A DNA stretch of 64,000 nucleotides from Deltaproteobacteria bacterium. GTDB taxonomy: Bacteria; UBA10199; JACPAL01. Under the pieces are notes generated by a model that was not told the DNA's origin, made no database searches, and was given only the letters and a program-made list of their open reading frames with translations. Made by a program: the position numbers and the translations under genes. How positions within the stretch are numbered: the first letter of the stretch is position 1; every line of letters begins with the position of its first letter. Below are positions 1 to 64,000 of this stretch, one piece after another. Where the stretch lies: NCBI GenBank assembly GCA_016180845.1, contig JACPAK010000007.1:1-64000 (forward strand), read 5' to 3'.

Positions 1-930
1 AAATGTCAGACGATCCCGGATCAGCTGATCCTTCGCAAGACCGATCATTACCTTCGCCGGGGCGGTCCGATCGAGCGGGTTATAGACCGAGAAGCTGAAT
101 GAGCGTTGTACCGTAAAATAGGAATCGGTGATCTCGAGTGTGAGGGTGATGGTCTGAACGTTCGCAGAGATCAGATGCTCTGCAGTATTGATGATAATCG
201 AATATTCCTTGGCAGCGATCTCCGTGATGGTTACCCCAAAGTCAGGATCAACTATTTTGACCCCTGTGATCGGCTTCGGGGAGAACAGTTTTAATTTGAG
301 CTCCGCCTCTCCACTGAACGCCTCCGTGATACTGATCCCCTCCGGAAGCGAGACATCGTTCTGGGTCAGGATATCCTTCCGGGAGGCGGAGGCTCGAGGA
401 CCCGAGGGGAGACTCGTGAGATCAGTCGGGTCACTCCCATAGACCAGTTCATCGAAGTTCGACCATTGATCTCCGTCCAGATTGAGTGAGGAGACCTGTC
501 CGGGAGTCGGGTCATAGACCGCCTCTTCCTCATCGTAGGTGACCGACATGCTGGATCCGACGGCGACCAGTCCTGTCTTTGTAAACCGCGCCACCTCGAC
601 CGTCTCTTCTGAGATCGGGTCTCCCGCTTCAAAAACAACCGTCACATCAAATGTCGAACCGGTCTTGACCGTCACCTCCCCACGACAACGACGAACGGTC
701 TGATCGATTGTCAGCGGGTATTTTTTATCCGGTTTCGTCGAGACGAGGGCATGACAGCTATACCCGATCCCCAGCTCATCCAGCATCGACAACGCCTGCG
801 GCATCGCAAAACCATCGGATGGAGAAGAACCGGAACTGCCGGAGGAGCTGCCACAGCCGGTGAAGAGACCTCCAGGAAGGATAAAGACAAGGAGCAGTGG
901 GGTAAGGAATCTGCAGAGGTTCTTGGGCAT
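1..930 (-). CDS. Putative lipoprotein with one TSP3-like Ca-binding loop (3' end outside window)
   Basis: The frame is open for 310 codons from an ATG at 930-928 to the window edge, so the C-terminus is missing. Residues 1-26 form a lipoprotein signal: a basic start, a hydrophobic run and FTGC with Cys26 as the lipidation site. A Gly/Ser-rich linker follows. Residues 149-168 (NLDGDQWSNFDELVYGSDP core) match the Asp-rich calcium loop of bacterial thrombospondin type 3 repeats. Cys59 and Cys82 could form a disulfide. The rest is beta-rich sequence that I do not recognise. Presumably it is anchored in the outer membrane or periplasm. A sigma-54-like promoter lies about 65 bases upstream. The product family is unknown; the reading frame, lipobox and calcium loop are directly visible. 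Confidence 0.75.
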   Translation of the reverse strand, partial: MPKNLCRFLTPLLLVFILPGGLFTGCGSSSGSSGSSPSDGFAMPQALSMLDELGIGYSCHALVSTKPDKKYPLTIDQTVRRCRGEVTVKTGSTFDVTVVFEAGDPISEETVEVARFTKTGLVAVGSSMSVTYDEEEAVYDPTPGQVSSLNLDGDQWSNFDELVYGSDPTDLTSLPSGPRASASRKDILTQNDVSLPEGISITEAFSGEAELKLKLFSPKPITGVKIVDPDFGVTITEIAAKEYSIIINTAEHLISANVQTITLTLEITDSYFTVQRSFSFSVYNPLDRTAPAKVMIGLAKDQLIRDRLTF

Positions 931-993
931 AAATGGCACGGTTTATTCTCGTGAACAAGACCGGTTTGGTTGCTCCTTTTCTTGGGGATATAT

Positions 994-1009
994 ACAAACG
1001 ACGTGCCAA
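994..1009 (-). promoter_or_regulatory. Sigma-54-like promoter for the lipoprotein gene at 930
   Basis: On the minus strand TTGGCACG (1009-1002) carries the -24 GG. Exactly 10 bases later TTTGT carries G at the -12 position, with GT where the consensus has GC. The predicted transcription start is near 982, giving a leader of about 50 bases. The spacing and -24 box are the same as in the stronger site at 51522-51537. The imperfect -12 dinucleotide lowers confidence. Confidence 0.55.
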
Positions 1010-1059
1010 CCCAAAAGGCCGTTAAAACAGGGTTTTGAGAGAAGAAAACGTTTGATTTC

Positions 1060-1086
1060 CGGACGGACCGTCCGAAAATCGGACGG
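1060..1086. repeat. Three alternating inverted copies of a 7-base arm
   Basis: CGGACGG (1060-1066), CCGTCCG (1068-1074) and CGGACGG (1080-1086) lie in sequence, so the middle copy can pair with either neighbour. The right-hand hairpin (CCGTCCGA / TCGGACGG, loop AAA) is the more stable. It sits just after the stop of the minus-strand membrane protein gene and about 130 bases before the lipoprotein start. It may be a terminator without a clear U-run, or a protein-binding site. Confidence 0.5.
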
Positions 1087-1087
1087 T

Positions 1088-1795
1088 TTAATCCTGAAAT
1101 GTGAGCGAGATAAGGGCTGGGGAGACAACCAAACTAATCACGGAAGGGACGATCCATCGCCTTCGTAACGCAAAGACCCCAAATCCTAACAAGGCGACTC
1201 CGATGATGCCGGGTAGATAGTGGAAATTCCGATCGGGTCTTTGTCTTTGCCTCGATCTATCTCGAGAATCTTCGTCTTCGGATTGAGAAGGCTTCGCGGA
1301 ATGGATCGTTGCCGGAGAGAACAGTATCTTATAACCAGCATCTCCCATCACGATGATTCCACCGAAGAAAGAAAAAGGCTCAATGCCCTTCCACCATCGA
1401 AAAAAGCAGAATCCAACAAGAGTACTTGCCAGCCCGAGGAACAGCTCTGAGTGATGAAACAGACTTCTGAATGAAGAAACTCCCTGTCTTGATGCCCATT
1501 CTTTGTGAAGGGATGAGATTGGATTGGAGGGGTCTGTAGAGGCCTGTGCAAATTCACGACAGACTTCTTTTGGATTTTCCGGCCGACAAAAAAGTTTCTC
1601 GAGAGCCGGATAGAGGCGAAGCCTCTCTTCGACGGTGCAGGTGGGGAGGTGGATCTTAATGTCTTCCGATAAATGTCTTACGGATCCCGGAAAGTGCAGA
1701 TAAGCAGTTTCCCTCTCCGGCTCTTGAGGAGCGACGAAACAAAACTGAATCTCTTCAAAGATCTCTTGGCAACGGGGTGTCACTGGGTTGACCAT
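1088..1795 (-). CDS. Hypothetical small membrane protein
   Basis: This 235-residue protein is not recognised. It has a soluble N-terminal half of about 115 residues with several Cys (for example CTVEERLRLYPALEKLFC). Two or three hydrophobic segments follow around residues 118-150, separated by a charged Ser/Arg-rich stretch from two closely spaced hydrophobic segments near the C-terminus. The ATG at 1795 follows the TAA of the metallophosphoesterase gene with no gap, so the two are probably translationally coupled. It is the last gene of the dnaE-hflX-phosphatidyltransferase run. A 9-base hairpin lies just downstream. No function can be assigned. Confidence 0.7.
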   Translation of the reverse strand: MVNPVTPRCQEIFEEIQFCFVAPQEPERETAYLHFPGSVRHLSEDIKIHLPTCTVEERLRLYPALEKLFCRPENPKEVCREFAQASTDPSNPISSLHKEWASRQGVSSFRSLFHHSELFLGLASTLVGFCFFRWWKGIEPFSFFGGIIVMGDAGYKILFSPATIHSAKPSQSEDEDSRDRSRQRQRPDRNFHYLPGIIGVALLGFGVFALRRRWIVPSVISLVVSPALISLTFQD

Positions 1796-2872
1796 TTATC
1801 CAATCACCTCCTCGATAATCCGATGACTCCCCTTCCACTCCTTCAAAGACGGATGGGGAACGCCATGTTCATCGTAATCAAGCTGACCATAGGTCAGCCG
1901 GACCACCTTGCCGGGATCCGACATCTCGAGTGAGAGCTGTTCATTCCAGACGCCGGTATTTAGATAGACCTTTCCCGGGGCAAACTGCCGCATCACCGCG
2001 TGGTGGCTATGGCCGAAGATGACAACATGGGCCTCTCGCTCGGTTAAGAGGATCTTCTTCGCCTCAAGATCGAGACGTGGAGATAACCCTACCTCCTTGA
2101 TGATCTGGATCGTGCGCACAAAAGAGGAGCGCCGATGCGGGTCTTTTGTGAAACGAAGCCGGCAGAAATAAAAGAGGATCCGGAAGATCGATTTCAAGGC
2201 GAAAACGGTATCGTGGATCAAGGCCCAGCGGAGATAGTATTTGAAGGGATAAACTTTGTGAAAATAGGGGCGCTCTCTCCTGACTTCATTGAGATAATGA
2301 ATGACGAAGTAACTTCCCCATGGGAGATTCACAATCGGCTCCGGGAGATCCCTTTTTAAAAATAACCGTTCGGTATTATAGGCGTTGTCGGCAAAAAACT
2401 GGTTTCCATGCTCGACATGAACTCCGTCGAAGCGATACGGCGTCGTCCTGACGGAGACATTGGTTCCAAACGCCTTTCTGAGCCTCTCCGCAATGGAGGG
2501 AAAGAGAAGACCGGGATCATGGTTTCCCAACATGAAGAGAATCCGGTGATTCGGGGTTTCGGCAAAACGTTTCATTTCGGCGAAGACCTCCGGATGTCCC
2601 TTCAGGATTGCGTCAGTCCTCGACAACGCAACCTTTTCCGAAATCCACTCGGGATGCCTCTCGTAATAATCAAGCTGAAGATGATTAAAAAAATCACCGT
2701 TACAAATAAGTTCGACATCGGCATTTTCGTACTCCCCTGCCCGATGATATTGAAGAAACTCAATAAACTTTGTGTCATAAAAAAAATCCTCCAGAGGGTT
2801 TCTGGTTCCATTCGGCAGGAAAACCCCTTTTCCGATATGAAAATCGCTGACAATAATTTTCACCTTGCGCAT
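1796..2872 (-). CDS. Calcineurin-like metallophosphoesterase
   Basis: This 358-residue cytoplasmic hydrolase has the metal-binding motifs of the metallophosphatase superfamily in order: SDFHIGKG near the N-terminus (DxH), GDFFNH (GDxx), LGNHDPG (GNHD) and a C-terminal FGHSHHA (GHxH). These coordinate two metal ions for phosphomonoester or diester hydrolysis. The layout resembles the LpxH / UDP-2,3-diacylglucosamine diphosphatase branch, but at 358 residues it is much longer than the usual 240 and carries a middle insert, so the substrate is open. Its start overlaps the phosphatidyltransferase stop by 13 bases. That context hints at phospholipid or lipid A metabolism, which is inference. Confidence 0.85.
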   Translation of the reverse strand: MRKVKIIVSDFHIGKGVFLPNGTRNPLEDFFYDTKFIEFLQYHRAGEYENADVELICNGDFFNHLQLDYYERHPEWISEKVALSRTDAILKGHPEVFAEMKRFAETPNHRILFMLGNHDPGLLFPSIAERLRKAFGTNVSVRTTPYRFDGVHVEHGNQFFADNAYNTERLFLKRDLPEPIVNLPWGSYFVIHYLNEVRRERPYFHKVYPFKYYLRWALIHDTVFALKSIFRILFYFCRLRFTKDPHRRSSFVRTIQIIKEVGLSPRLDLEAKKILLTEREAHVVIFGHSHHAVMRQFAPGKVYLNTGVWNEQLSLEMSDPGKVVRLTYGQLDYDEHGVPHPSLKEWKGSHRIIEEVIG

Positions 2873-3414
2873 TGAGACTCCCTGAGGATCCCTAACCCCA
2901 TATAAAAATATTGAATGGTCGCCATCGCTGTCAATAACCCGGCCAGGAGGCGATCATAACCATAAACGAAATCCCCAACCCCAAAAGAGGCGTTCAAAAG
3001 TGCGAAGGAGAGGGTCAAGATCTGAAAAAAGGTCGCTGATTTTGAAAGAATCGAGGCGTGATAGGTGAGAGCAACTTTTTTTATTCGAAAATAAACAATA
3101 CCGCCTGTGACCATAAGATCTTTCAAAAGGACGAAAACGGTGAGCCAGAGAGGCAGCCACCCCTTCGCTGTCAGGGAAACAAAGCCCAAGGACATGAGAA
3201 TTTTGTCAGCTGCCCCATCCAGGATCGCCCCTGCTTGGGTTTTTTGATCAAAAAGGCGCGCCACTGCCCCGTCGATCAGATCTGTCGCTGCCGCAACCAG
3301 GAAAATCCAGAAGGCGGTCGGCCAAACGTCCTGCAGGACAAAAAAGAGAAAGACACCTCCGAGAATGACTCGAGATCCGGTCAGAAGATTGGGGAGGTTT
3401 ATCAATTCCCTCAT
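2860..3414 (-). CDS. CDP-alcohol phosphatidyltransferase (PgsA-like)
   Basis: This 184-residue integral membrane enzyme transfers a phosphatidyl group from CDP-diacylglycerol to an alcohol. The family signature is complete: DLIDGAVAR, then about eight residues, then GAILDGAADK, matching DxxDGxxAR(x8)GxxxDxxxD. Five or six hydrophobic segments surround it. Length and motif fit phosphatidylglycerophosphate synthase, but related enzymes share the motif, so the acceptor alcohol is not certain. The ATG overlaps the hflX stop by one base (TAATG), which indicates translational coupling. Confidence 0.85.
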   Translation of the reverse strand: MRELINLPNLLTGSRVILGGVFLFFVLQDVWPTAFWIFLVAAATDLIDGAVARLFDQKTQAGAILDGAADKILMSLGFVSLTAKGWLPLWLTVFVLLKDLMVTGGIVYFRIKKVALTYHASILSKSATFFQILTLSFALLNASFGVGDFVYGYDRLLAGLLTAMATIQYFYMGLGILRESQCAR

Positions 3415-4715
3415 TAGCGAGGGAGGGTACGAAATTTTTTGAATTTATTGAAGTACTTTTCTGAGACCTCCGCCTGAAGGAGGACCCCCTCACGCCCATC
3501 GGTTCTTTCCAAAACCCGTGAATGACTGTAAAGCTGCGACAGAACAGCCCCATCGGCATGCGGAATCATGAAAGAGACACGTTGAAAAGATTCGGCAAGT
3601 TTTTCATCCACAGCCTCTAATAACGCCTCCAAACCATCTCCCTGAAGGGCGGAGATGAATTGATCCCCTAGCACTAGCTCAACCCCTTCGGGTCTCGGGA
3701 TCGAATTCTGGTCGGTTTTGTTAAAAACACGCAAAAGAGGCCTGTCGTCCAGCCGAAGCTCCCGAAGGACATTTTCGACGACAGAAATCCGCTCAGCAGC
3801 CCCTGAGCGGCTCACATCGATCAGATGAAGAAGCAGATCAGAGGCCCCCGCCTCCTCAAATGTCGCATAGAAGGCCTCGATCAGTTGGTGTGGAAGTTTA
3901 CGGACGAAACCGACGGTATCCGCCAAAAGGATCTCTCTCCCCGATGGGAGCTTCAGGCGACGGACCGTCGGATCCAGCGTCATAAAAAGCTGATCGGCCA
4001 CAGGGACCCCTGCGCCGGTCAAACGGTTCATGAGGGTTGATTTTCCGGCGTTCGTATACCCAACGATAGAAACCGTCGCGATCGGCACCCCTTCCCTTTT
4101 TCGTCTATGGATCTCCCGATGGGCTCGGAGTCGAACAAGATCCTCTGTGAGGAGACTTATTTTGTTCCGAACGCGCCGCTGATCCATTTCCAACTGTGTT
4201 TCACCAGGTCCGCGTGTCCCGATACCGCCTCCCAATCGCGAAAGCTCATGCCCATGGCCAGCCAACCTTGGCAAAAGATATTTGAGCTGGGCCAGTTCGA
4301 CCTGAATCTTACCTTCTCGGGACTGCGCACGCCTGGCAAAGATGTCCAGGATCAGACCGGTTCGGTCAATGACCTTGCATCCAAACATCTCTTCAAGATT
4401 TCGATTTTGCGTCGGCGTGAGATCTTCATCAAAAATGACGATGTTAATGCCAAGCTCTTTGACTTCCAAGGCAAGCTCATCAACCTTCCCACGACCGATC
4501 AGGGTGGCGGGATGAAACTCCTTTAATTCGCATAATCTCTGAAGAATGACCTCTGCCCCGGCGGAAAAGGCCAAAAGTTTTAGTTCTTCTAATGAATTTT
4601 CGTGATCGAATTTTTCGCGTCGGTTTCGGAAAAGACCGACAAGGAGGGCCTTTTCAACAAGGTTACTGCAAGGTCGTAACTGAAGCTCCAAAGAGTTTAT
4701 CCACCTCCGTGACAA
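3414..4715 (-). CDS. hflX: GTPase HflX
   Basis: A ribosome-associated GTPase of the Obg-HflX family that splits or rescues stalled 50S ribosomes. It has the N-terminal HflX domain ([13 protein letters not shown], then the Gly-rich linker [14 protein letters not shown]) followed by the G domain: GYTNAGKS (G1), DTVGF (G3), NKTD (G4). The C-terminal domain is also present. The longest frame starts at a TTG (4715) inside dnaE, overlapping it by 53 bases with no Shine-Dalgarno. A second in-frame TTG at 4691 has GGAGGTG about 12 bases upstream and is a credible alternative. No in-frame ATG lies near the conserved N-terminus. Confidence 0.93.
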
Positions 4716-7700
4716 GTTCCGGCGAGGGTCTTACCGTCAACCCTTCCGGCAATGATAAAATTGTCTCACCTTTTTTTTCTTCCTTCAAGTGGATAAATGC
4801 TGGCGACTTCCCCCGATGCTGTCCCAAGACCTCCTTGAGCCTTTCGAGTTGTTCCCGCGTAATTTTTTCAGTGGAGAGTCGGACATGGACCTCTTTTTGC
4901 TCAGGTTCTGCCGTGGAAGGACGCAGACGTAACAGGGTGATTTCTTTGGCAATAATCTTGACCGTTTCCTCACCGACATCGGTATTCCCGCGGATAAGGA
5001 TCGGCTCCTGATCTTTTAAATAAGATGCGGACCTTTTGTAGAGATCCGAGAAGACCACAATCTCTACGGTTCCTCTGAGATCCTCAAGAGTCACAAAGGC
5101 CATGAGCTCCCCACTGCGCGTCCGGATTTCCTTTAAACCGGAAACAATACCCCCTAAAAGAACCTCCTTCCCGTCCGGAAGCTCCGGCAGGGAGCGACTG
5201 TCCGCACTGACTCTTTTTTTAAGGACTTCCTCGTGTTCATTCAAGGGATGTCCGGTAATAAAAAACCCGAGCGTTTCTTTTTCATCCGAGAGCTTCTTTT
5301 TTGACTCCCATTCCGGAAGATCGGGAATCGGAAACGCCTCTTCAAGGGTATTGAAAAGGGCTGACTGCCCACTGGCCCTTTCCCGATGAACACGCCCGCC
5401 CCGTTCCAGCGCCTGATCCAGAACAGTCATCGCCTGAGAACGACGGATACCGATCGAATCAAAGGCGCCACATTTGATAAGCCCTTCGATAACGCGGCGA
5501 TTCACCTTTCGCAGATCAACGCCCTCACAAAAATGGATGAAAGATCGGAAGCGCCCTTCCCTCTTCCTCGCCTCAAGGATCGATTCGATCGCCGCTTCAC
5601 CCACATTTTTGACCGCAGCAAGACCGAAACGGATCTCTTTCTCTCCAACGACAGAAAAGTCAGTAAAACTCTCATTGATATCGGGGGGAAGAATTGAAAT
5701 CCCCATATCGCGACATTCGGCAAGATAAATCGTGACCTTGTCGGTATTCCCCATTTCATGGGTCAAGAGAGAGGCCATGTATTCAACCGGAAAATGCGTC
5801 TTCAGATAGGCGGTCTGATAGGAAATAAAGGCATAGGCGGCACTATGACTTTTGTTGAACCCATACTCAGCAAACTTCGCCATGAGGTCGAAGATCTTTT
5901 CCGCTTTTTTTGTCTGAATCTTGTTTTTGAGAGATCCCTGAATGAATTTGTCTTTTTGCTGGGCCATCTCCTCCTGTTTCTTTTTTCCCATTGCGCGACG
6001 AAGGATATCGGCATCACCGAGGGAGAAATTTCCGAGTAACGACGCGCATTGCATGACCTGTTCCTGATAAACAATGACACCATAGGTCTCTTTAAGGATC
6101 GGCTCTAACTCCGGAAGAGGATAGGTCACGGCGACGCGTCCATGTTTTCGATTGATAAAGTCGTCGACCATCCCGCTACCCAGGGGACCGGGCCGATAGA
6201 GCGCAACGAGGGCGATCAGATCGGGGAAATGGGTCGGTTTTAATTTGACGATCAATTCCCGCATCCCGGTCGACTCAAGCTGGAAGATCCCCATGGTACT
6301 CCCTTGCGAGAGCAACCGATAGACGAGTGGATCATCCGGAGAGATTTCTGAAATGGCGATCTCTTGTTGACGGGTCCGGCGAATAATCTTCAAGGCATGG
6401 TCAATAACGGTCAATGTTTTCAGTCCGAGAAAGTCGAACTTGATCAGCCCCACCTCCTCGACCGATTTCATGTCATATTGAGTGATCGTCTCACCCTTTT
6501 GACCGACCGCGAGCGGCAAAAAATCGACAAGAGGACGATCTGAGATCACCACCCCCGCCGCATGGGTTGAGGCATGGCGATTGAGCCCCTCGAGTGATTC
6601 AGCGATCGACATCAGCTTCCCCACCTGGGGATCTTTTTCTGTCAACTCTTTGAGCTGCGGTTCCAGACGAAACGCCTCTTTCAAGGTGATATTCAGCGTG
6701 TTCGGGATCATCTTCGCTATCCGATCGACATCGGCATACGGCATGTTGAAAACCCGCCCGACATCCCGCACGACCGCCTTCGCCTTCATCTTTCCGAATG
6801 TGATGATCTGGGCCACATTTCCATACTTCTTCTGCACGTAGTGGATCACCTCGTCCCGTCGATCCATGCAAAAGTCGATATCCATGTCCGGCATGCTGAT
6901 TCGTTCCGGATTGATAAACCGCTCGAAGAGCAAATTGTACGGCATCGGATCGAGATCTGTGATGTTGAGACAATAGACAACAAGACTCCCTGCTGCCGAT
7001 CCTCGTCCCGGCCCCACAGGAATCTTTTGACCCTTCGCATATTCGATAAAGTCGGCGACGATCAGAAAATAGCCGGCGAATCCGGTCTTCTTGATCATCG
7101 TGAGTTCCTGCCTGAGGCGCTCTTCGTACCTCTTCTGCTGCGCTTCAACCTCCTCAGGCGCGAAGCGGCGTTGAATTTGAGACCATCTCTTTTCAAAACC
7201 TTCCCACGCCTTTTCTTCGAGGTAGTCATCGAGACCCTTCCCCTCTGGTGTTTGAAATTTCGGGAAGTGGTAGTTTTTGAAATCGAGTTCCAGGTGACAC
7301 CGTTTGGCAATCTCAAGGGTTGATTCCAACGCCTGGGGAAGGTTTTTGAAAAGTTCCTGCATCTCCTCAGCAGAACGCAGATAAAAGGCATCTGTTCCAA
7401 ACTTCATCCGGTCGTCATCGAGGAGTGTTTTGCCGGTCTGGATACAGAGGAGCGCTTCATGCGCCGTAGAATTTTCACGACGCAGGTAGTGGCAATCGTT
7501 CGTCGCGACGAGCGGAAGAGAGAGTTTTTGGGAGAGTTCCTTCAAAATAGCGTTGTGCTGGTTTTGAGGGGCGAGCCCATTTTCCTGAATTTCGAGATAA
7601 AACCGGTCTCCAAAAATGGATTGGAACTCCTCGGCAACCTGCGAGGCGCCCCCTACCCCACCTTCCAATGCCGCCTCGGCCATCTCACTCGCGAGACACC

Positions 7701-8115
7701 CGGAAAGGGCAATAAGCCCCTCTCCATGGGCCTTCAGAAGCTCCTTATCAATCCTCGGTTTGTAATAAAACCCCTCGAGGTGGGCGAGCGAGACCAGTTT
7801 TATCAGGTTCTGATACCCTTCCCGATCGATCGCGAGGAGCGTCAGATGGTGGTAAGGCTCATACCCCCGCCGGACCTTTTTCTCAAAACGACTGCCATGG
7901 GACTGGATATAGACCTCACACCCGATGATCGGCTTGATCCCTGCCTTCGTCGCCTTCTGATAAAATTCAATCGCGCCGTAAAGATTTCCGTGATCGGTCA
8001 TCGCAACCGCCGGCATCCGAAACTCGCGGGCCCTCTCGCAGAGGTCATCGATCGTAATCGCCCCGTCGAGGAGGCTGTATTGGGTGTGAAGATGGAGGTG
8101 GACGAAATCAGACAT
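4663..8115 (-). CDS. dnaE: DNA polymerase III alpha subunit
   Basis: The replicative polymerase catalytic subunit, 1150 residues, full length for a DnaE1-type protein. The PHP domain starts at residue 4 ([12 protein letters not shown], then [10 protein letters not shown]). The palm carries [13 protein letters not shown] and the catalytic Asp cluster [14 protein letters not shown]. The fingers include [21 protein letters not shown] helix-hairpin-helix and an OB fold ([22 protein letters not shown]) follow. No intein or exonuclease insertion is seen. Large antisense open frames over this gene are codon-usage shadows. It is the first gene of a minus-strand run into hflX. The ATG is at 8115-8113. 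Confidence 0.97.
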
Positions 8116-8211
8116 CGCGCATGGAGGGTAAGGAATTCGTCATCGATAAGTCAATCAAACAAAATCAAAAATCGGGTTGCAGAAATCAGAAGGGGTGTTT
8201 AGTTTTATTCC

Positions 8212-9321
8212 GTGATCAAGGAAATTGTTGCCAAGATAAGGACAAAGGGCCCAGAACTTGAGGAGTGGATACAAGGACGCCAAGGGGTTGCCCCCCCTCC
8301 CGTGACCCTCTCGACCGATATCCGCAATGCAGGCTTCAAGATTTCCGTAGTCGATACAAACATTTACCCGGCCGGTTTTAACAATCTCTGTGAGACGTTT
8401 TCTGAGAATGCCTCGAAGGCGTTTGCCCGTTATTTTGAAAAATATCATCCCGAGATCAAACATATCCATATTTATCCCGAGGCCCACACGCGGAATGAAT
8501 TTTATCAGGAAAATCTGAAGGCGCTGGTTCGGATCCTTTCCGCGGCCGGTTTTGAGACAACGGTCGGGCTTGAATTAAGGAGGGCGGATCTGATCCTGAT
8601 GAATAATGACCTCTCTTCCGGCTACCCGGAGGAGTTGAAGGCGCTTTCGATCCCTGTCATCCCCTCTCCGCTCCTTGGTTGGCATTCACGAAGGAAAAGC
8701 ATCCATTTTCAGATTTATGGGGATCTGATCCGTGAGGTTGCAGCTCTCTTGGAAATTGACCCCTGGCTTCTAACTCCGCTCTCGACCGTCGAGAGTGCGA
8801 TTGACCTGGGAAGTACGACCTGTCTCGATCGACTCCAGCAGTCGGCAGATCAATTACTCCGGGAGATTAGAATAAAGTACCAGCAGTATGGGATTCGACA
8901 GGAGCCGTATCTCTTCGTGAAGAACAACTCCGGCACCTATGGCTTGGGGGTCCTGCCGATCGATTCCGGTGCCGAGCTGCTCCAACTCTCAAGCCGCCTC
9001 CGGAAAAAGATCGAGTATGCGAAAGGGGGTCGACCGGTGACGGAACTGCTGTTCCAGGAGGGGCTGCAAACGATCGATCTCTATGAGGGGAAGCCTCTGG
9101 AACCGGTCGTCTATTTGGTCGGTGGGACGCCTGTTGGGACCTTTTTCCGCTATCATGATGAAAGGAACGAACGTCAAAACCTGAACGCCCCCGGCATGCG
9201 GTTTTCCTGCGTTTGTTATCACCAGACCGATCATGCGGAGGACCTCTTCACCGTTTGCGATCTGGTCGCTCGAATCGCCTCCGTCGCTGCAACACTGGAG
9301 ATGGGTTATGTTCCCAAATAA
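8212..9321 (+). CDS. gshA: Glutamate-cysteine ligase, GshA (PF08886 / TIGR02049) type
   Basis: A 369-residue protein that matches by eye the Acidithiobacillus-type glutamate-cysteine ligase family, with the signature region SVVDTNIYPAGFNNLCETF and a conserved centre (FVKNNSGTYGLGV) typical of an ATP-grasp-like core. It would make gamma-glutamylcysteine, the first step to glutathione, in the cytoplasm. No glutathione synthetase gene is in this window. The start is a GTG at 8212; AGAAGGGG lies rather far upstream (about 17 bases). It is divergent from dnaE, and its last 16 bases overlap the convergent orphan gene. Assignment rests on recognised motifs, not a search. Confidence 0.8.
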   Translation: MIKEIVAKIRTKGPELEEWIQGRQGVAPPPVTLSTDIRNAGFKISVVDTNIYPAGFNNLCETFSENASKAFARYFEKYHPEIKHIHIYPEAHTRNEFYQENLKALVRILSAAGFETTVGLELRRADLILMNNDLSSGYPEELKALSIPVIPSPLLGWHSRRKSIHFQIYGDLIREVAALLEIDPWLLTPLSTVESAIDLGSTTCLDRLQQSADQLLREIRIKYQQYGIRQEPYLFVKNNSGTYGLGVLPIDSGAELLQLSSRLRKKIEYAKGGRPVTELLFQEGLQTIDLYEGKPLEPVVYLVGGTPVGTFFRYHDERNERQNLNAPGMRFSCVCYHQTDHAEDLFTVCDLVARIASVAATLEMGYVPK

Positions 9322-11876
9322 GTTCTAAGCGCCTCTTCCATCATCCGGTGATATCGCCTTCCTCGGGGGGTCGCGGTCAAAGCTCCTGGAAGTTGGGCGG
9401 CATGGAACAAACCAACCCAGACTTTTTTCTTCCAGAGGTGTCCTGAGGGTGAAAAAACGAGTTGCCCTTCAGGGTTAAATTCTTCCTGCGTGTCTTCCCT
9501 TCGTACCTCTTCAGTAGAGATCGGTTTTTCACGCTTTGACCGAAGCCGGCCAACCATCCTTCGTGCCTGTATCGGAGTGGCCCCATGCTCCCGTCTCCAC
9601 GATCTGGTTCCGTTGGCCTCGGCAGCCCGACGTGTCAGATGCTCAAGGATATTTTCTGAATTAAGATCGCTTCCATGAACCGCAAAAAGCCTGTTCATTC
9701 TGACCCCTAATCTCGAAAGCCAAGGGACGAGCTTCTCTCCCGGCCCTCGATCCCAATCTGTTGAAAGGATCTCTCTGACGGCATCCCGTTCCCGTTGTTC
9801 CAGAGAGACCCCGGGACTTTCCGGCTGGACGGCACGAAGGACAAAATTTTTCCTCATCGGGTGGTTAGGCATTCCAGGCTCAAGGATAGGCCTGAACCTA
9901 TGGTATGCCCGTATCACTCGAAGCATCGGATCTGGCGATAATTTTGGCGTATCGACATCGACATGCCATTGTGCCGCTACAGAACGATCGTTATGCGTCC
10001 CTTCGGCACCCAATTTCATCAAGGTATGGGCAACAGAACCTTCCAATTCATCATAGAGCCCCCCCGCCCGACTTTCATGAAAACGAAGCTCACAAAAATC
10101 AAGAGGCTCCAAGACAATATCCAAAGAAACTCGAACCCCATTCTTTTCAGCCTGAATCCCTGTATATGCTTCGACACTTCTTCCACTCAATTTGCCGGTC
10201 TCCGCAAGCTTTCTTAGATGTTTGTAAGCATCCCCAAAACTGGTAAATGTCTCTGGAAGCTCTTGACCAATATCTCCTCCAGCGGCATCTGTAAGCACGA
10301 TTGAATCAAAACGGACCTTTCCTGCCGTCCTGTCGTAATGCCATCTTTGCAGTCCCGTATCGTCTTTAATGTAGGAGAAGGTGTAGCTCTCACCCCCCCC
10401 TCGTTCAATCGCCGTCATCATCGCCCGATGAACAAAATCGGCATCCTCTCCGGTCCGACGACTCTCTTGGGCCGCAAGCCACTTTAAAGCCCCCTCATAG
10501 TTATCACTAAACCGCTTCAAAATCTCATCGGCGGGCGCAATAGAGGGTCCCTTGGCCACGAGTGGAATTTCAATCCTTTCCCCATTGATAGAGGCATAGA
10601 TGAGATTGGATGAACTCATTTGACGGACATAAATAAAATATTCTTTTCCCTGGTAATGAAACCGAACATCGAGGGTTGGGTGAACCTTGCTCCACTTTCC
10701 AAATCGAGGCTTCGTAGGGGGGGTTTTTGTGCATTTCCACCCTTTTGCCTCAAGATCAGCGACCATCTTTTCAATTTGTTGCGTTCGAGGGAGGCCAAGT
10801 TTATATTCCCACTCTCCGCCAACCCTTCGACCATCTCGGGCAGCCAGAGGATACAGTTCTGTCGCTGACCACCGTTGGACCATCATCGATTGCACAACTG
10901 CCCTGGCCTCTCTCACTTGCTCGACTGTAATCGGAGTTCGTCGATCACGGGCATGTCTCAAAATCACTTCCAAAAGTTCGTCGCAATCAAGCTCTTCAAG
11001 GTCTTCTGCATGACGATGATAGGAACCCATCACCGCATGAGAATCGTCTGCCAGTCTCTTGACCGCCTTTTCTACAGCCAAGTCTCCTGTTTTGCGCCTC
11101 CCGCGATAATGCTCAGCAACTCGGAAAACAGCGCTGTCTTCGAGACCGAGCTCGTGGCCAATCAGGGCCGCTATATTGAAAGGGTCATTCTGAACCTGAT
11201 CCACATTTTCCACCCCGCTTGTTCGAATCGCCCTTCCGATCTCCCGTCCCGATCTTTCCACATGAGATTCAAGACCGAAAAGACGACGACCGACACCGCT
11301 CCAGGCCTGACGCGAGAGGGTGTCAAAGGTAAAGAAGACCGTCATCCCTGTCTGGAAGCAGAGTGAAAGACCAGTCCCCAGATCCCGATCACTCCCCTCC
11401 CATTGCTGATAGAGTTCCTTCGTACTCCAGGCATCCACCCCGATACTGGCAATGCCGATGCCGTTCTGAATCCAGGTCAATCGAACCAGTTGATCTTCTA
11501 CAAAGGCGAGACCCTGTCGGGTAAACCGTTGAAATAAAGAGTTGCGAAAGAGACTCAAGCCGACACAACCAACCGTCGCAAGGCCGGTCAGGACCAGCAG
11601 CCAATCTTGGGCCTTTTCGGCCGGTTTCTGATATTGATCTTTGGAGATCCTTTCGACAGCCCGTATAGAGTTCCAGGCCATCCCACCTATTCCCCAGAAG
11701 CCAGCCTTTTGAAATGCCTGGGGTGATCCGAAGTAAGAGGTCGCTTGAGTCAGGCATGATTGTTTGCCAAGCAGGGATCCTGAGAGGGTATGTGTCCAGT
11801 GACCGGCGCTGGCTAGAAAGGCATATCCGCCGGCAAAGTGCGCTCCATAGTCAAGAGCTGTGATAAAAAAAGTCAT
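9306..11876 (-). CDS. Large orphan protein with membrane-spanning N-terminus
   Basis: An 856-residue protein of no family I recognise. Hydrophobic segments lie at about residues 92-110, 134-148 and 168-185. The remaining 650 residues look soluble and charged, with no catalytic motif I can name. Residues 77-91 (ISKDQYQKPAEKAQD) closely match residues 78-92 of the divergent neighbour starting at 11984 (ISEEQYNRRAAQDRD), and the segment at about 132-190 resembles about 150-207 of the protein at 14880. This suggests a paralogous membrane module with variable C-termini. The promoter-like motif at 11898-11924 precedes it. The ATG is at 11876. Confidence 0.75.
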   Translation of the reverse strand: MTFFITALDYGAHFAGGYAFLASAGHWTHTLSGSLLGKQSCLTQATSYFGSPQAFQKAGFWGIGGMAWNSIRAVERISKDQYQKPAEKAQDWLLVLTGLATVGCVGLSLFRNSLFQRFTRQGLAFVEDQLVRLTWIQNGIGIASIGVDAWSTKELYQQWEGSDRDLGTGLSLCFQTGMTVFFTFDTLSRQAWSGVGRRLFGLESHVERSGREIGRAIRTSGVENVDQVQNDPFNIAALIGHELGLEDSAVFRVAEHYRGRRKTGDLAVEKAVKRLADDSHAVMGSYHRHAEDLEELDCDELLEVILRHARDRRTPITVEQVREARAVVQSMMVQRWSATELYPLAARDGRRVGGEWEYKLGLPRTQQIEKMVADLEAKGWKCTKTPPTKPRFGKWSKVHPTLDVRFHYQGKEYFIYVRQMSSSNLIYASINGERIEIPLVAKGPSIAPADEILKRFSDNYEGALKWLAAQESRRTGEDADFVHRAMMTAIERGGGESYTFSYIKDDTGLQRWHYDRTAGKVRFDSIVLTDAAGGDIGQELPETFTSFGDAYKHLRKLAETGKLSGRSVEAYTGIQAEKNGVRVSLDIVLEPLDFCELRFHESRAGGLYDELEGSVAHTLMKLGAEGTHNDRSVAAQWHVDVDTPKLSPDPMLRVIRAYHRFRPILEPGMPNHPMRKNFVLRAVQPESPGVSLEQRERDAVREILSTDWDRGPGEKLVPWLSRLGVRMNRLFAVHGSDLNSENILEHLTRRAAEANGTRSWRREHGATPIQARRMVGRLRSKREKPISTEEVRREDTQEEFNPEGQLVFSPSGHLWKKKVWVGLFHAAQLPGALTATPRGRRYHRMMEEALRTYLGT

Positions 11877-11897
11877 TTTTACCCCAAGCGTCTTTTT

Positions 11898-11924
11898 GTT
11901 CGGCAGCTATTTTCATGAAGTTGT
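11898..11924 (-). promoter_or_regulatory. Shared promoter-like motif, copy 1 (gene at 11876)
   Basis: On the minus strand ACAACTTC (11924-11917), exactly 11 bases, then TGCCGAAC (11905-11898). The ATG of the orphan gene follows 21 bases later. It matches the four other copies in spacing and in the AACTT and CGA cores, and resembles the sigma-28 consensus TAAAGTTT-N11-GCCGATAA. Confidence 0.6.
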
Positions 11925-11943
11925 CAAGAAAATGACATTTCCC

Positions 11944-11970
11944 ACAACTTTTTTTTAAAAATGGCGATAC
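11944..11970 (+). promoter_or_regulatory. Shared promoter-like motif, copy 2 (gene at 11984)
   Basis: ACAACTTT (11944-11951), 11 bases of T/A-rich spacer, then GGCGATAC (11963-11970). The ATG lies 13 bases downstream. The 107-base divergent region between the two orphan genes thus carries one copy facing each way, without overlap. Confidence 0.65.
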
Positions 11971-11983
11971 GGGCCACAGAAAC

Positions 11984-13663
11984 ATGAGTGGAGCGATCTC
12001 TTATATCCTGAGGCCTTTGATTCAACCTGACCCGGCGGTCAAGGCATCTCTCTGGGGAGTTGCAAGGCTTGTCGGTTATCTTGGCGCCCTAGGCCTCGTC
12101 GCAAAGACAGACTTCTTTAGAAGCCCTGATGACCTGATCAATGGTGTTCATAAGAGTGGTCTCTTCCTTAAAGATATCTTCACTGGAAGCTCATTCTCTG
12201 ACGCTGCCTCAGCAATTTCCGAAGAGCAATACAATCGACGAGCTGCCCAGGATCGTGATTTTGCAAGTCTTGGAGGGACACGAGACGTTCTTAAGCCTAT
12301 TGCCGCTACCTCGATGATTGCCTTAGGTGTGGCACAAACCTGGCATGAACTCGGAAGATGGTACCAGACACCAAAAGCGGGGACGCCGGAATATACTGCT
12401 TTCGTCAAAGAACATGGAAAGAGGATGCCCAATAAGAGAATGGCAAAGGCGTTCGGTGTTCTCTTTATGCTCTACCTGGGAGGACGGGTCCTGGCAGACT
12501 GTTGGGGAAATTCCAGGGGACGCAAACCGAAGGAGGGAACCTGTACCTCCAACCCTGAAAATTTTGATCTTCACGATTTTAACCTGAATCTCTTCTCCTC
12601 GGAATGGGCAATGATGGCGTTTCTTTCGACCGCCTTCGGGCGTTCAGGAACCATCGCCGGCAACGCGACGGATGTCCTCTACCATAAGATAGGGAACGCT
12701 GTTCATAAAAAACCGAGGTCTATCCTGAATCGACTCCTTGGAGGAGACTTCCTCCGAACGACAGATTACACACGGGTCAGGGCGGAGGCGATTCAATTGC
12801 CAAAAGTCACCAAGGATGAATTAATGGCAGGTACGATGAAAGGGCCCTTGGCATGGAAGATCGGGGTCGCTGGCATCGCCCTGGGGCTTATTGGACTCGG
12901 CATTTATTCCGCCTTCAATATGGCGGATGATGAGAATTGTAATCCTTATAAAGATCTCTTTCTCGCATCTGTCGGGGCTGCGGTGTTTGGGGTCACTGCC
13001 GCTACCTCTTTCTCCAGCAATGGGAGGAAGATATTCGACGCCGGCACCTTTATCTCGAGACACATCTTCCGGGCGCCACGCCTCTCCCATATGCTCCTCT
13101 TTACCGCTGTCGGAATGATTACAACCAACATGATCAATTTTACGCTACGCTGGATTCAAGGATTCAGGAATATCGATTATTATGTTCAGAACGCACTCCG
13201 AACCGTCTATGGACCGATGCCGAACCGAATCTTTGCCAATGCTTGGTCATCTTTAAGGACGGACCCCTTTGGTAATATTGAGCTCCGGCTACCTGGGCAG
13301 ATCCTTTTTTATCAAACGGTTGAAATTCTGACGCAGCCCAAGGAGACAATCAGTCAAAAATATCGGGAACTCGTGCAAGATTATCGTGGCAAAGACGATC
13401 CGGAAGATGTTCGAAGATATCGTCAGAGATTGGTTAAAAAAGAAAACGATCTTATCGATGTCCTCCGTGGCCAGGGGATCAGTATCACCGAGCTGGAAAG
13501 ATTTTATCGGCTCGTAAAGGCAGAAAAGAAGGAAGAAGCGAAGAAACTTGCAATCTACGAGGTAATCCGCTCCGAGGCACTCGCAGAACAGTATGTCAAT
13601 ATTTTGGGGATCCAGGACGAATACTTCCTAACTCAAAACGAACTTCATCAGCAGGCCACATAA
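11984..13663 (+). CDS. Orphan multi-pass membrane protein
   Basis: A 559-residue protein with about seven hydrophobic segments (roughly residues 22-40, 104-118, 153-172, 205-218, 294-313, 326-343 and 370-388) and a charged, helical C-terminal tail from about 450 onward. The motif ISEEQYNRRAAQDRD at 78-92 has a near copy at the same position in the divergent protein starting at 11876. A Cys pair lies between the third and fourth segments (CWGNSRGRKPKEGTC). No family is recognised and no enzymatic motif is visible. It is preceded by motif copy 2. Its 3' end overlaps the convergent DUF819 gene by 36 bases. Confidence 0.75.
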   Translation: MSGAISYILRPLIQPDPAVKASLWGVARLVGYLGALGLVAKTDFFRSPDDLINGVHKSGLFLKDIFTGSSFSDAASAISEEQYNRRAAQDRDFASLGGTRDVLKPIAATSMIALGVAQTWHELGRWYQTPKAGTPEYTAFVKEHGKRMPNKRMAKAFGVLFMLYLGGRVLADCWGNSRGRKPKEGTCTSNPENFDLHDFNLNLFSSEWAMMAFLSTAFGRSGTIAGNATDVLYHKIGNAVHKKPRSILNRLLGGDFLRTTDYTRVRAEAIQLPKVTKDELMAGTMKGPLAWKIGVAGIALGLIGLGIYSAFNMADDENCNPYKDLFLASVGAAVFGVTAATSFSSNGRKIFDAGTFISRHIFRAPRLSHMLLFTAVGMITTNMINFTLRWIQGFRNIDYYVQNALRTVYGPMPNRIFANAWSSLRTDPFGNIELRLPGQILFYQTVEILTQPKETISQKYRELVQDYRGKDDPEDVRRYRQRLVKKENDLIDVLRGQGISITELERFYRLVKAEKKEEAKKLAIYEVIRSEALAEQYVNILGIQDEYFLTQNELHQQAT

Positions 13664-14803
13664 TAACCCACCATAGTTCCCTAAAATGGTCCCAACGAGC
13701 GCCATCAATATTCCAGCGGGCAGCATATGTTCGCGATAGACCTCGGCGACAATCGGGCAACTCACAGTTCCCCCGATATTTGCCATGCTCCCTACCGCCC
13801 CAAAAAAGAGGGGGGCTCGGAGCAGACGAAGAGCAATCAGAATAAAGATGATATGAATTGAAAGCCAAACGATTCCGACGGCAAGATAAACTGGGGATTG
13901 GACAACCGCCCTGAGGTCCGCCTGGGCCCCCATTGTTGTCAAAAGCAGGTAGAGGGCCGCATAAGAGATCCGTGTCGAGCCTGCCCCCTCCAATTTCCTC
14001 AAGGGGGTAAAGGAAAGCAGCGCAGCGATCATTGTTGTTAAAATGACTCCCCAAAGCGTCGGGCTAAAGACCTTCGATTGATAGGGAACAAAATGCCCCA
14101 ATTTAAAACAGAGAACCCCCCCCGTAAAACCAAGTGTCAGAATGACAAGGATATCCGTGACCGTCGAGGGTCTCAAAACCTGCTTATGAAAACCCTCCAG
14201 CTTCTTCTGTACCTCCAGGATCATCGAGGTATCGGCACGATTCCAGGTATCAAATTTCCCCTGGAACGTCGAAAAGAACATCAAAAGCGCCATCCAGGAG
14301 AAGCCAACAATCGTGTCAATGACAATCGCCGGGGAGACAAACTGCTGGGGGGCCTGAAGCCCCTGGGCGATCGCGGCGAAGTTGCTTACCCCACCGATCC
14401 AACTCCCGGCGAGGGCAGCGAGCCCCATCCAACTGTCAGGATGGAGGTAGTTTTTGAAAAGCGCAACCGCTATAGGTCCGCCGAGAATCACACCCAACGT
14501 CCCTGAAAGCATCGTTATAAGCATCTTGGGACCCAAGCGAAGGATCGCTGGAATATCAATCCCGATAAGTATCAGGAAAAGGGACATCGGGAGCAGATAC
14601 TTCTTGGCCCATACGTAAAAGGCGCTTTCTGCCGGTATAACGCCAAAATTACTCAAAAGTGTTGGGACCAAATAGGCCAAAAAGATCGGAGGAATGATAT
14701 CAAAAATCTTTTTTAATGACTTTCTGGAGGAGAGGAAAAAAATCGCCCCGAGAAGCGTGAGGAGGACAAGAAAAACATAAGAAGGCTCCTGAATAAGAGG
14801 CAT
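13628..14803 (-). CDS. DUF819 family integral membrane protein (YjcL-like)
   Basis: A 391-residue polytopic protein with about ten hydrophobic segments. The sequence around GSWIGGVSNFAAIAQGLQAP and the repeat-like GSMANIGGTVSCPIVAEVY near the C-terminus match the DUF819 family, which looks like an inverted-repeat secondary transporter. The substrate is not known. It is read toward the orphan membrane gene at 11984 and overlaps its end. Upstream, a 76-base divergent space separates it from the hydrolase-containing gene at 14880. The ATG at 14803 gives a normal family length. Confidence 0.85.
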   Translation of the reverse strand: MPLIQEPSYVFLVLLTLLGAIFFLSSRKSLKKIFDIIPPIFLAYLVPTLLSNFGVIPAESAFYVWAKKYLLPMSLFLILIGIDIPAILRLGPKMLITMLSGTLGVILGGPIAVALFKNYLHPDSWMGLAALAGSWIGGVSNFAAIAQGLQAPQQFVSPAIVIDTIVGFSWMALLMFFSTFQGKFDTWNRADTSMILEVQKKLEGFHKQVLRPSTVTDILVILTLGFTGGVLCFKLGHFVPYQSKVFSPTLWGVILTTMIAALLSFTPLRKLEGAGSTRISYAALYLLLTTMGAQADLRAVVQSPVYLAVGIVWLSIHIIFILIALRLLRAPLFFGAVGSMANIGGTVSCPIVAEVYREHMLPAGILMALVGTILGNYGGLLCGLLMKFVLS

Positions 14804-14842
14804 AGAGCGGTCCGATATCCCTCAAGTTTTTGAAAAAGACAA

Positions 14843-14869
14843 GCAACTTTTGTTTTAAAATTGCGACAA
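14843..14869 (+). promoter_or_regulatory. Shared promoter-like motif, copy 3 (gene at 14880)
   Basis: GCAACTTT (14843-14850), 11 bases, then TGCGACAA (14862-14869), ending 10 bases before the ATG at 14880. The close start implies a very short leader. Spacing is identical to the other four copies. Confidence 0.6.
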
Positions 14870-14879
14870 AGCAACCAGT

Positions 14880-17852
14880 ATGGCCATTAACCGGCCTCAG
14901 GCTCCTCAAGGAAACTCAGACGAGGGGGCGTTTCTCACAAGCCTCTCGACATTAGCCGGTCTCTTTTCAGCGGGAGTCATGGCGTATGAACGATACGCCC
15001 CTACCCTTCAATCAAGATTCCTGCATGCCTCAACCAGAGCCCGATATTTTTCTGAGAATTACGCCCGGGCCAACCTCCTCTCCGGCATCGGAGGCCTCTT
15101 CAAGACAGAAGCAACCCTCGCACGAAGCGTTGGTTTTGGACGTCTCAAGATAGCAGCGATGGTCGCGGGGTTCTTTGCGATGGCTCATGGGGCCCTGACA
15201 GCACACAAGAGACTTATTAATGACTCAAGCGAGAACCGGACCCAGGATCAATTCTATCAATGGAGCGGTATCTTTGGGGGGGGAACGATCGTCGCCTCAG
15301 CAATTTTCAGCCGGGTCCCCGGTTTCCAGTTTTTAACAATGATCGCTGGGATGACGATTGATGCCGCCGGCATCGGGATTTCAGGAGCTGATCTGACTCA
15401 GAGAGAAAGACTCGATATGGCGGGAGTCGGGAATTTTGCACTGCAGGCAACAATCACCTATCTTTTTGGTTGGGACAAAAAGACACGCCAGGCGCTTTCT
15501 GCTGCTGCGAACCAATTTCTTTCTGGTCAATATGGCCCATCTTTGGCGACCGCGATGGTCGGGGGGAAGAGTGCCAGCGTTCCTCGTATTGAGAGAAGCG
15601 ACCCAACTCCCCCACATACCTTTTTAACGGAAGGGGCTGGTTCTGTTGCTGCCGGGACCGAGGGGCTACCGCCTGAAATTGTCCGGATTGTTATGCAGGA
15701 AGGGGGAGGAGATTTTTCACGCCCAAGGCATGCCTTTGAAACCGATAAAAATTTAAGGACTGAGACCGTTGTCTCTCTACGAGCGGCGTTTGAGGCCCAG
15801 CTTCATTTAAATACAGCCGACGGACCGGTTCGACTGATCGACATGCCGAGGGCCGCGGTCAAGGCGAGGTCCCCGAAATTTCTCACGGGTCATGATTTCG
15901 GCGCATGGGAGGCTGGATTCAGACAGGTTTATGACCCCAGGATCGGCGGAACAGTCGCTATCAGCACGCCAGGACAGGTACTTCGCCCAAGAGGAGTTGT
16001 TATTCTACTCCATGGAGGTTCCACAATAAGATCGACCCCTCAGTCATTGATTGAGGCGGCCGGCTGGTACCATGAACAAGGCTTTCAGGTGGTCATCCCC
16101 TCGCAACCCTTTCATGAATATGGGCCGGCAACAGCCGATTTTGATAACCTCGACCATAAGATGCAGTGGTTCCGAAGAATCATCGATTGTGCCGGGGACT
16201 ATTTCCCGGAGTTTCGAGATCAGATTGGGCTTGCTGGTCGGAGTTTAGGCGGGAACGACGTCCTGGAGTATGCGGTACGCTATGGAAAAGGCGCGGATCG
16301 AGATCAACGCATCAAATTTATCCATGCCATGAGCCCCTATGCCCCTGCCTGGTCGGATACCTGCTTTGATATCTTGGGAGAACTTCATGCCGCTGGTCTC
16401 ACTCCGAGAAATGAAGCGGGAGCCAAAAATATTCAAATGCTTGATGACCAATGGACTTTCTGCCGACCGAAGGCTGGAAAACCAGAGGTTCATCCTTTCC
16501 CCGGAGGGAGCCGTGAGACGCGATTTGGTGCGGCAGAGTACCACGAGATCACAACAAGATTTTCAGAAGGGGGAGACTTGGTTGCACGAGAAATCGCAGC
16601 GCTTGATGCGGAAATTGCGAGGGTCGAGCTTTTCGAACCTAAAATTACCGGTCCGAGGAGAGATGAGCTACTGGCACTGAAGGAAGACAGCCTTAAGGTA
16701 TTGAGAAAAACACGTCGCGATCTTACCGGACCCGAGGGGGTCCATGCAAGGGAGATGAAACGCCAGAGATACCTCGTTCGGTTAGAGTTGGCCCGTCAAC
16801 GGCACGGATATGAGATCGAGGCAGCCTGGGCCGATCCCTCACAATCGATACCGATCCAAAACGATATCGCCTGGAACCCGGCATTCGGGGACCCCTCCCC
16901 AACTGCCCTTGCCGATGTCGAGGTCCCGGTCTGGATAACGGGGGGAAGGCTCGATTCAGAATATATGTCGGCAACACCTCGGCATGTTGAATATTGGAGG
17001 ATGGTTGCCGGCGATAATCGACATGTTGAGGTCACAGAGTACCCCTTCGGTTATCACAATCCATGGGAGACCGAGGGGGAGTTTAGCGTTGCGACCGCTG
17101 ACGTTTATAGGAGAGGACTCCGGGCGCATCTCGATCGGACAATGCCGCTTGCCCCTCTCGATGTCCCGATGGACTACCGAATGGATCTGGTCTTGCGACA
17201 CCAACATCAAATAAGCCCTGAGATTCCATCAGATAGGATCCTTGCAGAGATGGTTGCCAGAAGAGAAAATGTTGAGTGGGCAGCGATCCAGCCCTCGCGC
17301 CAGAGGAGCATTGCCGATGATATTATCAGGGGAAGGAGGAACTTTCGCCATGATGATGCAATCGCCAAACGAATTGGGATCCGTGATGTTGAGACTTGGT
17401 CCGATCAACTTCTCTCTCACGGAAACAAGCTCCTCAATACAGAAGATCGTGAGGTAGCGGCAGAGGTGACCCGTCTTCTCGGGATTTCTGAAAGACCAAG
17501 CTGGGGTGATGAAAAGGTACAGGAGTGGATAAAAGATTTACGACGGCATCTCTGTCTGGAAGCGGTTGACAGGAGAATACCTAAACCAGGAAAAGCGGCC
17601 GGTGAGATGGTGGATGAACCGGACCGATTTATTCGTGCCTTGATTGATAGAGGGGTATCAAAACTCAGTGAGGATCCGGCTATTCAACCCAAAATGAGCG
17701 ATCTCGAGGTGTTGGGATTAGATCTGAACGCCCCACCCACTGAAGGCGAGGTTGGAACTGATCTGATGGCAAAACTTCTCGCACTGACCCCAACAACCCT
17801 TCTCGAGGAGAGGCTTGGTCTCAAGTTAAAATGGCCCGTCAAGAAACCTTAG
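14880..17852 (+). CDS. Membrane-anchored protein with central alpha/beta hydrolase domain
   Basis: A 990-residue protein. The N-terminus carries hydrophobic segments at about 20-36, 90-106, 130-145 and 150-168, a layout like the proteins at 11876 and 29307. A central alpha/beta hydrolase follows: oxyanion-type HGG at 378-380, nucleophile elbow GRSLGG with Ser455, probable acid Asp692 (TGGRLDSEYM) and His726 (YPFGYHNPW). A charged, probably coiled-coil insert occupies about 565-645 between nucleophile and acid. The last 250 residues are unrecognised. It is probably an esterase or peptidase-like hydrolase at the membrane; the substrate is unknown. Motif copy 3 precedes it. Confidence 0.8.
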   Translation: MAINRPQAPQGNSDEGAFLTSLSTLAGLFSAGVMAYERYAPTLQSRFLHASTRARYFSENYARANLLSGIGGLFKTEATLARSVGFGRLKIAAMVAGFFAMAHGALTAHKRLINDSSENRTQDQFYQWSGIFGGGTIVASAIFSRVPGFQFLTMIAGMTIDAAGIGISGADLTQRERLDMAGVGNFALQATITYLFGWDKKTRQALSAAANQFLSGQYGPSLATAMVGGKSASVPRIERSDPTPPHTFLTEGAGSVAAGTEGLPPEIVRIVMQEGGGDFSRPRHAFETDKNLRTETVVSLRAAFEAQLHLNTADGPVRLIDMPRAAVKARSPKFLTGHDFGAWEAGFRQVYDPRIGGTVAISTPGQVLRPRGVVILLHGGSTIRSTPQSLIEAAGWYHEQGFQVVIPSQPFHEYGPATADFDNLDHKMQWFRRIIDCAGDYFPEFRDQIGLAGRSLGGNDVLEYAVRYGKGADRDQRIKFIHAMSPYAPAWSDTCFDILGELHAAGLTPRNEAGAKNIQMLDDQWTFCRPKAGKPEVHPFPGGSRETRFGAAEYHEITTRFSEGGDLVAREIAALDAEIARVELFEPKITGPRRDELLALKEDSLKVLRKTRRDLTGPEGVHAREMKRQRYLVRLELARQRHGYEIEAAWADPSQSIPIQNDIAWNPAFGDPSPTALADVEVPVWITGGRLDSEYMSATPRHVEYWRMVAGDNRHVEVTEYPFGYHNPWETEGEFSVATADVYRRGLRAHLDRTMPLAPLDVPMDYRMDLVLRHQHQISPEIPSDRILAEMVARRENVEWAAIQPSRQRSIADDIIRGRRNFRHDDAIAKRIGIRDVETWSDQLLSHGNKLLNTEDREVAAEVTRLLGISERPSWGDEKVQEWIKDLRRHLCLEAVDRRIPKPGKAAGEMVDEPDRFIRALIDRGVSKLSEDPAIQPKMSDLEVLGLDLNAPPTEGEVGTDLMAKLLALTPTTLLEERLGLKLKWPVKKP

Positions 17853-17877
17853 TAGAAAAACCCAAAGAGATTGTTTT

Positions 17878-18723
17878 ATGAAAATTCTGCTTACCGGCGG
17901 GACCGGTTTTATTGGGCGACCGCTTCTCAAAAAGCTTCTTGAGAAGGGTCATGAGGTGACCCTTTTAACAAGACAACAAATTCCAAACTTTGCCTGCCCC
18001 GACGGCACCGACGCCATCATCAACTTAGCCGGCGAGACGATCGCCGAACGCTGGACGAAGGAAAAAAAAGAAAAGATCCGAAGGAGCCGCGTCGATACCA
18101 CGCGAGCGATCATTACAGCGATCGGAAAGACGAGCCAGAAACCGAGGCTTCTGATCAACGCCTCGGCGGTCGGTTATTACGGCGACACGAAGGAGGTCCC
18201 TGTCGATGAGTCATCACCAAGGGGATATGATTTCCTGGCCGAGGTCTGTCGGGAATGGGAGGAGACGGCCCAGGAGGCGGAAAAGGATAACGTTCGTGTC
18301 GTGAGACTCCGATGCGGTGTCGTGCTCGGAAAGGATGGAGGGGCCTTACAGAAGATGCTCCCTCCTTTTAAATTCTTCGTCGGTGGCCCTATCGGTTCCG
18401 GTAATCAATGGTTCCCCTGGATTCATCGTGAGGATGTCATCCATGCGATCTTCTTTGCACTCGAGAACGAAAAACTTTCAGGAGCTGTCAATGTCACCTC
18501 GCCGGAACCAATCCGTCAAAAAGAATTTGCGAAAATACTGGGAAAGGTTCTTGGGCGCCCCTCTTCTCTTCCTGTCCCCTCTTTTGTCCTGAAACTTCTC
18601 TTGGGGGAGATGTCGGAGATGTTGCTCACCGGGCAGAGGGTGGTCCCGAAAAAACTAACAGAAGCGGGATTTCAGTTTCAGTATCCGGATTTGGAATCGG
18701 CCTTGAAGGCTATCTTTTATTAG
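17878..18723 (+). CDS. TIGR01777 family NAD(P)-dependent epimerase
   Basis: A 281-residue short-chain dehydrogenase of the extended SDR class. [14 protein letters not shown] at residues 7-20 is the Rossmann nucleotide-binding loop, and [14 protein letters not shown] is the hallmark of the TIGR01777 / YfcH family. The catalytic-type Tyr lies in ASAVGYYGD, and the C-terminal DUF1731-like region is present. The natural substrate is not established for the family. The ATG lies 25 bases after the upstream stop, so it may be cotranscribed with the hydrolase gene. Its end overlaps argG by 14 bases tail to tail. Confidence 0.9.
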
Positions 18724-19894
18724 GGTGAATCTTCAATCGGAGCGCATTCAGTTTAATAAATCCCTCCGCGTCTCGCTGATTGTAGACGGCGTCTTTCTCG
18801 AACGTCGCAATATCCTGTCGGTAGAGTGAGTTCGGTGACTTACGACCGAGGAGGATACAATTTCCCTTGTAAAGTTTCAGACGAACCGTTCCCGTGACTG
18901 GTCTTTGAATCTCATCAATCATTCCCTGCAGTGCCTCCCTTTCAGGCGAAAACCAATAACCATAATAAACCAGCTCCGCATAACGTGGCATCAGAGAGTC
19001 ACGCAGGTGCATGACCTCGCGATCGAGCGTGAGCCCCTCTAAAGCACGGTGGGCGGCATGGAGGACAGTTCCACCCGGTGTTTCATAGATCCCGCGACTC
19101 TTCATCCCGACATATCGGTTCTCGACGATATCAGCCCGTCCGATCCCGTGGTCGCCGGCAAGTTTGTTCAGTTTGGCCAGGAGCTTTGCGGGGGTCAGCC
19201 GGGCTCCATTCAAGGTGATCGGATTCCCGTTTTTATAACCGATCTCCACGACCGTCGGTCTCTGAGAAGACAACTCCGGATTTCGGGTCATGACAAAAAT
19301 ATTTTCAGGGGGTGCCTTCCAGGGGTCCTCCAAAATCCCCCCTTCATAACTAATATGGAACAGATTCCGGTCCGAGCTGTACGGTTTTGATTTGGTCACC
19401 GGAATCCCGATCTTCATTCTTGCAGCATAGTTGATGAGATCCGTACGCGATCTAAATTTCCATTCACGCCAGGGGGCGATGACTTTAATGTCAGGTTTCA
19501 AGGCATAGTAGGTCAGCTCGAATCGGACCTGATCGTTCCCCTTCCCTGTCGCGCCATGACTGACCGCCTCTGCCTTTTCCTTGATCGCGACATCGATCTG
19601 TCTCTTGGCAATCAGGGGACGCGCAATGGAGGTCCCCAGAAGATACCCCCCCTCGTAGACGGCGTTGGCCCGAAGCATCGGGAAGACATAATCCCGGACA
19701 AACTCTTCCTTCAGGTCGGCGACGATTACCTTCGACGCCCCTGTCTTGAGCGCCTTGCGTCGGATCGCCCCAAAGTCCTCTCCCTGACCGAGGTCAGCAA
19801 CAAACGCAATCACGTCACAGGAATAGGTCTCCTTCAGCCAAGTAACAATGACCGAGGTGTCGAGACCGCCGGAGTAGGCCAAAACAACCTTCAT
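18710..19894 (-). CDS. argG: Argininosuccinate synthase
   Basis: A cytoplasmic enzyme joining citrulline and aspartate with ATP in arginine synthesis. At 394 residues it is full length. The N-terminal PP-loop [15 protein letters not shown] binds [19 protein letters not shown] and [13 protein letters not shown] are conserved substrate regions. It is last in the argB-argD-argF-argG run, with its ATG overlapping the argF stop by 4 bases (ATGA). No argH follows; the next gene is on the other strand. Confidence 0.97.
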
Positions 19895-20784
19895 AACAAC
19901 ATCTCCAATATCGCTTTCTGCACATGCAGCCGATTCTCAGCCTGTTGCCAAATCCGTGACTGCGGGCCATCCATGACCTCATCGGTAATCTCTTCGCCGC
20001 GATGGGCCGGAAGGCAATGAAGTACGATCGCATCCTTATTGGCATGATTCAAAAGAGTGCTGTTCAGCTGAAACGGTCGAAAAACTTCCCTCTTCTCCTC
20101 CGTCACCTCCTGGCCCATGGAAAACCAGGTATCGGTATTGACCACGTCGGCCCCACGAACCGCCTCGATCGGGTCATTCGTCAGGACAATCGTTGATCTC
20201 CCTGGAATTTTTTCTATCACCTCAGCGGCAGGTTCATAACCTTTCGGTGTTGCGATGGCGAGAGGAAACTGGAGTCGTTGTGCTGCATGGATCCAGCTGT
20301 TGGCCATATTATTTCCATCGCCAACATAGGCGACCTTTGCCTTCCCCTTTTTGTATTCGCGAACCGTCAGGAGATCGGCCAGAAGTTGGCACGGATGGGC
20401 AAGATCGGTGAGGCCATTGATGACCGGAATCGATGCCTCACGCGCCACCTCCTCCGCAATAGAATGCCCAAAGGTGCGGATCAGGATTCCATGGGCATAA
20501 CCACTTAAGACACGGGCGGTATCTCCGTAGCTCTCTCCCCGGCCAATCTGCGAACTTCCCCTCTCGAGAGACACTGTCCCTCCGCCTAACTCTCTCATCG
20601 CAATCTCGAAAGAGACCCGGGTGCGTGTCGAGGATTTTTCAAAAAGCATCGCGAGCGTCTTTCCGCGCAAACGATAGAGCAGATGTCCCCTTTTCCTTTC
20701 CTTCTTGAGGACAAGAGCCCTTTTGAGGAGTTGCTCAAGGGTATTCGGGGTTAAATCAAGAAGTGTGAGCAGATCTTTCTTCAT
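19891..20784 (-). CDS. argF: Ornithine carbamoyltransferase
   Basis: Converts ornithine and carbamoyl phosphate to citrulline. At 297 residues it is typical of the short anabolic form. STRTRVSFE binds carbamoyl phosphate and [15 protein letters not shown] is the ornithine-side signature with the catalytic Cys. The start overlaps the end of argD by 29 bases, and the end shares ATGA with argG, so all three are likely translated from one message. Confidence 0.97.
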
Positions 20785-21961
20785 TAAAAACCTTTTTCAT
20801 GATTGCGAGGGCGGTATCAATCTCTTTTTTCTTGATAATGAGAGGGGGCAGCAGCCTCAGGCTCTGAGGTTGAACGGCGTTGAGCAAGAGACCTTCTTTT
20901 AAAAATTTGACAACCAACGGTCTCGCCTCGCGATCGAGATCCAAGGCTAAAATAAAGCCGACCCCCCTCACCTCCCGAATGAAGCGAAACTCCCTCGCAA
21001 GCCTCTCCAGAGAGGAGCGGAGGTATCCCTGAAGTGATTTTACATTGGGCACCCCTTCCTTCAGGATCGACCGAACCGTCTCACAGGCGACCGCTGTCAC
21101 AAATGGTCCTCCCCCAAAGGTCGCGGCGTGGTCCCCCGGTTGGAACGCCTCGGCGACTCCGTCTCGGGCCAGCATCGCGCCGATCGGAAGTCCCCCACCA
21201 AGCGCCTTCGCCAACGTCATCATATCGGGCGTCACCCCGAACTGTTCGTAGGCGAACAAGGTCCCGGTCCGCCCGAGACCCACCTGCACCTCATCGAAAA
21301 TCAGGAGAAGTTTTCGTTGATTGCAAAAATCTCGAAGCGACTTGAAGTAGTCCGGCGAGGCGATCCGAACACCCCCCTCCCCTTGGATCGGCTCCACCAT
21401 CACCGCGATTGTTTGGGGAGTGATCGTTTTTTCCAGTGATTCGATCGAACCGAAATCGGCATACCGAAAACCGGGGACCAGCGGCTCAAAATCCTTCTGG
21501 AATTTCTCCTGACCGGTCGCCGTGATCATCGCGAGTGTTCGACCATGAAACGAGTTTCGCATCGTGATCACTTCATATCGATCCTGCTTCAAGACCTTCC
21601 GCGCATATTTCCGCGCAAGCTTGACCGCTGCCTCATTCGCCTCGGCGCCGCTGTTGCAAAAAAAGGCCTTGTCGGCGAACGAGTTTTTTACGAGAAGCTC
21701 GGCAAGCTCCGCCTGATGGTCGATATGATAGATATTGCTTACATGCAGGAGTTTTCGCGCCTGACGTGCAATCGCATAGAGAACTTTGGGATAGCTATGA
21801 CCAAGATTGCAGACAGCGAGACCTGAGACAAAATCGAGATACTTTTTCCCATCGGCATCCCAGAGCCACGCCCCCTTCCCCTTGACCGGCGCCATCGGAA
21901 GACGGTTGTAGGTGTTCATCAGGTATTTTTGGGAAAGGGCAATGATCTCTTCTGTCTTCAC
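20756..21961 (-). CDS. argD: Acetylornithine aminotransferase
   Basis: A class III pyridoxal-phosphate aminotransferase of 401 residues. It converts N-acetylglutamate semialdehyde to N-acetylornithine. The motifs are [19 protein letters not shown] (cofactor phosphate), [15 protein letters not shown] with the cofactor-ring Asp, and [16 protein letters not shown] with the Schiff-base Lys. Context between argB and argF supports ArgD over other class III enzymes. The ATG overlaps the argB stop by 4 bases. Confidence 0.95.
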
Positions 21962-22836
21962 GAAATCACCGTTCCGACACCTTTATCCGTAAAAATTTCA
22001 AGGAGAACGGCATGTTCGACACGACCATCAATAATATGAACCGACTTGACCCCTTGTGCCAACGCCTCCAGCGCACACTCCACCTTCGGGATCATTCCAC
22101 CGGAGATCACCCCCTGCTCCATCAGTTGAATCGCCTCGTTTCGCTTGAGCGTTGAGAGAAGAACGCCTTTTGAATCCTTGACCCCCTCGACGTCTGTCAG
22201 AAGAACAAGCTTCTCCGCCTTCAAGGCCTCAGCGACGGCCGAGGCGACGAGGTCGGCGTTGATGTTGAGAGCCTGACCGGTTTCATCGACACCGATTGGG
22301 GCAATCACCGGAACAAAGCGCCCCTGATCGAGTGTGGTGAGAACCCCGGGGTCAATCGCTTTCACCCGCCCAACCCGTCCGAGATCAATCAACTCTGGCG
22401 CCTGAGAATCCGCCACCGGTTGTTTCCCAGTCAGCCGCTCGGCCCGTATCAGTTCGGCATCCTTTCCAGAAAGACCAACCGCCCTGCCACCATTATGATT
22501 AATGAGACTCACAATCTCTTTGTTAATGTCACCCGCGAGAACCATCTCCACGACATCCATCGTCCGATCATCGGTAATGCGCATCCCGTTGTGAAACTTC
22601 GATTCAATCCCCATCTTTTTCAAAACCTCACCAATCTGGGGTCCCCCCCCATGGACAATGATCGGATTCATTCCGATAAAGTCCATCATCACAATATCCC
22701 GAGCGAAACTCTCCTTGAGACGGTCATCGGTCATCGCCGCCCCGCCATATTTAATGACAAAGGTCTTGCCATAGAATTTACGGATGTAAGGCAGCGCCTC
22801 CATGAGAATGGAGGCTTTTTGGATCAGTTCCTGCAT
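21958..22836 (-). CDS. argB: Acetylglutamate kinase
   Basis: Phosphorylates N-acetylglutamate, usually the controlled step of arginine synthesis. It has 292 residues. [10 protein letters not shown] near the N-terminus and [15 protein letters not shown] are the ATP and substrate motifs of the amino-acid kinase fold. The N-terminal extension of about 20 residues before the kinase core is of the kind found in arginine-inhibited hexameric enzymes, so feedback control is plausible but inferred. It starts 9 bases after hslU. Confidence 0.96.
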
Positions 22837-22845
22837 GGAGATTAA

Positions 22846-24186
22846 TTAAAGAATATATCGAGAGAGATCAACATCTTTGACAATTTCGGAAAGATGATTA
22901 CGGACATACTGACCATCAATCACGATCTTTTGGTTCGACATCTCTGAGGCAGCGAAGAGAATTTCATCCAACACCTTTTCCATCAGGGTATGGAGACGCC
23001 TCGCGCCGATATTTTCAGTCCTTTCATTCACGAGAACCGCAAACTTCGCGATCTCTTCCGCAGCATCATGGGTAAATTCGAGGTTTAACTTTTCCGTTCT
23101 CATGAGTTCAATATACTGCGTGATCAGTGAGTTCTTCGGCTCTTCAAGGATTCTTAAAAAATCATCTTTGGAAAGCGACTTCAGCTCAACCCGGATCGGA
23201 AATCTCCCCTGAAGCTCCGGGATCAGATCCGAAGGTTTCGACACATGAAACGCCCCGGCGGCAATAAAAAGGATATGATCGGTTCGGACCATTCCGTATT
23301 TTGTCGAGACGGTCGATCCTTCGACGATCGGGAGAATATCCCTCTGAACCCCTTCACGAGAGACATCGGGCCCCCGCCCCGCCGCCTCACGCCCGGCGAT
23401 CTTGTCGATCTCATCCAAAAAAACGATCCCATTCTGCTCCACGCGCTCGATCGCCTTTCGAATGACATTATCCATATCAATCATCTTCGAGCTCTCTTCT
23501 TGAGTCAGAATCCTGAGCGCCTCTCCCAGGCGAACCTTCCGCTTCTTTTTGTTTTTGGGCATCAAATTGCCGAACATCTCTTTGAGATTCATTCCCATCT
23601 CTTCGAGCGGCAAGCCCCCCGAGGAAACGATCTCGACCAACTGCAAAGGTTGCGAGGAGATTTCCAACTCCACCATCTGTTCGTCGAGTTTTCCTGCGCG
23701 AAGAAGAGACCGGAGGTCCTGATCCAGAAGAACAGGATCGGCATTTCGACGACTCGCCATATTCGTCAAGAGATCAAGAACCCGCTCCTCGGCGACCTCC
23801 TGAGCCCTGACCGCAACCCTCTCGTGCTCTTCTTCACGCACCATTTTTACAGCCAGTTCCGTCAGTTCCCGAATCATCGATTCCACATCTTTTCCGACAT
23901 AGCCAACCTCGGTAAATTTCGAGGCCTCTACCTTCACAAAAGGGGCCCCTGCCAGTTTTGAAAGTCGCCTCGCAATTTCGGTCTTTCCGACACCAGTTGG
24001 TCCGATCATGATGATGTTTTTGGGGGCGATTTCGTCGCGAAGGTCTTTCGGAACCTGCTGGCGACGCCAGCGATTTCGAAGCGCAATCGCCACCGCCCGC
24101 TTCGCCTCTTTTTGGCCAATAATGTACTTGTCCAATTCTGAGACGATTTCGCGAGGGGTAAAACTTCTTAATGATTCTGAATTCAT
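22846..24186 (-). CDS. hslU: HslU, ATPase subunit of the HslUV protease
   Basis: An AAA+ unfoldase of 446 residues that feeds substrates to HslV. Walker A is [14 protein letters not shown], and [25 protein letters not shown] covers Walker B and the following loop. The variable I domain lies between about 110 and 240. The C-terminal sensor region [23 protein letters not shown] and the terminal segment ending in SRYIL, which inserts into HslV, are intact. It lies two bases after hslV. Confidence 0.97.
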
Positions 24187-24188
24187 CC

Positions 24189-24764
24189 CTAAATCTCCTG
24201 GACGGTGATATTTTCGTTTGTGAATACGCAGATTTCCGAGGCGATCTTCAAGGATCTTTCGGCAACCTCACGCGCATTTAGCTTCGTCTCTCGAAGCATC
24301 GCACGGGCAGCGGCAAGCGCGTAAGGTCCACCCGAGCCGATCGCCGCCACGCCATCATCAGGCTCCACCACATCCCCATTCCCGGAAATGGTCAGGATTT
24401 TTGAACGATCCCCCACCAACAGAAGCGCCTCAAGCCGACGCAGCATCTTGTCTGTTCTCCACTCCTTGGCCAATTCAATAGAGGCGCGAACGACATTGCC
24501 ATTATACTCTTCCAATTTTCCCTCAAATTTTTCGAAGAGTGTCAACGCATCGGCCGTCGATCCGGCAAAACCGGAAAGCACGGTGTCGTTCCGCATGGTA
24601 CGAATCTTTGTCGCCTTTGCCTTCAAGATCGTATTCCCAACAGAGACCTGCCCGTCCGCGGCGAATGCTAATTTTCCATCGCGCAGGACAGCAAGAACTG
24701 TCGTGCTCCGAATTAAAATCTCACCCTTCGGGGGGGATTTAAGCCTTTGGATGTGCCTTATCAT
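24189..24764 (-). CDS. hslV: HslV, peptidase subunit of the HslUV protease
   Basis: An N-terminal-nucleophile threonine protease that forms a double hexamer with Hsl[22 protein letters not shown] aligns with the mature N-terminus of the family, so the catalytic Thr is residue 21 if translation starts at the ATG at 24764. That would leave a 20-residue leader overlapping xerC by 26 bases, whereas relatives have 1-5 residues before the Thr. No in-frame ATG, GTG or TTG lies closer. An ATT at 24719, preceded by GAAGGGTGAG, would give the expected short leader. Either a propeptide is removed or a rare AUU start is used. Confidence 0.93.
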
Positions 24765-25563
24765 AAACCTCCATCAATTGTTGCAAACTCACATGCGTAT
24801 ATCTCTGCGTCGTCGACAAACTCGCATGTCCCAGAAGTTCCTGAATCCCCCGGAGATCCGCCCCCCCCTCCATCAGATGAGTCGCATAGCTGTGACGCAA
24901 GGTATGGGGGGTGACCTTCTTGAGCATCCCGGCCTTTAAACCGCGTTTTTTTACCATTCTCTGAATAGAGCGGGCTGTCAATCGAAACAACTTTCCTTTC
25001 TCAACCCCCTCATTCGATGACAAATAATCCTCCAAGGCAGCATGTGCCTTGCTTCCAATCGGGACAAGACGTTCTTTATTTCCCTTTCCGAGAACCTTGA
25101 CCCATCCTTCCCTAAGATCGACATCCTCCTTTTTAAGTCGAACCAGCTCTCCGACACGCAGCCCACAACCATAGAGAAGCTCCAGAATCGCCCGATCCCT
25201 CTTCCCTGCCGGCCCCTCGACCAATCGAAACGCCTCATCGACCGAGATCACATTCGGGATCTTTGTCGGAATCTTTGGGAGTGAAATTTCAGCGACCGGA
25301 GATGATTTTAAAATCCCCTGTTTCACGAGGAAACGGAAAAAAACCTTCAACGTCGAGATCTTCCTCGCGATGCTCACCGCCTGACGGCCCTGGTAAAGGG
25401 AGGAGATAAAACTCCGAAGCGTGATAAGATCCACCTTCTTCAAATCTTTTTCTTTCAGAAACGAAAAGAGTTGCCGAAGGTCATGATGATAACTGGCAAT
25501 GGTGTTTGCCGAGTATCCTTTTTGAGCAAGATGTTTCTCAAACAGTATCAGCAGGCTGGGCAT
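24739..25563 (-). CDS. xerC: Tyrosine recombinase XerC/XerD
   Basis: A site-specific recombinase that resolves chromosome dimers at dif. The N-terminal SAM-like domain (FEKHLAQKGYSANTIASYHHDL) is followed by the catalytic domain: Arg in GCGLRVGEL, HTLRHSYATHL (HxxR), LLGHASLSTTQRYTHV with the His/Trp-position His and the nucleophile Tyr. I place the start at the ATG at 25563, giving 274 residues and a 26-base overlap with topA. The longer frame to 25635 would only add topA-overlapping residues. Context with topA, dprA and hslVU is the common chromosomal one, so it is not a phage integrase. Confidence 0.92.
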   Translation of the reverse strand: MPSLLILFEKHLAQKGYSANTIASYHHDLRQLFSFLKEKDLKKVDLITLRSFISSLYQGRQAVSIARKISTLKVFFRFLVKQGILKSSPVAEISLPKIPTKIPNVISVDEAFRLVEGPAGKRDRAILELLYGCGLRVGELVRLKKEDVDLREGWVKVLGKGNKERLVPIGSKAHAALEDYLSSNEGVEKGKLFRLTARSIQRMVKKRGLKAGMLKKVTPHTLRHSYATHLMEGGADLRGIQELLGHASLSTTQRYTHVSLQQLMEVYDKAHPKA

Positions 25564-27811
25564 CCGATGATTTTGTGTAATCACATCCTTTTTTCGGACA
25601 ACGGATTTCATCTCCACTCTTCTTTCTCTTAACAACTAAAAATGCCGATCCACAGGTGGGACAGGGTTCGTTAATCGGCCGATCCCACGTCGCAAATTTA
25701 CACTTGGGATACTGCATGCATCCATAAAAAGACAACCCCCGCTTTGTTTTTCTCTCAACAAGCTTCCCGCTACAGTCCGGACAGTTGATCCCGATCGACA
25801 AGGCTCGCGTCGTCTTGCAGGTGGGGTAATTCGAACAGGCGAGAAATTTACCGAATTTTCCCGACTTGATGATCATCTGCCCGCCGCAGGTCGAGCAAAA
25901 TTCACCCGTGACCTCAAGTTTGAGAAGCGTAATATCTCCGGAATCATTTCGCTCAAACTCACGCGTGTAGCGACATTCCGGATAATTCGAACAGGCGATA
26001 AATTCACCACGTCGTCCCCACTTGATCATCATCGGACTACCGCATTTTTCACAAGAAAGATCGGTTTTGATCTCCTGACGCTTGATATCCTTCATGTGAA
26101 TCTTCGCCCGCGCCAAGGTTTTTTCAAAAGGTTTGTAGAAATCATTCAGCGTCTCGACATAAGTCCGGCGCCCCTCTTCGACCTCATCGAGCTCTTCCTC
26201 CATTTGAGCGGTAAACTGCACATTCAAAATCTCCGGAAAGCTTTCGACCAGCAGATCATTCACGATCCCGCCGAGCTGTGTTGGGCAGAAGACATTCCTC
26301 TCCTTCTTCACATACTGTTTATCAACAATCGTGGAGAGGATGGCAGCGTATGTGGAGGGACGACCGATCCCTTTTTCCTCCAATTCCTTGATGAGTGAGG
26401 CCTCCGTAAATCGGGGCGGTGGTTCGGTGAAATGCTGTTCCGGTTTCGAATCGAGAATCGTGAGAGAGGAACCTTCCGCAAGATCCGGAAGAATCCCTTC
26501 CTCCGCCTCTTCCTCTCCTTCCTTCAGATCGACCTCCCGATCGATCTGATAAACGGCAAGAAACCCGGGGAATTTAATCTGCGATCCGCTTGCGCGTAAG
26601 CCGTAGTCCCCTGATTGAATTTCAAATGTCGTTTGATCAAAAACCGCGGAAGCCATCTGGGAGGCGAGAAATCGCTTCCAGATCAGGTCGTAGAGTTTTA
26701 TTTGATCTTTGCTTAAGAAAGAGTGGACCTTTTCCGGGGAATGATCGAGCGATGTCGGCCGAATCGCCTCATGGGCATCCTGAGCCGCCTTTTTGTTTTT
26801 GAAATAATTAGGCCCCTCCGGCAGAAAATCTTTACCAAATTTTTTGGCAATAATATCTCGGACCTCATTGATGACATCATTTGAGACACGTGTCGAATCG
26901 GTCCTCATATAGGTAATGAGACCGACCGGTCCTTCCTCACCCAACTCAATCCCTTCGTAGAGCTGTTGCGCAATCATCATTGTCTTTTTCGGACTGAACC
27001 CAAGCTTTTGGGAGGCATCCTGCTGGAGACGGCTGGTAATGAAAGGGGCCGGGGCGTGCCGACGGCGCTCCTTCTTGATCACCTTTCCCAGGATTAACTT
27101 CGAAGGACGAACCTCTGCTTCAATCTTCTTCGCCTCTCCGGCATTCGAGATCGCCAGTTTTTCCCCTTTGTAATTAATGACGCGTGCGAGAAAGGGGGGT
27201 GGTTTTTCTCCCTGAAGAGAAAAATCAAGACTCCAATACTCTTCCGCTTTGAACGCCTTGATCTCTTTTTCCCGCTCGCAGACGAGCCGAACCGCGACAG
27301 ACTGAACACGCCCTGCAGAAAGCCCCCTTTTCACCTTATCCCACAAGAGAGGGCTGATCTGATATCCGACGATCCGATCAAGGATTCTGCGTGCCTGTTG
27401 GGCCTCATAGAGATTTTTATCGAGCTCTTTTGGATGTGTTAAAGCCTCTTGAATCGCCTTTTTGGTGATTTCATGGACCAAAATTCGACGGATTGTTTTT
27501 TTCTTCAATTTTTTCTGGAGTTCCTCAGCCAGATGCCAGGCAATCGCCTCTCCTTCACGGTCCGGGTCGCAGGCAAGGAAGATATGATCGGCGTTCGAAG
27601 CGGCGGTCTGGATCTCCTTGATCACTTTTTTCTTGGAGGCCAGGACAACATAGGTGGGGGAAAACTGATTTTTGATATCAACCCCAAGCTCCCCCTTCGG
27701 CAGGTCTTTGATATGACCGACGGAGGCCTTTACCTGATACCCTTTCCCCAAATACTTCGCGATCGTCTGGGCCTTCGTTGGCGATTCGACGATCACAAGC
27801 GATTTAGCCAT
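25538..27811 (-). CDS. topA: DNA topoisomerase I
   Basis: A type IA topoisomerase of 757 residues that relaxes negative supercoils. The Toprim domain opens with SLVIVESPTKAQTIAKYLG and holds DPDREGEAIAWHL. The catalytic Tyr is in GLITYMRTDSTRVS. Four C-terminal zinc-ribbon modules begin CEKCGSPM, CSTCGGQM, CPDCSGKL and CPTCGSAF, the last ending in CPKKGC. The ATG overlaps the dprA TAA by one base (TAATG). Confidence 0.97.
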   Translation of the reverse strand: MAKSLVIVESPTKAQTIAKYLGKGYQVKASVGHIKDLPKGELGVDIKNQFSPTYVVLASKKKVIKEIQTAASNADHIFLACDPDREGEAIAWHLAEELQKKLKKKTIRRILVHEITKKAIQEALTHPKELDKNLYEAQQARRILDRIVGYQISPLLWDKVKRGLSAGRVQSVAVRLVCEREKEIKAFKAEEYWSLDFSLQGEKPPPFLARVINYKGEKLAISNAGEAKKIEAEVRPSKLILGKVIKKERRRHAPAPFITSRLQQDASQKLGFSPKKTMMIAQQLYEGIELGEEGPVGLITYMRTDSTRVSNDVINEVRDIIAKKFGKDFLPEGPNYFKNKKAAQDAHEAIRPTSLDHSPEKVHSFLSKDQIKLYDLIWKRFLASQMASAVFDQTTFEIQSGDYGLRASGSQIKFPGFLAVYQIDREVDLKEGEEEAEEGILPDLAEGSSLTILDSKPEQHFTEPPPRFTEASLIKELEEKGIGRPSTYAAILSTIVDKQYVKKERNVFCPTQLGGIVNDLLVESFPEILNVQFTAQMEEELDEVEEGRRTYVETLNDFYKPFEKTLARAKIHMKDIKRQEIKTDLSCEKCGSPMMIKWGRRGEFIACSNYPECRYTREFERNDSGDITLLKLEVTGEFCSTCGGQMIIKSGKFGKFLACSNYPTCKTTRALSIGINCPDCSGKLVERKTKRGLSFYGCMQYPKCKFATWDRPINEPCPTCGSAFLVVKRKKSGDEIRCPKKGCDYTKSSDAQPADTV

Positions 27812-28662
27812 TACAAAACCCTCTCATACCGTCCGCCCGGCAGGGAACGGATTTTTTTGTCAATTTCCATATGAATCAAAAGTGAGCTCAGGTCTTCAAT
27901 GACCAGACCTGTCGCCTCAACAATTTCATCGACCGATCGAGCCTCTGCCAAAAGGTCCAGGATCTGCCTCTCCTCCGGAGAAGAAACCGTCTCTTCAAAA
28001 GTTTTTTTCGAGAGTGGAAGTTTAAGTTCTTGAAAAAGATCTTCCGTCGAGAGCAGAGGAGTCGCTCCATTCTGGATCAGGCGATTGGTCCCAGCACTGA
28101 CAGGAGAATCAATATTGCCGGGAACAGCAAAAACCTCCCTCCCCTGAGACAAGGCCCATTCTGCTGTGATCAATGCCCCACTCCTTTCGGCTGCCTCCAC
28201 AACCACAACAGCTGAAGAAAGTCCACTGATAATCCGATTCCTCTGGGGAAACGTCCAGTCTGCAGAAGGTGTTTCCGGGGGCCACTCACTGATCACAATT
28301 CCTGAACGGATAATCTCTTGCTTCAACCCCAAGTTTTTCTGCGGATACGGGAAATTAATTCCACAACCCAAGACCGCAATCGTCTTTCCGCCTCCTGCCA
28401 GCGCCCCGCGATGGGCCTCTGTATCGATCCCATACGCAAGTCCACTCACAACAATCACTCCCCTCTCCGCTAACTCCTTCGCGATCCTGAAGGCAGTTTT
28501 CTTCCCATACACCGTTGGCTCTCGACTTCCGACCAAGGCTATCTTGGTCCCTTGATTGAAAAGCGCAAGATCTCCTTCTACCCAAAGTTCTGGTGGCGGA
28601 TTCTCTATAGAATGGAGAATTTTGGGGTAATCAGGATTTGATAGTTCCAGTTTTTTTGCCAT
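27811..28662 (-). CDS. dprA: DNA processing protein DprA
   Basis: A cytoplasmic protein that loads RecA on incoming single-stranded DNA during natural transformation. The Rossmann core carries GSREPTVYGKKTAFRIA and SGLAYGIDTEAHRGAL. A C-terminal winged-helix (DprA_WH) domain covers about residues 215-280. At 283 residues it is shorter than most because the N-terminal SAM-like domain is missing. It starts inside the HU/IHF gene (32-base overlap). Presence of DprA alone does not prove competence. Confidence 0.95.
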   Translation of the reverse strand: MAKKLELSNPDYPKILHSIENPPPELWVEGDLALFNQGTKIALVGSREPTVYGKKTAFRIAKELAERGVIVVSGLAYGIDTEAHRGALAGGGKTIAVLGCGINFPYPQKNLGLKQEIIRSGIVISEWPPETPSADWTFPQRNRIISGLSSAVVVVEAAERSGALITAEWALSQGREVFAVPGNIDSPVSAGTNRLIQNGATPLLSTEDLFQELKLPLSKKTFEETVSSPEERQILDLLAEARSVDEIVEATGLVIEDLSSLLIHMEIDKKIRSLPGGRYERVL

Positions 28663-28930
28663 CCACCCGTTCCCGGAGCTCTTTCCCCACCTTAAAAAAA
28701 GGAAGTTTTTTTGGTTTTACTTGAATCGACTCCCCGGTCCTTGGATTCCTGCCGGTATAGGATTGATAATCCTTTACGATGAAGCTCCCCAGACCACGAA
28801 TTTCAATCCGGTGACCCTTTTTCATCGCCTCGACCATCGAGTCAAAGATCAGATTCACGACATCCTCTGCCCTCTTCCTCGGTATCTTTGTTTTTTCAGC
28901 GACAATTTCGATCAAACTGGACTTATTCAT
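28631..28930 (-). CDS. HU/IHF family DNA-bending protein
   Basis: A 99-residue nucleoid protein that bends DNA as a dimer. NKSSLIEIVAEKTKIPRK is the N-terminal helical part, IEIRGLGSFIVK the saddle, and TGRNPRTGESI the DNA-intercalating arm with the conserved Arg-Asn-Pro. Sequence favours an IHF-beta-like subunit, but HU cannot be excluded. The ATG at 28930 has a good GGGGGAGGTG Shine-Dalgarno; a GTG two codons earlier is less likely. It is the first gene of the ten-gene minus-strand run to argG. Confidence 0.92.
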   Translation of the reverse strand: MNKSSLIEIVAEKTKIPRKRAEDVVNLIFDSMVEAMKKGHRIEIRGLGSFIVKDYQSYTGRNPRTGESIQVKPKKLPFFKVGKELRERVDGKKTGTIKS

Positions 28931-29041
28931 GGTCACCTCCCCCTTGAGTCTCGTAATTACCTAGAATTATTTGGAAATTTAACATCCCTGGGAAGATGTG
29001 TCAAGGTCAAGGAATTAAAAAATAGAAAATAGAAGAAGAAA

Positions 29042-29067
29042 AACAGCCTCCCTTCCGGTCGGCCGTT
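29042..29067 (-). terminator. Intrinsic terminator after tRNA-Arg(CCU)
   Basis: On the minus strand AACGGCC (29067-29061) pairs with GGCTGTT (29048-29042), with one G-T wobble and a 12-base loop, followed by a T-rich run TTTTCTTC. It lies 8 bases after the tRNA 3' end. The rest of the 370-base space 28937-29306 holds only the tRNA and motif copy 4. Confidence 0.6.
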
Positions 29068-29074
29068 TTTCTTG

Positions 29075-29146
29075 TGCCCCCTGGCAGAATCGAACTGCCA
29101 TCTTTGCCTTAGGAGTGCACTGCTCTGTCCATTGAGCTAAGGGGGC
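29075..29146 (-). tRNA. tRNA-Arg (anticodon CCU)
   Basis: A cloverleaf of 72 bases can be drawn: acceptor GCCCCCT / AGGGGGC, D stem GCTC / GAGC, anticodon loop CTCCTAA and T arm GGCAG-TTCGATT-CTGCC. The anticodon CCU reads AGG (Arg). CCA is not encoded. The anticodon stem (GTGCA against GGCAA) has only three clean pairs, with G-A at the outer end and A-G next to the loop. That is weak for a tRNA, though the rest is canonical. Confidence 0.88.
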
Positions 29147-29247
29147 AAATGGCGATGTTATTTTTTTACTGCAAGTGATTTCACCACACAACCTTTTTTC
29201 ATCAGGTTCGACATATCCCTTGTAATTCCGCAGTTGCAGAATAAAAA

Positions 29248-29274
29248 GAAACTTTTTTTAAAAACTGCCGATTA
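29248..29274 (+). promoter_or_regulatory. Shared promoter-like motif, copy 4 (gene at 29307)
   Basis: GAAACTTT (29248-29255), 11 bases, then GCCGATTA (29267-29274), the copy closest to the sigma-28 -10 element GCCGATAA. A second GCCGATAG follows at 29279-29286 without a matching upstream box. The ATG at 29307 is preceded by the ribosome-binding sequence AAAGGTGAG. Confidence 0.65.
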
Positions 29275-29306
29275 AACTGCCGATAGTAAAGGTGAGCTGA
29301 CAAATT

Positions 29307-30473
29307 ATGGTCTCTCCTGTCGATCCAGATAGTGGCGCCTACCTCCCAGGACAGTCCCCCTATGTCGAGGCCAAAAGGGGGCGGTTGGAACTCAAGGGTG
29401 CCATCGATGTCGTTGGCAACTTCGTAAAAGGAGACTTCACCTGGCCAAAGTTCAGTGCGATCCGTCATTCGGGGGATCCAAGGGGCTTGATCGATCTTCG
29501 AGACAACTGGGTCGGCCGCCTCAATCGCCTCCTTTACTCTCCCCACACGAGCAGTCCGGTCATGCGTTGGCTCAATAACGGTCCACCCGAATCGATACGC
29601 AGTAATCCAGTACGACTTGAACAGATCGGAATGGGTGGAAAGATCCTCGGTGTCATCATCTCTGGAGGAGCCCACGTAAGACGGCTCGGAGTCGATCTCA
29701 ACGCGATGGGAGAGATCACGCCGGAAAATACGACTACCCGGCAAAAGGTTGCAATCTATGCCGATTCATCCTCCGCGATCGCAAATATCTTTACGGCAGC
29801 CACCTATGGCATTGGACTCTCGCTTGCGATTTTCAACCGTTCTTCAAAACTCGCCTTCGGGATCCTTTGGGTCCAGATCGCGGCGGTCTGTCTGGGGGAG
29901 TCATCGACCTGGATCTTTAATGGAATTGCAACATTCCGGGCCGAGCAAGAGCATCGAAACTTGACCGGCGAGGACAACATGTCGGCGATCGCCTCGGTCC
30001 CCTGCGACATTACACTCGGAATCTCAACTTGTTTCCGGAATGCATTTGTCTGGAAAGAGGCGACCCATGCATTTTTCGCGGGACAGGTCGCGGAGGCAAA
30101 CGGGATGCTCGCGTTTTATTCAGTTGACTATTCGAAGCGTCTGTTCGGTCTTCCTGTCAGAAAGGTCGCACTCACCCTGACTTGGGCGGCCGAGGGGATT
30201 CGTACGTTCCTTGATCTCACCTCAATTGTAAATAATTCCTGGCACTATTTTTTCGATCCGAATGATCCTCACCATGATCAGCGGCTCCACAATATCGGCA
30301 GTGCGATTATCGGAACCTTTGCCGGCCTTTTTACAATCGCCTCGGTCCCTCTTTTTCTGCATGCCTCATTGGCCCCCTACGGCTTTGCCTGCTATGCCTT
30401 CACGACCGCAATCCGGATCGGGCAGAGCGCCTATGACCATACCGGCGAAAAAAGCGTCCGCAAGTCTGTCTGA
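29307..30473 (+). CDS. Orphan multi-pass membrane protein
   Basis: A 388-residue protein of no family I recognise. A hydrophilic N-terminal region of about 100 residues is followed by hydrophobic segments near 105-117, 158-172, 182-200, 222-238, 270-285 and 320-355. The pattern of segments and short charged links resembles the membrane modules of the proteins at 11876 and 14880 (for example GILWVQIAAVCLGESSTWIF here beside RLTWIQNGIGIASIGVDAW there). It lacks a large C-terminal domain. The charged tail ends in GEKSVRKSV. It may be cotranscribed with the antiporter gene 45 bases downstream. Confidence 0.75.
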   Translation: MVSPVDPDSGAYLPGQSPYVEAKRGRLELKGAIDVVGNFVKGDFTWPKFSAIRHSGDPRGLIDLRDNWVGRLNRLLYSPHTSSPVMRWLNNGPPESIRSNPVRLEQIGMGGKILGVIISGGAHVRRLGVDLNAMGEITPENTTTRQKVAIYADSSSAIANIFTAATYGIGLSLAIFNRSSKLAFGILWVQIAAVCLGESSTWIFNGIATFRAEQEHRNLTGEDNMSAIASVPCDITLGISTCFRNAFVWKEATHAFFAGQVAEANGMLAFYSVDYSKRLFGLPVRKVALTLTWAAEGIRTFLDLTSIVNNSWHYFFDPNDPHHDQRLHNIGSAIIGTFAGLFTIASVPLFLHASLAPYGFACYAFTTAIRIGQSAYDHTGEKSVRKSV

Positions 30474-30518
30474 AAAATTGGTTTGTCAACGAGCGGATAA
30501 TAAAGATAAGGAAAAACA

Positions 30519-32054
30519 ATGCCTGATTTTGGTTGGCTTTCAATACTACCGGCCCTGACGAGTCTCGGACTGGCCCTGATAACCCGAAGGGTGTTGCTGT
30601 CACTCGCCTCGGGCGTCTTCCTGGGGGCGATTCTCCTGTCGGGAGGGAATCTCTTTAAGGGGTTCCTCTTTCTGATCGAGAAGGAGATCTTTGTCCAGAT
30701 TGCAGACCCTTTCAATGCGCAGATTCTTCTCTTGATGATCCTGATCAACGGTTTTGTCTCGTTGATCCGGGGGTCGGGGGCGATCACCGCCTTTGGCCGG
30801 TCGGTCAGCCGCTCGATCAAGGGACCGATCCGGACGCAACTGGCGGCCTGGGTTGGCGGCCTCTGTATCTTCTTTACCGATTCAGGACACAGCCTGATCC
30901 TGGGTCCGATCTTTCAACCCCTCTTTCGACAGGCAAAGGTTTGTCGAGAGAAGCTCGCCTATATCCTCGATTCCACCTCGGCGCCTCTCTGTTGTCTGAT
31001 CCCGTTTATTGGGTGGGGGATTTACTCGACGAGCCTGATCCAGTCGTCCTTTGATTCGCTCGGCATCAAGGACAACAGCTTCTTTACGTTTATTCATGCG
31101 ATCCCGTTCCAGTTTTATCCGATCCTGATGCTCTTAGCGATCCCGTTGTTTGTCGTTCTGCGTTGGGATTTTCCCCTGATGGAGCGTTTCCAGAGCCGTT
31201 TTGTGAGTGCCCCTGAAGCGAAAACCGGCGATCCGGAACCGGATGAAGGGGTTCGTGCCCGAGTCGTCTTGATTCCGATGTTGACCCTGTTTGCAACGAT
31301 AGCGGCAGGGATTCTTTATTACTGGTTCAGTCTCGGCAATCTGCCGGGTATCAAGATCCGTGTCACGATCATGTGTGCCTATCTGTTTGCGACCGCTGTC
31401 TGTGTCGTCCTGATCAGACGCGATGACAAGAAGACGAAACTCACGCCCCTTTATCTCTCCGGCCTCTCCGGGATCTTTCCCGTCCTGGGGATGATTATCC
31501 TTGCCTGGGCGCTCGGCGATATTTGTGGCCAGGTTGGAACCGGGCGTTTTATCAGCACCGTGATCGGTTCGGATATTCCGCCGTTTCTTTTCCCGGCAAT
31601 TGTCTTTCTGATCGGGTCAGTCACCTCGTTTGCCACCGGCACCTCGTGGGGGACATTCGGGATTTTAATGCCGATCGCCCTTCCGATTGCCCATGAGATC
31701 GGCGCTCCGATGCTTGTGACCATCGGTGCGGTCTTGAGCGGAGGGGTCTGGGGGGATCACTGCTCTCCGATCTCCGATACGGCAATCCTTGCCTCGATGG
31801 CATCTGACTGTCCCCATGCCGACCATATCAACACACAAATTCCTTATGCGACAGCGGCAGGCCTTGCGACACTGCTGGGCTTTGTGATTGCCGGGATCAC
31901 CCCGAGTTATTGGGTCCTGCTGGCCGGAATCTTTCTTCTGTTGCCTGTTATGTTTCTTCTGGTGACCCTAAGCAAGAAAATCCGATGGGTGGGGAGCAGC
32001 GATCATGAAAAAAAAGGGGTTTATTTGGCTCCGGGCCGAGATGAAGGCGTTTGA
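30519..32054 (+). CDS. Na+/H+ antiporter, NhaC family
   Basis: A 511-residue inner-membrane transporter with about twelve hydrophobic segments, matching the NhaC family (PF03553). FFTDSGHSLILGPIFQPL and SVTSFATGTSWGTFGILMPIALP hold the conserved polar residues inside membrane segments, and GVWGDHCSPISDTAILASMAS is the family hallmark. It probably exchanges sodium for protons, although relatives also move organic acids. The start ATG follows AAGGAAAAACA. Its end overlaps the saccharopine dehydrogenase gene by 50 bases. Confidence 0.88.
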   Translation: MPDFGWLSILPALTSLGLALITRRVLLSLASGVFLGAILLSGGNLFKGFLFLIEKEIFVQIADPFNAQILLLMILINGFVSLIRGSGAITAFGRSVSRSIKGPIRTQLAAWVGGLCIFFTDSGHSLILGPIFQPLFRQAKVCREKLAYILDSTSAPLCCLIPFIGWGIYSTSLIQSSFDSLGIKDNSFFTFIHAIPFQFYPILMLLAIPLFVVLRWDFPLMERFQSRFVSAPEAKTGDPEPDEGVRARVVLIPMLTLFATIAAGILYYWFSLGNLPGIKIRVTIMCAYLFATAVCVVLIRRDDKKTKLTPLYLSGLSGIFPVLGMIILAWALGDICGQVGTGRFISTVIGSDIPPFLFPAIVFLIGSVTSFATGTSWGTFGILMPIALPIAHEIGAPMLVTIGAVLSGGVWGDHCSPISDTAILASMASDCPHADHINTQIPYATAAGLATLLGFVIAGITPSYWVLLAGIFLLLPVMFLLVTLSKKIRWVGSSDHEKKGVYLAPGRDEGV

Positions 32055-33147
32055 GAGGAGAACCCCTTTAACACCTTCAGACGCGGCAAGGATTGTTGAA
32101 CATCGATACGCTGTTACTGTCGAATCATCGGCAGAAAGAATCTTTAATGACGAAGAATACCAGAAGGCTGGTTGCCAAATTGTAGAGGCCGGCTCCTGGC
32201 AGTCAGCCCCACCGAATGCCTATATCCTCGGGATCAAGGAGTTGCCGGAAGGACCTTCTCCCATAAAACAGACCCACATCTATTTTGCGCATGTCTATAA
32301 AAATCAGCCAGGCGCCAATGCCATTTTAAAGAGATTTAAGGACGGTTCCGGTCTCATTCTGGATCTTGAGTACCTGACCGATCATAAGGGAAGACGCGTG
32401 GTCGCCTTCGGAAGATGGGCCGGGTTTGCCGGTGCCGCCCTCGGGCTCGACATCTTCTGTCATCAACAGCGCGACCTCCGGGAACCCTATCCCGCTATCT
32501 CGAAATCCTTTACCTCCAATCAATGGACGAAAGATCTCACCAAAAAATTATCCCAGCTTCAAAACAGGCCTCAAATCATTGTCATTGGGGCGAAGGGGAG
32601 ATCAGGGAGGGGCGCTGTTGAACTGTTTGATTCACTCAATCTCAAAACAACCCAGTGGGATATCGAGGAGACGAGTCGCGGAGGGCCGTTTGAGGAGCTT
32701 CTCGATTATGAGATCCTCGTCAACTGTGTCTTTGTCAATGAGAAGAAGCCCCCGTTTCTCACACGTCAATCCCTCGAACGCCGTTCCAGAAGACTCTCTG
32801 TGATTGCTGATGTGAGTTGTGATGCGGGAAGCCCCAACAACCCACTCCCGATCTATGAGAAGACAACTCATTTTAAAAACCCTACGCTTCGGCTGATTTC
32901 CGGGACACCGCCGCTCGATCTGATGGCGATCGACCACCTGCCGTCTCTCCTTCCGGCGGAGAGCAGCACTGACTTCTCCAGTCAACTGCTTCCTCATCTG
33001 ATAGATCTACTCGAGTCAGAAGAATTGCCGCCCGTCTGGAGACAGGCACGGGACTGGTTTGAGAGGAATTCTACAAAGACGATGGGGCGAATCGGGTATT
33101 TTCCTCAATCCACTTCAAAAAATCCTCATTCCCATCATCAATCTTGA
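32005..33147 (+). CDS. Saccharopine dehydrogenase (NAD+, lysine-forming), LYS1-like
   Basis: A 380-residue enzyme matching fungal-type Lys1: LRAEMKAFERRTPLTP at the start, GIKELPEGPSP, YFAHVYKNQPGANAIL and GRRVVAFGRWAGFAGAALGLD, then the NAD-binding IVIGAKGRSGRGAVELFD. Such enzymes interconvert saccharopine with lysine and 2-oxoglutarate. No partner enzyme of the aminoadipate pathway is nearby, so the bacterial role is open. The ATG at 32005 has GGGGAG eight bases upstream and lies inside the antiporter gene. The last 77 bases overlap cutA tail to tail. Confidence 0.88.
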   Translation: MKKKGFIWLRAEMKAFERRTPLTPSDAARIVEHRYAVTVESSAERIFNDEEYQKAGCQIVEAGSWQSAPPNAYILGIKELPEGPSPIKQTHIYFAHVYKNQPGANAILKRFKDGSGLILDLEYLTDHKGRRVVAFGRWAGFAGAALGLDIFCHQQRDLREPYPAISKSFTSNQWTKDLTKKLSQLQNRPQIIVIGAKGRSGRGAVELFDSLNLKTTQWDIEETSRGGPFEELLDYEILVNCVFVNEKKPPFLTRQSLERRSRRLSVIADVSCDAGSPNNPLPIYEKTTHFKNPTLRLISGTPPLDLMAIDHLPSLLPAESSTDFSSQLLPHLIDLLESEELPPVWRQARDWFERNSTKTMGRIGYFPQSTSKNPHSHHQS

Positions 33148-33403
33148 AGAAGGCGATGACTGGAGTCTCATCCTTGTGGATTTGCCTCGTTTCATCAATG
33201 ATCTTTTTCTGATGCATAGCAACTGTGAAGGCGGACAAATTATAGTAAATCTTTTCCTCTACCTGATGATTCCACCAATATTGAGATTCTCCCTCAGTAA
33301 TCATCCCCCCAGCCACGAGATGTTTTTCCAAAAGATGGCGTAAAATTTTTTTTGCCTCATCCTTGGTGGTCGCATTGATCAAAACACGGTAATAGTCTGT
33401 CAT
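33071..33403 (-). CDS. cutA: CutA1-like divalent cation tolerance protein
   Basis: A 110-residue protein that fits the CutA1 trimer family. It begins with a beta strand plus ATTKDEAKKILRHLLEKHLVAGGM and has ESQYWWNHQVEEKIYY with the paired Trp and Glu residues typical of the family, then IHKDETPVIAFFKIDDG. The usual Cys of the metal site (VACVN) is replaced by VAGGM. A role in copper tolerance is only loosely established for the family. It begins 17 bases after the tRNA-Arg 3' end and may share its transcript. Confidence 0.8.
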   Translation of the reverse strand: MTDYYRVLINATTKDEAKKILRHLLEKHLVAGGMITEGESQYWWNHQVEEKIYYNLSAFTVAMHQKKIIDETRQIHKDETPVIAFFKIDDGNEDFLKWIEENTRFAPSSL

Positions 33404-33419
33404 AAAATTATTTTCGTTG

Positions 33420-33491
33420 TGCCCTCAGCAGGAATCGAACCTGCATCTCAAGCTTCGGAGGCTCGCATACTATCCATTGTACTATGAGGGC
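33420..33491 (-). tRNA. tRNA-Arg (anticodon CCG)
   Basis: A 72-base cloverleaf: acceptor GCCCTCA / TGAGGGC, anticodon arm CGAGC-CTCCGAA-GCTTG with one G-T pair, T arm GCAGG-TTCGATT-CCTGC and discriminator A. The anticodon CCG reads CGG (Arg). CCA is not encoded. It lies 2 bases downstream of apt, so it is probably processed from a longer transcript. Confidence 0.95.
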
Positions 33492-33493
33492 TT

Positions 33494-34015
33494 TTAATAC
33501 TGAACCAGCGAGAAAATCTCGTATCCTTTTAATTTATCACGTCCGCGAAGATCAGAGAGCTCAATCACAAAATCGATCTCCTGGACAGAGGCCCCGCTCT
33601 TCTCGACAAGGTCGCAAGTTGCCTTCGCAGTTCCCCCGGTAGCGAGAAGATCATCCACGACAAGAACCCGACTCCCCGGGTGTACCGCATCCTGATGGAT
33701 CTCCAAAACATCCGTTCCATACTCCAGCGCATATTCGACCGTCTCCGTCTTGTACGGAAGCTTTCCCTTCTTACGAACCGGGATGAATCCCGTATCGATC
33801 CGATAGGCCAAGGCGGCTGCAAAGATAAACCCCCTCGATTCCACACCGACGACATAGTCGATTGATTTCCCAACCGCCCTTTTGGCCAAGGCATCGATCA
33901 CCCCTTGGAAAGATTTAACGTCTGACAAGAGAGGGGTAATGTCTCTGAAGACAATCCCCTTCTTCGGAAAATCGGGGATATCGCGAATTTTGTTTTTTAA
34001 TTCCGTGGGTGTCAT
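33494..34015 (-). CDS. apt: Adenine phosphoribosyltransferase
   Basis: Salvages adenine to AMP with PRPP in the cytoplasm. At 173 residues it is full length. FPKKGIVFRDITPLL at the N-terminus, GVESRGFIFAAALAYR, and the PRPP-binding loop VLVVDDLLATGGTA are all present. It lies 9 bases after the nlpD-like gene in the surE-pcm-nlpD-apt direction. Confidence 0.96.
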   Translation of the reverse strand: MTPTELKNKIRDIPDFPKKGIVFRDITPLLSDVKSFQGVIDALAKRAVGKSIDYVVGVESRGFIFAAALAYRIDTGFIPVRKKGKLPYKTETVEYALEYGTDVLEIHQDAVHPGSRVLVVDDLLATGGTAKATCDLVEKSGASVQEIDFVIELSDLRGRDKLKGYEIFSLVQY

Positions 34016-34024
34016 ATTTCCTCC

Positions 34025-34711
34025 TTAATGAACTTTTGGTAAAAAGAACAAGGGATTACGAGGTTTTTTCCCCTCCCGCACTTCAAAATGAAGATGGGGA
34101 CCTGTTGCTCGACCTGTACTCCCAACCTTCCCAATCACCTGCCTCTTTTCCACCTTCTGGCCTTTCTTAACGAGGTTTACCGAGTTATGGGCATAGACCG
34201 TAAAGAAATTCTTTGAATGTTTCAAGAGAATCAAATTCCCATATCCATGGAGCCTTTTTGAATAGACAACCTCCCCGGCGGCCGCGGCATGAATCGGGGT
34301 CCCTCGAGAAGCCCGGATATCGAGCCCATCATGACGCCTTCCCTTGCGAACCCCAAAGACCGATGAGAGATCCCCACGAATCGGCCAAGAGAAACGTCCA
34401 TGATCGACCTCGATCTTTTCAGGAAAATCTCTGGGAACGAGAGAGGCCGACTTCTGTTTCTTTTTCCAGCGACTTGTCTTGAAACGGCCTGCGCGGACGC
34501 CTGGAATAAAAACCGGCCGGCCGATTCTTAATTCTTTCGGATCCTCGATATTATTAAGTTCCGCCAGATCCTGAAGCGGAACTTGATATTTTTCACTAAC
34601 GGAAAGCAGGGTTTCACCAGGTTGAACCCGATGATAGACACCACGGGCCGTATAGACATTCGCACACGATGACAGGATCAAAAGAGAAAGACCCAAAAGA
34701 ATTTTTTTCAT
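34025..34711 (-). CDS. nlpD: NlpD-like lipoprotein with LysM and M23 domains
   Basis: A 228-residue envelope protein. MKKILLGLSLLILSSC gives a lipoprotein signal with Cys16. One LysM domain (YHRVQPGETLLSVSEKYQVP to IGRPVFIPG) binds peptidoglycan. A C-terminal M23 (LytM) domain follows with GRRHDGLDIRASRGTPI and GPHLHFEVREG. The usual zinc ligands HxxxD and HxH are present, so it could be an active endopeptidase, unlike E. coli NlpD, which is an amidase activator. I chose the ATG at 34711, which overlaps the pcm stop as ATGA, over an upstream in-frame start inside pcm. Confidence 0.9.
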   Translation of the reverse strand: MKKILLGLSLLILSSCANVYTARGVYHRVQPGETLLSVSEKYQVPLQDLAELNNIEDPKELRIGRPVFIPGVRAGRFKTSRWKKKQKSASLVPRDFPEKIEVDHGRFSWPIRGDLSSVFGVRKGRRHDGLDIRASRGTPIHAAAAGEVVYSKRLHGYGNLILLKHSKNFFTVYAHNSVNLVKKGQKVEKRQVIGKVGSTGRATGPHLHFEVREGKKPRNPLFFLPKVH

Positions 34712-35358
34712 TCTTCTTTCCAACCGTACTGTCCACATAGCTTTACAAACCGACAACCGATTAATTTTTCCTCCTGAAATCCTTTTTCCCTTTTTGTGAT
34801 CCGAATCAGCTCTTGATCGGACTCATTCCCGACCGGGATCAGAAGAGATCCACCCTTTTTTAATTGTTCCAGATAAGGAGGAGGAACAGAAGGGGTCGAT
34901 GCGGTGACGAGGATCCTGTCAAAAGGGGCCTCTTCTGGCCAACCAATCGTCCCATCCCCTATTCTGAGATCAAAATTAATATACCCCAAACGGTAAAGTG
35001 TCCTCCGCGCGCGATTCGAAAGTTCCTTCATTCGTTCTATTGAGTAGACGCGTTTGACCAATTCACAAAGAACAGCGGTCTGGTACCCGGATCCGGTCCC
35101 AATCTCCAGGACCCTCTCCCCTCCCGTCAGATTCAGACTCTCTGTCATGAAGGCGACCATGTAGGGTTGGGAGATTGTCTGCTTGAGCCCGATGTTCAGG
35201 GGACGGTCTTCGTAGGCCTGTGAGGCGAGACCTGGCTCCACAAACTCATGCCGAGGAATCCGCTCCATCACCTCAAGAAGTCGCCCCTCCTGAATCCCCC
35301 GCGCGATGAGCTGTTCTTGAATCATTCGTTTTCTGGCAACTGCAAAGTCGATGGACAT
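34708..35358 (-). CDS. pcm: Protein-L-isoaspartate O-methyltransferase
   Basis: Repairs isoaspartyl residues in aged proteins with S-adenosylmethionine. It has 216 residues. QAYEDRPLNIGLKQTISQPYMVAFMTE and the SAM-binding VLEIGTGSGYQTAVL are diagnostic. The ATG directly follows the surE TAA, and the stop shares ATGA with the nlpD-like gene, the conserved order known from E. coli. Confidence 0.96.
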   Translation of the reverse strand: MSIDFAVARKRMIQEQLIARGIQEGRLLEVMERIPRHEFVEPGLASQAYEDRPLNIGLKQTISQPYMVAFMTESLNLTGGERVLEIGTGSGYQTAVLCELVKRVYSIERMKELSNRARRTLYRLGYINFDLRIGDGTIGWPEEAPFDRILVTASTPSVPPPYLEQLKKGGSLLIPVGNESDQELIRITKREKGFQEEKLIGCRFVKLCGQYGWKEE

Positions 35359-36114
35359 TTAAAAATCCAATGATTCTCTCTCCAAAAGGTATTGATGATC
35401 CGTAAGATCAATCTTCAGCGGTGTAATAGAGACTTTACGAGCCAAAACGGCGCTGCAATCAGAACCTTGTATTCTCTTGAGGACCCGCTCATGACCTCCA
35501 ATCCAGTAATACTTTCTGCCCCGAGGATCACGATTCTCAAAAATAACCTGCCCATAATCTCTCTTGCCGACACGCGTAAAAACCATCCCCGCTATCTTGG
35601 AAGGCTTCAGATTGGGAATATTGACATTCAGAACCATCCCCGCCTGAAGTTTATCCTTAAGGAGCTTTTGGCAAATTGTTTTGGCGATCTCCGATGCGGT
35701 GTTCCATAACGGCCTATCTTCACGCCAAACCACCAGAGAAAAGGCGACCGCCTGAATTCCCATCAAAGCCCCTTCGATCGCAGCAGAGACTGTCCCTGAA
35801 TAATGAATATCGTCGCCCAGATTCGCCCCCCGATTCACGCCGGAGACGACAAGATCCGGTTTTCTTTTGAGGATACGATGAATCGCCAGAAAAATGCAGT
35901 CGGTGGGGGTTCCATCTACCGTATAAAGATCGGCCGCCCGGTGCCGAATCCGAAGAGGCCGATGAAGGGTAAGGGAATGACTTGAGGCGCTCTGTTCACG
36001 TTCCGGGGCCACCACGACAACATGGGCCAGTGTCCGAAGGACTTTTGCCACGGATTCGATCCCTGCCGATTGATAACCATCATCGTTTGAGAGAAGGATT
36101 AATGGTTTTTTCAT
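35359..36114 (-). CDS. surE: 5'/3'-nucleotidase SurE
   Basis: A stationary-phase survival nucleotidase acting on nucleoside monophosphates. It has 251 residues. The N-terminal ILLSNDDGYQSAGI holds the metal-binding Asp pair; VDGTPTDCIFLAI and SGVNRGANLGDDIHYSGTVSAAIEG are the family signatures. It is the first gene of the surE-pcm-nlpD-apt set, divergent from the ABC transporter genes across a 64-base AT-rich space. Confidence 0.97.
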   Translation of the reverse strand: MKKPLILLSNDDGYQSAGIESVAKVLRTLAHVVVVAPEREQSASSHSLTLHRPLRIRHRAADLYTVDGTPTDCIFLAIHRILKRKPDLVVSGVNRGANLGDDIHYSGTVSAAIEGALMGIQAVAFSLVVWREDRPLWNTASEIAKTICQKLLKDKLQAGMVLNVNIPNLKPSKIAGMVFTRVGKRDYGQVIFENRDPRGRKYYWIGGHERVLKRIQGSDCSAVLARKVSITPLKIDLTDHQYLLERESLDF

Positions 36115-36178
36115 TTTCTTATTTCAATCACGGTTTTTTGTTTAATTCAAAGAAGTTTTTTGTATAACGGCACTGGAG

Positions 36179-36916
36179 ATGGAATCGCTTATCCTTGCCA
36201 AAGAGCTTGTCAAAAAATTTGGGCCGATCACGGCGGTTGATCATGTCTCTTTTGAAGTCAGGAAGGGAGAATGTTTCGGTTTCCTGGGACCAAACGGCGC
36301 CGGAAAGACAACGACGATGAGGATGGTTTATGGTTTTTCCCCTCCGACAGCCGGCGCGCTGACCGTTTTTGGACTCTCCGTAGAAAAATCAATTCGGGAG
36401 ATCAAACGCCGCACCGGCGTCGTCCCTCAAGAGGACAGCCTCGATCCTGAATTGACAGTTCTACAGAACCTGCTGATCTATGCGCGGTATTTTGATCTGC
36501 CAACGGACCAGGCAAGGAAACGGGCCGATGACCTTCTCAATTTTTTTCAACTGAAGGAAAAGGCGAAGGGTGAGCCGGACCGGCTATCAGGTGGAATGAA
36601 GCGCCGACTCCTGATCGCGCGTGCCCTGATGAACCAACCCGAACTCCTGATCCTCGATGAACCGACCACCGGCCTTGATCCACAATCACGCCATGCGATG
36701 TGGGATCAGATCCGGGCGCTTCAGAAACAAGGAGTCACCTCGATTCTGACGACACATTATATGGAGGAGGCGGCTCAACTCTGTGACCGACTCGTGATCA
36801 TGGATCATGGCAAAATTATTGAAGAAGGGAGACCTCAGGAATTGGTTCAAAAACATGCGACCAAAGATCTGGAGGCTGTCTTCCTGAAACTCACCGGAAG
36901 AGAGTTGCGAGAGTAA
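36179..36916 (+). CDS. ABC transporter ATP-binding protein (ABC-2 / NodI type)
   Basis: A 245-residue ATPase. Walker A is GPNGAGKTTTMRM, the ABC signature is LSGGMKRRLLIARAL, Walker B is LLILDEPTTGLD, and the switch His lies in TTHYMEEA. Sequence is closest to the NodI/DrrA group that powers ABC-2 exporters. The permease gene starts two bases after its stop. The exported substrate cannot be read from sequence. The ATG follows CTGGAG, a weak ribosome-binding site. Confidence 0.93.
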   Translation: MESLILAKELVKKFGPITAVDHVSFEVRKGECFGFLGPNGAGKTTTMRMVYGFSPPTAGALTVFGLSVEKSIREIKRRTGVVPQEDSLDPELTVLQNLLIYARYFDLPTDQARKRADDLLNFFQLKEKAKGEPDRLSGGMKRRLLIARALMNQPELLILDEPTTGLDPQSRHAMWDQIRALQKQGVTSILTTHYMEEAAQLCDRLVIMDHGKIIEEGRPQELVQKHATKDLEAVFLKLTGRELRE

Positions 36917-36918
36917 CG

Positions 36919-37683
36919 ATGATCAGATTCCTCCACTATGCCTCAAAGGTCTGGTACAGAGATTTCGTTGTCTGGAGCCGTTATTGGTGGACCAGCCTTA
37001 TCGGTGCGATCGGAGAACCGGTCCTCTACTTCCTCGCGATTGGCTATGGACTTGGCTCCTTCATTGAATCGATCGAAGGGATGTCCTACATCCAATTCCT
37101 CGCGCCAGCGCTGATCTGTTCGAGTGTCATGCACAGCGCCTCGTTCGAAACAACCTACAGTTCGTTTACCCGAATGGATCGTCAGAAAACCTACCACTCG
37201 ATCGCGGCAACCCCTGTCAGTATCCGTGAGGTGATCGCGGGGGAGATCCTCTGGGGAGGCGCCAAAAGCCTCGTTTCAGGGGGAATCATGTTTCTGGCGG
37301 TAGCGTTTCTCGGCTATATCGAGAGCTGGAACGCCCTCTGGTTGATACCGGTTCTGATGATCACCGGCCTCCTCTTTTCCGCCCTTGGGATGTTGATGAC
37401 CTCGTTTGCGAAGGACTACGATTTCTTTACCTACTATTTCACACTCGTTCTTGAACCAATGTTCCTCTTCTCCGGTACCTTCTTCCCCCTTTCGAAACTT
37501 CCCGAATGGGTTCAGCAATCTGCCTGGATTTTACCGCTCTACCATCCGGTGGTTCTTGCGCGCTCGTTTTTCTATGGATATAACAACGGCCATCTCTTCT
37601 TAAGTATCCTTTGGCTCATCGTCGTCACCCTGTTTCTCTGTTGGTGGTCGATCAAACGGATGACGAAGAGGTTGTTGGTTTGA
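36919..37683 (+). CDS. ABC-2 type transporter permease (NodJ-like)
   Basis: A 254-residue membrane subunit with six hydrophobic segments. VLYFLAIGYGLGSFI and YHSIAATPVSIREVIAGEILWGG match the NodJ / ABC-2 permease family. It would form a homodimeric channel driven by the ATPase encoded just upstream. Polysaccharide, lipid or drug export are all possible. Confidence 0.9.
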   Translation: MIRFLHYASKVWYRDFVVWSRYWWTSLIGAIGEPVLYFLAIGYGLGSFIESIEGMSYIQFLAPALICSSVMHSASFETTYSSFTRMDRQKTYHSIAATPVSIREVIAGEILWGGAKSLVSGGIMFLAVAFLGYIESWNALWLIPVLMITGLLFSALGMLMTSFAKDYDFFTYYFTLVLEPMFLFSGTFFPLSKLPEWVQQSAWILPLYHPVVLARSFFYGYNNGHLFLSILWLIVVTLFLCWWSIKRMTKRLLV

Positions 37684-37777
37684 GGATTGGTTTTTTTCCT
37701 TGAATTTCCACTCTTCCTCCATAAGATGGCGCAGCACTTTAGAAATAGGGGTTATTTAAATATAAGGAGGGGGAATC

Positions 37778-38533
37778 ATGGACATTCTACAGTCACTCTT
37801 TCGGTGGATTCACGTTGTGGCCGGCATCATCTGGATCGGGCATCTCTATTTCTTTAACTGGGTGAATGGTCCCTTCGCCGCCACCCTCGATGGAGAGACG
37901 AAGAAAAAGGTCGTTCCGGAGCTGATGCCACGTGCCCTCTTCTGGTTCCGATGGGGCGCTGCCTATACATGGGTCACCGGCGTTCTTCTTTTAATGCTTG
38001 TGTTCTATCACGGCGGGACCCTCTTTGACGACCCGTCTCAAGGCTGGGGACTTAGTGCCATTATCATGATCCTCGTCGTCTTCGCCTCCCCTTTTATTTA
38101 CGATGCCTTTGTCAAAACGATCGGAAAGAAGAATCAGAAGGTCGCGACCGTCGTCGGTTTCATTCTGATTTCAGGGATCGTCTGTCTCATGAATGAATGG
38201 GCCGGGTTTGGGTATCGCGGTTATGTCATCCATACCGGCACGATGTTCGGGACGATCATGGCGTTCAACGTCTGGTTCCGGATCTGGCCGGCTCAACAAA
38301 AGATCATTGCTGCGGTAAAAGGTGGACAGGCACCCGATGCTGAGCTTGTTGCGATGGCAGGCCTCCGATCGCGCCAGAATACCTACTTCTCGATCCCGCT
38401 GATCTGGACAATGATCAACGCCCACACCACCTGGGCCTCCGGGAGCAAGATTTTCCTGTTTGCGGTGATCGCCATCGCCTGGTTCGGCACGATGCATCTC
38501 TATAAGAGAGCTGGGAAGGTGAAGGGGTTTTAA
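37778..38533 (+). CDS. PuuD-like membrane protein (urate oxidase N-terminal domain family)
   Basis: A 251-residue protein with about seven hydrophobic segments matching the membrane domain of cytochrome-c-linked urate oxidase (PF06181): FRWIHVVAGIIWIGHLYFFNWVNGPFA at the start holds conserved His residues that could ligate haem, with more His in GYVIHTGTMFG and NAHTTWASG. The C-terminal cytochrome c domain of full PuuD is absent, and no purine genes are nearby, so urate as substrate is doubtful. AAGGAGGGGG lies just before the ATG. A TTGAAT-N16-TAAGAT promoter is plausible about 50-75 bases upstream. Confidence 0.8.
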   Translation: MDILQSLFRWIHVVAGIIWIGHLYFFNWVNGPFAATLDGETKKKVVPELMPRALFWFRWGAAYTWVTGVLLLMLVFYHGGTLFDDPSQGWGLSAIIMILVVFASPFIYDAFVKTIGKKNQKVATVVGFILISGIVCLMNEWAGFGYRGYVIHTGTMFGTIMAFNVWFRIWPAQQKIIAAVKGGQAPDAELVAMAGLRSRQNTYFSIPLIWTMINAHTTWASGSKIFLFAVIAIAWFGTMHLYKRAGKVKGF

Positions 38534-39024
38534 GGCTCCTGATGGACCACCTGGAGATTGACCCCCCTCTGCCACTCTCGAGTCTCTAGATTCAAAAAGT
38601 GCGTGGATAATATAAAAAGATCATTGTTCTCTGAAGCGCTTGCCTGTCTGTAATCAGGCATCTCAAGAGGTTTGAATTTATTTTTCCCTGCTCCCTTTTT
38701 CTGTTCTCTCTTTAATCTCTGCTTATCCCATTCAACAAATTGAAGCCCTTTCGTCGTCATCCTCTGCTTCGCAGTCTCAAAATTACTACTGATCCTGAAA
38801 TAATAGAGTTCAGATCGCTTTGGTTTATCGGCCCTCTCCCTTTTTCCCGCTGATCCCCCCTTCTTTGTCACTGATTTCATCATATCCTCGATCTGCTGAC
38901 TCTTGGTAGCGTCATAGACCGCCCCTGCAGGAAGGTGCTTCCTCCTCAATTCCTCCAAAAAATTCCCATCCGCCGCATGGAGAATGCCTCCAAACAGAAA
39001 AGTGAAGGCGAAGATCAAAACCAC
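38530..39024 (-). CDS. Hypothetical secreted basic protein
   Basis: A 164-residue protein with an N-terminal signal peptide (hydrophobic run, then LFGGILHAADG with a likely cleavage after HAA). The mature part is rich in Lys and Arg, with no Cys and no recognised domain. The start is a GTG at 39024, 19 bases after the stop of the cysteine-rich protein gene, so it is probably the last gene of that operon. Its stop overlaps the PuuD-like gene by 4 bases tail to tail. Function unknown. Confidence 0.7.
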   Translation of the reverse strand: MVLIFAFTFLFGGILHAADGNFLEELRRKHLPAGAVYDATKSQQIEDMMKSVTKKGGSAGKRERADKPKRSELYYFRISSNFETAKQRMTTKGLQFVEWDKQRLKREQKKGAGKNKFKPLEMPDYRQASASENNDLFILSTHFLNLETREWQRGVNLQVVHQEP

Positions 39025-39043
39025 CCTCTTTAATTCGTCTTTT

Positions 39044-41743
39044 TTAAAAATCCCCGTAATAACAGGCTCCTTCTGCTACCGCCCCCGAGTCTGCAACACA
39101 CCAGCAGGCCGGGAGTCCACGATCTGTTGTTGTCCCCAGAACACAGGTATACAAACAATACAATCCATACCCATAAGCATAATCGTCCCCCCACCAGGAG
39201 ACATCTCCACCGGCGAGATAGCCGGTCAATTCTGAGGTCAGCGCCACACCCCATCCGATCCCCGTCGTCCCATTGGCCCAGCATCCGACCCAGTCATTAT
39301 CTCTCGGTCCCCCAGGCTCATAGTTCGCCGAACTGTCATGGCAAACTTGCCCCAAGAAGGGCCAGAGCTCGTCACTCAAGAGATCCAGTGCACCTCTCAC
39401 ACAGGTTGAGGTATCCTCCTCACCAGAACCAGACCCACCTCCTCCTTCGGGACTTTCGGGATAGCGACTGCAAAACGTCTGATCCCGATTCTCCCCACAA
39501 AGAGTTCGACAATAATCCCTGTCTTCAGAGGCACAACGGTCAACACAGAACGGCTGATTGGGATTCTCGACACAAAGCGGCTCACAATAACCACCCGCTC
39601 CCCACCCACGCCCATCGGCACATCGATCATCACACCAGGAGAGGTCTGGATTCTCCCGACAGAGCGAACCACAGAACCCGTAGCTGTTGTGACTTTCACA
39701 GAGGTTATCGCATTCAGAATTATTTCTATCCCCCTCCGGACAAAGATCACCGCACCACTCTAACCCCGGATGATCCTCACACGCATCGAAGCAGTAGGGG
39801 TCTCGATGCTCCCGACACCGCTCAGCACAATGAGGAGGGGGTGAAGCACCACGACAAGGGGCGTTTGTGATCTGTGTGCAGAGGCCATTATCACCGTCAT
39901 AGCCATCCGTAATATTTTCAAGACACCATGTCGTGCAGGTCGCTTGGAGTGCGGCAGAGTGGTCACGACCGGCTGCTAAATCAAGACAGTCAGGTGGGAT
40001 TCCATTCTCCCGTTCACTCGAACCGACAGTATCCGCCCGCTCCGGTTCGTCATATTCATAATCGTCGTCGGGTGGTTCTCGTTCACTGGAAGGGCCATGG
40101 TCAGGCGGCACATCAGGGCTCACATCATGATCATGCTTCAGAGAGGGATGCGCCGCCTGGACAATTGACTCGCACGCCTCCCTCTCCTCTTCTTCTGTCC
40201 CCATGTAGCCAACACATTCCGGCCAGAGGCTGAAGACACCACCGCGGGTTCTGAAGTCATCCTCATAACCCAGCAAGTATAATTGACCCCTCGTTGCATA
40301 TCCTGGAGAAGCTGGAGGACGTAGGGTATATTCCCCAGCCCTCGCCTCATAGTAGTAATAAGCGCCTATCGAACGAATATCATTCTCTGTCCATGCACCT
40401 CTACTAAACCTGTCACCCATCGCTTCGGCCTCTGCGTCAGAATCTGTCACGGCATCAAAAACACGCCTCCACCAGGGGTGCTGTGCAATGGTTTCGGGAT
40501 TCCAAGAGTACTGAAAAAACATGACAGCCCGGCCGAGGTATTGAAAAAGCCGCGGGCTCCCAGATGGATCTGGACCCAGGTGCATACGAGCGGTACTCGC
40601 ACTGCCATTGTAAACCAATTCCGCCGTTGCCTCATAGATCAGGTGCTCGAAATTAAAAACCCTCTGCATCATGATTCTGTCAAAGTCCCACATAAATTTA
40701 TAAAAAATGGATTCGGCGATAAACGCAGTCGATTCATCGTGCCACATCGGTGCCCCATCCTCCGCATCACTTCTAGATCCAGTCCTCCCGGTAAAATAAT
40801 TCACAATATGGACTGCTTCGTGAATGACCGGGGCGGTTGTTAACCCGACATAGCTCGTTGCAGACATTCCCATCTGTCGATAGTCATCGTCTACGACGAT
40901 CGGCCCTAATCTCGAGGTTTCTGCCCCACCACCAATATCACGCCATACCAAACCAAGCGGTACCCCTCGAGCAAGATAATCATAAAAAAGCAGTTCCAGA
41001 TTGTCATGATGACTCGATCTAAATTCTCTCGTTCCTATGAGACTGTGGAGCACAAATCGCGCCGCTTCGAGGGCGATATAGAAATAGACGCGATATTCTG
41101 AGTGAGGAGGGCCAATGAGTCTTTCATCGCCACTATCAATGGCAGCATACATGTTGTTAACGGCACGTTGAACCGAGTATGCCAATGCATTCCTCTCCTC
41201 TAGACTCCAGGGGGTCGAAACGGATTCTGCTGGGGTGGCATGAAGCTCCGAAATGACAAAATTATCCCAGGTCGAGTTGTTGTGACTGTCATCAATTTTA
41301 TTTTTGGTATTAGATGCCTCACTAGGTCCGTCAACACGCCGTAGAATCATTTCGCTCCACCCCTCCCTTGCCAGCTTGGAAAAGGGTTGTCTCACATGAA
41401 TGATCTCAACCCTCTGTTCATTTTCCCCTTCGCCAATCGTACGAATCTCCCCATTGTGACAGACGTCGGTTGCCGACTTCCCCCAAAAGTTCCCCTCACA
41501 GATGGTTCGATGACAGTTGCCAGGAGTGATGATCGGATCGGGATTAGCAGAAAGAACCTCCTCCCCATGACAGTTGGAGGGGCCCAGAGCTTCATCTAGC
41601 GGTTCGTCTAACGGCCGGAACATCCCACCAACAATATCAATAAAATCGGAAAAATCAGGCCAGTCGCGTCCCCCCCAGGCCTGACCCCATGCCTGAAACG
41701 GCAGAAGCAGGAGCGTCATAAACAAAAGAAGGCTCTTCATCAT
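39044..41743 (-). CDS. Secreted zinc-metallopeptidase-like protein with nine Cys repeats
   Basis: An 899-residue secreted protein. Residues 1-20 are a signal peptide (MMKSLLLFMTLLLLPFQAWG). HEAVH at 308-312 is an HExxH zinc site, and MWHDESTAFIAE supplies a third ligand, Glu337, 25 residues later, the gluzincin arrangement. After an acidic linker (about 535-580), residues 639-758 contain nine short units of the form C-x3-C-x(7-11) with an aromatic before the next Cys, for example CGSLCRENPDLSWC. A further Cys-rich globular part ends the protein. I chose the ATG at 41743, which overlaps the previous stop as ATGA and puts the signal peptide at the N-terminus. The family is not recognised; protease activity is inferred from the motif. 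Confidence 0.82.
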   Translation of the reverse strand: MMKSLLLFMTLLLLPFQAWGQAWGGRDWPDFSDFIDIVGGMFRPLDEPLDEALGPSNCHGEEVLSANPDPIITPGNCHRTICEGNFWGKSATDVCHNGEIRTIGEGENEQRVEIIHVRQPFSKLAREGWSEMILRRVDGPSEASNTKNKIDDSHNNSTWDNFVISELHATPAESVSTPWSLEERNALAYSVQRAVNNMYAAIDSGDERLIGPPHSEYRVYFYIALEAARFVLHSLIGTREFRSSHHDNLELLFYDYLARGVPLGLVWRDIGGGAETSRLGPIVVDDDYRQMGMSATSYVGLTTAPVIHEAVHIVNYFTGRTGSRSDAEDGAPMWHDESTAFIAESIFYKFMWDFDRIMMQRVFNFEHLIYEATAELVYNGSASTARMHLGPDPSGSPRLFQYLGRAVMFFQYSWNPETIAQHPWWRRVFDAVTDSDAEAEAMGDRFSRGAWTENDIRSIGAYYYYEARAGEYTLRPPASPGYATRGQLYLLGYEDDFRTRGGVFSLWPECVGYMGTEEEEREACESIVQAAHPSLKHDHDVSPDVPPDHGPSSEREPPDDDYEYDEPERADTVGSSERENGIPPDCLDLAAGRDHSAALQATCTTWCLENITDGYDGDNGLCTQITNAPCRGASPPPHCAERCREHRDPYCFDACEDHPGLEWCGDLCPEGDRNNSECDNLCESHNSYGFCGSLCRENPDLSWCDDRCADGRGWGAGGYCEPLCVENPNQPFCVDRCASEDRDYCRTLCGENRDQTFCSRYPESPEGGGGSGSGEEDTSTCVRGALDLLSDELWPFLGQVCHDSSANYEPGGPRDNDWVGCWANGTTGIGWGVALTSELTGYLAGGDVSWWGDDYAYGYGLYCLYTCVLGTTTDRGLPACWCVADSGAVAEGACYYGDF

Positions 41744-43626
41744 TTTCTCCGTTGGACCCGTTCTCTCATGATCGTGCTTGAGGAGGGATCGCTTAGTCCT
41801 GGCCCACGGGCCGGCGGTATCGGCAGATTGAATGCCCCACAGGTCCCATTCAGACACATCTGATCGGGATATGGCAACTTATGCGCCATGGAGTGGTACA
41901 CCGCTAGCATCCTGGCAAGCTCCACCTTTCTTTGCTTAAGAAGCTCAAAGATATTTCGGGAATTCACAAACAGCGGCCCCAAATAAACATTCCCAAATCC
42001 CTGTGGTGTGTTGGAAAAGAAAACCCTCGTCCCGGAGCTCCCCCCTGTGACTCGTCCTGCCGTTGCTGTCACCTCACTCACAAAGTCCTGTTGCTCGATG
42101 CCGAAGTTGATCGGTGCAAAGTCTAGGTCTTGCAGGATCGAAAGCACAATCGACTGTGCCATCACTGCGAGCTCCTCTTCTAAAAGGGCCTCGTGATCCT
42201 GAGGCCACAAGAGCATTCGATTGTTGTGCAAACGCCTCTGATAAAAGATGTGGACCCACTGATGGGCCATGAGGGCACTGATCACAGGGCTGTGTCCATC
42301 CGAAGGCCTCCAACCCCCTTCGCTTGACTGAAGATACGATTCTGTTGTTGTTCTCCCACTGCTATTCGTTGATGTCCGTGTGACTGGATAAACATCATAC
42401 CCTTGCACCGTTCCCCATCCCCGTTCCCACAATCCACCTCCACGCCATGTGCCATACGAGGCGTAGCAATGCCCGTCCGCCCAATCGCCTGATACATTAT
42501 GATTCGCGCGTGATCCTTTGGCCCTCTTGGCCTGACAATCACCCGCGATTGTAGATCGGATGCAGAGCTTCTTCTCTTCTGCCTTATATTCCATCAACGC
42601 ATCCCGGGGAAGGTTACGACATCGACTGATCTCGATCTTGTCCCTGTTTGCAACCCTATCGGCAATCATTCCGAATCCGGACCGATGCCCCCAGACAGTC
42701 TGGTCCTTCATTTCCTGAAGGATGTTCCAGATCGTCACGACCGTCTCGCGGGCCTCTCTCTGATCCCCAAAATTTCCGTTGGCAATCATTTCACCCAATC
42801 GACCAATCACATTCTCCAAGAGTATCCTGTGATGGGTTAAAAACTCATTATCGACCCTTCCATCCGATCCGGAAGAGAACCGTTCACAAGAGACAGAAGA
42901 GCCCGGGCCATACCCATTGGCACGACATCCCTCCGCACAGACAAAACCCCACCGCTGATGCTGCCGACTGTAAGGGACATCCAGATGATTAACACTCGTA
43001 AGAGCGGCCCCCATCTGATGGGGGTGATCCCGGTCGGTATGAATTGATAGTGCATTCCTTGCCGTCGTGAGTTCACTTGTATTGCTCTCCAGCTGACCAA
43101 AGAGATATCGACCATAAAGAAAACCGTAATCATCATCGATCAAGTTCCTTCGATTCCACTCCAGCGACAAGACCAACACCGGTGATTCTCCAAAATGACT
43201 CCTCCCCAACGGGTGACAGTTCGTGGCGTAAAGTGGGGGCCCCATCAGAAATGATTTATTGTCCGGTACCAATTGCCCACACCCTGTCTCGAGTCGACAT
43301 TGATCAGTCAGACGCACAATCTTGTAATGTCCCCGATTTTCATCACCAAGATTTGGATTCGAACTGGCCGTTCCACCCACGAGACTGTTGTAACTCCTCG
43401 TCTCATCACCGGAACCGCAGAAAAAGGAACCGACCCCAATCCCCAAGCCTCCATTAGGAATCAGCGTATCCCGGCTGATCAGTTCATTCCTGAATTGGGG
43501 GGTTAGAAGACGATTGTAAGGCTCGTCAATTGAGACTATCTCGGAATGAGGCATTCTGGTCCCAAATTCCTCGGCCCATAAGGGACACGCAAGAACAAGG
43601 AGATGAAGAATGAAAATAAATCTCAA
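41740..43626 (-). CDS. Secreted paralogue-like protein with degenerate HQxxH peptidase motif
   Basis: A 628-residue secreted protein with a signal peptide (FILHLLVLACPLWAEE). At residues 455-459 the sequence is HQWVH in MAHQWVHIFYQ, matching the position and surroundings of HEAVHIVNYF in the next gene but with Gln for the catalytic Glu. A downstream EEELAVMAQ (from 483) could supply the third zinc ligand. About fifteen Cys suggest disulfides. It may be an inactive peptidase homologue, or a binding partner of the next gene product, with which it is coupled by ATGA. The start is TTG at 43626, preceded by GAAGG. No known family. Confidence 0.8.
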   Translation of the reverse strand: MRFIFILHLLVLACPLWAEEFGTRMPHSEIVSIDEPYNRLLTPQFRNELISRDTLIPNGGLGIGVGSFFCGSGDETRSYNSLVGGTASSNPNLGDENRGHYKIVRLTDQCRLETGCGQLVPDNKSFLMGPPLYATNCHPLGRSHFGESPVLVLSLEWNRRNLIDDDYGFLYGRYLFGQLESNTSELTTARNALSIHTDRDHPHQMGAALTSVNHLDVPYSRQHQRWGFVCAEGCRANGYGPGSSVSCERFSSGSDGRVDNEFLTHHRILLENVIGRLGEMIANGNFGDQREARETVVTIWNILQEMKDQTVWGHRSGFGMIADRVANRDKIEISRCRNLPRDALMEYKAEEKKLCIRSTIAGDCQAKRAKGSRANHNVSGDWADGHCYASYGTWRGGGLWERGWGTVQGYDVYPVTRTSTNSSGRTTTESYLQSSEGGWRPSDGHSPVISALMAHQWVHIFYQRRLHNNRMLLWPQDHEALLEEELAVMAQSIVLSILQDLDFAPINFGIEQQDFVSEVTATAGRVTGGSSGTRVFFSNTPQGFGNVYLGPLFVNSRNIFELLKQRKVELARMLAVYHSMAHKLPYPDQMCLNGTCGAFNLPIPPARGPGLSDPSSSTIMRERVQRRK

Positions 43627-43750
43627 TTCAATACCTTCAGATCCTCATGATAACACATATAGAGACCATTTCACAATTTTTTAATAAGCTGGATACGATC
43701 CAAGCCCCAGAAAACTTGAGCTGGGAAGGTGAAGGAGTTTTAGAATTTTT

Positions 43751-44287
43751 CTAAAAACCAGTGCCCGTGATACGGATGGGGTCCCGTGCTAGGCGTACAA
43801 GCCCGCGCGCGTCAATTCCAAAACGGTCAAAGAGATACCGGTCAACGCGCTCTGAAGAAAGCTCGGCCTCGTTAAATTCCTGATGGGAAACGAGGACCAG
43901 TCCTAATCGACGACTCAGGATCGCGAAATCGATATCCCCATCATTATCGATATCCCCTGCCCGTACTTCCAGGTCAGGGTTCCCCTGATGAATACTCTCA
44001 TTTAATGTCGGCGTCGTCCGCCATTCCGTCTCAGCCAAAACCAACCGGTCTCTCCAGACACGACAGCTGAAATTTCCAAAAAAGGCGCTGCATTCATACT
44101 TCTTTTCAGTTCGATCAGTTCCTCTTGTCTCCTCAAACGTATATTGGGCTGAGGTGGTCGCCGGAGGCGAATCCTGAGTTTCCAGAAAATCGAATGTCGG
44201 ATGGGGAGGCAAAATCGTAAGTTCTTCAAACCTTGCCAGCTCTTCCGGAGTCGCTGGTCTCCATCCACCAAGTTCTACACCTTCCAT
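43751..44287 (-). CDS. Hypothetical protein with FG-GAP/VCBS-like calcium motif
   Basis: A 178-residue protein without an evident signal peptide. Residues AGDIDNDGDIDFAIL match the Asp-rich calcium loop of FG-GAP/VCBS repeats, present once rather than in a propeller set. Two Cys (YECSAFFGNFSC) could form a disulfide. The ATG has a good GGGAGGT ribosome-binding site, and motif copy 5 lies 24 bases upstream. It precedes the secreted pair but is separated from it by 123 bases. Function unknown. Confidence 0.72.
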   Translation of the reverse strand: MEGVELGGWRPATPEELARFEELTILPPHPTFDFLETQDSPPATTSAQYTFEETRGTDRTEKKYECSAFFGNFSCRVWRDRLVLAETEWRTTPTLNESIHQGNPDLEVRAGDIDNDGDIDFAILSRRLGLVLVSHQEFNEAELSSERVDRYLFDRFGIDARGLVRLARDPIRITGTGF

Positions 44288-44310
44288 AGTGACCTCCCTT
44301 TTGCAGTATT

Positions 44311-44337
44311 CTTCGACAGGGGCAACATCAAAGTTGT
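44311..44337 (-). promoter_or_regulatory. Shared promoter-like motif, copy 5 (gene at 44287)
   Basis: On the minus strand ACAACTTT (44337-44330), 11 bases, then TGTCGAAG (44318-44311). The upstream box is identical to copy 2 and the spacing is the same, but the downstream box is the most divergent of the five, keeping only the CGA core. Confidence 0.5.
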
Positions 44338-44349
44338 GCCAATTTTCGG

Positions 44350-44380
44350 AAAAACTGTTCTCTCGGGAGAACAGTTTTTT
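44350..44380. terminator. Perfect hairpin with U-run directly before the acyltransferase start
   Basis: Thirteen paired bases (AAAAACTGTTCTC at 44350-44362 with GAGAACAGTTTTT at 44367-44379) around a TCGG loop, ending in six T. It has the form of a bidirectional intrinsic terminator, yet it lies between two divergent genes where no upstream transcript needs stopping. It ends 2 bases before the ATG at 44383, so it may act as an attenuator in the leader. Confidence 0.75.
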
Positions 44381-44382
44381 AG

Positions 44383-46263
44383 ATGAATCTCTCTTGTCTT
44401 CTTTCAGAGATGACGTTAATTTCCCTGCCTATGTCCTCATGGCTTATCGTCTTGATTTATATTGTCCCCATCTTGGGGACCATCGCCCAAATTTGCCGTC
44501 GGGTGGAACAGATTTGGAACATTGGAAAAAGTATCCGTTCCTTCCTTCCGGATGATCGAGTTTTTAGAAAACTTAAGGAATGGGAGAAGCGATTTCTCAG
44601 CTGGAAGTTTGAACATCCCCTCTCTCAATATACAAACCTTCTCACAATAAATCTATGGGCCGGCAAGATTGAATATGCAATCGGACATCTGCGAGACTAC
44701 ACGATCGGCCTCTGGATGATGGGGGCATTTGTCTATGATCTGACGGTTATGGTTTTAGGGGACCCCTCGATTCGAACAGGCCGATTCCCGACCCTCTTCT
44801 ATCATGGCTTCTTCGCCCTACTAACCCTCTGGACCTACCGACGCCATGTCGGGATCGGGCTCAAAGTTTCTGAATTTTTGAGGGTCAATCCTCAGGTCCA
44901 TCCCCAGGAACTTTTTGATCATTATTATCGAAGACTCGGTCCCCTTGCCGTCCCGATACCGTCGCAAGCCACAAGAACAGTGCAACCGACCCACGTCTCT
45001 TACCGAACTGGGAAGAAACCTCAAAAACGCCTTTGGCCTATCCTTCATGGGGCGTACGACACTGCGATCTTTGCACGGAGTGTTTATCGTGCCTTGGAAA
45101 CATTAGGCCCTCACTATGGTCGAGAGATTTTTGATGTGATGGCCTCTTTTTGGGGATCACGAGTCCTTCAGCTCTTTCAATGCGAGCTCCATGTCGAAGG
45201 AGCTGAGAGATTTCATTCACTCGATGGAAAAATTATCTTGATCTTCAACCACAAATCACTGCTCGACTTTGTCTTCAACTTTTTTGCCCTCAGCAACACG
45301 CATCTCGCCAAGGGACGCCCACTCCGGCCTCGCTTCCTCGCAGCGAAGGATCATTTTATTGATAACAAACTGATCCATAGCGGACTTGGAGTCGGCAGGA
45401 CAATTCAAGAGGTCGGAATGGTTTTCGTCGATCGAAAAGGTCAAGGTCGGAATGCAATCGATGAGGCGGTCAACACGCTTTTGAAGAACGAGATCGACTT
45501 GGCGATGTACCCTCAAGGGACACGTGCCTTGGCGAATTCCGGACCGAAGGGGGAAAGACTTGATGCCGGTTATTATACGACCGGGACCGCAAACTCCCTG
45601 AAAAGGGAGTTGGGGCATCTGAAAAAGGGGTGTGCCTATCTCGCCCTGGACAGTGCCATTGCCCTCTCCAAGAGAGAACCAGAAGCAATTCAACCGATCC
45701 ATTTGGTCTTTATCGCGATTGACGGGGTCGCCACTGTCTTCCCCAAGGGAACCCTGCAAATCCAGACCGGTGAGCGGATTAGTTACAGAGTGGGTGACAT
45801 CTTCACCCTCGATCCCCTTGAGGTGAAAGAGATGAAAAAGCCAACGACAAAAGAGCCGCTCGATGAATCGGAAAATCGATATGAAAGAAAGATTGACGAG
45901 ATACAGGAGGCGATTGATCGCAGTCTAACCAAGGCATTGAGGCTTCACGAGAATCTCCTGAAACGTTTTCAGGAGGAGATGCGACGTTCGGATTTCGTCC
46001 CAAAATTCAATCAGTTTAAGTTGACCCACCAACTCTCTTCCAATTTAAAAAATGGGGAACGCCTCCCGTTCGTCATTCTCGATCGCATCCTCGCCCTCCC
46101 CCCAGATAAACAACAGGACTTTCTAAAAAGATTCTCTGAAGGGGTTCTTTCCGGAGGTGATCTGAGACCGCTCCGGGATGAGATCACCGACCTGCTCTTT
46201 CGGCATCGAGGGAAGGAACTGAAAACGATTGTTCAGCAGGAACAAGCGAAGAAAATCGCTTAA
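44383..46263 (+). CDS. Glycerolipid acyltransferase (PlsC-like) with N-terminal membrane region
   Basis: A protein of up to 626 residues. Residues 10-28 are a hydrophobic anchor and about 100-150 hold two more membrane segments. The acyltransferase domain spans roughly 265-475: NHKSLLDFVF (HxxxxD motif) and YPQGTRA (the FPEGTR equivalent, which binds the phosphate of the acceptor). A coiled, charged C-terminus follows. It probably acylates lysophosphatidate or a related lipid at the inner membrane. The start is uncertain: the ATG at 44383 abuts the hairpin and lacks a ribosome-binding site, and ATGs at 44410 and 44428 are alternatives. Confidence 0.85.
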   Translation: MNLSCLLSEMTLISLPMSSWLIVLIYIVPILGTIAQICRRVEQIWNIGKSIRSFLPDDRVFRKLKEWEKRFLSWKFEHPLSQYTNLLTINLWAGKIEYAIGHLRDYTIGLWMMGAFVYDLTVMVLGDPSIRTGRFPTLFYHGFFALLTLWTYRRHVGIGLKVSEFLRVNPQVHPQELFDHYYRRLGPLAVPIPSQATRTVQPTHVSYRTGKKPQKRLWPILHGAYDTAIFARSVYRALETLGPHYGREIFDVMASFWGSRVLQLFQCELHVEGAERFHSLDGKIILIFNHKSLLDFVFNFFALSNTHLAKGRPLRPRFLAAKDHFIDNKLIHSGLGVGRTIQEVGMVFVDRKGQGRNAIDEAVNTLLKNEIDLAMYPQGTRALANSGPKGERLDAGYYTTGTANSLKRELGHLKKGCAYLALDSAIALSKREPEAIQPIHLVFIAIDGVATVFPKGTLQIQTGERISYRVGDIFTLDPLEVKEMKKPTTKEPLDESENRYERKIDEIQEAIDRSLTKALRLHENLLKRFQEEMRRSDFVPKFNQFKLTHQLSSNLKNGERLPFVILDRILALPPDKQQDFLKRFSEGVLSGGDLRPLRDEITDLLFRHRGKELKTIVQQEQAKKIA

Positions 46264-46270
46264 GGGAATT

Positions 46271-46969
46271 TTAGAGGAGATCCAAGACTTCCTGAGTCGA
46301 ATTCTTTCGAACACAGGTGAATGCCGGGGTATCTCGGACCGTATATTTCGATGAGGCTGCCTCGCGGAGTTCCTGAACAAGATCGACAAACTCGCGGGGA
46401 TCATCTCCATCGAAGGCAACAACAAACTCCTGATCGTCAATCCCGAAAGAATAAGTGGTGTTGATCCTGATGGAAGGGTATTTATGCCCGACCGCGATAT
46501 GGACATCCATCATCTTTTGCCGTTCCGGAAATGGTAACTGATACCAATCCCGCGTCTTCACAAAGGGATAAACAAAGAGATACTTCCCTTCTCCAGGCTT
46601 AATTTGCCCTCGCCTTCCTTCTTGTCCGGGATGGACATGCTTATCGATATAAACCGACCTCTTTGTGACCGCCAGATAGGAATACGGTGTCGTTAGATAG
46701 TGACCCAGACCGGTCTGATTCAAACGAGCGCTCATCTCCTGAAAAAGCTCAAGTTCAAAACCGATCCTCCAGAGCATAAAATCACAGTCTGGACGAATTC
46801 CGGCTAACGAGTAGTTGAGGAGGATCAGTTTTTTTGAATACTGCTGAACCACCTCTATAAATTCGGCCCGGCCACGATCCCTCTCCGCCTGTGGCAAACG
46901 ACGCCAAAGAGGATCAACCCGATAAAATGAAAAATTGACGAACTGTCTCGGCAACGCCTCATCAGCCAT
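46271..46969 (-). CDS. hemQ: Chlorite dismutase-like haem protein, probable coproheme decarboxylase
   Basis: A 232-residue protein of the chlorite dismutase fold. The segment FVYPFVKTRDWYQLPFPERQKMMDVHIAVGHKYP is diagnostic and carries the Tyr, Lys and Trp around the haem pocket and the His that ligates iron. INTTYSFGIDDQEFVVAFD is the family C-terminal region. In bacteria with this gene it usually completes haem b by the coproporphyrin route, which would also feed the haem A synthase here. I use the ATG at 46969 (MADEALPRQFVNFSFYRV); a longer frame to 47062 overlaps the divergent gene. Confidence 0.88.
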   Translation of the reverse strand: MADEALPRQFVNFSFYRVDPLWRRLPQAERDRGRAEFIEVVQQYSKKLILLNYSLAGIRPDCDFMLWRIGFELELFQEMSARLNQTGLGHYLTTPYSYLAVTKRSVYIDKHVHPGQEGRRGQIKPGEGKYLFVYPFVKTRDWYQLPFPERQKMMDVHIAVGHKYPSIRINTTYSFGIDDQEFVVAFDGDDPREFVDLVQELREAASSKYTVRDTPAFTCVRKNSTQEVLDLL

Positions 46970-47036
46970 GGCGTAGCCCCTATCACAAGGAAAAACCCGT
47001 TGCCAAGCGGTTTTCAAAAGGCTAGGAGACGAACAA

Positions 47037-48611
47037 GTGAAAACTCTCAAAATCGGGATCATCGACCTCGTCGCCCGTCAACCCACGAAATCCATATATG
47101 CTCGTCTTGTCAATCCCAACTACACCTCGTTAATGCCCCAGGTGATCGCCGTCTGGTTGGAAAAGCTGGGGCACGAGATTCACTATGTCACCTATACGGG
47201 GTTTGAAGATCTTCATCGATTAGTGCCTCAGGAGATTGATCTCCTCTTTATCAGCACCTTTACTCAAAACGCCTATACCGCCTACGCCATCTCAAACCTC
47301 TTCCGCCAAAAAGGGGTCATCACAGTCCTTGGCGGACCGCATGCGAGGGCTTTTGCTCAGGATGCACGTTCTTATTTTGATTATGTCCTCGGCCTGACAG
47401 ATGAAAAAGTGATCCGGGATCTGCTCGAAGATCTTTCTCCTTACCCAGAAGAGGGGCGTCTCATGAGTGCACCCCGGCAACTCGAAGAGATCCCGACGCT
47501 TCAGGAACGCTGGAAATTCATTCAAAAGAATCTTGAAAAGACACGTCTCATTCATGTGGTTCCTATGATCGGGAGTCTGGGTTGCCCGTACACCTGCGAG
47601 TTCTGTATTGACTCAAAGATCGATTATAAGCCGCTTTCTTACGATCGCCTTCGAGCGGACCTCTCGTTTCTGCAGAGTCAACCCAAACCACCAATTGTCG
47701 CCTGGTATGACCCGAATTTTGGGGTTCGGTTCGATGAATATATGGACCTCATCGAGTCTGCCGGTCCTGCAGGTCGTGTGGCCCACGGGGCAGAAAGTAG
47801 CCTCTCAATCCTGAGCGAGGGGCATCTGAAGAGACTTAAAAAGAACAACTTTGTGGTGATGTTGCCGGGGATCGAATCCTGGTTTGATTTCAATGCAAAG
47901 TCAAAACAAGGGAAAAACAATGGGCTCGAGAAGGTAAAACAGGTTGCCGCACAAATCAATCTGGCACTGGAATACATCCCCTATGTGCAGACGAATCATA
48001 TTTTTGGCCTCGATGCTGATGAGGGACCAGAACCGTTTGAGCTGACTAAAAGATACATTGATCTGGCTCCCGGTGTTTACACCACCTACATGTTGATTAC
48101 CTCTTATGGAAACTCCGCCCCCTTGAGCCTTAAGTATCTTGCAGAGGGAAGGGTCATGGACCTCCCCTACCCCTTTTTGGATGGAAATTCAGGCCTCAAC
48201 GTACGATTGAAAAATTATCCGATCACTGATTTTTATTCTCGCATGAGCGACCTTGCCCGTTACAGTTTTACGGGCAAGGCGGTCTGGAGACGATTTCAGG
48301 CGAACAAACATCCCCTGCCACGTTGGATGAATCTGATGCGTTCCACACTGTCAGGAAAAGGACGTGGGGGTAATTATGATGAGATCCGAAAGCGGTATGA
48401 AACCGATCCTGATTTCATGGCATTTTACCAAGGGGAGACACGCAAACTACCTGCCTATTATTATGAGAAAGTGCAGTCGATGGTGGGACCTTTGTTCCCG
48501 CATCTCCCCAAAAAGGTCCTGAATTACCTCCAGCAGGGAGAGTCAAATCATAACAACCCCAGACTGACAGCTGAAGCGAACTCCTTCCCACTCCCTGCAA
48601 TCGCCTCATAA
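47037..48611 (+). CDS. B12-binding domain / radical SAM protein
   Basis: A 524-residue enzyme. The N-terminal 140 residues look like a cobalamin-binding Rossmann domain (LLFISTFTQNAYTAYAI, TVLGGPHARAF), though the usual DxHxxG is not evident. The radical SAM core follows with GCPYTCEFC near residue 182, a CxxxCxxC cluster motif, then WYDPNFGVRFDEYMDLI. It is similar in layout to B12-dependent methylases and hopanoid or lipid-tailoring enzymes; the substrate is unknown. The start is GTG at 47037 with TAGGAG upstream. It is divergent from hemQ across 67 bases. Confidence 0.88.
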   Translation: MKTLKIGIIDLVARQPTKSIYARLVNPNYTSLMPQVIAVWLEKLGHEIHYVTYTGFEDLHRLVPQEIDLLFISTFTQNAYTAYAISNLFRQKGVITVLGGPHARAFAQDARSYFDYVLGLTDEKVIRDLLEDLSPYPEEGRLMSAPRQLEEIPTLQERWKFIQKNLEKTRLIHVVPMIGSLGCPYTCEFCIDSKIDYKPLSYDRLRADLSFLQSQPKPPIVAWYDPNFGVRFDEYMDLIESAGPAGRVAHGAESSLSILSEGHLKRLKKNNFVVMLPGIESWFDFNAKSKQGKNNGLEKVKQVAAQINLALEYIPYVQTNHIFGLDADEGPEPFELTKRYIDLAPGVYTTYMLITSYGNSAPLSLKYLAEGRVMDLPYPFLDGNSGLNVRLKNYPITDFYSRMSDLARYSFTGKAVWRRFQANKHPLPRWMNLMRSTLSGKGRGGNYDEIRKRYETDPDFMAFYQGETRKLPAYYYEKVQSMVGPLFPHLPKKVLNYLQQGESNHNNPRLTAEANSFPLPAIAS

Positions 48612-48618
48612 AACATCA

Positions 48619-49272
48619 ATGCTCTCATCAACCCTTTTCATGAAGTCGCTCACTATTTCACATGGATTTGGGACACGTGGGGAGGAACCTGTCACCAAAA
48701 TCCATACAGCCGTCCAGGTTCATGGATCCGAGATCCTTTTTCTGGATGAAACGAATCAGAACGCCCAAGGTGATTCCGATATTCTCATGACAAATCAAAA
48801 GGGATTGGCGGTGGGGGTCAAGACAGCTGATTGTGTCCCCATACTGCTCGCCGATCCTCAAGAAGGAATCGTCGCCGCCGTCCATGCTGGATGGAAAGGA
48901 ACCCTTGCCGGCGCCGTCCAAAAAGCGGTTCATGAGATGGTTCATCGAGGAGCGAAGAGAGAAAAACTGATTGCCGCAATTGGGCCTTGCATCTCGGGAC
49001 GTTGTTACGAAGTCGAGCGGGATGTGGCCCAACCCTTTGAGTCACAAATCAGCTTTTCCAAAAAAATTCTCTCACGAAAATCAGAGACAAAATGGCTCCT
49101 GGATTTGAGTCTGGCCAATCAACTTCAGCTTCTCGAGACCGGAATCAAGGAATCTCATATCGACAGACTCCCCTATTGCACCCATTGTCACCCCGATCTC
49201 TTCTGCTCCTACCGACGGGATGGGAAAGAGGCCGGGAGGATGATTAGTTTTATCTCGCTTGATTTTAAATAG
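48619..49272 (+). CDS. pgeF: Peptidoglycan editing factor PgeF / YfiH-type multicopper-oxidase-like protein
   Basis: A 217-residue protein of PF02578. HGFGTRG, TAVQVHGSEILF, VKTADCVPILLAD, AAVHAGWKGTLAG and AAIGPCISGRCYEVE are all family landmarks holding the zinc ligands (His in VHAGW, the two Cys). Members hydrolyse or phosphorolyse purine nucleosides, and in E. coli PgeF removes mis-incorporated amino acids from muropeptides. Either ATG at 48619 or 48640 could be the start; neither has a clear ribosome-binding site. It follows the radical SAM gene by 8 bases. Confidence 0.92.
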   Translation: MLSSTLFMKSLTISHGFGTRGEEPVTKIHTAVQVHGSEILFLDETNQNAQGDSDILMTNQKGLAVGVKTADCVPILLADPQEGIVAAVHAGWKGTLAGAVQKAVHEMVHRGAKREKLIAAIGPCISGRCYEVERDVAQPFESQISFSKKILSRKSETKWLLDLSLANQLQLLETGIKESHIDRLPYCTHCHPDLFCSYRRDGKEAGRMISFISLDFK

Positions 49273-49294
49273 GGAGACCGATAAGAGGTTCCCC

Positions 49295-50326
49295 ATGAAA
49301 TTCAGAAAACTCACCCCAGCGATTCCTAAAGTCTCCGAGATCGGTTTCGGAGTTTGGACCGTCGCCACAAGCTGGTGGGGAATCAAAGATCAAGGGTATG
49401 GAATCCAGCTGCTCCGCGAGGCGCGTGAGCTGGGGATCAATTTTTTTGATACCGCCGATGTCTATGGCAAAGGGCTTGGGGAAACAATCCTCGCCGAGGC
49501 GTTTGGTGATCGATTGAAGGAGCTCGTCGTCGCAACAAAATTTGGTTATGACTGGGAGACAGTTGGAGAAAGAACCGGTCACGGAGAACTCCCACAAGAC
49601 TGGTCCCCTCAGGCGATTCGCAAATCATGTGAAGGGAGCCTGCGCCGCCTCCATCGAGACTGGATCGATCTCTATCAACTCCATAACCCTCGAATGGAGA
49701 CGGTCCGCTCCGCAGAGATTATCAATACCCTTCAGGAATTGAAAAAAGAGGGGAAGATCCGGGATTATGCCACCGCTCTGGGACCTGATATCGGTTGGTT
49801 TGAAGAGGGAAAGGTCGCGATGGAGGAGTCTCATTACACTGTCCTTCAAGTCATCTATAGCCTGCTGGAACAGGACCCGACCTCCAAACTTCTCCCGATT
49901 GCCAAAAAAGAAGGGAGTCGTCTGATGGTCCGTGTCCCGCATGCCTCGGGTCTCCTCGATGGAAGCTATAATCCGACAAAACATTTTGATAAATCCGACC
50001 ATCGCAGTCACAGGAAGGAGCTCTGGATGCAGGCGGGTCTGGAGGCGGTGGAGGTTTTGAAAACAATGCTTTCGAAGGAAAGAACCCTCGCCCAGTCAGC
50101 GATTCTTTTTACGCTTCAACCGGAATCTGTCGCAACGGTTCTGCCCAATTTCACAAATAAAGAACAACTCAAAGAATTTATCGCCTCCATTGACAAGCCG
50201 GCCTTTACTGAAAAGGAACTTGGTGCCGTACGATCTTTGTGGGATCAGGAACTTTGCCGAAAGCTGGATCAACCGTTTGCCGATAGCTCCTCGAAACCAA
50301 CCCCTATAAAACAAGCGGCTGCATGA
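49295..50326 (+). CDS. Aldo/keto reductase
   Basis: A 343-residue NADP-linked oxidoreductase of the AKR barrel fold. FFDTADVYGKGLGE carries the catalytic Asp and Tyr, VVATKFGYDW the Lys; the His is at the end of DLYQLHNPR (more often QVHD or QIHN). The start at ATG 49295 has AAGAGG at good spacing; an upstream in-frame start at 49259 would overlap pgeF. It is coupled by ATGA to a second aldo/keto reductase. Substrate unknown. Confidence 0.92.
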   Translation: MKFRKLTPAIPKVSEIGFGVWTVATSWWGIKDQGYGIQLLREARELGINFFDTADVYGKGLGETILAEAFGDRLKELVVATKFGYDWETVGERTGHGELPQDWSPQAIRKSCEGSLRRLHRDWIDLYQLHNPRMETVRSAEIINTLQELKKEGKIRDYATALGPDIGWFEEGKVAMEESHYTVLQVIYSLLEQDPTSKLLPIAKKEGSRLMVRVPHASGLLDGSYNPTKHFDKSDHRSHRKELWMQAGLEAVEVLKTMLSKERTLAQSAILFTLQPESVATVLPNFTNKEQLKEFIASIDKPAFTEKELGAVRSLWDQELCRKLDQPFADSSSKPTPIKQAAA

Positions 50327-51405
50327 TCACCGACTGTGCTACAGCTGACGGAACAAAGCGTTTCTCGAAGCGTCATGAGGGAAAATTATTTCGTCCTTTT
50401 GATGATCTCTTTGTCTCTGCAATAGGGCTTGGAACTTATTTAGGAGATCACAATGATCGCGATGACCAGCTTTATGAAGAATCAATTGAACTGATCCTGA
50501 ATCAAGGTTGCAATCTTATCGATACCGCCATTAATTACCGCTGCATGCATAGCGAAAGGAATATCGGTAAAGTCCTCAAACAACTCATAGACAAGAAAAA
50601 AATCCGACGCGATGAAATTGTTATTTGCACGAAGGGGGGATTTATCCCTTTTGATGGTCATCCTCCTGAAAATATCCGGGAGTATTTTGATGAGAACTTT
50701 GTGAAAGCGGGTCTTTGTCGTCTGGAGGATATCGCGGCCGGTTGTCACTGTCTGGAACCAAGATATATTGAAAATCAGATTCTGAAGAGTCTTCAAAACC
50801 TTGGGTTAGAAACGATCGATCTCTATTACCTTCATAATCCAGAGACCCAGTTGGAAAAGATTTCATCGGAAGAGTTTGAGACAAAATTGGAAAAGGCGTT
50901 TGAAGCGCTTGAGAAGGCAGTTTCAGAAAAAAAGATTGTCCGTTATGGCCTTGCGACCTGGAATGGTCTGCGCCAATCGAATCAGCTTTCACTGGAAAAA
51001 TGTTTTCAAATTGCTGAAAAAGTTGGCGGGTCCCGGCATCATTTAAAGGCGATCCAGCTCCCTTTTAATCTCGCGATGATCGAGGCCTACGGAGAGCCGA
51101 TTCAACAGATCCGTTCGGAAAAAGTCTCTCCCCTCGAGGCGGCTCAGAGGTTGAAATTGGCCGTTTTTTCAAGCGCCTCCATCCTCCAGGGAAAGATCCT
51201 CGGTAGTCTCCCCTCGAGTCTCCAGGGCCAGTTTCCTGATTCAAAGACCGATGCCCAAAGGGCGCTTCAATTTGTCCTCTCCACCCCAGGGATCACCGCT
51301 GCGCTTGTTGGGATGAAAAGGAAGGGGCATGTGCAGGAGAACCTGCAATGTCTGACCTTTCCCATCCTCCCCCCATCAGGCTTTCGATCTTTATTCGCAG
51401 GCTAA
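50323..51405 (+). CDS. Aldo/keto reductase, second copy
   Basis: A 360-residue AKR-family protein. LIDTAINYRCMHSERNIG holds the Asp and Tyr, VICTKGGFIPFDG the Lys, and DLYYLHNPE the His. Compared with its neighbour it has about 40 extra residues after the Lys strand (NIREYFDENFVKAGLCRLEDIAAGCHC), an insert with two Cys. The pair is clearly divergent rather than a recent duplication. The ATG overlaps the previous stop by 4 bases. Substrate unknown. Confidence 0.9.
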   Translation: MITDCATADGTKRFSKRHEGKLFRPFDDLFVSAIGLGTYLGDHNDRDDQLYEESIELILNQGCNLIDTAINYRCMHSERNIGKVLKQLIDKKKIRRDEIVICTKGGFIPFDGHPPENIREYFDENFVKAGLCRLEDIAAGCHCLEPRYIENQILKSLQNLGLETIDLYYLHNPETQLEKISSEEFETKLEKAFEALEKAVSEKKIVRYGLATWNGLRQSNQLSLEKCFQIAEKVGGSRHHLKAIQLPFNLAMIEAYGEPIQQIRSEKVSPLEAAQRLKLAVFSSASILQGKILGSLPSSLQGQFPDSKTDAQRALQFVLSTPGITAALVGMKRKGHVQENLQCLTFPILPPSGFRSLFAG

Positions 51406-51521
51406 AATTATTAACAGAACTGTTCATATTATTTACATGCCTATAGTTTATCTAAAGATCATCAAACGATCATAAAAATATAACATATTGATAATATTGT
51501 AAATTTAATAAAGTTTCTAAC

Positions 51522-51537
51522 TTGGCACACCTCTTGC
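51522..51537 (+). promoter_or_regulatory. Sigma-54 promoter of the lipoprotein gene at 51571
   Basis: TTGGCAC with GG at 51524-51525, exactly 10 bases, then GC at 51536-51537 (TTGCT), a near-consensus -24/-12 element. The predicted start is about 51549, giving a 22-base leader that still contains the ribosome-binding AAGGAGG at 51555-51561. The AT-rich 115 bases upstream contain the short palindrome AACAGAACTGTT and two GATCAT direct repeats, which may bind an enhancer protein. Confidence 0.85.
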
Positions 51538-51570
51538 TTATACCCCTCCTCAACAAGGAGGTACGTAAGT

Positions 51571-52203
51571 ATGAAAAACAGTAATATCAAGATCGCGGTT
51601 CTTATACTAACAGCCCTTTTGTTGGGGGCCTGTGGCTCTTCAACACGGGGTTCCGGTGAGTCGACCACTGACTCTGACTCCCCAAGTGATGCCTCAACCC
51701 TCGGGGCAGCCAGCCAGGATCTCTTCGGAGGGATGGGGAATGACCAACAGGCACTTCATGTCGAAGGACATGAGACCTCGTCTTGGGACTTCTGCGCAGA
51801 TAATTCGGCCCCAGAAGGGATTACGATGAGTAATCTCGTTCTTGCCGGACATTATGGACGGACCAGTGCCGGTTATACGGTTGACGCCGATTTTGAGTGT
51901 AACTCAAGCTCTGCGGCAACAACCTTCAAAAGCTGGGCTATTGCCGAGGCGATCATCATGGATTGCACCGGTGGTGACTTGAGCTTCACAGGAAACGGCA
52001 TTGTCCAATTCCTCGCGAGCGAAGAGGCGATGGAAGTCAGTGGAAAAGTCTATGGGACATTTGCCTTGCCAGACGGTACGGAGGCCAAGTGTGACATCGA
52101 AATCGGTGATACATTCGATGCCAAGTGTGAAACGGAAACAGAGGACGGCGTTCAACCTTTAGAGACTGGAAATGCCGATAACGTCTGTAGCCAACCTGAA
52201 TAG
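51571..52203 (+). CDS. Putative lipoprotein
   Basis: A 210-residue protein with a clear lipoprotein signal (LILTALLLGAC, Cys21), a Ser/Thr/Gly-rich linker and a mature domain with six further Cys (CADN, FECN, MDCTG, KCDI, KCET, VCSQ), probably three disulfides. The mature part has no recognised family. It resembles the lipoprotein at the left edge only in signal type, linker composition and sigma-54-like promoter. It is monocistronic: a strong terminator follows 27 bases after the stop. Confidence 0.82.
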   Translation: MKNSNIKIAVLILTALLLGACGSSTRGSGESTTDSDSPSDASTLGAASQDLFGGMGNDQQALHVEGHETSSWDFCADNSAPEGITMSNLVLAGHYGRTSAGYTVDADFECNSSSAATTFKSWAIAEAIIMDCTGGDLSFTGNGIVQFLASEEAMEVSGKVYGTFALPDGTEAKCDIEIGDTFDAKCETETEDGVQPLETGNADNVCSQPE

Positions 52204-52228
52204 GTAAAAAATAGAAAGGTATGAAGAG

Positions 52229-52259
52229 AGGGGCGAGGTTAACTCGCCCCTTCTTTTTT
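52229..52259. terminator. Bidirectional terminator between convergent genes
   Basis: AGGGGCGAG (52229-52237) pairs with CTCGCCCCT (52243-52251) around a GTTAA loop; T-runs flank it on the plus side and A-runs on the other. The stop codon (TAA) of the minus-strand membrane gene lies inside the loop. It serves both the lipoprotein gene and the cytochrome oxidase operon. Confidence 0.88.
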
Positions 52260-52613
52260 GGAGCGAAGATGCCAGGAAAAACCAACCGCCGAGATGAGCA
52301 AGAGGAGCAGTGAAACAAGTCCCACCAGAAAGAAAACTCCCATTTTCGTGCCGTGAATCATCAATGAGCTTGGGTCCCCGAAGCAAACAGAACAGGCCCA
52401 GAGATCATCCGACAAAAACAAGAAACAAAGCGCGGGTGTCAGTCGTCTCATCTTTTTTTGAAACCAAATGAGATAAGGAATTAATAATAAGAAAAGAAGG
52501 CCCCCAAATAGACTTAATCCTCGAGCCTGGTGATGATACCCATAAAAGAAGAGAAAACAGGAGAGAATGAGAACGATACTGATAAAGAGGATATGAAATA
52601 TCTTAAGTGACAT
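52239..52613 (-). CDS. Small membrane protein of the cytochrome oxidase operon
   Basis: A 124-residue protein with four hydrophobic segments (about 5-24, 34-48, 58-72 and 90-113). Between the third and fourth lies LWACSVCFGDP, a CxxC in a periplasmic-facing position that could bind copper or haem. Proteins with a similar CSVCFG sequence recur near oxidase genes in proteobacteria, but I know of no proven function. It is last in the ctaC-ctaD-ctaE-ctaF operon, 13 bases after ctaF. Confidence 0.78.
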   Translation of the reverse strand: MSLKIFHILFISIVLILSCFLFFYGYHHQARGLSLFGGLLFLLLIPYLIWFQKKMRRLTPALCFLFLSDDLWACSVCFGDPSSLMIHGTKMGVFFLVGLVSLLLLLISAVGFSWHLRSKKEGAS

Positions 52614-52626
52614 CGTCTGAAATCCA

Positions 52627-52932
52627 CTAACGGGCTTTAATCATCCCAACATCCGTAGCCACCGGAAGAAACATGAGGACGGCAAAGAAAAGTACGGTGA
52701 ACAGCAAAACAATATAAATAAGCTTTCTCTCGGAAATCAGGTGCATGAAGTAGGAGGCGACTAATGACCCCTTGATCGTCGCTATAACTAGCGCCACCAA
52801 TATCGCTGCCGAAGTGGCAAGATGCAGATAAGAAACGCTCACGGTCACCACGGTCAAAAAGGCGAGGCCAACAAAGACCATCAGATAGGTCCTGACATGT
52901 TTTTTGACGTCGAAAATTCCGTTGTGGGACAT
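52627..52932 (-). CDS. ctaF: Cytochrome c oxidase subunit IV (prokaryotic type)
   Basis: A 101-residue protein with three hydrophobic segments matching the COX4_pro family (PF03626). YLMVFVGLAFLTVVTVSVSYL and LVIATIKGSLVASYFMHLISER are characteristic. It is a small accessory subunit at the inner membrane that stabilises subunit I. It starts 6 bases after ctaE. Confidence 0.9.
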   Translation of the reverse strand: MSHNGIFDVKKHVRTYLMVFVGLAFLTVVTVSVSYLHLATSAAILVALVIATIKGSLVASYFMHLISERKLIYIVLLFTVLFFAVLMFLPVATDVGMIKAR

Positions 52933-52938
52933 AAAATA

Positions 52939-53538
52939 TTACAACAAGTATAATACCGGAAATAAAAATATCCAGACCAAATCGACAAAGTGCCAATAAA
53001 GCCCCGCAGCCTCGACACGACCAGTAAACTGCCTTGGATTTGTTTTCCAAAGCCGGCTTCCAGGCAAAAGGAAATAGGTATTCACAACAATCCCCCCCAA
53101 GACGTGTAAGCCATGGAGACCAGTCAGTGTAAAATAGATCGCATAAAACGTATGCGATGATGGAAAATGATGATGCTGAAACTTTGCACTATATTCGAAA
53201 AATTTAATGACCAGAAAGCAAAAGGCCAAGAGGATCGTCATCCCCATGAAGAAGCGGTAGCGACCTATCCGGTTTACCATCAGAGAGGCCCAGGCCATGA
53301 CCATCGTCACGCTCGAGGTAATGAGCACCATCGTATTGAGTGTCGCCAGAGGGACATTCAGGAGACTCGAACCATGTGGCCAATCCTGACTTCCAACCCT
53401 TAAAATGATGTAGGTGGAAAACAGCGCACCGAAAAGCATCACCTCGGAGGCGAGGAAGAGCCAAACCCCCAACTTGGAGTTCGTCAGACCGGTTACTGGA
53501 TGCGGCTCGTCGATATAATGAATCACTGCTGATGACAT
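52939..53538 (-). CDS. ctaE: Cytochrome c oxidase subunit III
   Basis: A 199-residue protein with five hydrophobic segments, the short form lacking the first two helices of the 260-residue type. KLGVWLFLASEVMLFGALFSTYIILR and TFYAIYFTLTGLHGLHVLGG (with the conserved His) and VEAAGLYWHFVDLVWIFLFPVLYL are diagnostic. It lies 9 bases after ctaD. Confidence 0.95.
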   Translation of the reverse strand: MSSAVIHYIDEPHPVTGLTNSKLGVWLFLASEVMLFGALFSTYIILRVGSQDWPHGSSLLNVPLATLNTMVLITSSVTMVMAWASLMVNRIGRYRFFMGMTILLAFCFLVIKFFEYSAKFQHHHFPSSHTFYAIYFTLTGLHGLHVLGGIVVNTYFLLPGSRLWKTNPRQFTGRVEAAGLYWHFVDLVWIFLFPVLYLL

Positions 53539-53547
53539 TGTTAGCTC

Positions 53548-55254
53548 CTAACTATTCTGCGGTACAAAATCCTTCTCGGCCCCAGGCACACTATACTCAT
53601 AGGGCCCACGCTGGACGACAGGCTCAGTTAGAAAATTTCCATGAGGCGGTGGGGTCGGCGTGGCCCATTCCAGAGTCGTTGCCTGCCAAGGATTCTCCGG
53701 GGCTGGTCTTCCCTTTTTGAGGCTCATAAAAAAATTGATCATGAAAATGAGTTGTGTCAGCCCCAAAAGCCAGGCACTCGCCGACATAAAGACATTCGTG
53801 TCCTGAACCGCCTGCGCATGGGCATAGATCGTTGGCGTATGAAGTCGTCTGGAAACGCCGGCGATCCCCTGAATAAACATCGGGAAGAAGATCCCATTCA
53901 GAAAAAGAAACGAGCCCCAAAAATGAATCTTCCCAAGCTTCTCATTCAGGAATTTTCCCGTAATCTTCGGAAACCAATGATAGATGCCAGCGAAGAGGGC
54001 CATTAATGTCCCCGGGGCGACAACATAATGAAAATGACCGATCACATAATAGGTATCATGCAGGTGAATATCGGCCGCTGCCAATCCAAGCGGAAGACCG
54101 GTGAGCCCCCCGATCGCAAACATCGGCAAAAAGGCCAAGGCAAAATGCATCGGCAACGTAAATCGGATAGAGGCCCCCCAGAGGGTCAAGATCAGGACCG
54201 TGAGGAAAATAACTGAGGGAATAGAGATGATCATTGTCGTCACCTGGAAGAAGTTCGCTATCGTCGTCCCCATCCCGGTGATGAACATATGGTGGGCCCA
54301 GACGACAAAAGACATAAACCCAAGCGCAAACAACGCATAGATCATTGTCTTGTATCCGTAGAGCGGCTTGCGTGTATTATTGACAATAATCTCGGTCACA
54401 ATCCCGATCGCCGGTAGAATCAAAACGTAGACCTCCGGATGGGCTAGGAACCAGAAGAGGTGCTGCCAGAGGATCGGGTTCCCTCCCCCACTGACTTGAA
54501 GGGCTGTCCCACTCACAACAAGACCACTCGGAAGAAAAAAGCTCGTTCCGGCGAGTCGATCCATGAGCTGAAGGACCCCAGCCGCCTCCAAAGGCGGAAA
54601 GGCGAGCAGCAATAAAAATGCGGTCACAAACTGGGCCCAGACAAAAAACGGCAATCGAAAGAAGCTCAAGCCCTTCGCCCTCAACTGAACGATCGTGACA
54701 ATAAAATTAACCGATCCAAGGAGTGACGACGTAATCAGAAAAACCATCCCGAAGAGCCAAAATGTCTGCCCTGTCGTTGCAATATCCGAAAGCGGGGGGT
54801 ACGAAGTCCACCCGGAGTTTGCCGCACCACCCGGCACAAAAAAACTGGTAAGCATAATCACACCACCGACAAAATAACACCAATAGCTCGCGGCATTTAG
54901 TTTCGGAAACGCCATGTCCGGCGCCCCGATCTGAAGGGGAACCAGGTAGTTTCCAAATCCACCGACCGCCAATGGCACCACACCCAAAAAGACCATGATC
55001 GTCCCATGCATTGCCCCGAGGGAGTTGTAAAACTCAGGCAGCATCACCCCTCCCGGCATCGTGGTATCGCTAAACAAGCTTCCGATGAGGGGGAGTGCTT
55101 CTCCCGGGAAGGCAAGTTGCCAACGCATCAGCATCATGAGACAAAACCCGAAGAAGAGAAAAACCATACCGGTCAAGGCGTACTGGATCCCGATCACCTT
55201 GTGATCAACAGAGAAAACATAGCGACGAATCCAACTCAATTCATGCGAGCTCAT
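53548..55254 (-). CDS. ctaD: Cytochrome c oxidase subunit I
   Basis: A 568-residue catalytic subunit with twelve membrane helices. HLFWFLAHPEVYVLILPAIG holds the CuB His cross-linked to Tyr and the proton-path Glu of A-type oxidases; FVVWAHHMFITGM holds the two further CuB His; HDTYYVIGHFHYVVAPG carries the haem a3 and a ligands. The D-channel Asn region is altered from the common form (FPKLNAASYW). I place the start at ATG 55254, with GGAGGT nine bases upstream and an ATGA overlap with ctaC. A longer frame to 55284 lies within ctaC. Confidence 0.97.
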   Translation of the reverse strand: MSSHELSWIRRYVFSVDHKVIGIQYALTGMVFLFFGFCLMMLMRWQLAFPGEALPLIGSLFSDTTMPGGVMLPEFYNSLGAMHGTIMVFLGVVPLAVGGFGNYLVPLQIGAPDMAFPKLNAASYWCYFVGGVIMLTSFFVPGGAANSGWTSYPPLSDIATTGQTFWLFGMVFLITSSLLGSVNFIVTIVQLRAKGLSFFRLPFFVWAQFVTAFLLLLAFPPLEAAGVLQLMDRLAGTSFFLPSGLVVSGTALQVSGGGNPILWQHLFWFLAHPEVYVLILPAIGIVTEIIVNNTRKPLYGYKTMIYALFALGFMSFVVWAHHMFITGMGTTIANFFQVTTMIISIPSVIFLTVLILTLWGASIRFTLPMHFALAFLPMFAIGGLTGLPLGLAAADIHLHDTYYVIGHFHYVVAPGTLMALFAGIYHWFPKITGKFLNEKLGKIHFWGSFLFLNGIFFPMFIQGIAGVSRRLHTPTIYAHAQAVQDTNVFMSASAWLLGLTQLIFMINFFMSLKKGRPAPENPWQATTLEWATPTPPPHGNFLTEPVVQRGPYEYSVPGAEKDFVPQNS

Positions 55255-56000
55255 GATAGAGGTACCTCCTGCTCTTTGACCCAATTTTCAAATTCCTCGG
55301 GCGTATCGATACTCACAAAACCTCTCATGAGGGTATGACCCACCCCGCAAAGTTGGGCACAACCGAGCTCAAACTGACCGGTCCCTGTTGCCTGAAACCA
55401 GACAGGGGTTGCCATCCCGGGAACAGCATCCTGCTTCACGCGAAGAACCGGGATCGTAAAGCTATGGATCACATCTCTTGAGGTGATATGGGCAATCACC
55501 GGCTTCCCGACCGGGAAATGGAGCTGGTTCACCGACACAATGTCATCATGTCCGGAAGGATCCGTGGGATCGAGACCCAAGGGATTGCTGTCACTCACAT
55601 ATTGAAGATCCGTCTTTCCAAAGGCCCGGTCGCGACCCGGGTAGTGAATATTCCAGACAAACTGCTGTGCCACGACACGGATAATGAGCGACTCCTCTTC
55701 CCTTGGAAACTCCGCCTTGTACTTGGACCAGATCGGAAATGAGAGCGCCACAAGCAAGAACGCCTCAAAAAGCACAACACCGATCTCGACAAACTTTGGC
55801 AATTTAAAATGAGCGACGTCGTACTTTGCCTGATGTCCATCCCTCTTCCGAAACCGGATCAGGCAGTAGACAAGGAAAATCCCCCACCCGACAAACAAAA
55901 CGAGGGCAAACCAGTGGACGACGTCGATCAGCTGATCGATCGCCTGACCATAAGTAGAAAGATTTGGCGGGAAACCCCACCCGTACGTGGCCTCACCCAT
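55251..56000 (-). CDS. ctaC: Cytochrome c oxidase subunit II
   Basis: A 249-residue protein with two N-terminal membrane helices and a periplasmic cupredoxin domain. The CuA site is complete: His in DVIHSFTIPVL, then ELGCAQLCGVGHTLM (CxxxCxxxHxxM). There is no fused cytochrome c domain, so electrons come from a separate carrier. No cleavable lipoprotein signal is seen. It is the first gene of the oxidase operon; the ATG at 56000 lacks a strong ribosome-binding site. The kinase gene ends 46 bases upstream on the same strand. Confidence 0.96.
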   Translation of the reverse strand: MGEATYGWGFPPNLSTYGQAIDQLIDVVHWFALVLFVGWGIFLVYCLIRFRKRDGHQAKYDVAHFKLPKFVEIGVVLFEAFLLVALSFPIWSKYKAEFPREEESLIIRVVAQQFVWNIHYPGRDRAFGKTDLQYVSDSNPLGLDPTDPSGHDDIVSVNQLHFPVGKPVIAHITSRDVIHSFTIPVLRVKQDAVPGMATPVWFQATGTGQFELGCAQLCGVGHTLMRGFVSIDTPEEFENWVKEQEVPLS

Positions 56001-56046
56001 AAAGTGCGAGGTGAGGTAACATACTGTTTTTTCGAGGTCAAATAAT

Positions 56047-57138
56047 TTAACGAGTCACCGAGGCTCGCCACTGTTTCAGGTCGGCGATCACCTGAGAAAA
56101 ATCCTGATAACGATCTCGGACTGATCTTGCTGTCGCCTTCTGAACAATCTCATCAAGCAGATGAAGTTCCTGTGAGCTGACAATACCTGTTGACCGGGTT
56201 AACAAGCCTGGGTCTGTCCCGAGAGCCGGAAGTGAAGCTGGGGAGTGGGCATGCCATGAAGAGACCTCCCAAAGATTGTCTGGTATTCCAAGCCTTTCAA
56301 CTAAGCTTTTTCCGGTCAGGGCCTCGGAAAGACTATGCCCCCAGGAATAGATATCCGCGGCCCTCGTAATCTCTTGCGGAGACCTCCACATTTCAGGAGA
56401 AGTATAATAAGTTGTTCCATAAACAGAGGTGCCGGTATGAACCACCCCTTGACTATTTATTGCTCGCGCAATCGACAGGTCAGTCACAACCCCACCCCTT
56501 CGTGTGAGAAAAAAATTTGCAGGCTTCGGATCCAAATGCAAAAGCCCTGCTCGATGGACCTGATCTAACCCCATCGCAAATTCAATAAACCGATCGACCG
56601 TCTCTAAAATCGTGAGAGGACCACTCCTTGCAATCCTTTGCTCCAGATTTTCTCCGACCAGATACTCCATGACCAGCACTACCCGTCCGGAAGGATCGAT
56701 CGAATAACCGTAGACATCCACGACATTCGGGCAATCATAGGCCACCAATCTTTCAAATGCCCTCCCCTCCAACTTAGCATATCTTAGAAGTCCCGTATGA
56801 TAAGTCTTTAACACAACAGGAAAATTACCGGCCTGCGGGTCGCAGGCAAGGTATACGTTAGCTGACCCTCCCCTTCCAAGCTTCCCAGTCCGTACTAAGT
56901 GCGCAATATCCATTTCGCGAAAACGGCCTCTCGAGTAAAAATCAGAGGGGCGGTAGTGAGTGAAGATTCCACAGAGTCGGGGAGGTGTCGTTTCTACAGG
57001 ACGAGGGGGACAGGAAATCTTGGCAATCACCCTCGCGATCATCTGATCAACAGGCTCCGCTGCTGGAGGACGGGTCGAGTATCTTTCTAGACCTAGACGA
57101 ACGATTCTCCGTAAAGCGGGGTGAAAATTGGCGTGCAT
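56047..57138 (-). CDS. Hanks-type serine/threonine protein kinase with DLS in place of DFG
   Basis: A 363-residue soluble kinase without a membrane anchor or sensor domain. The glycine loop GRGGSANVYLA is at about 88-98, the ATP-binding Lys is 111 (VVLKTY), the catalytic loop is HLDPKPANFF (Asp203, Asn208) where HRD is usual, and the metal-binding Asp220 lies in TDLSIAR where DFG is usual. SPEMW marks the end of the activation segment. All key catalytic residues remain, so activity is likely. An ACGATA box with a GCAACAAG box 12 bases away lies upstream, a weak version of the shared motif. The first 80 residues are unrecognised. Confidence 0.9.
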   Translation of the reverse strand: MHANFHPALRRIVRLGLERYSTRPPAAEPVDQMIARVIAKISCPPRPVETTPPRLCGIFTHYRPSDFYSRGRFREMDIAHLVRTGKLGRGGSANVYLACDPQAGNFPVVLKTYHTGLLRYAKLEGRAFERLVAYDCPNVVDVYGYSIDPSGRVVLVMEYLVGENLEQRIARSGPLTILETVDRFIEFAMGLDQVHRAGLLHLDPKPANFFLTRRGGVVTDLSIARAINSQGVVHTGTSVYGTTYYTSPEMWRSPQEITRAADIYSWGHSLSEALTGKSLVERLGIPDNLWEVSSWHAHSPASLPALGTDPGLLTRSTGIVSSQELHLLDEIVQKATARSVRDRYQDFSQVIADLKQWRASVTR

Positions 57139-57208
57139 TACCGCTGATATCGTAAAAATATTTTGGCTTGTTGCTGGGTTAATTTTGCGTGTATGCCTGT
57201 CCGAAATT

Positions 57209-58171
57209 TCAGGAAAATTGATATCTTGCCAGCGCCTTGTCTCCCGTCCTTATTAACAATTTCTGTTCGACGCCATAATTCAAATCACGGCTGGCGGTAG
57301 CGGTCGACATCGTTTTGAAAAAAGACCGATAATCTTTACGTGAGAAGAAACGATCTTGAAAATGCCCCTTGGCCAAGTCGAGGCGCGTCTTGGGAGTCAG
57401 CGGTTCAGGTTTTAACTCCAAAAGAAAATTATTCATGCTTTCCAAGATTGATCTGAGGCAAAACTCAATAAAGAATCTGGAATCTCCACTTTTGTCCGAG
57501 ATTCTTAACGATTCATAATATTCTTTTTGATAATTTTTGATAACCGATTCAACGGGAATAAACTCAAAAAACGGATAACGTTTGACCAGAAAAACATGCT
57601 GCCAGAAGCGACCCATACGACCATTCCCATCGGAAAAGGGGTGAATAAACTCAATTTCATAATGAAATACCGCAGAGGTCACCAAGAAATTCTCTTTTTT
57701 GGAAGACTGAACATATTGAAATAAATCTCTCATCAGCTGAGGGACAAGGGAGGGCTGAGGGCCCATATGAATGACCTCTTTTCCTTGAATGACACCAACA
57801 CTCTTTGACCGCCACTTTCCAGCATCAAGAATTAAACCGTTCATCATCTGTTGGTGTGCCTTGAGAAAAGATTTTTCAGAAAGTGGGTTGTAGCTGGCAA
57901 CATGGTTGTAGACCTCAACGGCATTTTTAGCTTCGAGGATGTCTTTAGCTGGTCCAATGACCTGTTTATTCTCAAGGATTGCCGCCACTTGTTCCAAGGA
58001 TAGGGCATTTCCTTCGATTGATAAGCTGCTCTGGATTGTCTTGATCTGGTTCTTTCGGCGCAGTTGGGGTTCTGGCTTGGGAAGTTTCAAGCCTTCGTAT
58101 TGACCTACTAACCTACCGATTTCTGTACATAAATTGACAATTTCCGAAGAGAGAGTATAGGGAGGCTTCAT
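57209..58171 (-). CDS. Fic family AMP-transferase with C-terminal winged helix
   Basis: A 320-residue protein. The Fic core is HPFSDGNGRMGR at 177-188, fully matching HPFxDGNGRxxR, so nucleotide transfer to Ser, Thr or Tyr is likely. SSLSIEG at 48-54 fits the inhibitory helix S/TxxxE(G/N), in the N-terminal class II arrangement. A winged-helix-like C-terminus (STATASRDLNYGVEQKLLIRTG) suggests DNA binding. A perfect 22-base palindrome starts 5 bases before the ATG. The promoter -10 may be in the palindrome, and no ribosome-binding site is seen, so the mRNA could be leaderless. Confidence 0.92.
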   Translation of the reverse strand: MKPPYTLSSEIVNLCTEIGRLVGQYEGLKLPKPEPQLRRKNQIKTIQSSLSIEGNALSLEQVAAILENKQVIGPAKDILEAKNAVEVYNHVASYNPLSEKSFLKAHQQMMNGLILDAGKWRSKSVGVIQGKEVIHMGPQPSLVPQLMRDLFQYVQSSKKENFLVTSAVFHYEIEFIHPFSDGNGRMGRFWQHVFLVKRYPFFEFIPVESVIKNYQKEYYESLRISDKSGDSRFFIEFCLRSILESMNNFLLELKPEPLTPKTRLDLAKGHFQDRFFSRKDYRSFFKTMSTATASRDLNYGVEQKLLIRTGDKALARYQFS

Positions 58172-58176
58172 AATAT

Positions 58177-58198
58177 GATAGTATCATATGATACTATC
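58177..58198. promoter_or_regulatory. Perfect palindrome upstream of fic, probable operator
   Basis: Two 11-base arms (GATAGTATCAT and its exact complement) with no spacer, ending 5 bases from the fic ATG. It contains TATCAT, usable as a -10 box on the minus strand. The position fits a dimer-bound repressor; the Fic winged helix is the natural candidate. Confidence 0.75.
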
Positions 58199-58250
58199 AA
58201 TACGTGTGCAACTGTCTTTTTTTTTAAAAACTAACAAAACAAACAAAACA

Positions 58251-58289
58251 CGACAGTCGATTTTTAGCCAAAAGTCGACTGTCGACTTT
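58251..58289. repeat. Overlapping inverted repeats before ctaA-ctaB
   Basis: CGACAGTCGA (58251-58260) pairs exactly with TCGACTGTCG (58275-58284), extended inward by four more T-A pairs after one wobble. The right arm is itself part of a second palindrome, AAAGTCGAC-T-GTCGACTTT (58271-58289). It lies 50 bases before the ctaA-ctaB start and could be a terminator, an attenuator or an operator. Confidence 0.6.
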
Positions 58290-58323
58290 CCCTTAAATCC
58301 CGATTGCCTCTTTTTGATCTCCA

Positions 58324-60084
58324 GTGCTAGTCACCCGATCGATGAGATTTCTTACTCGGACACTTATTCTGCTGACCTTCTGTCTGATCCTCTTGGGTGG
58401 TGTCGTCCACAACACCGACTCAAGCCTCGCCTGCCCGGACTGGCCGACCTGCTACGGGAGCCTGATGCCCCCGATGAAGGGGAATATTGCGATCGAACAT
58501 GGACACCGCCTCCTCGCCTCGGCTGTTGGATTCCTTACGATTATTCTGACAGCGCTGCTCTGGAAAAAGTCTAAAAGCCGCTCTCTCAAATGGATGGGGA
58601 TCTCAGCACTTTTTTTGGTCATCTTCCAGGGGGTTCTCGGAGGGATCACGGTCCTCTACCAACTCCCCGATCTGGTTTCGACCGCACATCTCGGAACGTC
58701 GCTGCTATTTTTTTCATTGTTAATTATCATAAGCAGTAAAATTGGGGCAGGTGACTCGGGTTCCGCCCCGTCCCGATTTTTATTCTTCACCCTCACACTC
58801 CTCTACCTCCAGATCCTTCTCGGCGCCTTTGTCCGTCATGCCGGTGCCGGTCTCCTCTGCCCCGATATCCCGTTTTGTTATGGAGATCCGTGGCCTGACT
58901 TCTGGTCACGACAACTCCATATGGCACATCGGTATGGTGGGATTTTGGTCTTCTGTTTCTTGACCCTTCTGCCGATCCTTTACTGGAAGACTTCTTCCAG
59001 AAGGCAACAGTTCCTATTGTCTCTGCTTCCTCTGATGGGACTGTTTCAGATTGTTCTTGGAATTCTTTCTGTAAAAACCTTGCTTGGATTACCAATGGTG
59101 ATCGCTCATTTGGGAATCGCAGCAATTTTAATGGGCATTTTAGTCTTTAATATGATGTGGCGGGTGACTCGGGCGGGGGCGCCCACCCGCGCGCAACGGG
59201 TGAGCACGGGTGGGCTTGAGCCCGAGGCAGGACCCACCACAGTGGTGAGAGACTTGCTTACCCTCACCAAACCCCGCGTTACTCTGTTGGTCATCTTGAC
59301 AACAGCTTGTGGTCTCTGGATGGCCCCTACCCTCCCTTCCGCCTCAATTATCATTTTGACCCTGTTCGGAACCTCACTGATGGTCGGTGCTGCTAACGCA
59401 CTGAACATGTATCTCGAGAGAGAGATCGATGCCCTCATGAAAAGGACGGAGAACCGCCCCCTCCCTGCCAAAAGACTCCGACCGAAAATCGCACTATGGC
59501 TTGGCATCACACTCTCCGTTCTAGCGTCGTTCTTGCTGGCTCAGGTAAATCTCTTGACCGCGGTTCTCGGATTTTTTGCCTTCGTCAGCTATGTCCTTTT
59601 TTATACCCCACTCAAACAAAAAAGCATGACCGCCCTCCTGGTCGGGGCAATCCCCGGCGCGATGCCACCCCTCATGGGTTGGACAGCGGCTACCGGTTCT
59701 ATCTCTTTTCCAGGACTGGTTCTCTTTTTTATCCTCTTTCTCTGGCAGATCCCCCACTTCCTCGCGATCGCACTCGTTTATAAGGATGAGTATAAAAAGG
59801 CGGGTATCCATGTGCTGCCTTTGGAAAAAGGGGAAAAAGAAACCCGTCACTGGATTTTTCGGTATGCGATCGGACTCCTCGCTATTTCATTGTATCCCTT
59901 TGTTATCGGACAGACGGGTACGGTTTATTTTGTTATTGCGTTGTTGCTTGGACTTATCTTTCTCGGACTGGGTGGCTATGGACTCCGTGAAAAAGCGGGT
60001 CTTAAATGGGCGCGGTCATTCTTCTTCGCCTCGATTATCTATCTCCCGGCCCTCCTGATTTCCCTCGTTGTGGGGAAGATCTGA
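58324..60084 (+). CDS. Haem A synthase / haem O synthase fusion (CtaA-CtaB)
   Basis: A fused inner-membrane enzyme of up to 586 residues that makes haem O (farnesylation) and then haem A (oxidation) for the aa3 oxidase. The CtaA half (about 1-280) has eight helices with haem-ligand His in EHGHRLLAS, STAHLGTSLL, MAHRYGGILVF and IAHLGIAAIL. The CtaB half (about 310-586) is a UbiA prenyltransferase with NALNMYLEREIDALMKRT (NxxxD-type motif) and YTPLKQKS. A GC-rich linker joins them. Start: GTG at 58324 or ATG at 58342; neither has a clear ribosome-binding site. Confidence 0.92.
   Translation: MLVTRSMRFLTRTLILLTFCLILLGGVVHNTDSSLACPDWPTCYGSLMPPMKGNIAIEHGHRLLASAVGFLTIILTALLWKKSKSRSLKWMGISALFLVIFQGVLGGITVLYQLPDLVSTAHLGTSLLFFSLLIIISSKIGAGDSGSAPSRFLFFTLTLLYLQILLGAFVRHAGAGLLCPDIPFCYGDPWPDFWSRQLHMAHRYGGILVFCFLTLLPILYWKTSSRRQQFLLSLLPLMGLFQIVLGILSVKTLLGLPMVIAHLGIAAILMGILVFNMMWRVTRAGAPTRAQRVSTGGLEPEAGPTTVVRDLLTLTKPRVTLLVILTTACGLWMAPTLPSASIIILTLFGTSLMVGAANALNMYLEREIDALMKRTENRPLPAKRLRPKIALWLGITLSVLASFLLAQVNLLTAVLGFFAFVSYVLFYTPLKQKSMTALLVGAIPGAMPPLMGWTAATGSISFPGLVLFFILFLWQIPHFLAIALVYKDEYKKAGIHVLPLEKGEKETRHWIFRYAIGLLAISLYPFVIGQTGTVYFVIALLLGLIFLGLGGYGLREKAGLKWARSFFFASIIYLPALLISLVVGKI
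59181..59224. repeat. GC-rich palindromic sequence inside the CtaA-CtaB linker
   Basis: GCCCACCCG (59181-59189) is exactly inverted as CGGGTGGGC (59207-59215), and GGGCT-TG-AGCCC follows directly. The roughly 60-base patch is far richer in GC than either flanking domain and falls exactly at the junction of the two enzymes. Confidence 0.6.
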
Positions 60085-61192
60085 AAGCTTGTATCACAAA
60101 AACCCCCAACAGCAGGAGGGCAGCGAGGTAAAAGGGAAATCCCTGCCGGTAATCATACAGGATTCCGGCGACGACCGGCCCAATGATCCGCCCCAGACTC
60201 GCGAATGACTGAAATGTCCCCATGACAGCCCCTCTCTGGTGAGGTGATGATTGCTTGGAGACGAGGCTCATCAGAGAGGGCTGGCTGATCCCACGCCCCA
60301 TAGAGGCGACTCCCAAAGGGATCAGTAAAAAAGAGACCCTCCCCATCACTGGAATTCCAAAAAAACAGAGACTCAAGATAAGAACGCCGGCCAAGAAGAG
60401 CTGTTCCTCGGAAAAAAAATGGGTTGCCCGTCTCATAAAGCCCCCTTGAATCGCGACCATGATGACCGCCATCATGACGAGAATATAGGCGACCTCCCGA
60501 GCATCATAGGCAAACCGATCCAACATAAAGAGCGCGAAGACCGATTCGAGCTGGCTGACGGCAATTGTGAAAATCAGATAGACGAGACAGAACTTCAAGA
60601 CGGTACGATTGCGCAGCACGGAAGTACGCGGGATCCCATTGACAGGATGATGTCGCTTCGGCTTTCGTAACCGAACCGTGGCAAAAATCAAATTAGCCGC
60701 CGTGAGCATTGCAGAAAAAAGGATCGGGACATGATACCCATAGGTGGACAGGATCCCTCCGATCGCCGGTCCTAAAATAAACCCGATCCCAAAGGCAGCG
60801 CCTATCAACCCCATCCCTTTCGCACGATCTTTTTCCGTTGTGACATCCGTGACGTAAGCGCTCGCCACACTGATGTTCGCGGCAAAAAGCCCCCCCAAAA
60901 GACGCCCGATAAAAACGAAAACAAGTGTCGGGGCGAGTCCCAGAAGAAGCTGGGCAAACGTACTCCCAAGCAATGTCGCCAAAATGACGGTCTTCCTTCC
61001 ATAGCGATCGGAAACCCTCCCCCAAATCGGGGCGAAGAGAAATTGCATCCCGGCATAAGACATGAGGATCATGCCGAGTGTCGTCGCACTCGCTCCGAAC
61101 TGGACGGCATAGAAAGGGAGGATCGGCATGATGATCCCAAAACCGATCAAATCAATGATCACCACACTGAAAAGAGGCCAGACATTTGACAT
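60035..61192 (-). CDS. MFS transporter, drug:H+ antiporter (TCR/Tet-like) group
   Basis: A 385-residue transporter with twelve hydrophobic segments. FGIIMPILPFYAVQFGASATTLG at the start, then GRVSDRYGRKTVIL between helices 2 and 3, is the MFS motif A; GPAIGGILSTYG is motif C of 14-helix/12-helix antiporters. It is probably a multidrug or metabolite exporter. I use ATG 61192; a longer frame to 61231 would overlap the divergent SCO gene. Its 3' end overlaps ctaB by 50 bases tail to tail. Confidence 0.88.
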   Translation of the reverse strand: MSNVWPLFSVVIIDLIGFGIIMPILPFYAVQFGASATTLGMILMSYAGMQFLFAPIWGRVSDRYGRKTVILATLLGSTFAQLLLGLAPTLVFVFIGRLLGGLFAANISVASAYVTDVTTEKDRAKGMGLIGAAFGIGFILGPAIGGILSTYGYHVPILFSAMLTAANLIFATVRLRKPKRHHPVNGIPRTSVLRNRTVLKFCLVYLIFTIAVSQLESVFALFMLDRFAYDAREVAYILVMMAVIMVAIQGGFMRRATHFFSEEQLFLAGVLILSLCFFGIPVMGRVSFLLIPLGVASMGRGISQPSLMSLVSKQSSPHQRGAVMGTFQSFASLGRIIGPVVAGILYDYRQGFPFYLAALLLLGVFVIQAFRSSPQRGKSGGPGDR

Positions 61193-61222
61193 GGGAGGTT
61201 GTGCTATGTCATCAAAACTGAA

Positions 61223-61783
61223 ATGAAGCAAGTTTTCCTTGTCATTTTACTGCTCCTGATGGGAGTTGGGTGCTCGAAACCGCTGCCCACGTTTGGAGAG
61301 ATCCCGGATTTTTCACTTCTGAATCAGGAAGGAGAATCAATTTCCAAAGAAGATTTTCTGGATTCCGAATGGGTCGCCAATTTCGTTTACACCGGCTGCA
61401 GCGACATATGCCCAATGCTCACAACTCAGACAATCCGTCTGGGAAAAGAATTGCAAGAAGCTGGAATTACGGGTGTTAAATTGGTCACCTTCTCTGTCGA
61501 TCCTGAAAATGACACGCCGGAGCGTCTCAAAAGTTATCGCGAACGATTTGATGGAAGAGATCTTGAGTGGGCACTGCTGACAGGCCCTCTTGATGAGGTC
61601 GAAAAGACAGTCATTCATGGATTTCACGTCACGATGCAGAAAAACCCCGAGGAGCTCACGTCTGTTCTTCATATGGAAAAATTTGTCCTCATGGATCGGA
61701 AGGCCCAGATCCGTGGCTATTACGATGTCGATAAACTCCCAGAGCTTGTCAAAGCCCTGAAAAAATTAAAAAAGGGTTCATGA
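61223..61783 (+). CDS. SCO1/SenC-type copper chaperone for cytochrome oxidase
   Basis: A 186-residue lipoprotein with a thioredoxin fold (MKQVFLVILLLLMGVGC signal, then mature domain). The copper site is complete: CSDICP (CxxxC) and the distant His in SVLHMEKFVLMD. It delivers copper to the CuA site of subunit II. I chose the ATG at 61223, which begins the signal sequence; a TTG at 61199 in the same frame is possible. Divergent from the MFS gene across about 30 bases. Confidence 0.92.
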   Translation: MKQVFLVILLLLMGVGCSKPLPTFGEIPDFSLLNQEGESISKEDFLDSEWVANFVYTGCSDICPMLTTQTIRLGKELQEAGITGVKLVTFSVDPENDTPERLKSYRERFDGRDLEWALLTGPLDEVEKTVIHGFHVTMQKNPEELTSVLHMEKFVLMDRKAQIRGYYDVDKLPELVKALKKLKKGS

Positions 61784-62202
61784 TGGTAAATCTCGGTTCC
61801 CAACTTGCCGCCTTGAATGCCATCCTGAACGGCTCAGCCGCACTTCTCCTTTTATCAGGGCTGATTGCCATTAAAATGAAGAAGGTAAGAATCCACCGAG
61901 CCTTGATGGCCAGCGCCTTTTCCGTCTCGATTGTCTTCTTGATCTCTTACCTCACGCGATTTTATCTGACAGGGGTCCACCGGTTTGAGGGTGACCCACT
62001 GGTTCGCAAACTTTATTTAGGGATCCTGATTTCCCACACCTCCCTTGCGGCAATAACCCCATTCCTTGCGATCCGAACCTTGTATCTCGCCTGGAAAAAA
62101 CGATTCGATGCCCACAGAAAAATCGCCCGGATCACCTGGCCGATCTGGATGTATGTGTCAGTGACCGGAGTGGTGGTGTACTGGATGTTGTATCGGCTTT
62201 AA
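61780..62202 (+). CDS. DUF420 family membrane protein (CtaM-like oxidase assembly factor)
   Basis: A 140-residue protein with four hydrophobic segments and conserved His residues at the membrane ends (KVRIHRALMASAF, ISHTSLAAITP, FDAHRKIARITWPIWMYVSVTG). It matches DUF420 / YozB-CtaM, which is needed for aa3 oxidase assembly in Firmicutes. The start overlaps the SCO stop (ATGATG). Its last 4 bases overlap the convergent reductase gene. Confidence 0.9.
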   Translation: MMVNLGSQLAALNAILNGSAALLLLSGLIAIKMKKVRIHRALMASAFSVSIVFLISYLTRFYLTGVHRFEGDPLVRKLYLGILISHTSLAAITPFLAIRTLYLAWKKRFDAHRKIARITWPIWMYVSVTGVVVYWMLYRL

Positions 62203-64000
62203 ATGGCCAGTGTATCCGGCTGGGGGCCTTTTGGTTTTCGGGGTGAAGTAGCTGTGACTTCCGGCTCTTTTTCGTGGCAGCTCTTTAAAAATTCTTTGGC
62301 GAGGGCAAACCATTCCTCGGCGACCTTCTCATCAACACTCTTTTCCCGAAGCGATTGGACCTTTTTGTGAAACCCTTTGTACTGAGGAAGAAGGTCAGTC
62401 CGGCCAAACTGGTTCTCAAACTCATGAGTCGTCTCGATATCATTAAAGGTGGAAACCAACTTCAGATAGAGAAGACCATTTGCCGCCTTCACGATCGCCT
62501 CGTATGCCTTGTGGGCGACCGACTCATACTGCCGATGTTCGCGATGGGCCTTGGCCATTTCCAATAGGGGATCTCCATCAGCCACCTTGGGAGGGATATC
62601 CTCCTTCATCTGGCCAGCACACTCACCAATGACCCCTTTTTGAAGCGCAAATTCTTTCTGATCCTCCCAATCAACATAAAAGTCAGGTTTTTCTGTATAC
62701 GAAAGAATCTTTAAAAGCGGATCCAGGAGTTGAATCACCTTCTCTTTTCCCATCCGCTTATAAAATTCGTTGAATGACTCCCTCCCCTTTTGATTTTCGG
62801 CAAAATAACGAACCAAAGAGATGACCGCATCGGGGACGTTTTTTGAGGGAATCTGACAGATCGGTGTCGCAATCACCGTCTCACGTCCAAAATTTCCACC
62901 AAGCATGAGTTGGAAGGCAGGCACCGTATGTCCATTGACAGGGATCGCCCCACCATAAAATCCGATATTGGCAATGTGGTGCTGCCCACAGGAGTTTGGA
63001 CAGCCGCTGATCTTGATCCGGAGATCGCGTGCAAGGGAGGTGATCTTCCCATCTTCCTGATAGAGCCGACTCTCAATCACACGGGCCAGTCCCATCGAAG
63101 AGGCGATCCCGAGCCGACAGGTATCGGTTCCGGGACACGCGGTCACGTCGTAAATTGTCTGGGCATCTTTTTTCACCATCCCGATCGCCGCAAGTTCCTC
63201 ATAGAGCGCAGGCAAATCCTGATCTCGAATCCAACGTATGAGCAGGTTTTGATGAACAATCGTTCGGACCTTTCCTCCGGCATAACGACGCAAGATATCG
63301 GCAAGCGACCGCATCTGCGCAGGATTCATATCACCCGTCGTCAATCGGATCTCGACCATTGAATAACCAGCCTGTTTTTGAGGAGTGATATTCGTTTTTT
63401 TCCATTCCAGAAAATCTCCCCCGCCCGCTTCGCTGGGCACCCCCCTCTTTGACAAAGAGGGGGGTTGGGGGGGGGATTCTTCCCAATCAGAAAGCCTTTT
63501 TAGGTAATCATTTGCCTCCTGCGGCAACTCAACCTCCTTCATCTCTTCCTTCACTAACTGGCAAAATTTCTCGAACCCAAACTTCTCGATCAAAAATTTC
63601 ATCCTCGCCTTCGCCCGGATCTTCCTCTCTCCATAACGATCGAAGACCCGGAGGATCGATTCGGCAAACCGAAGCAGATCCTCGACCGGCATAAAATCAT
63701 AAAACTTTTTGGAGACAACAGGGTAAGATCCAAGTCCCCCACCGACATAAACCTCAAAACCACGACGATTTCCTCTCATCGTCGCAATGAGCCCGATGTC
63801 GTGGATCAGCGGGAGGGCGGTCATGACCCCTCCCCCATCGAATGCCACCTTGAATTTCCTGGGGAGGTTCTGGTTAATCGGATTTCGGAGCAGATGATAG
63901 GCGAGGGCATGCGCATACGGGGTGACATCAAATGCCTCTTTTGGATCAACACCGGCACTCGGGGAAGCGGTTACATTCCTCACGGTATTTCCACACGCCT
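62199..64000 (-). CDS. Sirohaem sulfite/nitrite reductase (N-terminus outside window)
   Basis: The frame is open to the right edge for 600 codons. The edge reads ACGNTVRNVTASP, the conserved start of the second sirohaem-binding region, so the N-terminal part (about 100-150 residues) lies outside the window and the GTG at 63983 is internal. The 4Fe-4S/sirohaem Cys are in TACPGTDTCRLG and SGCPNSCGQHH. It reduces sulfite or nitrite by six electrons from ferredoxin; sequence does not tell which. A C-terminal helical extension of about 110 residues is unusual. A palindromic insert encodes ESPPQPPSLSKRGVPSEAGG in the linker between domains. Confidence 0.92.
   Translation of the reverse strand, partial: ACGNTVRNVTASPSAGVDPKEAFDVTPYAHALAYHLLRNPINQNLPRKFKVAFDGGGVMTALPLIHDIGLIATMRGNRRGFEVYVGGGLGSYPVVSKKFYDFMPVEDLLRFAESILRVFDRYGERKIRAKARMKFLIEKFGFEKFCQLVKEEMKEVELPQEANDYLKRLSDWEESPPQPPSLSKRGVPSEAGGGDFLEWKKTNITPQKQAGYSMVEIRLTTGDMNPAQMRSLADILRRYAGGKVRTIVHQNLLIRWIRDQDLPALYEELAAIGMVKKDAQTIYDVTACPGTDTCRLGIASSMGLARVIESRLYQEDGKITSLARDLRIKISGCPNSCGQHHIANIGFYGGAIPVNGHTVPAFQLMLGGNFGRETVIATPICQIPSKNVPDAVISLVRYFAENQKGRESFNEFYKRMGKEKVIQLLDPLLKILSYTEKPDFYVDWEDQKEFALQKGVIGECAGQMKEDIPPKVADGDPLLEMAKAHREHRQYESVAHKAYEAIVKAANGLLYLKLVSTFNDIETTHEFENQFGRTDLLPQYKGFHKKVQSLREKSVDEKVAEEWFALAKEFLKSCHEKEPEVTATSPRKPKGPQPDTLAI
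63439..63465. repeat. Palindromic element within the reductase reading frame
   Basis: ACCCCCCTCTTTG (63439-63451) and its exact complement (63453-63465) flank a single A. Next to it AGCGAAGC-type arms (63426-63436) and a run of nine G extend the GC-rich patch to about 63418-63475. It is translated as a Pro/Ser/Gly-rich linker. Confidence 0.75.

What the first reader, a model, noticed from the sequence alone, without database searches (positions are those of the whole stretch)
39044..43626. Coupled secreted pair: peptidase-like HEAVH and pseudo-peptidase HQWVH
Two signal-peptide proteins overlap by ATGA. The second carries HEAVH with a third-ligand Glu 25 residues on; the first carries HQWVH in a matching setting (AHQWVHIFYQ beside IHEAVHIVNYF), with Gln for the catalytic Glu and an EEELA stretch downstream. 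An active and an inactive homologue made together suggests a protease with a regulatory or substrate-binding partner, or a toxin-like complex. I recognise no family for either.
Basis: partly seen in the sequence, partly recalled or inferred. Interest (0 to 1): 0.75.

Follow-up and report, generated by a model that had tools for sequence, protein, structure and literature searches.

The report
Secreted protease with dead-twin partner
A little-known bacterium carries several copies of a three-gene set that makes a probable zinc-dependent protein-cutting enzyme together with a secreted look-alike that has lost its cutting residue, so the look-alike probably holds or steers the target rather than cutting it.

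Summary
The window's overlapping pair (Q: HQWVH, 41740-43626; A: HEAVH, 39044-41743) is one of seven copies, four in this genome and three in a genome of the same family. Every A protein, including a truncated orphan, keeps HExxH and a downstream ExxA, which is the gluzincin pattern. Six of seven Q proteins keep HQx[VI]H plus ExxA 24-25 residues on. The seventh (GEMVH, SGTA) has lost one His ligand and the Glu ligand. Q and A are homologous at this site: a matrix built only from A's glutamate helices ranks Q's ExxA first in six of seven Q proteins and second in the other (0 of 400 shuffles match). Q is clearly more conserved than A (37% against 21% mean identity). No curated family covers either protein, and no relative was found outside this bacterial family. 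Best reading: an extracellular heteromeric metallopeptidase with a metal-binding pseudopeptidase subunit. Fold, zinc binding, activity and complex formation are all untested; the structure models were too poor to use. Active/inactive peptidase pairs are known elsewhere (M16B), but these families appear new.

The parts
41740..43626 (-). Gene 1 (Q): secreted pseudopeptidase, 628 aa, TTG start, signal-like N-terminus
   Evidence: family of 7 in alignment A1
42250..42264 (-). HQWVH motif of Q (residues 455-459); Gln in place of the catalytic Glu
42166..42177 (-). ExxA of Q (EELA, residues 484-487), predicted third metal ligand, 25 residues after the second His
41740..41743 (-). ATGA overlap of Q stop and A start; the Q-A junction overlaps or abuts in all seven operons
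39044..41743 (-). Gene 2 (A): secreted HExxH protein, 899 aa, predicted gluzincin-type metallopeptidase
41354..41596 (-). N-terminal Cys-rich domain of A (about residues 50-130), the most conserved module of A; candidate docking or latency domain
40808..40822 (-). HEAVH motif of A (residues 308-312)
40724..40735 (-). ExxA of A (ESTA, residues 337-340), predicted third zinc ligand
39464..39988 (-). Cys-rich repeat region of A (repeated [FWY]CxxxC units)
   Evidence: read directly from the sequence
39047..39448 (-). C-terminal module of A, fast-diverging; 56% identical to that of the orphan A gene G000:C10
38530..39024 (-). Gene 3 (T): small secreted protein, 164 aa, conserved third gene of the cassette

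Best explanation
The window holds one copy of a duplicated three-gene secreted cassette, Q-A-T. A is a gluzincin-type zinc metallopeptidase (HExxH plus ExxA) with a Cys-rich N-terminal domain, an acidic/proline-rich linker, Cys repeats and a variable C-terminal module. Q is its homologue in which the general base Glu is replaced by Gln. Q keeps the three metal ligands in six of seven copies, so it should bind metal and substrate without cutting, as an engineered HQxxH substrate-trap mutant would. The most likely mode is a disulfide-rich heteromer outside the cytoplasmic membrane: Q is the conserved substrate-holding or positioning subunit, sometimes fused to adhesion-type domains; A is the faster-evolving cutter, docked through its conserved N-terminal domain; T is a small assembly helper or inhibitor. 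Shown by sequence: motifs, Q-A homology at the site, conserved operon, co-inheritance, signal-like N-termini, relative rates of change. Inferred: fold, zinc, activity, complex, and the roles of Q and T.
For: Seven conserved Q-A-T units with overlapping or abutting Q-A genes. HExxH and ExxA in 8/8 A proteins, second-His-to-Glu spacing 23-49. All six weak PDB profile hits for the A core are gluzincins (thermolysin entries and carboxypeptidase Taq; E 0.13-0.78). Q-A homology: hhalign aligns HQxVH with HExxH and ExxA with ExxA; 1 of 466 column shuffles with the motif kept fixed reach the real score; a matrix from A's glutamate helices finds Q's ExxA as the top site in 6/7 Q proteins and second in the other, 0 of 400 shuffles match. 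Trees agree on the pairs win+G1C4 and G0C3+G1C11 for both genes. The HQ helix and Glu helix are among Q's five most conserved windows. DUF11/CARDB and DUF4215 domains occur on some Q proteins. ExxA, with the Ala under the zinc, is described for gluzincins (PMC6414381, PMC3711286).
Against: No structure of usable confidence (mean pLDDT 38). No profile library recognises A as a peptidase above threshold. One Q copy (G1C4) has lost two of the three ligands, so the metal site is not essential to Q in every copy. An orphan truncated A has no Q beside it. No direct evidence of interaction. All seven copies come from two genomes.
Confidence: 0.5

Rival explanations
1. Q and A are homologous and co-expressed but act separately. 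A is a stand-alone secreted peptidase; Q is an independent metal- or ligand-binding surface protein or decoy (for example protecting A's substrate or binding an inhibitor).
For: Q carries adhesion-type domains in two copies; an orphan A without Q exists; no interaction data.
Against: Seven of seven Q genes have an A gene immediately behind, with overlapping or abutting reading frames, and the pairs are co-inherited.
Confidence: 0.22
2. Neither protein cuts: both are structural or adhesive proteins whose zincin-like two-helix core is kept for folding or metal binding.
For: The HExxH region is not the most conserved part of A; no curated peptidase family matches.
Against: HExxH and ExxA are retained in 8/8 A proteins although the cores are only 18-30% identical to the window's; a non-catalytic domain would not need the Glu, which is exactly what Q has lost.
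Confidence: 0.12
3. An antagonism cassette: A is a diversifying secreted effector peptidase with a variable C-terminal module, Q its carrier or stabiliser, and T an immunity protein.
For: Fast-diverging A and C-terminal module; small divergent last gene T; a C-terminal module shared with an orphan A.
Against: No known effector or trafficking domain; the weak Tox-MPTase3 match (E 0.17, one member) is below any threshold; the diverging parts are not a clean swap of one end module.
Confidence: 0.1
4. The resemblance of the two motifs is coincidental and Q is unrelated to A.
For: Whole-profile hhalign probability is only 12% and the alignment covers 54 columns; full HMM cross-scores are near zero bits.
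Against: The independent glutamate-helix test, which excludes the HxxxH motif, finds the expected site at the expected distance in all seven Q proteins.
Confidence: 0.06

Closest known systems
M16B heterodimeric peptidases (mitochondrial processing peptidase; bacterial SPH2681/SPH2682, TTHA1264/TTHA1265, AlbF/AlbE) - PMC12731061, PMC11266112
   Same: One active and one inactive homologous subunit; in bacteria encoded side by side; the inactive subunit helps form the active centre or bind substrate.
   Different: M16 uses HxxEH, not HExxH, and another fold class; no sequence relation was found here. Q keeps a likely metal site.
ACE3 (M2 gluzincin pseudopeptidase of mouse, rat, cow, dog) - PMC1925091
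   Same: Natural HQxxH in a gluzincin, with the catalytic Glu replaced by Gln.
   Different: Mammalian, no co-transcribed active partner, recognisable M2 family.
Small secreted gluzincins with HExxH and ExxA (FP0506 elastase; M48 and PF04228 families) - PMC6414381
   Same: HExxH plus ExxA pattern; a secreted gluzincin known only from a narrow bacterial group.
   Different: Single proteins, no pseudopeptidase partner; A's Cys-rich N-terminus and Cys repeats are not described there.
Clostridial collagenases (gluzincins) - PMC3711286
   Same: Large secreted gluzincins, third-ligand Glu 28-30 residues on, conserved Ala three residues after it.
   Different: No detectable sequence relation; different accessory domains; no pseudopeptidase twin.
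Botulinum neurotoxin with its non-toxic NTNHA partner (named from general knowledge only, nothing fetched)
   Same: Adjacent genes for an HExxH protein and a homologue lacking the motif, which form a complex.
   Different: No sequence relation found or sought; no evidence that the present cassette is a toxin.

Membership tests
Gluzincin metallopeptidase, clan MA(E) (protein A) | HExxH motif | tested here: met
   8 of 8 members
Gluzincin metallopeptidase, clan MA(E) (protein A) | Third ligand Glu on a downstream helix, usually ExxA | tested here: met
   [DN]ExxA in 8 of 8, 23-49 residues after the second His; at sequence level only
Gluzincin metallopeptidase, clan MA(E) (protein A) | Zincin fold | tested here: inconclusive
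   single-sequence AlphaFold, pLDDT 38; weak PDB profile hits are all gluzincins
Gluzincin metallopeptidase, clan MA(E) (protein A) | Zinc binding and peptide hydrolysis | not testable with these tools
   needs protein
Any curated Pfam or NCBIfam peptidase family | Profile match above the curated cut-off | tested here: not met
Pseudopeptidase homologue of A (protein Q) | Homology to the active enzyme at the site | tested here: met
Pseudopeptidase homologue of A (protein Q) | Catalytic residue set incomplete across the family, not in one gene only | tested here: met
   HQ in 6/7; the seventh (GEMVH, SGTA) lacks one His and the Glu ligand
Pseudopeptidase homologue of A (protein Q) | Retained metal binding | not testable with these tools
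   ligands present in 6/7 by sequence only
M16B active/inactive heterodimer | HxxEH in the active subunit | tested here: not met
   A carries HExxH; no M16 profile match
M16B active/inactive heterodimer | Adjacent genes for homologous active and inactive subunits | tested here: met
M16B active/inactive heterodimer | Physical heterodimer | not testable with these tools
   no multimer prediction available
Toxin-immunity or effector cassette | Known effector or trafficking domain | tested here: not met
   no Pfam or NCBIfam match above threshold

The most novel reading that the evidence does not exclude
A previously undescribed family of secreted heteromeric gluzincins in which a natural HQxxH substrate-trap pseudopeptidase is the conserved core subunit and its active homologue is the interchangeable, fast-evolving cutter, kept as several parallel three-gene copies in one bacterial lineage.
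Probability: 0.35. Interest if true: 0.66.

Novelty: new variant of a known kind. Interest (0 to 1): 0.52.

Why it matters
Pseudoenzymes that stay paired with their active twin are a live question, but I know of few bacterial HExxH examples encoded in one operon. Here nature has kept the same E-to-Q arrangement across diverged parallel copies, with one copy that has gone further and dropped two metal ligands. That gives a ready comparative series for asking whether a pseudopeptidase works through its dead active site or only as scaffold. The three protein families are also unclassified and would add new entries to peptidase and domain catalogues.

Tried and rejected
Curated libraries: nothing for Q, A or T, apart from accessory domains on two Q copies (DUF11/CARDB; DUF4215). 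Solved structures: nothing significant. Search for relatives elsewhere: none in GTDB contigs with the Q motif pattern, viral contigs, plasmids, the 46 genomes searched for the phylum or samples of 385 genomes. Single-sequence folds of the two domains were uninformative, so no fold search was run on them. The 7-row alignments were not handed to the structure tool because its stated rule lists loci from other tools only. N-terminal Cys domain of A: found only in A proteins; matches elsewhere were E 0.01 or worse. Simple promoter and terminator scans gave no more hits than expected from shuffles. Horizontal acquisition by GC was considered: cassette genes have ordinary GC (46-55%, against 50-52% for the loci), so no support. 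A script run of the shuffle test crashed once and was repeated with failed alignments left out.

Full report
What was checked. I call the first protein Q (HQWVH), the second A (HEAVH), and a third small secreted gene directly behind them T (38530-39024).

A repeated unit. Searching 60 related genomes found relatives of both proteins only in the window's own genome (G000) and in one other genome of the same family, G001. There are seven Q genes: four in G000 and three in G001. Each is followed by an A gene with overlapping or abutting reading frames, and each A is followed by T; T in G001:C11 is split between frames. Neighbouring genes outside the three differ from place to place. G000 also has a truncated orphan A at contig C10 without a Q. 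The Q and A trees both support the pairs window + G001:C4 and G000:C3 + G001:C11, so the genes travel together. No relative was found in GTDB contigs, viral contigs, plasmids, the phylum's 46 searched genomes, or wider samples. The nearest named genomes, judged from one other window protein, are groundwater 'Deltaproteobacteria' metagenome assemblies.

Protein A. HExxH is present in 8 of 8 copies (HEAVH, HEAAH, HEMGH twice, HELVH, HEATH twice, HETTH). It is followed after 23-49 residues by [DN]ExxA, also in 8 of 8. HExxH plus ExxA is the gluzincin signature (PMC6414381). In clostridial collagenases the third-ligand Glu lies 28-30 residues on, and the Ala three residues after it sits under the zinc (PMC3711286). 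A profile of A's core against all PDB sequences gives only weak matches (E 0.13 to 0.78), but all six are gluzincins, thermolysin entries and carboxypeptidase Taq, over the active-site stretch. Pfam gives weak sub-threshold hits, three of four of them to zincin-like families. So A is probably a gluzincin, but it belongs to no curated family.

Protein Q. Six of seven copies have HQx[VI]H with ExxA 24-25 residues on. The seventh, G001:C4, reads GEMVH and SGTA: it has lost one His ligand and the Glu ligand together. That joint loss fits the two residues being parts of one metal site in the other six, though it is a single case.

Are Q and A homologous? Whole-profile hhalign finds one local match that aligns HQxVH with HExxH and ExxA with ExxA, but with low probability (12%, P 0.0024). 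Using the motif segments, P is 5e-5. Because the motif itself inflates that figure, I shuffled A's columns while keeping HExxH fixed: 1 of 466 shuffles reached the real score, and 9 of 451 when only the right side was shuffled. A test that leaves out HxxxH altogether is stronger. A matrix made only from A's glutamate helices, slid along each whole Q protein, puts the top site exactly at Q's ExxA in six of seven proteins and second in the seventh; 0 of 400 column-shuffled matrices do as well. The seven Q proteins are related, so this is closer to one strong observation than seven. I take common ancestry of the site as likely.

Which partner is conserved. Mean pairwise identity is 37% for Q and 21% for A. 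Q's pseudo-active helix and Glu helix are among its five most conserved windows, whereas A's most conserved part is the N-terminal Cys-rich domain, not the HExxH region. In the closest pair (G000:C3 and G001:C11), A's N-terminal domain is 81% identical, the linker 88%, the zincin domain 61% and the C-terminal module 32%; Q is 81% identical overall. Two Q copies carry extra domains typical of extracellular proteins, DUF11/CARDB and DUF4215. This fits Q as the conserved binding or positioning subunit and A as the diversifying cutter, docked through its N-terminal domain. That division of labour is inference.

What could not be settled. Single-sequence AlphaFold models have mean pLDDT 38. They show helices at both motifs but prove nothing, and no fold comparison was made. 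Zinc, activity, complex formation and the role of T are untested.

Place among known things. Working like: M16B heterodimers, where an inactive homologue encoded next door completes the enzyme (PMC12731061, PMC11266112). But A has HExxH, not HxxEH, so this is not an M16 member. A natural HQxxH gluzincin exists in ACE3 (PMC1925091), without a co-encoded partner. Roles of inactive HExxH proteins are described as poorly understood (PMC3650047). I therefore call it a new variant of a known kind, resting on families that are themselves new.

Noticed in passing
43751-44287 (minus strand): Gene upstream of Q, 178 aa, with a weak FG-GAP-like stretch (DIDNDGDIDFAIL); same strand, 124 bases before Q; no counterpart was seen next to the other six cassettes.
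   Followed up: partly
L026:6892-8265 (G000:C10): Orphan truncated A gene with HEATH and DESTA but no Q beside it; its C-terminal 134 aa are 56% identical to the window's A while the rest is about 31%, suggesting module exchange or gene decay.
   Followed up: partly
L029:5100-5660 (G001:C11): The T gene behind this cassette is split between two reading frames, with a repeated short stretch (FSTPERF) at the break; decay or assembly error.
   Followed up: partly
L025:6569-11125: This Q copy has an N-terminal extension of roughly 850 residues with DUF4215 Cys-rich repeats, absent from the window's Q.
   Followed up: partly
L027:9874-11901: A 675-aa protein with YCF48/BNR repeats and a laminin-G-like domain lies directly upstream of Q on the same strand, probably co-transcribed.
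   Followed up: no
L023:2712-3368 and L023:8918-9718: Two ORFs flanking this cassette, without Pfam matches, share the same C-terminal end (WHGPQxGLFFEW), resembling outer-membrane barrel ends.
   Followed up: no
Q genes, 3' ends (for example window 41740-41780): Most Q proteins end in clustered basic residues (RRK, RRRR, MRR, GKR, SRK, MKR); this is likely a by-product of purine-rich ribosome-binding sequence for the A gene inside the Q frame.
   Followed up: no
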